Shown: positions 1-24,175 of the stretch, piece by piece
How positions within the stretch are numbered: the first letter of the stretch is position 1
How the letters are laid out: each line of letters opens with the position of its first letter
Source of the DNA: a virus
Strand: one strand, 5' to 3'
DNA length: 24,175 nucleotides
Virus record (IMG/VR): IMGVR_UViG_3300006641_000174
Span: 1-24,175 of that record
Position numbers and translations under genes: made by a program
Notes under the pieces: model-generated
The model's database searches: none
What the model saw: only the letters and a program-made list of their open reading frames with translations
Told to the model about the DNA's origin: nothing

Positions 1-621
1 GAAATCAACCGTGAAGTTGTTCGCTCGATCATCATTACCGCTGAAAAGGGTGCAACCGATGGTACCACAACTGCTGGTATCTTCGATCTTGACACTGACT
101 CAAACGGTCGTTGGTCGGTTGAAAAGTTCAAGGGTCTTCTGTTCCAAATCGAACGCGAATGTAACCAGATTGCTAAGCAAACACGTCGTGGTAAGGGTAA
201 CATCATCATCTGTTCGTCAGACGTAGCGTCTGCTCTTCAGATGGCTGGTGTACTTGACTACGCTCCTGCGCTTAACAGCAACAACCTGAACATCGACGAC
301 ACAGGCAACACATTTGCTGGTGTTCTTAACGGTCGTATCAAGGTTTATATCGATCCATATGCAGGCACCAACTTCCTGGTTGTTGGCTACAAGGGTTCGA
401 ATGCCTTTGACGCTGGTCTGTTCTACTGCCCATATGTTCCACTTCAGATGGTTCGTGCAGTTGATCCAAACAGCTTCCAGCCAAAGATCGGCTTCAAGAC
501 ACGTTACGGCATGGCTCCAAATCCATTCGCTAAGGGTACTACAGCTGCTAACGCAACTGCAACTCTTGAGCAGGATTCGAACAAGTACTACCGTCGCGTT
601 CTTGTTAACAACCTTATGTAA
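1..621 (+). CDS. 23: Major capsid protein gp23, C-terminal part (5' end outside window)
   Basis: Frame 1 is open from the first base to the TAA at 619-621, giving the last 206 residues of a longer protein; T4 gp23 is about 521 residues. The translation has the gp23-type features RKGNIII-like 'RRGKGNIIICSS', then 'MAGVLDYAP', and a C-terminal stretch with 'GYKGSNAFDAGLFYCPYVPLQ' character that matches the conserved end of T4-family capsid proteins. In T4 this protein forms the hexamers of the head after cleavage by the gp21 protease; the cleavage site would lie upstream of this window. A strong terminator follows directly. An internal ATG at 241 is in the same frame but is not the start, because the frame continues upstream with conserved sequence. 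Identification is by remembered family resemblance. Confidence 0.9.
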   Translation, partial: EINREVVRSIIITAEKGATDGTTTAGIFDLDTDSNGRWSVEKFKGLLFQIERECNQIAKQTRRGKGNIIICSSDVASALQMAGVLDYAPALNSNNLNIDDTGNTFAGVLNGRIKVYIDPYAGTNFLVVGYKGSNAFDAGLFYCPYVPLQMVRAVDPNSFQPKIGFKTRYGMAPNPFAKGTTAANATATLEQDSNKYYRRVLVNNLM

Positions 622-653
622 TCATAAGAGTTGGGTAACCAACCAAAAACTAA

Positions 654-687
654 GGGAGGGGGATCGAAAGGTCCTCCTCCTTTTTTT
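654..687 (+). terminator. Rho-independent terminator after gp23
   Basis: A purine-rich arm (GGGAGGGGGATC) pairs, with two G-T wobbles, with GGTCCTCCTCC around a GAAA tetraloop, and seven T residues follow. It sits 33 nt after the gp23 stop and immediately before the next promoter, so it separates capsid transcription from the following unit. Confidence 0.85.
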
Positions 688-688
688 A

Positions 689-717
689 TGTACAATATAA
701 ATAGAACAGTATATAAT
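689..717 (+). promoter_or_regulatory. Early-type promoter P1 (TGTACA-N17-TATAAT)
   Basis: TGTACA at 689-694 and TATAAT at 712-717 are separated by 17 nt. The site begins right at the end of the terminator T-run. It belongs to the window-wide promoter family; the -35 resembles the GTTTAC core known from T4 early promoters. Confidence 0.6.
696..703 (+). promoter_or_regulatory. T4-type late promoter (TATAAATA) for the tube-like gene
   Basis: An exact TATAAATA octamer lies inside the spacer of P1. In T4 this element is recognised by gp55-containing RNA polymerase, and gp55 is encoded in this window. Initiation would fall near 708, leaving a leader of about 36 nt before the GTG start at 744, which suits a virion gene. 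Confidence 0.65.
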
Positions 718-743
718 GCTAATTAGCAGCTCAGAGGTATATA

Positions 744-1244
744 GTGGCCAAATCGATTAATCCAAACTTCCTGTCACCACTAAGCTTTAAGTTCGTGTTG
801 TCACGTACACCGAATCTTAACTTTAATGTGCAGACTGTTCGTTTACCTGGCATGTCATTGTCATCGACTGACACTGCTACTCCATTCGTTACAATTCCTA
901 ACTCTGGAAAGATCACGTATGCACCTCTGACAATCACATTTCGTCTTAATGAAGACATGGCCGATTATCTCGAGATTCACAACTGGATGGAAGGTCTTGG
1001 CGCGCCATCGACTTTTAGCCAGTATGCAGATCAAAAGAACAGTCTAGAAGGTCTTTACTCAGATGCTACGTTGGTGATTAACAATAGCAGAAAACTTGGC
1101 AACCTGTCAGCAACCTTCTATGATATATTTCCAATAGAGATCTCTGATCTGCAGTTTACTACCATGGATACAGATGTGAACTATATTGAATGCACGGTAG
1201 ATTTTCGCTATCTACGACGCGAAATAGGTGTACTTAATTCGTAA
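744..1244 (+). CDS. gp19-like tail tube-related virion structural protein
   Basis: The protein has 166 residues and starts at a GTG, with AGAGG about 8 nt upstream. The N-terminal half carries the pattern 'F.FVLSRTPNLNF..QTVRLPG' followed by an IP.sGKI.Y.PLTITF beta strand and 'YLEIHNWMEGLG'. That pattern is typical of T4 gp19-like tube-domain proteins of T4-like phages, where such proteins form or cap the tail tube. T4 gp19 is about 163 residues, close to this length. The position between gp23 and uvsY is the slot where T4-like marine phages carry a small tail gene, so a tail-completion role is possible too. It has its own late promoter. The family is supported; the exact tail position is inference. 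Confidence 0.6.
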   Translation: MAKSINPNFLSPLSFKFVLSRTPNLNFNVQTVRLPGMSLSSTDTATPFVTIPNSGKITYAPLTITFRLNEDMADYLEIHNWMEGLGAPSTFSQYADQKNSLEGLYSDATLVINNSRKLGNLSATFYDIFPIEISDLQFTTMDTDVNYIECTVDFRYLRREIGVLNS

Positions 1245-1264
1245 ACCGTGATATAAAGGTTATT

Positions 1265-1699
1265 ATGAAGATTGATGACATATACGCCCAATGGGAGCAG
1301 GATTCCCATATCGACCGTTCAGAACTTGGCAACGAGGCTCTGAATATCCCTAAACTCCACCACAAATACTTCAAGATATTCACGAACGAACGACTGGTTC
1401 TTCGGAAGTACGAAGCTGAACTCAAGCAACTGAAACTTGCCAAGAATGAGTTCTTTACTATGGGACCAACGGAGGATACACATGCTAAGGGATGGAGACT
1501 TCCACCTCAGGGCAAAATCATCCGTTCTGACGTGAATAACTATATAGAGGCAGATCAAGAGGTGATCGATATGTCATTGCGTATTGGTGTCCAACAAGAA
1601 AAGATTGAGCTTCTAGAGTCAATCATCAAATCCCTGACTGGCCGTGGCTTTAATATTAAGGCAGCGATTGAATGGGAGAAATTTAAAGTTGGTATTTAA
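1265..1699 (+). CDS. uvsY: UvsY recombination mediator
   Basis: The product is 144 residues, near the 137 of T4 UvsY, and is highly charged and helical. It contains 'HHKYFKIFTNERLVLRKYE', a 'GWRLPPQGKIIRSDVNNYIEAD' region and a C-terminal helix ending 'GFNIKAAIEWEKFKVG', all characteristic of UvsY. In T4, UvsY binds ssDNA and helps load the UvsX recombinase onto gp32-coated DNA. Its stop codon overlaps the uvsW start (TAATG), so the two are translationally coupled, as expected for partners in recombination-dependent replication. No promoter was found in the 20-nt gap from the structural gene, so late or read-through transcription is likely. Confidence 0.88.
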   Translation: MKIDDIYAQWEQDSHIDRSELGNEALNIPKLHHKYFKIFTNERLVLRKYEAELKQLKLAKNEFFTMGPTEDTHAKGWRLPPQGKIIRSDVNNYIEADQEVIDMSLRIGVQQEKIELLESIIKSLTGRGFNIKAAIEWEKFKVGI

Positions 1700-3174
1700 T
1701 GAGTGATGTCCACCTAAAATACATCAATAGTGTACATATTAAGGTTATTGCAGATCCGTCGACCATCATGGAGTTGTCGGATCATTTAACATTCTATGCA
1801 GACAACTATAAATGGCATCCTAAGTACAAAGCACGGATGTGGGATGGCAAGATACGTCTTCTGAACAATCTGTCTGCAATCGTCTATGGTGGTCTGGCGC
1901 AGAGAATCAAGAAGTTCTGTGATGCACGTGGTTACACACTAACCTTTGATGATGAGCTCACCTATGCCAACGTATCTGAGTATGAACTGGCTGAGTTCAT
2001 TAAGTCACTGAACATTCCTGAGAAGTACAGCAGCCGTGACTACCAGATCAAGTCAATTCTTAAATGTATTCGTTCAGGTCGTAGAACACTTATAAGTCCT
2101 ACGTCATCAGGCAAATCTCTCATGATCTACATTATCATGAGATGGTATCAACAACACAAAGGACTGATCGTCGTTCCTACGATTGGTCTAGTCGGACAGA
2201 TGGAAAGTGATTTTAGAGATTATGGGTACACTGGTAACATACATGTTAGTACTGATGGGCTTAGCAAATCTAATGCTATTGATTGCGATATTGTTATTAC
2301 TACTTGGCAGTCTCTTAACAACGGAAAAACCAAAATGCCAAAGCAATGGTACGCCCAATTCGGGTGCGTGTTTGGAGACGAAGCTCACGGATGCAAGGCA
2401 ACGAGCCTCATACAAATCCTATCTAGCCTCGAAACCTGTAAATACCGTTTCGGATGTACAGGAACGTTGGACGGACATGTTCTCAACGAAGCAACCATCG
2501 AAGGACTCTTCGGACCGCAGTACAGATCCACAACAACCAGACAGTTAATGGAGGATGGTTACGTAGCCAAACTCAAGATTAAATGTATTGTACTGAAGTA
2601 CCCAGATGAAGTTAAGAAACAGTTCCATACAACTGTAAACAAGAAGAAGAAAACGTACCAGGAAGAGATTGACTATCTTGTAAACAACGAGAAACGTAAC
2701 AAGTTTCTCAAGAATCTGACTTTGTCACTCAAGGGAAACAAACTACTATTCTTCAGGATTATTGACCATGGAAAACTATTACATACCGCCATTAGTGCAA
2801 GCCATGACCATAATGTTTTTTATATTGATGGTTCTGTATCAGGCGTGGACCGGGAAAGTATCCGTCGCGCTATCGAAGATGAAGAGAATGCTGTCCTCAT
2901 TGCGTCGCTAGGTACTACATCGACCGGTGTAAGTATTAACAAGCTGCACCATATGATTGCTGCATCTCCGTCCAAGTCAAAGATTAAGGTGCTTCAATCC
3001 ATTGGCCGTATGCTACGTATGCATGAAGACAAGGAAGAGGCAGTTCTCTACGATATTGTCGACGACCTGTCATATAAGTCACAGCCAAACTTTACTCTTA
3101 ACCACTTCCTGGAACGTTGCAAGATCTATGACGCCGAGAAGTTTGAATATGAAATCTACAACGTGAGGTTATAA
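1699..3174 (+). CDS. uvsW: UvsW RNA-DNA/DNA helicase (SF2)
   Basis: The 491-residue SF2 helicase has an N-terminal region with 'KARMWDGKIRLL', as in UvsW, then motif I 'SPTSSGKS' near residues 133-140, motif II 'DEAH' near 226-229, motif III 'GCTGTLDG', and motif VI 'QSIGRMLRMHE'. T4 UvsW (about 500 residues) unwinds R-loops and branched DNA, shutting down origin replication and driving recombination-dependent replication and fork regression. It is coupled to uvsY upstream and to the 126-residue gene downstream by 1-nt overlaps. All helicase motifs look intact. Confidence 0.93.
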   Translation: MSDVHLKYINSVHIKVIADPSTIMELSDHLTFYADNYKWHPKYKARMWDGKIRLLNNLSAIVYGGLAQRIKKFCDARGYTLTFDDELTYANVSEYELAEFIKSLNIPEKYSSRDYQIKSILKCIRSGRRTLISPTSSGKSLMIYIIMRWYQQHKGLIVVPTIGLVGQMESDFRDYGYTGNIHVSTDGLSKSNAIDCDIVITTWQSLNNGKTKMPKQWYAQFGCVFGDEAHGCKATSLIQILSSLETCKYRFGCTGTLDGHVLNEATIEGLFGPQYRSTTTRQLMEDGYVAKLKIKCIVLKYPDEVKKQFHTTVNKKKKTYQEEIDYLVNNEKRNKFLKNLTLSLKGNKLLFFRIIDHGKLLHTAISASHDHNVFYIDGSVSGVDRESIRRAIEDEENAVLIASLGTTSTGVSINKLHHMIAASPSKSKIKVLQSIGRMLRMHEDKEEAVLYDIVDDLSYKSQPNFTLNHFLERCKIYDAEKFEYEIYNVRL

Positions 3175-3554
3175 TGATTAGAATTTATACGTTAGTCAAC
3201 GGTGAACAGATTATCGGCGAGTTTGCAGACAGTGCCGCCTACAGCGAAAGTACTATCAAAGATCCGTTCTACATTATGGAAGCACAAGATGAATACGGAA
3301 ATAGTGGCATGAAGCTAATAAATGTGTGTACATTTTCTGAAGAACAGTGTATCATAGTAAGTAATAAGCACATTGTATTCTCTATAAAAGCAAATGAACC
3401 CATGACTCGCTACTATGAAAAGGTAGTAGCTGCTCATAGCAAATCTTCAGTCAAGAAGATGATCGACGATGCTATCCAAGAAATGGATGATATGGAAAAC
3501 ACACTGCTTGAAGTTGTCTCAAAAAGACTCGTAGGCGGGTCAACGATTAACTAA
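3174..3554 (+). CDS. Conserved small protein between uvsW and gp55, possible Sm-like fold
   Basis: The product is 126 residues, overlaps the uvsW stop by 1 nt and ends 9 nt before gp55. The first 70 residues are beta-rich, beginning 'MIRIYTLVNGEQIIGEF' and including 'DPFYIMEA', a layout like the bent sheet of Sm/LSM-type proteins. The C-terminus is an acidic helix. A small protein occupies this slot in other T4-like phages, but I cannot name its function. gp33 (the late co-activator) was considered and not supported. A complete promoter-like sequence (P2) lies inside the coding region and could serve gp55. Confidence 0.7.
   Translation: MIRIYTLVNGEQIIGEFADSAAYSESTIKDPFYIMEAQDEYGNSGMKLINVCTFSEEQCIIVSNKHIVFSIKANEPMTRYYEKVVAAHSKSSVKKMIDDAIQEMDDMENTLLEVVSKRLVGGSTIN
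3327..3355 (+). promoter_or_regulatory. Intragenic promoter-like site P2 ahead of gp55
   Basis: TGTACA at 3327-3332, 17 nt, then TATCAT at 3350-3355. It lies inside the 126-residue gene, about 210 nt before gp55. It matches the window-wide consensus but is in coding sequence, so it may be chance. Confidence 0.4.
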
Positions 3555-3563
3555 GGAAATATC

Positions 3564-4145
3564 ATGAAAGATTCACAGCCAAATCCGGTTAAGAAAAAGA
3601 AAACCACTAACTATATTGACAACAAGAAGTTCTACACAGAGATGGTAGTCTATCGTCGTCTATGTGAGGAAGCGACTGCTGCCGGTGAACCACGTCCTGT
3701 TGTATCTAGATATGTCGGTGAATGTATCATGATGATTGCCACCCGCTTGGCGACACGTCCCAACTTTGTCGGCTACTCATATAAAGACGAGATGATCTCA
3801 GACGGTATCGAGAACTGTCTGGCATATATCCACAACTTCAATCCGGATAAGTCTACCAACCCGTTTGCATACTTTACACAAATCATCTACTATGCATTCC
3901 TTCGTAGAATTCAAAAGGAAAAGAAGCAGCTGTACATCAAGCACAAGAGCTTTGAGAACAGCATGATTATGAACACACTGGTTGACATGGCACCAGAAGA
4001 CAAAAGCCATTACTCTGCCGCCTTTATAAATGTATCTGAGAAACTTGGTGAACTTGTAGAGAAGTTCGAAGCTAAGAATCCGGTTACACCGAAGGCCAAG
4101 AAAGGCATAGAGAAATTTATCGAGGACGATACAGATGAGACTTAA
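3564..4145 (+). CDS. 55: gp55 late-transcription sigma factor
   Basis: The product is 193 residues (T4 gp55 is 185). The core 'YSYKDEMISDGIENCLAYIHNFNP' followed by 'NPFAYFTQIIYYAFLRRIQKEKKQ' is the sigma region 2-like part that contacts core polymerase and reads the late -10. 'TNYIDNKKFY' near the N-terminus is also typical. gp55 replaces host sigma for recognition of TATAAATA promoters, working with the sliding clamp, which is encoded at 16223. Such octamers are present in this window at 696, 23026 and 23519. The start has AAGGAA 8 nt upstream. The C-terminus is basic and charged and should carry the clamp-binding tail. Confidence 0.92.
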   Translation: MKDSQPNPVKKKKTTNYIDNKKFYTEMVVYRRLCEEATAAGEPRPVVSRYVGECIMMIATRLATRPNFVGYSYKDEMISDGIENCLAYIHNFNPDKSTNPFAYFTQIIYYAFLRRIQKEKKQLYIKHKSFENSMIMNTLVDMAPEDKSHYSAAFINVSEKLGELVEKFEAKNPVTPKAKKGIEKFIEDDTDET

Positions 4146-4305
4146 TATTCCACCCCTGCTGGAACAGATCAGAGAGAACATGCTTGATGCCAAGGCATCA
4201 CCAACTGTCAGATTTAACTACAGCCAAACGATGCGTTCTATTAAAGAGTACGCCGAACAATCCATAAAAGAGTACGAAAAGGCAGAACTCAAGAGGACCC
4301 GTTAA
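4135..4305 (+). CDS. Small protein of unknown function between gp55 and gp47
   Basis: A 56-residue ORF begins with an ATG overlapping the last codons of gp55 by 11 nt and ends with a TAA that overlaps the gp47 ATG by one base. This tight fit on both sides argues for real translation. The product begins MRLNIPPLLEQIREN and is mostly helical and basic with a lysine/arginine-rich end. I do not recognise a family. Confidence 0.6.
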   Translation: MRLNIPPLLEQIRENMLDAKASPTVRFNYSQTMRSIKEYAEQSIKEYEKAELKRTR

Positions 4306-5366
4306 TGAAAATTGCTTTGATAACTGATACACACTGGGGTGCACGTGGGGATAGTCCTGCGTTCGCCGAGTACTTCAATAGGTTTTATTATGAACACTTC
4401 TTCCCATATCTTTCTGAACACGGCATTACTAACATTTTCCATCTTGGCGATATTGTTGATCGCCGAAAATATATCAACTTTGTTACCGCCCGCCACCTAC
4501 GTAAGTTCGTCGAGCATTGTGACGTATCAGGCATCCGACTCGATGTAATCATCGGGAACCATGACACCTCGTTCAAGAATACGAACGAGGTCAACTCTAT
4601 GAGGGAGCTCTTTGAGCATTCAACCTATGATATCCACTATTATTCTGATCCTGGTGTTGTTAGTCTTGGTGGCACCGACATCGCAGTCATTCCCTGGATC
4701 TGCTCAGGCAACTACGAAGAGTCGATGCAATTCATCAAAGACACTAACGCGCAGATCCTTTTTGGGCATCTCGAGCTTGCCGGCTTCGAAATGTACAAAG
4801 GAGCAATAAATGACCATGGGTTCGATTCTAAGATCTTTGATAAGTTTGATCTTGTTTGTTCCGGCCATTTTCATCACAAGTCTACTCGTGGCAACATTAA
4901 TTACCTGGGCGCTCCTTATGAAATGTCTTGGTCGGACTACAATGATCCACGCGGCTTTCACGTCTTTGATACAGAAACCAGAGAAATAGAGTTCATCCGT
5001 AATCCGCTGACTATGTTCAACAAGGTACATTATCACGATCAGGATAAAACTATTGACGAGATCATGGACATGGACTTCGACCACTACAAGGGTTCGTATG
5101 TCAAACTGATCGTTCATACCAAGACGAATCCTTACTGGTTCGATATGTTCGTCGACAAGATCGAGAAGGCTGGTGTGCTGGATCTTCAGGTCGTAGACGA
5201 TAACCTGAACCTGCAGCTTGAGGATGATGGTGACATTGTCAATGAAGCTGAGGATACATTGACCGTCCTGAACAAAGTAGTCGATCAGGTAGAGTCACGA
5301 GTGGATAAAAAAGTGTTGTACAATTTCTTAAGTTCGCTGTATAATGAAGCTTTAAGCGTGGAGTAG
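4305..5366 (+). CDS. 47: gp47 recombination nuclease subunit (SbcD/Mre11-like)
   Basis: The 353-residue protein has the full calcineurin-type phosphoesterase motif set: 'DTHWG' near residues 8-12, 'HLGDIVDRR' near 47-55, 'GNHD' near 84-87, 'GHLE', and 'SGHFHHK' near 186-192. T4 gp47 (339 residues) pairs with gp46 to make the Mre11/Rad50-type complex that resects DNA ends for recombination and degrades host DNA. gp46 follows after one small ORF. An early-type promoter (P3) sits in its final codons. No missing metal ligand was seen. Confidence 0.95.
   Translation: MKIALITDTHWGARGDSPAFAEYFNRFYYEHFFPYLSEHGITNIFHLGDIVDRRKYINFVTARHLRKFVEHCDVSGIRLDVIIGNHDTSFKNTNEVNSMRELFEHSTYDIHYYSDPGVVSLGGTDIAVIPWICSGNYEESMQFIKDTNAQILFGHLELAGFEMYKGAINDHGFDSKIFDKFDLVCSGHFHHKSTRGNINYLGAPYEMSWSDYNDPRGFHVFDTETREIEFIRNPLTMFNKVHYHDQDKTIDEIMDMDFDHYKGSYVKLIVHTKTNPYWFDMFVDKIEKAGVLDLQVVDDNLNLQLEDDGDIVNEAEDTLTVLNKVVDQVESRVDKKVLYNFLSSLYNEALSVE
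5317..5345 (+). promoter_or_regulatory. Promoter P3 in the 3' end of gp47
   Basis: TGTACA at 5317-5322, 17 nt, perfect TATAAT at 5340-5345. It lies in the last codons of gp47, 24 nt before the ATG of the 70-residue gene, so it could drive that gene and gp46. The perfect -10 and the location make it the best-supported intragenic site. Confidence 0.6.
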
Positions 5367-5368
5367 GT

Positions 5369-5581
5369 ATGACAGAAAACGATTCATATACCTGGCCTGG
5401 TAAACTCTATGAGTGGTTGCACGAATATGAGGAATATGGCCTTAGATCAGAACGTCTATTAAATGATATTGCACAAGGTGATTCCAAGAGAATATTGGAA
5501 TGGATCAAGGCTGCATATCAAATTGGTCGAGAACATGAGAACCTTGGCTGGATTGAATCGCACTGGGATGATGGCAAATAA
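5369..5581 (+). CDS. Small helical protein between gp47 and gp46, unknown
   Basis: The product is 70 residues, acidic and rich in Trp and Tyr ('YTWPGKLYEWLHEYEEYG'), predicted helical. It lies 2 nt after the gp47 stop and its TAA overlaps the gp46 ATG by one base, so it is inserted between two subunits of one complex. A promoter-like site directly precedes it. No family is recognised; a modulator of the gp46/47 nuclease is only a guess from position. Confidence 0.65.
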   Translation: MTENDSYTWPGKLYEWLHEYEEYGLRSERLLNDIAQGDSKRILEWIKAAYQIGREHENLGWIESHWDDGK

Positions 5582-7296
5582 TGATTCTATTTAAAACAAT
5601 TCGTTGGCAGAACATGTTGTCCACCGGTAACCAGTTTACCGAGGTGGCACTTGATCGTAGTAAGTCGACATTGATCGTCGGGGAAAACGGGGCTGGCAAG
5701 TCTACGATCCTCGACGCATTGTCGTTTGCTCTCTACGGCAAGCCGTTCCGTAACATCAACAAACCACAACTGCTCAATTCTATGACACAGAAGAATTTAG
5801 TCGTAGAATGCGAGTTTATGGTAGGTTCTAAGCATTTCCGTGTAAAACGCGGCATTAAACCTCAAATCTTCGAAATCTATCAAAATGGTGAAATGATAAA
5901 TCAAAATTCATCCGCCAGGGATTATCAAGAGTACCTTGAGAAGAGTATTTTGAAATTAAGTTTCAAGAGTTTTGGCCAAATTGTCATCTTGGGCAGTGCC
6001 AATTATCTCCCGTTCATGCAATTACCTGCACATGCTCGCCGTGAGGTCATTGAGGATCTTCTGGACATCCAGATCTTTACCACAATGAACAACCTACTCA
6101 AGGAAAAGATTGCTACAAACAAGGCAGCTATCAATGAGGTTGGCTTTCAGATAAACCTGATCGAGAACAAGATCGAGTTGACAAACAAGCATATTGATTC
6201 TTTGAAGTCGAACAACGATCATCTGATTAAGCAAAAGCAGGATCTGATCCGGGAACTGTCTAATTGTGTAACTGAAACAGCAGCTAGTATTACCGTAGCA
6301 AATATTAAGCTTATGGACAAGGCTAATCTGATTGTTGACAGTGAGAAGGTGATCTCAAAGCGTACAAAGTTGATTGAACTTGAGAGTCAGCTTGAAACCA
6401 AGATCCGCAGTCTCAAGAAGGAAATCACCTTCTATCATGACAATGATAGTTGCCCGACTTGCCGTCAGGGTATCGACCACGATTTCAAGAATGAAACTAT
6501 CGGTGATCGTGAAACAAAGCAGAATGAAATTACTGATGCTTTACAAAAGATCGAGGCAGAGATTAATGCTATCAATGATCGTGTCAACGAGATCACAGAG
6601 ATCAACAAAGAGATTACGGCTATTAACACCAAGATCACCGAACTGAACTCTGATATCCGCTCATGGGATAATAGCATCAAGACTCTGCAGACTGAGATTG
6701 ATGGTCTGAAGAAGAATACCACAGTTATCAATGAGAGCAAGGATGATCTTCACGTCCTAAACGATCAGTTGGCTGCACAGCAGAAACACAAGGAAGAACT
6801 GGCCAATGAACGGTCAGTGATTGAAGTAGCTGGTGTATTACTCAAGGACTCTGGTATCAAGACCAGGATCATCAAGCAGTATGTTCCTATCATGAACAAA
6901 CTGATTAATAAATACCTCGCGGCTATGGACTTCTTCGTCCAGTTCGAACTGGACGAAAACTTTAATGAAAAGATTAAATCACGCTTTAGAGACGAGTTCT
7001 CTTATGCATCTTTCTCCGAGGGCGAGAAAATGCGTATTGATCTTGCTCTTATGTTTACCTGGAGGGCTATTGCTAAGCTTCGCAATAGTGCTTCTACTAA
7101 TCTTCTCATCATGGATGAAGTCTTTGACTCATCGCTTGACGTCGGCGGCACGGAAGAGTTCCTCAAAATCCTTGAAGGGCTGACTGGCGATACGAACACA
7201 TTCATCATCAGCCACAAGGGCGATCAGCTCTATGACAAGTTCCATAGCGTAATCAAGTTTGAGAAGCACGCCAACTTTAGCAGGATTGCAGCATGA
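5581..7296 (+). CDS. 46: gp46 recombination ATPase subunit (SbcC/Rad50-like)
   Basis: The product is 571 residues (T4 gp46 is 560). Walker A 'GENGAGKST' lies near residues 34-42. A long heptad-like coiled coil is broken near 291-294 by the zinc hook 'CPTC'. The ABC signature 'FSEGEKMR' lies near 477-484 and Walker B 'LLIMDEVFDSSLD' near 507-519. With gp47 it forms the end-resection complex needed for recombination-dependent replication. Its TGA overlaps the next ORF start (ATGA). All key motifs are intact. Confidence 0.95.
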   Translation: MILFKTIRWQNMLSTGNQFTEVALDRSKSTLIVGENGAGKSTILDALSFALYGKPFRNINKPQLLNSMTQKNLVVECEFMVGSKHFRVKRGIKPQIFEIYQNGEMINQNSSARDYQEYLEKSILKLSFKSFGQIVILGSANYLPFMQLPAHARREVIEDLLDIQIFTTMNNLLKEKIATNKAAINEVGFQINLIENKIELTNKHIDSLKSNNDHLIKQKQDLIRELSNCVTETAASITVANIKLMDKANLIVDSEKVISKRTKLIELESQLETKIRSLKKEITFYHDNDSCPTCRQGIDHDFKNETIGDRETKQNEITDALQKIEAEINAINDRVNEITEINKEITAINTKITELNSDIRSWDNSIKTLQTEIDGLKKNTTVINESKDDLHVLNDQLAAQQKHKEELANERSVIEVAGVLLKDSGIKTRIIKQYVPIMNKLINKYLAAMDFFVQFELDENFNEKIKSRFRDEFSYASFSEGEKMRIDLALMFTWRAIAKLRNSASTNLLIMDEVFDSSLDVGGTEEFLKILEGLTGDTNTFIISHKGDQLYDKFHSVIKFEKHANFSRIAA

Positions 7297-7433
7297 ACCA
7301 ATGGGTTCAGAAAAAAGATGACAAGTGGTACTGGTATCAAGAGTACTCAAAAGAAGAAGTGACGCTTCTTCGAAAGTATCATGTAGCCATTAGTAGAATG
7401 ACAAAACTAAACTTTGATAGGATTGTGAAATGA
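7293..7433 (+). CDS. Very small basic protein after gp46, unknown
   Basis: A 46-residue ORF starts with ATGA overlapping the gp46 stop and ends with a TGA that overlaps the next ATG in the same way. The product is aromatic and basic ('KWYWYQEYSKEE') with no membrane segment. The chained ATGA junctions on both ends are the main evidence for expression. Function unknown. Confidence 0.55.
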   Translation: MNQWVQKKDDKWYWYQEYSKEEVTLLRKYHVAISRMTKLNFDRIVK

Positions 7434-7642
7434 CAAGATTTATTTGGATAAGAGATCGTGATAAAATTGACCACTACGTTAATGTAGATCATATTATTAA
7501 GGTGACAAAAGTTCCGGCGCACGGGCAATTTTCTGCAGCTGCATATGTTGTTCTTCGTGATAAAAAAGAAATTGGTTTGTCACTTGATAATTTTGATACA
7601 GCCGATGATGTGATTACCAAAATCCAAGTGGCATCTGTATGA
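7430..7642 (+). CDS. Small beta-rich protein before peptide deformylase, unknown
   Basis: The product is 70 residues, starting MTRFIWIRDRDKI, with alternating hydrophobic strands and a short helix at the end. It is coupled by ATGA overlaps to the genes on both sides. Base composition is more AT-rich than the core genes, suggesting an accessory gene. No family recognised. Confidence 0.65.
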   Translation: MTRFIWIRDRDKIDHYVNVDHIIKVTKVPAHGQFSAAAYVVLRDKKEIGLSLDNFDTADDVITKIQVASV

Positions 7643-8193
7643 TTAAAGAAATCCTAGGCAAGGACGATCCGATCCTCAAGGAGAAGATGCCGGCATTCGA
7701 CTTCAATAATCCGGTTATGGATTCTGTTGAACTGTACACTATTCTTGCAGAGACCATGCGTGAGAATGAAGGCATGGGTCTATCTGCTAACCAGATCGGT
7801 GTGCGTACACGCGCATTCGTAATGAGGGGTGAAGAGATCCTTGGTGTCTTCAATCCTCGTGTAGTTGACGAATCATCGGAGACTGTGACACTGGAAGAAG
7901 GCTGCCTTTCGTATCCTAATCTTTTCGTAAAGATCAAGAGACCGAAGAGCATCAAGGTTCGTTTCACGACTCCGGATGGCCAGACGACTACCAAGACATT
8001 TACTGGTATGACGGCTCGTGTGTTCCTGCATGAACTGGACCATCTTGACGGCATTGCACATACATCACGTGCCAACCGTTACCATCTCGAGCAGGCCAAG
8101 AAGCTTGTAAAGAAATTGAAGAAGCGCCCGCTGAGTGTCCTGCCGGCTATCAGTGACGAGGCACTAGATCTTATGCATGCGTTGCAAAACTAG
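7639..8193 (+). CDS. def: Peptide deformylase
   Basis: The 184-residue protein carries all three deformylase motifs: 'GMGLSANQIG' near residues 46-55 (GxGLxAxQ), 'EEGCLSYP' near 86-93 with the metal-binding Cys, and 'HELDH' at 131-135 with the two metal-binding His and catalytic Glu. It removes the N-formyl group from nascent proteins. Phage deformylases are known from T4-like cyanophages. The C-terminal extension beyond the last motif (about 50 residues) is lysine-rich and may help ribosome contact, which is inference. It ends a chain of coupled ORFs from gp46; a promoter starts at its stop codon. Confidence 0.95.
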   Translation: MIKEILGKDDPILKEKMPAFDFNNPVMDSVELYTILAETMRENEGMGLSANQIGVRTRAFVMRGEEILGVFNPRVVDESSETVTLEEGCLSYPNLFVKIKRPKSIKVRFTTPDGQTTTKTFTGMTARVFLHELDHLDGIAHTSRANRYHLEQAKKLVKKLKKRPLSVLPAISDEALDLMHALQN

Positions 8194-8222
8194 TGTACAT
8201 TAATGGCCACGTGTGATAGATT
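8194..8222 (+). promoter_or_regulatory. Early-type promoter P4 for the MazG-like gene
   Basis: TGTACA at 8194-8199, 17 nt, TAGATT at 8217-8222, in the gap between deformylase and the MazG-like gene, 25 nt before its ATG. Confidence 0.7.
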
Positions 8223-8246
8223 GAGAATATCAACAAGGAGAATATT

Positions 8247-8654
8247 ATGAGTGAAGATTGGGTACGTGACATCGCCGGTATGCATCGGTATTATGGTGTA
8301 AATGAAAAGGTACAGGAGTTTGATAAGCAGACTCTTAAGCAGTTCCTTCAATTTCGTATGTCATTCCTGACAGAAGAATTGGACGAAACCAAGAATGCAG
8401 TTAAGAACAATGACGCCGAAGAGATTGTAGATGGCCTAATCGATCTGTGTGTCGTTGCTATCGGTACACTGGACTCCATGGGCATTGATTCGTACGAAGC
8501 GTGGAACCGTGTTCTACGTGCTAATTTGGCCAAGGAAGTCGGAGTAAAGCCTGAACGGCCAAATCCTCTTGGGTTGCCGGACCTTATCAAACCGGCCGGA
8601 TGGAAGGCACCATCCCATGATAAAAATCATGGTTTGTTGTCAAAACTAAAATAA
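8247..8654 (+). CDS. MazG-like nucleotide pyrophosphohydrolase
   Basis: The product is 135 residues and mostly helical. The core 'FLTEELDETKNAVKNND' followed by 'EEIVDGLIDLCVVAIGTLDSMG' gives the EExxE...ExxD metal-binding pattern of all-alpha NTP pyrophosphohydrolases. These enzymes convert NTPs/dNTPs to monophosphates plus pyrophosphate; in phages they are thought to clean or rebalance the nucleotide pool. Near the hydroxymethylase and deaminase genes it could remove unmodified dNTPs, but which nucleotide it uses is not visible. Start chosen at the ATG with AAGGAG 8 nt upstream. A hairpin lies in its last codons. Confidence 0.75.
   Translation: MSEDWVRDIAGMHRYYGVNEKVQEFDKQTLKQFLQFRMSFLTEELDETKNAVKNNDAEEIVDGLIDLCVVAIGTLDSMGIDSYEAWNRVLRANLAKEVGVKPERPNPLGLPDLIKPAGWKAPSHDKNHGLLSKLK
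8615..8640 (+). terminator. Possible terminator in the 3' end of the MazG-like gene
   Basis: A perfect 7-bp stem (CCATGAT/ATCATGG) with an AAAA loop is followed by TTTGTTGT. It overlaps the last coding codons and lies just before promoter P5. The stem is AT-rich in the middle and the T-run is interrupted, so termination may be weak. Confidence 0.45.
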
Positions 8655-8657
8655 CTG

Positions 8658-8686
8658 TGTACAATTAATTCAAGTGGGTGTAAGGT
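8658..8686 (+). promoter_or_regulatory. Early-type promoter P5
   Basis: TGTACA at 8658-8663, 17 nt, TAAGGT at 8681-8686. The -10 covers a GTG codon at 8685, so that GTG cannot be the start for transcripts from this promoter; the ATG at 8718 is preferred. Confidence 0.6.
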
Positions 8687-8717
8687 GACTTATATCCACT
8701 TGAAAGGTATTTACATC

Positions 8718-9380
8718 ATGATTGCACAAATCTTAACCGATATAGTTGAAGCTCTCACTGTAGAAAAAATTAAAATTGCTGAGAAAGTTGAAGGGGAAGG
8801 CCGAGTAGCTTCTCTTAGTGACGAAGGCACCATCATCCGCTTTCTGCAAGCACATCCAGTTTTTGGAAAATATATTTCATCTGGAGAAACCCGCGGTCAT
8901 GCCGATATGCTTGTTACAGATTATAACTTGGTGACAATTCATCCTGTAAATATCAAAACTTCTATCGGCAGCTCTGACAATGCCACTTCGAAGGGCGGAT
9001 TTCTTTATGCCTTGACTGATATGACTTTAGATGAGATTCCATTTGCTATGGGATGGAATAAGTTTTATAATCTTCTCGAGTCTCGTAAAGCCGATATTGA
9101 AGGTAAAGATTATTGGTTTTTATCTGTTGACAAAAATGATTCTTCAAATGTCATGATACGTGGCGCTAAGCAAATCTCTAAATATGTAGAAAACGCTAAT
9201 CCAGCCAACTTGCTGCAAATTAATTGGAAAAAAGAAAAGCTTGCTGAACCAGTAAATCGTACATATGAAGAATCACATGATACTTTGGTGAATGGGATTT
9301 TGCGCTGTTATATAAAAGCACTCAATAACCTTCCTCTGGCCTGGCGAAAAGCTATAGTGGCAGCATTGGATGTCAATTAA
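8718..9380 (+). CDS. Putative PD-(D/E)XK-type nuclease, restriction-enzyme-like
   Basis: From the ATG at 8718 (AAAGG upstream) the product is 220 residues. An upstream in-frame GTG at 8685 lies in the promoter -10. A helix with 'DEGTIIRFL' is followed by 'GHADMLV' (Asp63) and 'PVNIKTS' (Asn78, Lys80), then 'DNATSKGGFLYALT'. The order Glu - Asp - x14 - (N)xK resembles the active site of type II restriction enzymes, though the usual Glu/Asp before the Lys is Asn, so activity is uncertain. It is AT-rich compared with neighbours and has its own promoter, both typical of recently acquired genes. Roles could include host DNA attack or exclusion of rival phages (inference). Confidence 0.5.
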   Translation: MIAQILTDIVEALTVEKIKIAEKVEGEGRVASLSDEGTIIRFLQAHPVFGKYISSGETRGHADMLVTDYNLVTIHPVNIKTSIGSSDNATSKGGFLYALTDMTLDEIPFAMGWNKFYNLLESRKADIEGKDYWFLSVDKNDSSNVMIRGAKQISKYVENANPANLLQINWKKEKLAEPVNRTYEESHDTLVNGILRCYIKALNNLPLAWRKAIVAALDVN

Positions 9381-9383
9381 CTG

Positions 9384-9412
9384 TGTACATATAATGAAAA
9401 CTGTGGTAGATT
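9384..9412 (+). promoter_or_regulatory. Early-type promoter P6
   Basis: TGTACA at 9384-9389, 17 nt, TAGATT at 9407-9412. It begins 4 nt after the preceding stop and lies just ahead of the ATG at 9419, so the transcript start would fall almost at the start codon. Confidence 0.65.
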
Positions 9413-9418
9413 TAAATT

Positions 9419-9970
9419 ATGACTGAACTATTAGAAGAACTAAAATCCATCTTTTCTGTAACCGAACCGGGTCTAGTAATTGACAGAGAGTTTATTGAAC
9501 TCCGTGATAACATGAAAACTCGCCTGAATCAAGGCGGTAGAAATGACTTTAAATTTACCAAAGACATTGACTGCTTGATGCTCGAAGAATGGCTCATCAA
9601 AAAGAATATTGTTCTTGGTCCATTGGATGAACACCTTACAAAAGGTGGAGCATGTGTCTATGACTGCCGTATTGAGTTGCTAAATAGCACGGCATATGTC
9701 GACTTCAAATGCATCGATCAAAACCTGTATTATAACGTTTCTGAGCAGAAAATGGTAACCCATCCATGGGTACAAGAAGGCATTGACAAAGGTCTTCTGA
9801 CTCATTACTGTTTTTATCAAATGATTCGACCTGAAGATCGTCCGTTGCAAGAAAACGATGTAGTGACATTCAAACTTATCAATGTACTTAATTCTCAATA
9901 TGTGTTAGATTCGTTAATGCCCTCACAATATGAAGGCAAATATTATAAGGTGAACAAGTATGACCAATGA
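9419..9970 (+). CDS. Unknown protein with a possible D...DxK nuclease pattern
   Basis: The product is 183 residues. 'VYDCRIELLNSTAYVDFKCID' gives Asp82-x12-Asp95-x-Lys97 on consecutive predicted strands, the spacing expected for a PD-(D/E)XK site, and a helix with several Glu/Asp precedes it. No clear family match comes to mind, so the nuclease call is a pattern-based guess. It is AT-rich, has its own promoter P6, and overlaps the following DUF1599 gene by 11 nt. Almost no leader separates P6 from the ATG, and no Shine-Dalgarno sequence is evident. Confidence 0.55.
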   Translation: MTELLEELKSIFSVTEPGLVIDREFIELRDNMKTRLNQGGRNDFKFTKDIDCLMLEEWLIKKNIVLGPLDEHLTKGGACVYDCRIELLNSTAYVDFKCIDQNLYYNVSEQKMVTHPWVQEGIDKGLLTHYCFYQMIRPEDRPLQENDVVTFKLINVLNSQYVLDSLMPSQYEGKYYKVNKYDQ

Positions 9971-10328
9971 ACGTGAATCAGTAAAAGTCCTGCAAGAATG
10001 TATCGACCTGCAGATTAGAAAGTCGCAAGACTATCAGAACCCCAACTCGAACGTAGTGCAGGCAATGCACTATCGCCGTGGCGTAGACTCTATCCATGAC
10101 ACCATGCATGGCAAGATGCTTCGTGCCCAGTCTCTTCTCGAGTCTGGTTCTGCAGCCAACTTCGAATCTCTCGAAGACACCTACAAAGATCTTATCAACT
10201 ATGCCAGCTTTGCTGTCTCGTACATCCGTGGCAAGATGGAAGGCCAAGATCCTAATCGTGACTTCCTCAACCGTCCAATTATCGACGGCTCAAAGATTGG
10301 TGGCAACTCCAGCGTGGCAACTAAGTAA
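9960..10328 (+). CDS. DUF1599 protein (nucleotide modification associated domain 1)
   Basis: The 122-residue helical protein has 'KSQDYQNPNS' near residue 20, 'RGVDSIHDTMHGKMLRAQSL', and 'NFESLEDTYKDLINYASFA', the conserved pattern of DUF1599. This family is named for its association with phage DNA base modification genes. Its biochemical activity is not known to me. It starts the modification cassette and its stop overlaps the hydroxymethylase start (TAATG), supporting a shared role. Composition returns to the core-gene style here. Confidence 0.8.
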   Translation: MTNERESVKVLQECIDLQIRKSQDYQNPNSNVVQAMHYRRGVDSIHDTMHGKMLRAQSLLESGSAANFESLEDTYKDLINYASFAVSYIRGKMEGQDPNRDFLNRPIIDGSKIGGNSSVATK

Positions 10329-10978
10329 TGCTTAAGGTTGAACACATTCGTGAACACTTCATTGAAGAACTGAATTATGGTCGGTTTGTCACCGACAAGA
10401 CAGGTGTCAAGACCATCGAGATGATTGGTGCCACATTCGAAGCCAATCATCCATCAATCTTCGGCGATGTAAATGAGGATTACATTCAACGCGAACTTGA
10501 CTGGTACAAGTCAATGTCGCTGTATGTTGATGATATTCCTGGTGTTACTCCTGCTATCTGGAAACAGGTTGCTTCGACTGAAGGTAAGATTAACTCCAAC
10601 TATGGTTGGGCAATCTATAGTGAAGACAACGGATTGCAGTATCTCAATGTCCTCGATGAATTGACTGCCAATCCTAACAGTCGTCGTGCTGTGATGATCT
10701 ATACTCGTCCTACTATGTGGTCTGACTATAATCATAACGGCATGAGTGACTTCATGTGCACCAATGCTGTACAGTACATGATTCGTGATGGTCAGCTGGT
10801 TGCCGTAGTTCAGATGCGTTCTAATGACGTTGTCTTCGGCTATCGTAACGACTATGCATGGCAAAAGTATGTTGCAGATATGCTGACTAAAGATTTAGGT
10901 CTTGACGTAGAACCAAAGATCATCTGGAATGTTGGTAACCTTCATGTCTATGAACGTCACTTTGATAAGGTAGTCTAA
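10328..10978 (+). CDS. dCMP hydroxymethylase-like enzyme (thymidylate synthase fold)
   Basis: The 216-residue protein has the thymidylate synthase fold motifs: 'SRRAVM' phosphate-binding arginines, 'MCTNAVQ' with the nucleophile Cys144, 'MRSNDVVFGYRNDYAW' near 163-178, and 'HVY' at 206-208. In thymidylate synthase the stretch after RSxD reads G-x-P-F-N; here the Asn position is Asp175. In T4 gp42 an Asp at this site gives cytosine specificity, so the likely reaction is dCMP plus methylene-THF to 5-hydroxymethyl-dCMP. It overlaps DUF1599 upstream and dCMP deaminase downstream by 1 nt each. A dUMP hydroxymethylase or plain thymidylate synthase is less likely because both keep Asn. Confidence 0.78.
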   Translation: MLKVEHIREHFIEELNYGRFVTDKTGVKTIEMIGATFEANHPSIFGDVNEDYIQRELDWYKSMSLYVDDIPGVTPAIWKQVASTEGKINSNYGWAIYSEDNGLQYLNVLDELTANPNSRRAVMIYTRPTMWSDYNHNGMSDFMCTNAVQYMIRDGQLVAVVQMRSNDVVFGYRNDYAWQKYVADMLTKDLGLDVEPKIIWNVGNLHVYERHFDKVV

Positions 10979-11421
10979 TGAATAAATGGTCTGAACGTTA
11001 TATGGATATCGCCAAGTCGGTTGCTACTTGGTCAAAGGATCCATCCACAAAGGTCGGAGCCGTGGTGGTAGGAGACAAAGGTCAGATCCTCAGTCAGGGA
11101 TACAATGGCTTTCCTCGTGATGTCAAGGATACTAAAGACCGTTATGAAAACCGTGAAGAGAAGTACAAGTACATCGTACATGGTGAGATGAATGCAATCT
11201 ATAATGCATGTCATTCGGGTGCTTCTCTGAACGGTGCAACTTTGTATGTGACGGGTCTGCCTGTCTGTTCTGAGTGTGCAAAGGGTATCATTCAGGTCGG
11301 CATCAAGAAGGTAATCATGCAGTATCCTAAGGATATCAGTAAGACATGGAGAGACTCAATGGTTATAACACTGAAGATGTTCCAGGAAGCTGGTGTTACC
11401 TTTATTTGTCATGAGGAATAA
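10978..11421 (+). CDS. dCMP deaminase
   Basis: The product is 147 residues. Zinc ligands and the catalytic Glu appear as 'HGEMNAI' (His68, Glu70) and 'PVCSECAKG' (Cys97, Cys100), and the N-terminal 'STKVGAVVV' and 'GYNGFPR' are typical of the family. It converts dCMP to dUMP for thymidylate synthesis. Paired with the hydroxymethylase, it sits at the branch point of dCMP use, as cd and gene 42 do in T4. It is translationally coupled to the hydroxymethylase. Confidence 0.93.
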   Translation: MNKWSERYMDIAKSVATWSKDPSTKVGAVVVGDKGQILSQGYNGFPRDVKDTKDRYENREEKYKYIVHGEMNAIYNACHSGASLNGATLYVTGLPVCSECAKGIIQVGIKKVIMQYPKDISKTWRDSMVITLKMFQEAGVTFICHEE

Positions 11422-11764
11422 GGTACTAGTTGTCGGTATCAATCCTTCTTTCAAGAAGAAAAAGAATCCGACACTTATCCGTCTTCATCGCTGGATGGAA
11501 GAACTTGGTTGTAAACCATTCTCATTCACGAATGTAATACACAAAGAAGGTGTGTACAATAAGTCGGATATAGATTATAATTGGATTAATGAATGCAGCC
11601 GAGGCTATGACAAGATCATATGCCTCGGTGGTTTCGTATCATCGGCTATGGCCGATATCCCACATCACATGATGCCTCACCCATCTCCTCTGAACAGACG
11701 GCTAAATAGTCCCGAGTATGAGAGACAACAACTAGATCTGGCAATGGAATATCTATGGAACTGA
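11411..11764 (+). CDS. UDG-superfamily-like small protein
   Basis: Starting at ATG 11411 the product is 117 residues. A GTG at 11393 in the same frame would add six residues but lies deeper in the deaminase gene. 'VLVVGINPSF' near the start and 'PHPSPLNRRLN' near residue 92 match the two active-site motifs of the uracil-DNA glycosylase fold, and 'DKIICLGG' gives the middle strand. The protein is short for an active UDG, and the catalytic water-activating Asp/Glu is not obvious, so it may be a modified-base-binding or nucleotide-processing relative. Overlaps both neighbours. An internal promoter-like site is present. Confidence 0.5.
   Translation: MRNKVLVVGINPSFKKKKNPTLIRLHRWMEELGCKPFSFTNVIHKEGVYNKSDIDYNWINECSRGYDKIICLGGFVSSAMADIPHHMMPHPSPLNRRLNSPEYERQQLDLAMEYLWN
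11553..11581 (+). promoter_or_regulatory. Intragenic promoter-like site P7
   Basis: TGTACA at 11553-11558, 17 nt, perfect TATAAT at 11576-11581, inside the UDG-like gene and 174 nt before the next ATG. The match is as good as that of intergenic sites, so an internal promoter for the downstream modification genes is plausible. Confidence 0.45.
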
Positions 11765-12903
11765 CACAATACTATGATGAATATCTTCGTTACTTTGAAC
11801 TGGCCAAGGACCAACAGGCAAAGTGTAACCTAGGCACAGTTCCCTATCTTGAAAGTAATATGAACGACGATCTGTTGGAGAACGTCGAACTCTATGATGT
11901 CGTCGAACGTAAGTTCGCCGGCTTTTCTCAGATTGTAAATGATGTGTTCTATGGTTGGACTCCTGAACATCCATACTTCCATAAGATGAAACAAGGCTTC
12001 CACACACGTGAGCGTGGGTACATCGCCCGTGACTGGACTGGCAAGCATGCCGACTTCAGTCTGCCAGAGTGGCTGTACGTATTTCTTCTTCACCGCATAA
12101 CCGGTTCTGGCATTAACTATTCGAGGAAGCCATCCGGATATCACAACACAATCTTGCCTCATCTCTATGAAGCTGACTCGATTGAATGGATGGTTCGTAA
12201 GTTAAACCACTATCCACATCCATTCTATACCTCAGTCGGTTATCAGTTTCCTTCCTTCCCAAAAATCCCGGCAGGTACAAACTATCAAAGAGGTGGCGAC
12301 TACTATCTCTCAGAATATGCTCCGAAGCTTTGCCGTGAGTTAGCCGAATGGCTTGAGCAGTCAAATGCCAAGAAGGACATGCGTGAGATTGGTGAATGGT
12401 TGTTCGAATGGAATACCAGGCACGGTCTTAGAGTCTACCGTTTCCAGTATGCTGCATTTGTTGCCGATATTGCTGACTGGTACCCGCAATATGTTAATCT
12501 GGATAGCATGTTCTACTATGGCACGAATGCGGTGGAATGCATATCATATTTGGCTGTCAACACCGATAAGTTGAAGAAGGAAGCCTTCCTTGATAAAGTG
12601 ATGGATAAGATCTACGCCGACACTGGTGCGTATCCATACAATGCAGAAGATGTGTGCTGCGACTTTATCAGATGGGTTGAGAACTATGTCAAGCCAGGAG
12701 CAGACTATAACCATCTTGACTTCGACTCTGTTTGGTCCTCGTGTAAAATTAAAGACCATCCGTATGGACGTCAACGTGCGATGTTGGACCTGGGCCTAAT
12801 AAAAACATTTAACTTGATGACATCACATCCGTCCGATGATACTGTTATTAAAGCCGCCGGTATATCTGTGGAACAATACAAAGAAATGGTGAAAGCGCTA
12901 TGA
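11755..12903 (+). CDS. Amino acid:DNA transferase / aGPT-pyrophosphorylase-like protein
   Basis: The 382-residue protein has 'FLLHRITGSGINY', 'GYHNTILP', 'GYQFPSFPK', 'RFQYAAFVADIADW' and 'FYYGTNA', which I recognise as the pattern of the alpha-glutamyl/putrescinyl thymine pyrophosphorylase class, a DNA-glycosylase-like fold. In phages with hypermodified thymine, members of this class attach amino acids or polyamines to an activated hydroxymethyl base. Here it lies between hydroxymethylase/deaminase genes and a PLP enzyme, which fits base elaboration in DNA. The substrate could be hydroxymethylcytosine because of the Asp175 signature upstream. Starts 10 nt inside the preceding gene; its stop overlaps the next start. 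Family by memory, specificity by inference. Confidence 0.58.
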   Translation: MELTQYYDEYLRYFELAKDQQAKCNLGTVPYLESNMNDDLLENVELYDVVERKFAGFSQIVNDVFYGWTPEHPYFHKMKQGFHTRERGYIARDWTGKHADFSLPEWLYVFLLHRITGSGINYSRKPSGYHNTILPHLYEADSIEWMVRKLNHYPHPFYTSVGYQFPSFPKIPAGTNYQRGGDYYLSEYAPKLCRELAEWLEQSNAKKDMREIGEWLFEWNTRHGLRVYRFQYAAFVADIADWYPQYVNLDSMFYYGTNAVECISYLAVNTDKLKKEAFLDKVMDKIYADTGAYPYNAEDVCCDFIRWVENYVKPGADYNHLDFDSVWSSCKIKDHPYGRQRAMLDLGLIKTFNLMTSHPSDDTVIKAAGISVEQYKEMVKAL

Positions 12904-13802
12904 GTCATGATAAACACATAACCGATGGTTATAACCAGGATGTAGGTTACCGTTCTTGGGAAGAGGCCAAGGACTACTATCTAAACCTTGCTGCCACATG
13001 GACCGATCCCTATCCAGATCCGGTTGTAACTGTGCATGATGGTGTGCGTTGTGTACGTGACGATCTTATCACAGGAACTAAGGTGCGCGGCGGTGACTGT
13101 CTAATTTCAAGAATCAATCAGTCGACTATTGTATACGTACAGCCACGTACGGGTCTTGCAGGTGTATCCATCCTTGATGTTGCTAAACGTCATAATAAGA
13201 AGGTGAAGTTGTTCATGCCTTCTGCTCAACGGATTTCACACCACCAGGCATGTTGTATCGAACAGGGTGCAGAGGCATCATTCCATCGTATCGCTGCAAT
13301 GCCGAACCTGAACAAGATCGCCAAGGAATGGGCAGACCAGAACGACGATGCATTCTTCGTTCCGCTTGGCCTAAAGCATGAACTCGTCACTGCTGGTATC
13401 GTCAAGGCTGCATCAAAGATTGAAGCACCAGATGAAGTATACGTAGCCATCTCGACTGGCGTTCTTTCGAGAGCAATGCAGATTGCATGGCCGAATGCCA
13501 AGTTCTACTCGGTTGCTGTATCACGTAACCTGAAAGCTGGTGAACTCGGTCGTGCTGATGTTATCTCTGACCCTATGGCATTCCAGCAGAGTGAGAAGCC
13601 TGAGAATCTGCCACCGTTTCCATGCATAGATACATATGATGGTAAGGTATGGAAGTACATTCCAAAGAATACCGGCCGCAATATCCTGTTCTGGAACGTT
13701 GGCGCAGAACCGGTTCTCAACGATCCTACCATCTATGATCGCGTAAATAGTTATCGCGATTGGCCAAAAAAATGTGTACATTTTGCCCAACTTGATGTAT
13801 AG
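12900..13802 (+). CDS. PLP-dependent enzyme, fold type II (tryptophan synthase beta-like)
   Basis: The product is 300 residues. 'RDDLITGTKVRGGD' near 56-70 carries the likely Schiff-base Lys (as in 'GNKxRKL' of ACC deaminase-type enzymes). It is followed by 'GLAGVSILDVAKRHNKKVKLFMP' and 'CCIEQGAEASF', the standard second domain of this fold; 'STGVLSRAMQ' could be the phosphate-binding loop. PLP enzymes of phage hypermodification pathways process amino acids already linked to the base. ATGA overlap with the transferase-like gene argues for sequential action. A free-amino-acid enzyme supplying the transferase is the alternative. Confidence 0.68.
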   Translation: MSHDKHITDGYNQDVGYRSWEEAKDYYLNLAATWTDPYPDPVVTVHDGVRCVRDDLITGTKVRGGDCLISRINQSTIVYVQPRTGLAGVSILDVAKRHNKKVKLFMPSAQRISHHQACCIEQGAEASFHRIAAMPNLNKIAKEWADQNDDAFFVPLGLKHELVTAGIVKAASKIEAPDEVYVAISTGVLSRAMQIAWPNAKFYSVAVSRNLKAGELGRADVISDPMAFQQSEKPENLPPFPCIDTYDGKVWKYIPKNTGRNILFWNVGAEPVLNDPTIYDRVNSYRDWPKKCVHFAQLDV

Positions 13803-13803
13803 T
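13775..13803 (+). promoter_or_regulatory. Early-type promoter P8
   Basis: TGTACA at 13775-13780, 17 nt, TATAGT at 13798-13803, at the very end of the PLP-enzyme gene. The expected transcript start is at about 13810, next to the ATG at 13811, which would give a nearly leaderless message. Confidence 0.6.
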
Positions 13804-13810
13804 GAATAAT

Positions 13811-14842
13811 ATGAGCATACTAATCACATCCCCATTCACCCACATATCGTCTAACATCCATTCGCATCGTGCAGCCCAGGCGGCAATATATGCAGACCAG
13901 TTAGAGGATGCCGGATACACTGTACATCTAGACCGTACTGGTGATATCCATCCTGATATCAATTCATTCGATACTATCTGTGTCTATCACGGCAATGACT
14001 GGGGTGGATCTCTTAACCTATTTGGTGGAATGAAAAACTACGGTAATATCGACAACCTGATTCGCTACTCTCAATTTAAGGGTATTGTGAAATCGTTGTG
14101 GATCGATCATCCTAAATATTCTGAGATGCTCGAGCCACGTATGAAGGGTGATATCCATCCTGACTGGGCAAAGGTTGACTGGGAAAACCTGAAGCGTATC
14201 GAGAATACTGCTGTGACTCTTAGGCAGATGACGGCAACAACAAAGGTGGTTGCCGGTGATAGCCATGCTATCTGCATGTATCGTCCAGGTTGGTTTGTTA
14301 ACTCAGTGCCTTTCAAGACTCTACACGGTGCACTCAAGGAAGGTCTGAGTACGTTCATTCAACCGCATCATGAGATTGCTGAGTTCTACTTTGGCAACAT
14401 CGATGTGCGTCACCATCTGATGCGTCAGGCAAATCCTGAAGAGGCAACTCGTGATCTTGCTAAAAGATACTATGAGCAACTATCTCAACTAGATCTGGCC
14501 AAGGTATATGCCTATGAACTGCTACCTATCGAGAATGAGTCTCGTGCATTGCCGAAGACTGGTTACTATAAGGGTACACCGTTCTACGGTGCATGGGAAC
14601 ATCGTGAGACTGTTCGCCTGATCTTCAAGGATGAGATGAAGAAACTTTGTGCACAAGGTAGTGTCAACTTCATTGAATGGGTTGACTACCTCATGAATGA
14701 TAAGGGTGAACTGGACTTTGCTCACATGGAGAAACCAAAGTCTGTCCATCTATCACGTGATTCCTATCCACACTGGCAAGGTCGTAAATGGAGCGGCTTG
14801 TCTGAAACTAAACCATCAACACTAGAGGACTTTTTTATATAA
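13811..14842 (+). CDS. Unknown cassette protein with GDSH motif
   Basis: From ATG 13811 the product is 343 residues; a GTG at 13802 lies inside the promoter -10. The N-terminus looks Rossmann-like ('SILITSPFTHISSNIHSHRA', then 'ICVYHGNDWGGSLNLFGG'). The middle has 'VVAGDSHAICMYRPG', 'TLHGALKEGL' and 'FYFGNIDVRHHLMR', and near the C-terminus 'SVHLSRDSYPHW'. GDSH, the GN pair and a late HLS resemble SGNH-hydrolase blocks, but the layout is not standard. I know no named family. Its place between the PLP enzyme and DUF3310/glycosyltransferase suggests a tailoring step on the modified base or its precursor (inference). Confidence 0.6.
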   Translation: MSILITSPFTHISSNIHSHRAAQAAIYADQLEDAGYTVHLDRTGDIHPDINSFDTICVYHGNDWGGSLNLFGGMKNYGNIDNLIRYSQFKGIVKSLWIDHPKYSEMLEPRMKGDIHPDWAKVDWENLKRIENTAVTLRQMTATTKVVAGDSHAICMYRPGWFVNSVPFKTLHGALKEGLSTFIQPHHEIAEFYFGNIDVRHHLMRQANPEEATRDLAKRYYEQLSQLDLAKVYAYELLPIENESRALPKTGYYKGTPFYGAWEHRETVRLIFKDEMKKLCAQGSVNFIEWVDYLMNDKGELDFAHMEKPKSVHLSRDSYPHWQGRKWSGLSETKPSTLEDFFI

Positions 14843-15279
14843 TGAGCGCAAAAAGGATTGAAGAAGAAATGAGCGATGCAGGAAAACTTACAATAGGACA
14901 TGGATCTACTTTGAATGCAACTGGTATACCTGGAACCGAAGGCCCTCCTGGTAAAATGGGAACCATTGCAACTTTTATTCCAGGAATTAAAGCAAAGCAT
15001 TTAATCGAGTATAAATACAATGAAGGCGAATCACTCAAAGAAATTCAGTCTTACATTGATGCTACGTACGATCAGCATTATTCCCGAAATAAATTCCAAG
15101 CAACAGAATTCATCATTGATGCAGGCCACGGCACCGGTTTCAATATCGGGAATATGATGAAGTACACACAGCGTTACGGTCGCAAAGGCGATCCAGCCGA
15201 ATGGCGCAAAGACCTGATGAAGGTTATCCACTATGCAATTATGCAACTCCACGTCCATGACACAGAAAATAAGGATTAA
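14842..15279 (+). CDS. DUF3310 protein with a short collagen-like N-terminal segment
   Basis: The 145-residue protein has a C-terminal half 'YIDATYDQHYSRNKFQATEF' then 'FNIGNMMKYTQRYGRKGDP' and 'WRKDLMKVIHYAIMQLHVHD', the DUF3310 (SaV-like) pattern of phage nucleotide-related helical proteins. The N-terminal 50 residues are different: 'GIPGTEGPPGKMG' is four Gly-X-Y triplets. The start overlaps the preceding stop by 1 nt. The biochemical role is unknown. A TATAAATA octamer occurs in its coding sequence but is probably chance. Confidence 0.68.
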   Translation: MSAKRIEEEMSDAGKLTIGHGSTLNATGIPGTEGPPGKMGTIATFIPGIKAKHLIEYKYNEGESLKEIQSYIDATYDQHYSRNKFQATEFIIDAGHGTGFNIGNMMKYTQRYGRKGDPAEWRKDLMKVIHYAIMQLHVHDTENKD

Positions 15280-15281
15280 TT

Positions 15282-16142
15282 ATGGGAATTGAAATTAACG
15301 TACCAATTGAAAAGTTGCGTGAGCGCAAGCTCTTTGTAGCGGCTCCTATGTATGGCGGACAGTGTGCCGGCATGTTCACTCGCTCGATCGCCGATCTCTC
15401 GGCACTATGTACCCACTACGGTATTCAGGTTCGATTCTACTTCCTCTTCAATGAGTCGCTGATTACTCGTGCACGTAACTACTGTGCTGACGAGTTCATG
15501 CGTTCAGGTGACACCCACCTGATGTTCATCGACTCGGATATCGGTTTCAATGCCAACGACGTGATTGCATTGCTTGCTCTACAGTCGCAGAATCCAGAAG
15601 ATGATGACTATGATATCATCGCAGGTCCTTATCCAAAGAAGTGTATCAGCTGGGAAAAGATCAAGCTTGCAGTTGACAAGGGCTTCGCCGATGAAGATCC
15701 TAATCAGCTTGAGAAGTATGTAGGCGACTATGTCTTCAATCCTGCTGGTGATCGTGGTGAGATTCCACTCGGTGAACCGGTTGAAGTTCTCGAAGCTGGT
15801 ACCGGATTCATGATGATCCGTCGTAACACTTTCGACAAGTTTGCTGAAGCTTATCCTCAGCAGATGTACAAGCCTGACCATGTTCGCACAGAACACTTTG
15901 ATGGTTCACGTGAGATCATGGCCTTCTTCGATACGCCTATCTGTCCAGACACGAAGCGTTACCTGTCGGAAGACTACATGTTCTGTCAGTGGACACGTAA
16001 TGCTGGTATGAAGGTATGGTTCTGCCCATGGATGCAACTACAACACGTCGGCATGTATGTCTTCGGTGGTAGCCTTGTTGACCTGGCTCAGATCGGTGCA
16101 GCAGCCACGGCTGATGTCGGTCAATTAAAGAAGAAAAAGTAA
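15282..16142 (+). CDS. GT-A fold glycosyltransferase
   Basis: The product is 286 residues, with AAGGA before the start. 'RKLFVAAPMYGG' begins the nucleotide-sugar fold, 'LMFIDSDIGF' near 82-91 supplies the DxD-type metal motif, and 'LSEDYMFCQWTRNAGMKVWF' with 'LQHVG' is the typical acceptor/base region of family-2-like enzymes. The ending 'LKKKK' is basic. No membrane segment is seen, so it is cytosolic. Because it follows the hydroxymethylase cassette, glycosylation of hydroxymethylcytosine in DNA is the favoured role; glycosylation of a virion protein or host surface sugar is the alternative. Confidence 0.75.
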   Translation: MGIEINVPIEKLRERKLFVAAPMYGGQCAGMFTRSIADLSALCTHYGIQVRFYFLFNESLITRARNYCADEFMRSGDTHLMFIDSDIGFNANDVIALLALQSQNPEDDDYDIIAGPYPKKCISWEKIKLAVDKGFADEDPNQLEKYVGDYVFNPAGDRGEIPLGEPVEVLEAGTGFMMIRRNTFDKFAEAYPQQMYKPDHVRTEHFDGSREIMAFFDTPICPDTKRYLSEDYMFCQWTRNAGMKVWFCPWMQLQHVGMYVFGGSLVDLAQIGAAATADVGQLKKKK

Positions 16143-16150
16143 AATAGTGA

Positions 16151-16179
16151 TGTACACTTATCCGCAGTCATGCTATACT
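16151..16179 (+). promoter_or_regulatory. Early-type promoter P9 for the clamp gene
   Basis: TGTACA at 16151-16156, 17 nt, TATACT at 16174-16179. Its spacer is the left arm of a long inverted repeat and its -10 lies in the repeat's loop. Confidence 0.75.
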
Positions 16180-16200
16180 GGTAAATGACTACGGATAAGT
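16156..16200 (+). repeat. Long inverted repeat / hairpin overlapping the clamp promoter
   Basis: ACTTATCCG at 16156-16164 pairs with CGGATAAGT at 16192-16200, and AGTCAT at 16166-16171 pairs with ATGACT at 16185-16190; one C/A mismatch separates the two helices and 13 nt form the loop. Fifteen of sixteen positions pair. No T-run follows on either strand, so it is not a usual terminator. It could be an operator or an RNA stem in read-through messages. Transcripts from P9 would start in the right arm and lack the left arm. Confidence 0.8.
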
Positions 16201-16209
16201 CATTATAAC

Positions 16210-16225
16210 ATGGAGATATATTATG
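16210..16225 (+). promoter_or_regulatory. Candidate RegA operator / RBS at gp45
   Basis: The initiation region ATGGAGATATATTATG is nearly identical to that of gp44 at 16952-16968. In T4, RegA represses gene 45 and 44 translation by binding the A/U-rich start region, and regA is encoded just downstream here. Confidence 0.45.
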
Positions 16226-16882
16226 AAGCTTAATACGAATACTACTCAGATCCTTAAGAACTTCTCGTCTATTAATCAGAACATTATGATTAAACAGGGC
16301 AACCAAGTAAGAACGATCTCACCTACTAAGTCTGTTCTTGCACGTGCATTCCTCAATCAAGAATTCGATTCGACGTTTGCAATCTACGACCTCAGCCGTT
16401 TCCTCGGTACTGTCTCACTCTTCAATGAGCCTGAACTGACTCTTAAGGAATCGTATGTTGAGATCTCTGAGGGTGGTAACAAGTTTAAGTATGCGTTCAG
16501 CGATCCGTCACTTATCATGGTTGCACCTGATAAGGAAATCGAACTGCCCAATCCTGAAGTTCGTTTCACTCTCACCGAGGATGCTCTTAACCGTGTTATG
16601 AAGGCACTGAGTGTATCACAACTTCCTGACATTGCAGTGACCGGCATCGAAGGTCGTATCCTGCTTCAGGCTGTTGACACCAAGGGTGCAACCAATGACT
16701 CGTTCAGCGTTGAGGTCGGTGAGACCGATGCAAACTTCCGTATGGTATTCCGTTCGGATAACATCAAGTTGATTCCTGGTAAGTATGACGTATCCATCTC
16801 GTCAAAGGGTCTTAGCCACTTCAAGGGTGAAACTGTAGAATATTGGATTGCCGTCGAATCTAACTCCAAGTACGACGGTTAA
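16223..16882 (+). CDS. 45: gp45 sliding clamp
   Basis: The product is 219 residues (T4 gp45 is 228). 'ILKNFSSINQNIMIKQGN' at the start, 'FAIYDLSRFLGTVSLF' near 52-67, and 'YDVSISSKGLSHFKG' with 'EYWIAVESNS' at the end are the conserved blocks of T4-family clamps. It forms a trimeric ring that tethers the polymerase and, in T4, also activates late transcription through gp55 and gp33. It has a dedicated promoter with an unusual inverted repeat and a start region resembling a RegA target. Confidence 0.95.
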   Translation: MKLNTNTTQILKNFSSINQNIMIKQGNQVRTISPTKSVLARAFLNQEFDSTFAIYDLSRFLGTVSLFNEPELTLKESYVEISEGGNKFKYAFSDPSLIMVAPDKEIELPNPEVRFTLTEDALNRVMKALSVSQLPDIAVTGIEGRILLQAVDTKGATNDSFSVEVGETDANFRMVFRSDNIKLIPGKYDVSISSKGLSHFKGETVEYWIAVESNSKYDG

Positions 16883-16890
16883 ATGGTTTG

Positions 16891-16938
16891 CTGGTCCTCT
16901 AAGCCAGAGTCCGTGGATGCTAAGACTTCGCGACGGAC
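16891..16938 (+). repeat. Two small hairpins in the gp45-gp44 gap
   Basis: CTGG/CCAG at 16891-16907 and GTCCGT/ACGGAC at 16909-16914 and 16933-16938 can form stems in the 83-nt gap. There is no T-run, so read-through into gp44 is expected. They could adjust relative message stability; the stems are short. Confidence 0.35.
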
Positions 16939-16951
16939 ACTTTACTTTATG

Positions 16952-16968
16952 ATGGAGATTATATTATG
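16952..16968 (+). promoter_or_regulatory. Candidate RegA operator / RBS at gp44
   Basis: ATGGAGATTATATTATG includes the GGAG ribosome site and the gp44 start codon, and differs from the gp45 site by one inserted T. The shared sequence in two RegA-type target genes suggests common translational control. Confidence 0.45.
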
Positions 16969-17901
16969 TTAGAAGAATTCCTCTGGACCGAACGTTTCCG
17001 TCCAAAGACTATTGCGGACACTATCCTTCCCACACATCTGAAGACTGTATTCCAACAGTTTGTCGATCAGAAGAATATCCCTAACCTCATCCTGTCCGGT
17101 TCTGCTGGCGTCGGAAAGACAACAGTAGCTAAGGCCATGTGTGAGGAACTGGGATGTGACTATATCGTTATCAACGGTTCTATGAACGGTGGTATCGATA
17201 CACTACGTAACGACATTGCTCGTTTCGCCTCCTCCATCTCTCTATCCGGTGGTCGTAAGTATGTTATCCTCGATGAGGCTGACTATCTTAACGCACAGTC
17301 TACCCAACCGGCTCTTCGTAATTTTATGGAAGAGTTCTCGGCTAACTGTGGTTTCATCCTGACCTGCAACTTTAAGGATCGTATCATCGAGCCTTTGCAG
17401 TCACGGTGTTCGGTCATCAACTTCAAGATCTCTAAGGCAGAGATGGCAACCCTCGCAGCTCAATTCATGAAGCGTGTGGTTGTTATCCTCGAGAAGGAGA
17501 ACGTGCCGTTCGAGAAGGCGGTTGTTGCTCAGGTCCTGACCAAGCACTTCCCCGACTGGCGTCGTGTTCTCAATGAACTCCAGCAGTATTCGGCTACTGG
17601 TAACATTGACTCGGGTATTCTATCCAACTTCTCAGATACTGCACTTGCCAAACTCATTAGCTATCTAAAGGATCGTAACTTTAGTGCAATGCGTAAATGG
17701 GTTGCAGAGTCTGACATGGATACGACCGAGTTCTTCCGTGCCTTCTTTGACAAGGCGGAGGACTATATAAAGCCAGACTCCATACCGGTTTTAGTCCTCC
17801 ACCTTGCAAAGTACCAGTATCAGAATGCATTTGCAGCTGATCCTGAAATCAACCTGACTGCCTGTCTCACCGAAATCATGGCGGACTGTGAGTTCCTATG
17901 A
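16966..17901 (+). CDS. 44: gp44 clamp loader large subunit (AAA+)
   Basis: The product is 311 residues (T4 gp44 is 319). 'LWTERFRPKTIADTILP' at the N-terminus, Walker A 'SGSAGVGKTT' near 45-54, Walker B 'VILDEADYL' near 100-108, sensor 1 'FILTCNFKD' and the SRC arginine-finger motif 'LQSRCSVI' are all present. Four copies with one gp62 load the gp45 ring at primer ends using ATP. It overlaps a small zinc-ribbon ORF by 4 nt, which in turn overlaps gp62, so the loader subunits are coupled through an intervening gene. Confidence 0.95.
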   Translation: MLEEFLWTERFRPKTIADTILPTHLKTVFQQFVDQKNIPNLILSGSAGVGKTTVAKAMCEELGCDYIVINGSMNGGIDTLRNDIARFASSISLSGGRKYVILDEADYLNAQSTQPALRNFMEEFSANCGFILTCNFKDRIIEPLQSRCSVINFKISKAEMATLAAQFMKRVVVILEKENVPFEKAVVAQVLTKHFPDWRRVLNELQQYSATGNIDSGILSNFSDTALAKLISYLKDRNFSAMRKWVAESDMDTTEFFRAFFDKAEDYIKPDSIPVLVLHLAKYQYQNAFAADPEINLTACLTEIMADCEFL

Positions 17902-18092
17902 CCTGGTTCAACTGGAACAAAACATGTGCCGTGTGTGAAGATAAGTATCTCAAGTGTGTGCCGTTCCATGAAATGCGGTTGAATACCGATGATGGCGTGG
18001 TCTCTCTTGAGATCTGTGAGAAATGTGCAGACTTCTTTGATAAGTCTGCCGAAATTATTATGAAGGGCAGAAAACAGGATGACACCGTTTGA
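17898..18092 (+). CDS. Small CxxC zinc-ribbon-like protein between gp44 and gp62
   Basis: The product is 64 residues with 'CAVCEDKYLKC' near 10-20 and 'EICEKCADFF' near 46-55, i.e. two CxxC pairs spaced as in a zinc ribbon. It starts by ATGA overlap with gp44 and overlaps gp62 by 14 nt. T4 has no gene at this position. It may be a clamp-loader or nucleic-acid-binding accessory, but nothing in the sequence shows which. Confidence 0.65.
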   Translation: MTWFNWNKTCAVCEDKYLKCVPFHEMRLNTDDGVVSLEICEKCADFFDKSAEIIMKGRKQDDTV

Positions 18093-18483
18093 TTTTGTAA
18101 ACTCTATTAACTCTTCTAAGAAGAATCTTATGAAGGGTACCGAGAATGACCAGTTAGCAGAGAAAAGCTACAACGCATTCATTACCAACAAGTCACTATC
18201 CTACTTCCAGGATACCATTCAACTGGCCAACATGATGAACTGCAATCATGGTCTGGACAACAAGTTACAATATTCGTTTCTAATAAATATTGTACGACCC
18301 AGTAAGCGGTATTCAAAATGGGTGAAAAAAGATAAGGATAGTGATTTAGAACTGGTAATGTCTTACTACGGCTATAACCGTCAAAAGGCCAAAGCCGCAA
18401 TTAAGTTACTTTCCCCGGATCAAATGAAAACAATAAAAAATAAACTTGATAAGGGTGGAGTTAGAAATGAACGTAGTCGATAG
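18079..18483 (+). CDS. 62: gp62 clamp loader small subunit
   Basis: The product is 134 residues, shorter than T4 gp62 (187). 'TPFDFVNSINSSKKNLM', 'LSYFQDTIQLANMMN', 'LDNKLQYSFLINIVRP' and 'YSKWVKK' are the conserved blocks of gp62 in T4-like phages. It is the single non-ATPase subunit of the clamp loader. Its end overlaps the RegA start by 17 nt. Confidence 0.88.
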   Translation: MTPFDFVNSINSSKKNLMKGTENDQLAEKSYNAFITNKSLSYFQDTIQLANMMNCNHGLDNKLQYSFLINIVRPSKRYSKWVKKDKDSDLELVMSYYGYNRQKAKAAIKLLSPDQMKTIKNKLDKGGVRNERSR

Positions 18484-18871
18484 TTTAATTGAAGTAAAGC
18501 TGGGTGAGGAAGACGATTTCCTTAAGGTCCGTGAGACGCTGACACGTATTGGTGTCGCATCACGCAAAGACAAGACACTGTACCAATCGTGCCACATCCT
18601 GCACAAGCAGGGCAAATATTACATTGTGCACTTCAAGGAGCTCTTTGCTCTGGACGGCAAGCCATCAAACTTCTCTGATGAGGACAAGGGCCGTAGAAAT
18701 GCAATCACGAATCTCCTGGTTGATTGGCAACTGATTAAGCTGGCAGAGGAAGGTTCGACCAACGAACCACTGACTCCACTAAGCCAGATCAAGATCCTTC
18801 CGTTCAAGGAGAAGGATGAGTGGAATCTCGTGACCAAATATAATATTGGAAGACGTGCACCTACTAAGTAA
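18467..18871 (+). CDS. regA: RegA translational repressor
   Basis: From ATG 18467 (GGTGGAG upstream) the product is 134 residues; a TTG at 18446 in frame is rejected as start. 'DDFLKVRETLTRIGVASRKDKTLYQSCHIL' blocks and 'YYIVHFKELFALDG' are nearly the same as T4 RegA (122 residues). RegA binds A/U-rich start regions of many early messages and blocks ribosome entry. Candidate operators lie at gp45 and gp44 upstream. In T4 the DNA polymerase gene follows regA; here small early genes follow instead. Confidence 0.95.
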   Translation: MNVVDSLIEVKLGEEDDFLKVRETLTRIGVASRKDKTLYQSCHILHKQGKYYIVHFKELFALDGKPSNFSDEDKGRRNAITNLLVDWQLIKLAEEGSTNEPLTPLSQIKILPFKEKDEWNLVTKYNIGRRAPTK

Positions 18872-18936
18872 ATGCTGCGCCATTCTTTTTAAGATAATAA
18901 ATGCATTAGATTAATATCGGTCGCAAAAAATAAGAT

Positions 18937-18965
18937 TGTACAAATATCAATAGCTATGGTAGAGT
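18937..18965 (+). promoter_or_regulatory. Early-type promoter P10
   Basis: TGTACA at 18937-18942, 17 nt, TAGAGT at 18960-18965, 30 nt before the next ATG. Confidence 0.7.
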
Positions 18966-18991
18966 GGTCTTTCAACTAGGAAAGGTTCTCT
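18961..18991 (+). repeat. Hairpin covering the RBS of the 90-residue gene
   Basis: AGAG(T)GGTCTTTC pairs with GAAAGGTTCTCT around AACTAG, with one bulge and three wobble pairs, and includes the GGAAAGG ribosome site. Read-through messages could hide the RBS, while P10 transcripts starting near 18972 would lack most of the left arm. Confidence 0.4.
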
Positions 18992-18994
18992 ATC

Positions 18995-19267
18995 ATGGCT
19001 ATTTTTTATGACTCCGGATCGGCAAAAAACTCGGATTTCAATCCGTCTTTAATTCATCGTCTTAATCCGAACTCACAATGGGCTAAACATTCGTACAATT
19101 ATATCGCCCTCGAACATATCGCGAAAGCCTCAACTGACTTCAACGAACGGCAACAGGCTCGAAAAGAACTCGATCTCGCCGAACGCAAAATGAAATTCTG
19201 GTCTCGTCATCCTGACTTCGACGATTCCATTGCGTACTCATTCCGTAAAAAATTCTACCGATTCTAA
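18995..19267 (+). CDS. Small early protein of unknown function
   Basis: The product is 90 residues, basic, with a long central helix 'FNERQQARKELDLAERKMKFWSRHP'. It has its own promoter upstream and a strong terminator downstream, so it is a single-gene unit. Codon choice (many TCG, AAC, GAA) differs somewhat from flanking core genes. It is the sort of small early protein that often acts on the host, but no family is recognised. Confidence 0.75.
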   Translation: MAIFYDSGSAKNSDFNPSLIHRLNPNSQWAKHSYNYIALEHIAKASTDFNERQQARKELDLAERKMKFWSRHPDFDDSIAYSFRKKFYRF

Positions 19268-19275
19268 TCAAAATT

Positions 19276-19310
19276 AAATGCGCTTGGATTGACTCTGAGC
19301 GCATTTTTTT
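19276..19310 (+). terminator. Rho-independent terminator
   Basis: AAATGCGCT at 19276-19284 pairs perfectly with AGCGCATTT at 19298-19306, followed by further T residues. It ends the 90-residue gene's unit and abuts promoter P11, repeating the terminator-promoter arrangement at 654-717. Confidence 0.9.
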
Positions 19311-19311
19311 A

Positions 19312-19339
19312 TGTACATTAATCTCAAACTGTATATAAT
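19312..19339 (+). promoter_or_regulatory. Early-type promoter P11
   Basis: TGTACA at 19312-19317 and perfect TATAAT at 19334-19339; the spacer is 16 nt, the only member of the set not at 17. Confidence 0.7.
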
Positions 19340-19372
19340 GGTTATATCAAATGTGATTGAGGATTTTTAATT

Positions 19373-19765
19373 ATGCTTACTCTTCGTGATATCAACACTG
19401 CCACTAACAGCCGTGATGGTGACATCTATTCAGACCTGTACAAGGACGTGTATGGTTTCCGTCCTCGTGGTACTACGTTTGAGTCGGTCGAAGCTTTCGA
19501 TGCTGACTTTAAATATCTTTCTGATAAGCTCGACAAGCAGATCGAGCAAGAAGCTATCGAACAGCAGAACAACTTTTATGAATTTGTTTGCTGTGTAGAT
19601 GACATGCAAAAGGTAATGAACGGTTGTACACGTGAGCGTGCAATTGAACATATGGCTTTTGGTGAAGGTATCAGTAAGGAAGAGTTCGACCACTATGGTC
19701 TTGAGATCCTCGAGCACAGACTCAACCTTAAGTATGGTTCAATCGCCAAGTGGTTATCGGAGTAA
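19373..19765 (+). CDS. Acidic protein of unknown function
   Basis: The product is 130 residues, acidic and mostly helical, with 'GDIYSDLYKDVYGFRPRG' near the N-terminus and 'LEHRLNLKYGSIAKWLSE' at the end. The first block suggests a conserved phage family whose name I do not know. The start has GAGGA about 10 nt upstream. It is a single-gene unit between promoters P11 and P12. No catalytic motif or membrane segment is seen. Confidence 0.75.
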   Translation: MLTLRDINTATNSRDGDIYSDLYKDVYGFRPRGTTFESVEAFDADFKYLSDKLDKQIEQEAIEQQNNFYEFVCCVDDMQKVMNGCTRERAIEHMAFGEGISKEEFDHYGLEILEHRLNLKYGSIAKWLSE

Positions 19766-19773
19766 AATAGTTG

Positions 19774-19802
19774 TGTACAATTAACCCATAATAGGTTATA
19801 TT
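19774..19802 (+). promoter_or_regulatory. Early-type promoter P12
   Basis: TGTACA at 19774-19779, 17 nt, TATATT at 19797-19802. It precedes two small genes, tRNA-Arg, tRNA-Cys and purT, with no terminator seen between them. Confidence 0.65.
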
Positions 19803-19829
19803 GGCATATATACTAAAGGAGATTATGAT

Positions 19830-19994
19830 ATGCAAATAGAGATGTTTTCGCTGCCTACATTGAATGATGGTGTGCTTGCTGTAGAACAAAAGTTCTGCGA
19901 AGTATACAGCGCATATCGTAACGGTGAGAGTCTCGATCCGGAGGTTCTTGACTGGATGGATACAGCCAATACGTGGTTAATGGAGTCGAAGTAA
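19830..19994 (+). CDS. Small acidic protein, unknown
   Basis: A 54-residue ORF starts at the ATG at 19830, with AAAGGAG about 9 nt upstream; an ATG at 19825 is in another frame and stops after four codons. The product begins MQIEMFSLPTLND and ends with an acidic helix. Its TAA overlaps the next ATG by one base, supporting translation. Function unknown. Confidence 0.6.
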   Translation: MQIEMFSLPTLNDGVLAVEQKFCEVYSAYRNGESLDPEVLDWMDTANTWLMESK

Positions 19995-20170
19995 TGATTA
20001 AAGAGACAAAGGGTGGCACATTTGCTCCTGCAGATATTCCGGTGATTAAGCGTGCTTTGCACAGTTATCTCATCGATATCCAGCGAATCGAAGGATATAG
20101 TGACCGCGATCCTCATCCTGATCTTTCTTCGGTTGCTAATCTTCTGCATCGACTAGGTCGTATCTCCTAA
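19994..20170 (+). CDS. Small protein before the tRNA pair, unknown
   Basis: A 58-residue ORF starts by TAATG overlap with the gene before and ends 5 nt before tRNA-Arg. The product, MIKETKGGTFAPADIP..., is helical with a DRDPHPD turn. An upstream in-frame start at 19973 is less likely. No family is recognised. Confidence 0.6.
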   Translation: MIKETKGGTFAPADIPVIKRALHSYLIDIQRIEGYSDRDPHPDLSSVANLLHRLGRIS

Positions 20171-20175
20171 TTAAT

Positions 20176-20252
20176 GCGCCCGTAGCTCATCTGGATAGAG
20201 CGCGAGACTTCTAATCTTGAGGCAGTAGGTTCGAGTCCTACCGGGCGCACCA
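20176..20252 (+). tRNA. tRNA-Arg (anticodon TCT)
   Basis: A full cloverleaf can be drawn: acceptor GCGCCCG/CGGGCGC, anticodon loop CTTCTAA, T-arm GTAGG-TTCGAGT-CCTAC, discriminator A, and encoded CCA. It reads AGA codons, rare in many Gram-negative hosts. Confidence 0.95.
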
Positions 20253-20253
20253 A

Positions 20254-20337
20254 GCCACGATGGCGGACCGGTAACGCGCGGGATTGCAAATCCCAGGCCT
20301 CGTAAGAGAGTGAGTTCGATTCTCACTCGTGGCTCCA
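20254..20337 (+). tRNA. tRNA-Cys (anticodon GCA) with enlarged variable loop
   Basis: Acceptor GCCACGA/TCGTGGC with discriminator T and encoded CCA; anticodon loop TTGCAAA; T-arm GTGAG-TTCGATT-CTCAC. U73 and GCA fit Cys identity. The variable region is about 14 nt and can form a CTC/GAG mini-stem, unlike the 4-5 nt usual for tRNA-Cys. It starts one base after the tRNA-Arg CCA, so the two must be processed from one transcript. Confidence 0.85.
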
Positions 20338-20354
20338 TATTAAAGGAAACAACA

Positions 20355-21509
20355 ATGAAGATGATTATGTTACTCGGTTCAGGTGAACTGGGCAAAGAGT
20401 TTGTAATTTCTGCTAAGCGTATGGGTCACTATGTTATTGCCTGCGACTCTTACCATGATGCGCCTGCAATGCAGGTAGCAGATGCGTATGAAGTGTTCGA
20501 TATGCTTGATGCACGCAAACTCGAAACCATGATTGACATTCATTCCCCGGATATTATTGTTCCTGAAATCGAAGCAATTGCCACTGAGGTTCTTTATGGT
20601 GTAGAGGATGCAGGTATTCAGGTCGTTCCATCTGCACGCGCAGTTAATCTAACTATGAATCGTGATGCTATTCGAGATCGTGCTCATGTGCTTGGTCTTA
20701 AGGTAGCTAAGTTTGCTTATGCTGAGTCTAAAGAAGAGCTTCTTGAGATTGCAGAGCAGTTTAACTGCAAGTGCGTAGTTAAACCTGTCATGTCATCATC
20801 GGGTAAGGGGCAGTCTATTATTGATCCGAGTCTTGATATTGACATTGGCATTCTAGCTTACCATTCATGGAACTATGCATGTGAAAACATGCGGGGTCTC
20901 CGCAAGCGTGTAATCATTGAAGAGTTTATTGACTTCGATTATGAGATTACTCTTCTGACTGTTAAGCAGAAAGATGGCCCTACTCTCTTCTGTCAACCTA
21001 TTGGTCACGTTCAAGAGAACGGTGATTATCAATATTCATGGCAACCTGAACCATTCAAGAACATTGCAACATATGGCGTAGCTCAGGCTATGGCAAGAGT
21101 AATTACTGACGATCTTGGTGGTGCTGGTTTGTTTGGGGTAGAATTCTTTGTTAAGGGTGATACAGTTTACTTCTCAGAGCTTTCGCCACGTCCGCATGAT
21201 ACAGGTATGGTTACAATGATCAGCCAGAACATCTCTGAGTTTGATCTTCACCTTAGAGCTATATTAGGTCTGCCTATTCCAGATATTAAGATCGCTAATG
21301 GTTTCGGTGCTTCAGCTGTTATTCTTGCTGAAAACGATACCTATACAAACCCGCTTTATGAAGGCATAGAAGATGCTCTAGAGACACCAGGTGTTGAAGT
21401 ACGTATCTTTGGTAAACCGGTCTGTCGTAAAAATCGGCGTATGGGTGTTGTATTGGCTCATAGTATAGAAGAAGCCCGTGAAGCGGCCGGAAAAATAAAA
21501 GTAGTTTAA
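20355..21509 (+). CDS. purT: PurT, formate-dependent GAR transformylase 2
   Basis: From ATG 20355 (AAAGGA upstream) the product is 384 residues (E. coli PurT is 392). An in-frame ATG at 20310 lies inside tRNA-Cys and is rejected. '[11 protein letters not shown]', '[10 protein letters not shown]', '[12 protein letters not shown]' (ATP-grasp), '[10 protein letters not shown]', 'GLFGVEFFV' and '[11 protein letters not shown]' match PurT closely and appear intact. The enzyme uses ATP and formate to formylate glycinamide ribonucleotide in purine synthesis, without needing folate. Carried by a phage, it is an auxiliary metabolic gene that would raise purine supply for DNA synthesis. It is read from the same transcript as the tRNAs upstream. 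Confidence 0.95.
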
Positions 21510-21512
21510 GCT

Positions 21513-21950
21513 ATGATTGAAGAAGCCAAAGAGCTAATTGCTACATCAAGTCCACAGTCATCGGTGTATATCGGTTGCGACTCGATACGTTATCGTAAGA
21601 ACAATCAATGGTATGCAAAGTACTCAACCGTAATCATTGTCCACATGGACTCTAAGCATGGATGTAGATTGTTCCACGAGTCACATGATTTGCCAGACTA
21701 TGGCAATCTAAAGCAACGTCTGCTGACTGAGGTTAACTACGCTGTAGCTGCAGCAACGGAAATTGTCGACATTCTGGGTGATCGCCACATGGAAGTTCAC
21801 TTGGATATCAATCCTAATCCGAATCATAAGTCATCTGTGGCAGTTAAGGAAGCACTCGGGTGGGTCAAGGGTTCTCTGGGCATCGATGCCAAGGTAAAGC
21901 CTGACTCATTCGCAGCCACTCATGCAGCAGATCATGTTGTTAGATACTAA
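21513..21950 (+). CDS. YkuK/DUF458-type RNase H-like protein
   Basis: The 145-residue protein has 'VYIGCDSIRY' with Asp23 at the end of strand 1, 'STVIIVHMDSKHG', 'LKQRLLTEV', 'MEVHLDINPNPNHKSS' and 'KPDSFAATHAADHV'. This is the pattern of the B. subtilis YkuK family, predicted to have an RNase H fold with several conserved acids. A nuclease activity is predicted for the family; substrate unknown. It lies 3 nt after purT. Confidence 0.8.
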   Translation: MIEEAKELIATSSPQSSVYIGCDSIRYRKNNQWYAKYSTVIIVHMDSKHGCRLFHESHDLPDYGNLKQRLLTEVNYAVAAATEIVDILGDRHMEVHLDINPNPNHKSSVAVKEALGWVKGSLGIDAKVKPDSFAATHAADHVVRY

Positions 21951-21958
21951 AATAACTG

Positions 21959-21987
21959 TGTACAAATAACGCAATATGTCGTAGAGT
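21959..21987 (+). promoter_or_regulatory. Early-type promoter P13
   Basis: TGTACA at 21959-21964, 17 nt, TAGAGT at 21982-21987, in the gap before three small genes. Confidence 0.7.
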
Positions 21988-22011
21988 GAATAATAACGAA
22001 CGGAGATTATT

Positions 22012-22185
22012 ATGACTGACGTAAAGGCATATTGGATTGTTCATATCGAGTACAGTCAAACCGACAGGGACACCGTGCTTGTAGATGCACCAACTCGTGA
22101 AGAAGCTGAGGCAATTATCCGTAACAATGGTTGCAATGCGCGCAGCATTCTTGCCCTTAGGAATAAAGTAAAGGTTGTGAACTGA
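22012..22185 (+). CDS. Small protein, unknown
   Basis: A 57-residue ORF starts with ATG after CGGAG; the start region GGAGATTATTATG resembles the gp45/gp44 start regions. The product, MTDVKAYWIVHIEYSQ..., has a beta-alpha-beta look. Its TGA overlaps the next ATG by one base. Function unknown. Confidence 0.65.
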   Translation: MTDVKAYWIVHIEYSQTDRDTVLVDAPTREEAEAIIRNNGCNARSILALRNKVKVVN

Positions 22186-22403
22186 TGAAAGTCTATGTAC
22201 TGATCCGCGACGAAACTGATTATAACGGTGAGCATGTTGTGGTCGGTGTTTATCCGACATTTGAAGCAGCCGAGATCGTTGGCGATTGGGAAACCGAAAA
22301 GGCCCAGGACTGGGTTGACGCCATGCGTGAGACAGGCGATAACATTGACGGTAACTGGGTTCCTAGCTTTCGTATTGAAGAAACGGAGTTTTATAGTGAC
22401 TAG
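22185..22403 (+). CDS. Small acidic phage protein, unknown
   Basis: The product is 72 residues: 'MKVYVLIRDETDYNGEHVVVGVYPTF' then an acidic helix 'EAAEIVGDWETEKAQDWVD'. Short proteins starting this way are common in phages, but none has a function I can name. It overlaps the phosphoesterase start by 8 nt. Confidence 0.75.
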   Translation: MKVYVLIRDETDYNGEHVVVGVYPTFEAAEIVGDWETEKAQDWVDAMRETGDNIDGNWVPSFRIEETEFYSD

Positions 22404-22992
22404 GTTCGTAAACAGGTTCGTGATCTCTGACCATCACCTTGGTCATACGAACTCATGGGAAAAGTTCAAGTTGGCTGATGGTAGTCCTCTCCGTCCGTTC
22501 ACCTCTACTGAGGAAATGAACGAGACTATGATTGAGCGTCACAACGCAAAGGTCAAGGAGCAGGATACTGTCTACTTCCTCGGTGACGTTGTCATCAACA
22601 AGAAGTATCTCGAGTTGGTGAAGCGGATGAACGGTCGCAAGATCCTTATCCGTGGCAACCACGATATCTTCAAGGACGATGAGTATCGTGAAGTTGGTTT
22701 CCAACAGATTCATGGTGTTCGTGTATTTGTGGATAAGTTCATCCTGAGCCATATTCCTCTGCATCCGGACTGTGTAACAGAACGGTTCCGTGTCAACGTA
22801 CATGGCCATCTGCATGCTAATCAGATCATGACAGGATATTATCCGGATCAGACGATCGATCCTCGCTATCTGTGTGTATGTGTAGAGCAAACTGACTTTA
22901 CACCTCTTCACTTCGACGAGGTTGAACAAAGAATCCAACAGCGTTGGGAGTATGCAGGATATGAAGGCCCAGGCATCGTGAGCGTAAAATAA
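22396..22992 (+). CDS. Metallophosphoesterase
   Basis: Start chosen at GTG 22396 (GGAG about 9 nt upstream) because the conserved domain begins at once; a longer frame upstream overlaps the preceding gene completely. The 198-residue product has 'ISDHHLGH' (residues 10-17), 'FLGDVV', 'RGNHD', 'LSHIPLH' and 'VHGHLH', all five calcineurin-type motifs. The size suits a small phosphodiesterase acting on nucleotides or nucleic acid ends; the substrate is not visible. It is distinct from gp47. Confidence 0.85.
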   Translation: MTRFVNRFVISDHHLGHTNSWEKFKLADGSPLRPFTSTEEMNETMIERHNAKVKEQDTVYFLGDVVINKKYLELVKRMNGRKILIRGNHDIFKDDEYREVGFQQIHGVRVFVDKFILSHIPLHPDCVTERFRVNVHGHLHANQIMTGYYPDQTIDPRYLCVCVEQTDFTPLHFDEVEQRIQQRWEYAGYEGPGIVSVK

Positions 22993-22995
22993 TTA

Positions 22996-23024
22996 TGTAC
23001 ATTAATTAAAAATTAGTGTACCAT
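22996..23024 (+). promoter_or_regulatory. Early-type promoter P14 for the tRNA cluster
   Basis: TGTACA at 22996-23001, 17 nt, TACCAT at 23019-23024. The -10 is weaker than in other members. Confidence 0.5.
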
Positions 23025-23025
23025 G

Positions 23026-23033
23026 TATAAATA
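23026..23033 (+). promoter_or_regulatory. TATAAATA late-type promoter before the tRNA cluster
   Basis: An exact octamer lies 18 nt before tRNA-Asp, so the tRNAs could be made both early and late. The expected start near 23038 gives only a short 5' leader. Confidence 0.5.
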
Positions 23034-23043
23034 AGAGTTCATT

Positions 23044-23119
23044 GGACTTGTAGCTCAATCGGGAGAGCACCGCACTGTCACTGCGGAGGTAGTGGGATCG
23101 AAACCCATCAAGTTCGCCA
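23044..23119 (+). tRNA. tRNA-Asp (anticodon GTC)
   Basis: Acceptor GGACTTG/CAAGTTC (one G-T), anticodon loop CTGTCAC on a CCGCA/TGCGG stem, T-loop ATCGAAA, discriminator G, encoded CCA. Confidence 0.93.
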
Positions 23120-23125
23120 TTCTGT

Positions 23126-23200
23126 GTCGGTGAGGGAAACTGGTAATCCGCAGGTCTCCAAAACCTTGAGAACTCGGTTCGATTCCGAGCACCTTCGCCA
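23126..23200 (+). tRNA. tRNA-Trp (anticodon CCA) with two acceptor-stem mismatches
   Basis: Anticodon loop CTCCAAA, T-arm CTCGG-TTCGATT-CCGAG, discriminator G and encoded CCA fit tRNA-Trp. The acceptor arms GTCGGTG and CACCTTC leave positions 2-71 (T/T) and 3-70 (C/T) unpaired, and the outer anticodon-stem pair is C/T. It may be a decaying copy or a tRNA that tolerates this. Confidence 0.7.
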
Positions 23201-23234
23201 GAATGTTCTTTGACATCGTTAGAAACTCTTATGT

Positions 23235-23310
23235 GCGAGTGTAGCTCAGCTGGTAGAGCAAACGACCGATAATCGTTAGGTCACAGGTTCAATCCCTGTC
23301 ACTCGCACCA
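23235..23310 (+). tRNA. tRNA-Ile (anticodon GAT)
   Basis: Acceptor GCGAGTG/CACTCGC, anticodon stem AACGA/TCGTT with loop CCGATAA, T-arm ACAGG-TTCAATC-CCTGT, discriminator A, encoded CCA. Confidence 0.93.
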
Positions 23311-23313
23311 AAC

Positions 23314-23399
23314 GGAGGGTGCTGAGGTTGGCTCCTCACACAGTCTTGAAAACTGTAGTTACCGAAAGGTAAATGGTTCGATGCCATCACCCTCCTCCA
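23314..23399 (+). tRNA. tRNA-Ser (anticodon TGA)
   Basis: Acceptor GGAGGGT/ACCCTCC, anticodon stem ACAGT/ACTGT with loop CTTGAAA, and a long variable arm (TTACC-GAAA-GGTAA) typical of tRNA-Ser; CCA is encoded. The discriminator appears to be T, whereas bacterial tRNA-Ser usually has G. Confidence 0.88.
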
Positions 23400-23400
23400 T

Positions 23401-23475
23401 GGCCCCGTCGTCTACTGGCTAGGACACGTCACTTTCACTGACGAGAAGGCGGATCGAAACCGCTCGGGGCTACCA
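23401..23475 (+). tRNA. tRNA-Glu (anticodon TTC)
   Basis: Acceptor GGCCCCG/CGGGGCT (one G-T), anticodon stem CGTCA/TGACG with loop CTTTCAC, T-arm GGCGG-ATCGAAA-CCGCT (last pair G-T), discriminator A, encoded CCA. It begins one base after the tRNA-Ser CCA. Confidence 0.92.
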
Positions 23476-23518
23476 TATTTAGGAACGTGGGCAGGACGGT
23501 AATGCAACGCACTATTAT

Positions 23519-23526
23519 TATAAATA
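23519..23526 (+). promoter_or_regulatory. TATAAATA late promoter for the homing-endonuclease-like gene
   Basis: An exact late octamer inside a 6-bp inverted repeat (ACTATT/AATAGT, 23511-23528), 20 nt before the ATG, with GAGGAGA as ribosome site. T4 homing endonuclease genes such as the I-TevI gene are also under late promoters. Confidence 0.65.
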
Positions 23527-23545
23527 GTAGCGAGGAGAATGTAAG

Positions 23546-24160
23546 ATGCTATCTTGCCAATTTTGTAATAAAGAATGCAAAAATGAAAATTCTTTGCGCA
23601 ATCATCAGAGAATGTGTAAAGAAAATCCGGACAAACACGAATCACCATTTAAAAAATTTAAGGCTAAAAATCCACAACCGTGGAATAAAGGTAAAAAACT
23701 TCATTATGATGTTGGTACAAAAGGAAAGCCTAGTACTTTCTTAGGTAAAAAACATACTGAAGAATCTAAGAAAAAACTTTCAGATAAAATTAACGAACGC
23801 TATGCGAACGGATGGGAATGTGTTGCTGGCAGGTGTAAAAAATATTCATATTCTTCACCTATTGCCGGTGAAATTAAAGTCGATGGTTCATGGGAATTAA
23901 TATTTTGTCGATACGCTGATGCCAGCGGCTTAACATGGACAAGAAATACTAAAAGATTTGGTTATATTAAACCAGATGGAAAATCTTCTACATATCTTCC
24001 GGATTTCTTTGTTAAAGAATGGAATTGTTATATAGAAGTAAAAGGTTATGAAACCGATTTAGATAAAGCTAAATGGGATCAGTTTCCGGAAAAATTAAAA
24101 ATATTACGACGGAAAGAAATTGGTGAGTTGGATGAGTGGTTAAAATCAGCACCCTGCTAA
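23546..24160 (+). CDS. Homing-endonuclease-like protein with zinc finger, NUMOD3 and PD-(D/E)XK site
   Basis: The product is 204 residues. An N-terminal finger uses Cys4, Cys7, His20 and Cys24. Residues about 43-85 ('PWNKGKK', 'FLGKKHTEESKKKLS') are NUMOD3-type DNA-binding repeats common in phage homing endonucleases. The C-terminal domain has 'YLPDFF' (Pro152-Asp153) and 'YIEVKGY' (Glu164, Lys166), a clear PD-x10-ExK nuclease site, in place of the GIY-YIG or HNH domain more often joined to NUMOD3. The gene is much more AT-rich than the core genes and sits next to tRNA genes, both signs of a mobile gene. No intron boundaries are seen, so it would be free-standing. Confidence 0.8.
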   Translation: MLSCQFCNKECKNENSLRNHQRMCKENPDKHESPFKKFKAKNPQPWNKGKKLHYDVGTKGKPSTFLGKKHTEESKKKLSDKINERYANGWECVAGRCKKYSYSSPIAGEIKVDGSWELIFCRYADASGLTWTRNTKRFGYIKPDGKSSTYLPDFFVKEWNCYIEVKGYETDLDKAKWDQFPEKLKILRRKEIGELDEWLKSAPC

Positions 24161-24175
24161 GGTGTTTATCGTGAA

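Follow-up and report, generated by a model that had tools for sequence, protein, structure and literature searches.

What might a phage of the T4 superfamily write onto its DNA with a row of nine genes lying close to gp45, and onto which base? The window, by which we mean the whole 24,175-nucleotide stretch analysed (IMG/VR record IMGVR_UViG_3300006641_000174), is a T4-superfamily phage fragment in which nine open reading frames, here called c1 to c9, follow one another on the + strand at 9960-16142. From c1 to c8 they overlap by 1, 1, 29, 10, 4, 1 and 1 nt, and 2 nt separate c8 from c9. The 29 nt overlap of c3 and c4 (GTG start at 11393) shrinks to 11 nt if the in-frame ATG at 11411 is used. 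The initial annotation had read these consecutive genes, mostly coupled by short overlaps, as a base-hypermodification cassette inserted between gp46 and gp45. The block is real and the cassette reading is supported, but five further ORFs separate the block from gp46 (gp46, gp45 and similar labels were assigned by eye and position, without HMM searches). As to its product, we give an about even chance to an amino-acid-derived hypermodification of hydroxymethylcytosine (hmC).

The base is indicated by c2 (10328..10978), a protein of the thymidylate synthase (TS) family that aligns with the T4 gp42 structure 1b49 over residues 3-213 of 216 (E 1.6e-88). Both its catalytic Cys144 and its Asp175, equivalent to TS position 177, are present in 110 of 110 distinct relatives. 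Asp also occupies this specificity position in the gp42 proteins of T4 and Aeromonas phages 31 and 25, and Asn is found there in the second TS-family protein of phages 31 and 25, in the TS-family protein of phiM7 and in the TS-family enzymes of M6 and ViI. By sequence, then, c2 is a T4 gp42-type dCMP hydroxymethylase, and its relationship to gp42 and the Asp in this position together make cytosine the expected base: the handle is almost certainly hmC and not hydroxymethyluracil, and we infer that hmC is present in virion DNA. The hydroxymethylase originally proposed is thus not only borne out but sharpened to cytosine. Other predicted nucleotide-type genes accompany it: c1 (9960..10328) matches DUF1599, nucleotide modification associated domain 1 (PF07659, 1.1e-6, above cut-off), and c3 (10978..11421) is a dCMP deaminase by HMM match (PF00383, 1.2e-23; phrog_174, 8e-48), both as first annotated. 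Furthermore, one of the five ORFs upstream of the block (8247..8654, + strand) encodes a phosphoribosyl-ATP pyrophosphohydrolase-like (PRA-PH) protein (PF01503, 2e-10), a candidate dCTP/dNTP pyrophosphohydrolase whose gene lies upstream in many related loci. According to excerpts of a published account, PRA-PH, TS and dCMP deaminase co-occur on viral contigs with modified cytosine (PMC8670742).

Which genes belong to the cassette proper was judged from 179 de-duplicated viral loci (of 272), in which 62 c5 ORFs from 61 loci (one c5 being split in two) had room on both sides. Both c6 and c2 lay within 4.7 kb of c5 in 62 of 62 cases and c7 in 61 of 62, the exception being locus L081, with c7 at 4.8 kb. 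Since c6, c2 and c7 accompany virtually every testable c5, the linkage goes beyond chance; in loci fetched with c5 itself the counts were 48/48, 48/48 and 47/48, respectively. Within the same distance c1 was found for 41 of the 62, and c3 was near 40. A further gene, X0, sits between c5 and c6 in many relatives (49 of 80 loci retrieved through c5; 21 of 62 testable ORFs) and is absent from several lineages. The orders observed were c5-c6-c7 (21, plus 2 from the one split c5), c5-X0-c6-c7 (18), c7-c6-c5 (18), and single cases of c5-X0-c7-c6, X0-c7-c6-c5 and c5-X0-c6 with c7 just outside. The cassette adjoins either gp45 or uvsX-gp41. Thus c5-c6-c7 is the cassette core, kept together across several orders and two genome sites, which answers positively the initial annotation's call for a co-occurrence check of these three families.

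Among the core proteins, c6 (12900..13802) falls in phrog_7093 (6e-39), aligns with gp52 of phage M6 (hhalign probability 97, E 8e-11), with which it also shares a C-terminal stretch, and is related to cysteine synthase 3zei in a profile search (3e-6). Lys61, by motif reading the candidate PLP lysine, is present in 133 of 133 members and in M6 gp52. The M6 PLP gene lies directly 3' of a PF18724 gene, as c6 lies directly 3' of c5. By these comparisons c6 is a fold-type-II PLP enzyme, as first proposed, and specifically a homologue of M6 gp52. The c6 profile found no match in ViI, W-14 or PaMx11, and no relative in Aeromonas phages 31 and 25.

The third core protein, c7 (13802..14842), had been left as unknown and is now predicted to have an SGNH-hydrolase fold, making it an esterase or acyltransferase candidate. 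Its model (pLDDT 84) matches 2hsj (Z 14.2), and 140 of 998 chains reach a Z of 8 or more; among the best 50 of those 998 rows, most titles name GDSL-like lipases, esterases, PAF acetylhydrolases or acyl-CoA thioesterases. Ser154 and Gly176 are conserved in 144/144 relatives, Asn199 in 119/144 (Ser in 25) and His316 in 142/144 (two gaps). We take the Ser, the Asn and an Asp-x-x-His to stand for SGNH blocks I, III and V, respectively; the residue three before His316 is Lys, Ser or Gln in most of the 144, not Asp. Relatives of c7 occur in 43 phage records, 38 of them of Aeromonas (cultured T4-like phages), and both c7-carrying genomes that were checked, phages 31 and 25, have gp42-type Asp enzymes. 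The phage 31 relative is a fusion whose other part resembles HMUDK_hel weakly, at a sub-threshold 9e-4.

These c7 data bear on the strongest alternative, that hmC is decorated with a sugar which c5-c7 build, attach or acylate and which c9 or another glycosyltransferase transfers, with no amino acid involved, on the model of T4, RB69 or Thanatos. Many fold neighbours of c7 are carbohydrate or sialate esterases. Sugar chemistry is also indicated by a UDP-galactopyranose mutase gene that precedes the c7 relative, two genes upstream of it in Aeromonas phage 25 (PF03275, 5e-54) and three in 60AhydR15PP; a 358-aa protein without assigned family lies between mutase and c7 relative. Moreover, T4-like hmC phages are often glycosylated, according to the portions consulted of two reports (PMC6024577, PMC12838424), and c9 (15282..16142) is GT-A-like: 10 of 17 aligned relatives weakly match GT21 (PF13506) and 10 of 17 Anp1 (PF03452; best 6e-4). 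The window c9 protein itself had no Pfam match, and its profile found no relative in the PDB. However, c9 orthologues adjoin gp45 in phiM7 and RHph_I1_18 and lie one gene from it in DLP_6. In these phages no gp42-type c2 was found, and none of them was among the tblastn matches listed for c5, c6 and c7 (40 of 43 host records in the case of c7). In lineages with the cassette at uvsX-gp41, c9 is not its neighbour. Because its orthologues sit at gp45 in phages without gp42-type c2, c9 looks like a resident neighbour of gp45 and not the cassette member first proposed; perhaps the same holds for c8 (14842..15279), whose DUF3310 assignment was upheld (PF11753, 2.8e-7), as a gene annotated DUF3310 is also near gp45 in Rhizobium phage RHph_I1_18. 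The initial annotation had suggested an amino-acid-derived group, a sugar, or both: with c9 outside the core the sugar half is weaker, and the amino-acid half is favoured. Furthermore, none of the nine block genes matched a sugar-nucleotide family (Pfam, PHROG, NCBIfam), and the homology of c6 to the PLP enzyme M6 gp52 also speaks against this alternative. On balance, we regard a sugar without amino acid as unlikely, though a serious competitor.

The candidate amino acid transferase is c5 (11755..12903), which the initial annotation had called amino acid:DNA transferase-like or aGPT-like. When its predicted model (pLDDT 72.5, moderate) was compared with 234 chains, the glycinyltransferase of PaMx11 (8z2n) ranked first with a Z of 9.4, in a range (under about 13) that, the structure tool warns, may arise by chance for helical models; the superposition covers 212 residues with an rmsd of 4.1 and 6% identity. 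Plain Foldseek found no significant match for c5 in the PDB. A BFVD neighbour (A0A6J5L8T5, 65% identical) bears the database name 'Amino acid:DNA transferase domain-containing'. The HMM and profile tests did not bear the claim out: c5 matched nothing in Pfam, PHROG or NCBIfam, hhalign against PF18724 (ADDT) or PF18723 was not significant (probability 0.1-1.9), and neither family was detected in any of 23 c5 members at E up to 1. The PF18724 HMM matched M6, W-14 and ViI and none of nine related contigs, and an HMM of the enlarged c5 family retrieved no ADDT or HMUDK protein among its 26 best non-self rows. By HMM, therefore, c5 lies outside PF18724, and by predicted fold it is a candidate amino acid:DNA-transferase-like protein. 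The initial annotation had considered that the 11755 and 12900 proteins might fall in unrelated families; the latter falls in a family of the expected kind and the former in none.

The next structural rows for c5 are AGOG 8-oxoguanine glycosylases (Z 7.0, 6.8 and 6.6), and AGOG and OGG enzymes recur down to a Z of 4.4; the fold is therefore one common to DNA glycosylases. This raises the possibility that c5, and perhaps X0, is not a transferase and acts instead as a DNA-glycosylase-fold protein on unmodified cytosine or host DNA, in a self/non-self system tied to hmC, much as T4 degrades cytosine-containing DNA. Adjoining c5 is c4 (11393..11764, or from the ATG at 11411), a small protein resembling the UDG superfamily (PF03167, 0.019; 15.5 bits against a cut-off of 24.3), with all 14 aligned members, the window protein included, matching UDG at E up to 0.1 (best 4.8e-6). 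Yet the top row for c5 is a hypermodifying glycinyltransferase, 2.4 Z units above AGOG, and its constant partner c6 is a homologue of M6 gp52, a type of PLP enzyme for which we know of no role in excision. We consider this explanation improbable.

The initial annotation's statement that no hydroxymethyl-base kinase is in the window was borne out, and extends to nine related contigs of 35-168 kb, possibly incomplete (a 35 kb sister contig of the window and eight larger ones): no PF18748 or PF18723 protein scored above cut-off, and the contig of locus L144 gave a single sub-threshold PF18748 match (10.5 bits, E 0.019). A scheme in which the substrates of c5-c7 are free nucleotides or some other small molecule, in pre-replicative or host-takeover metabolism, and in which DNA carries only hmC would suit this result and the nucleotide-type families of c1, c2 and c3, but is improbable given that the predicted c5 fold and c6 homology point to DNA-base hypermodification enzymes.

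In the amino-acid reading that we prefer, c2 would make 5-hydroxymethyl-dCMP from dCMP, with c3 and the PRA-PH protein encoded upstream assisting as pool enzymes. Once hmC is part of the DNA, c5 would attach an amino acid to its methylene carbon, a step suggested by its predicted resemblance to the phage 5-phosphomethyl-dU glycinyltransferase and by its gene company; we hold this step itself to be roughly as probable as not. The PLP enzyme of M6 works on a DNA-bound amino acid, and c6 may likewise trim or decarboxylate one. To judge from its computed fold and conserved Ser and His, c7 might then add or remove an acyl group. X0, in the relatives that carry it, is a candidate only for hydroxymethyl activation. 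The full scheme, a widespread T4-superfamily branch with a c5 transferase beyond the reach of all Pfam models, c6 reshaping, a c7 acyl cap and X0 as hmC activator in some lineages, is more tentative, somewhat short of an even chance.

The block is present in many uncultured T4 relatives, and its families are common: before de-duplication, confirmed stretches in IMG/VR number 103 and 138 for the two types of c5, 373 for X0 and at least 591 for c6. To our knowledge, amino-acid hypermodification on a hydroxymethyl handle is known only on thymine. If our reading is true, T4-type hmC phages can carry it out on cytosine as well, using transferases of a family that current HMM libraries overlook. As the families are common, they would offer concrete enzymes for studying how phage DNA escapes restriction and CRISPR, and might also serve as tools for putting amines on cytosine.

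How does this compare with known systems? In the sections consulted of the MetaGPA report, contigs of the 5-carbamoyloxymethylcytosine type likewise combine an Asp177-type TS, dCMP deaminase and PRA-PH, but tailoring there is by a carbamoyltransferase (PMC8670742), a family that none of the nine block genes matched in Pfam, PHROG or NCBIfam. Cyanophage S-B43 CmoX/CmoY, as far as the consulted part of its description goes, also carries an amino acid on a cytosine C5 substituent, as proposed here; its product is 5-carboxymethylcytosine-glycine, made with a carboxymethyl group from Cx-SAM and an ATP-dependent amide ligase (PMC12783734), whereas the handle here would be the hydroxymethyl from gp42-type c2. 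Aeromonas phages 31/44RR and 25 share a c7-family gene alongside a gp42-type Asp hydroxymethylase, but phages 31 and 25 are without a c6 relative, and window c5 matched none of the phage records in tblastn (E up to 0.01). Cytosine glycosylation in T4, RB69 and Thanatos resembles the present system in its gp42-type hydroxymethylase, dCMP deaminase, T4-superfamily genome and nearby GT-A-like gene; however, T4 gp1 and gp56 were not found in a protein search of eight related contigs, and we know of no place for a PLP enzyme or c5 in glycosylation. Finally, Pseudomonas phages M6 and PaMx11 and Salmonella phage ViI make 5-hmdU and use a kinase, an amino acid transferase and PLP, radical SAM or flavin tailoring enzymes. 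The window differs from them in the base (Asp here, Asn in M6 and ViI), in a c5 outside PF18724, in showing no PF18748/PF18723 kinase above cut-off and, across eight related contigs, no M6-type radical SAM, and in the additional c7. What it shares with them is a TS-family hydroxymethylase, perhaps the fold of the PaMx11 PUGT in its predicted c5 model, and a PLP gene of the M6 gp52 family placed directly after a transferase or transferase-like gene.

The window, an IMG/VR virus fragment of 24,175 bases, contains uvsW, gp47, gp46, gp45, gp44, gp62 and regA, recognized by eye and by the order common to phages DLP_6 and phiM7, and on this gene content it is assigned to the T4 superfamily. The same genes occur, 98-100% identical at the protein level across 18.6 kb, on a GTDB contig (L303); its placement in a Thermoleophilia MAG is taken as mis-binning and not as host evidence. 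As the initial annotation had described, nine + strand genes (c1-c9) run from 9960 to 16142, and most joints overlap by 1-11 nt. The Pfam families above cut-off in this block are DUF1599, the TS family, dCMP deaminase and DUF3310, and the proposed UDG-fold protein (c4) has a family match, but a weak one. No Pfam family above cut-off was found in c5 (11755-12903), c6 (12900-13802) or c7 (13802-14842); c6 is a PLP enzyme by PHROG match. Elsewhere in the window, a homologue of PurT (formate-dependent GAR transformylase; 20310-21509) scores 516 bits against the NF006766 cut-off of 339, falls below that of TIGR01142 (472 against 502 bits) and is unusual cargo for a T4-like fragment. Seven tRNA genes lie in two clusters within 20176-23475, and a small protein at 23546-24160, which weakly matches zinc-finger, NUMOD3 and TnsA-like families, is perhaps a homing-type endonuclease.

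Searches with c5, c6, a divergent c5 and X0 (an extra gene between c5 and c6 in many relatives) gave 272 viral loci, or 179 once repeats of c5 or c6 DNA were removed; the best 80 per search were retained, so the sample favours close relatives, and a locus retrieved through c6 or X0 has that gene by construction. The neighbourhood check suggested in the initial annotation found c5, c6 and c7 together. Around 62 c5 ORFs with enough flanking sequence on either side (from 61 loci, as L093 has its c5 split in two), c6 and the hydroxymethylase gene c2 lay within 4.7 kb in all 62 cases, c7 in 61, c1 (DUF1599) in 41, c3 (dCMP deaminase) in 40 and X0 in 21; at the sole testable c5 without c7 inside that distance (L081), c7 lies at 4.8 kb. 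Loci fetched by c5 alone contained c6 in 48/48, c2 in 48/48 and c7 in 47/48, and c6 genes with room around had c5 within 3 kb in 77 of 79 cases and c7 in all 79. Since the orders vary (c5-c6-c7, c5-X0-c6-c7, c7-c6-c5 and three rarer ones) and the cassette is placed next to gp45 in some loci and next to uvsX-gp41 in others, these three genes remain linked despite rearrangement.

The likeness of c5 to an amino acid:DNA transferase has moderate support from its predicted fold but fails every family-membership sequence test. Membership at HMM level of PF18724 (ADDT, amino acid:DNA transferase) or PF18723 (5-hmdU DNA kinase) was rejected, all sequence tests being negative; tblastn over 50,697 phage records turned up nothing (E up to 0.01); and the best PDB match of the sequence, over 59 residues to a TatD protein (3e-4), was taken for chance. 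The c5 model (pLDDT 72.5, pTM 0.74, from an alignment with Neff under 2.5) ranks 8z2n, the PaMx11 5-PmdU glycinyltransferase, first (Z 9.4 over 212 aligned residues, rmsd 4.1, 6% identity), followed by three AGOG structures (Z 7.0, 6.8 and 6.6) and nothing further above 4.5, a fold's absence from that list carrying no weight; plain Foldseek of the model against the PDB gave nothing significant. Among named BFVD neighbours the nearest (65% identical) carries the label 'Amino acid:DNA transferase domain-containing protein', as does a 330-aa protein at E 0.0067, both labels being quoted as the database gives them. Conserved residues of c5 are R52, H113, R114, D238, D241, E298, C302, D303 and R306. 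The modelled fold suggests, with moderate confidence, that c5 would work like an amino acid:DNA transferase.

Of the 80 loci initially retrieved with c5, 49 (L005:11139-12134 and 48 more) have X0, a gene for about 330 aa, next to c5, and IMG/VR holds 373 stretches related to it. The window's own lineage yielded no X0, and a search without a positive control did not find it in 12 contigs (14-113 kb) of lineages locally lacking it. The members scanned had no significant Pfam or PHROG match, tblastn over the 50,697 phage records gave none at E up to 0.01, and hhalign against ADDT, HMUDK and the Aeromonas parts stayed below probability 1 throughout. Matches between c5 and X0 reach only E 0.18 and 1.5, and unrelated rows alongside score as well. 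By eye, and as a lead only, a Glu and a Cys about four apart can be seen near the C-terminus of c5, X0, ADDT and HMUDK. A further gene, X13, lies between c7 and c8 (DUF3310) in 26 loci, that of L062 (14075-15271) and 25 others, and encodes a C5-cytosine-methylase homologue (PF00145) whose targets could be the same cytosines. Aligned, 13 distinct copies give a consensus of CPC where PPC is usual, and X13 was rejected as CmoX by motif, 0 of the 13 having the SPPC named for that protein in PMC12783734.

The PLP enzyme proposed at 12900 is borne out by homology of c6 to M6 gp52 (profile comparison: probability 97, E 8e-11, 187 columns) and by a match of its family profile to cysteine synthases (3zei, 3e-6). 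All 133 relatives, and also M6 gp52, have the Lys at which PLP is expected to bind. In M6, gp52 directly follows gp51, the PF18724 gene. Among the known genomes compared, this link is to M6 only, because the c6 profile had no match in ViI, W-14, PaMx11, T4 or Aeromonas phages 31 and 25. By tblastn, the window's c6 matches three phages: Erythrobacter phages R6L and ZS04 and Microcystis phage Mae-JY30. In the R6L ORF (L082:9905-11284) a PLP domain (PF00291, 1e-10) precedes an N6_N4 methylase match that falls below cut-off, and the PLP family may there serve another kind of DNA modification; a gene annotated as PAPS reductase lies about 2.4 kb away. In Mae-JY30 the match adjoins two genes annotated ParB/sulfiredoxin.

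The c7 model (pLDDT 84.3) has an SGNH/GDSL hydrolase-type fold (2hsj, Z 14.2); its sequence found nothing below 0.1 in the PDB. Ser154 is present in 144/144 distinct relatives and His316 in 142 (two gaps), and the Asp usual ahead of this His is missing. Phage records with a relative at about 27-32% identity number 43, counting duplicates of one genome (38 Aeromonas, 3 Tenacibaculum and 2 Stenotrophomonas, both IME13); among the matches listed, tblastn found c7 in these genera only. In Aeromonas phage 31 (L084:10004-12391) a 795-aa protein has the c7-type part at its N-terminal side, and its C-terminal part matches HMUDK_hel below threshold (19.1 bits against 25, E 9e-4; for the whole protein of UP87, 0.0022), a match that an HMM built on four HMUDK proteins did not confirm. 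Phage 31 is cultured and has a gp42-type hydroxymethylase. In Aeromonas phage 25 (L298:2782-6053) a UDP-galactopyranose mutase, an unassigned 358-aa protein and the c7 relative stand in a row, the mutase two genes upstream of the latter. The phage 31 fusion points to base-kinase-like company and the phage 25 mutase to sugars.

That sugar chemistry is the main purpose of the block is a rival reading, and for phage 25 a galactofuranose-type or related decoration of hydroxymethylcytosine (hmC) is possible. In the window, a candidate for such chemistry was c9, whose GT-A match is weak and seen in relatives. At 47-68% identity, phiM7 and RHph_I1_18 have a c9 orthologue immediately ahead of gp45, and DLP_6 has one with a single gene in between; a DUF3310 gene also lies near gp45 in RHph_I1_18. 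At E up to 0.001 c2 is unmatched in DLP_6 and RHph_I1_18, phiM7 has an Asn-type TS only, and tblastn over the phage collection that includes all three found c5 in no record and c6 in three others. With orthologues at gp45 in phages without a gp42-type c2, c9 is rejected as part of the cassette core, and c8 is perhaps a neighbour as well. We consider the sugar reading unlikely for the block as a whole, and give about an even chance to tailoring of an amino acid on hmC by the PLP enzyme and the candidate transferase.

How might the hydroxymethyl group be activated? The kinase reported missing from the window was not recognized in longer relatives either: across nine contigs that carry the cassette (35-168 kb, possibly incomplete and bluntly searched), PF18723, PF18724 and PF18748 gave no match that passes the cut-off, with a single 10.5-bit PF18748 match on the L144 contig. 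As positive controls, PF18723 and PF18724 match in M6, W-14 and ViI, and PF18748 in M6 and ViI. A PaMx11 gp49 protein search of the same nine contigs found nothing, and T4 gp1 and gp56, both detected in the T4 control, were not found in eight contigs. One divergent cassette has, a few kb away, a Zeta_toxin/AAA_33-type P-loop kinase (L134:13940-14662, 5.6e-11) as a loose kinase candidate.

The base itself is better defined. The closest solved structure to c2 is T4 dCMP hydroxymethylase (E 1.6e-88), with CMP hydroxymethylase (2.6e-10) and TS (5e-10 and weaker) far behind. According to PMC8670742, TS residue 177 separates dCMP from dUMP enzymes. This residue is Asp in 61/61 first-round c2 sequences, window copies included, and in the enlarged set both it (Asp175) and the catalytic Cys are present in 110/110 distinct sequences. 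Among the controls, T4 and Aeromonas phages 31 and 25 carry Asp in gp42; Asn stands in the second TS-family protein of the two Aeromonas phages and in the TS-family protein of phiM7. On Asp175 in all 110 relatives, hydroxymethyluracil was rejected as the handle, which is very probably hmC.

The gene combination of the block was not found in print in a search confined to openly licensed PMC papers. Lee, in 2018 and 2022, and Wen, in 2024, reportedly set out the steps of the M6, ViI and PaMx11 pathways. The M6 and ViI chemistry suggests that the product may be decarboxylated and amine-bearing, whichever amino acid it comes from. The M6 and ViI enzymes have Asn at TS position 177, and it is the dCMP-type Asp of c2 that sets this cassette apart from the thymine systems.
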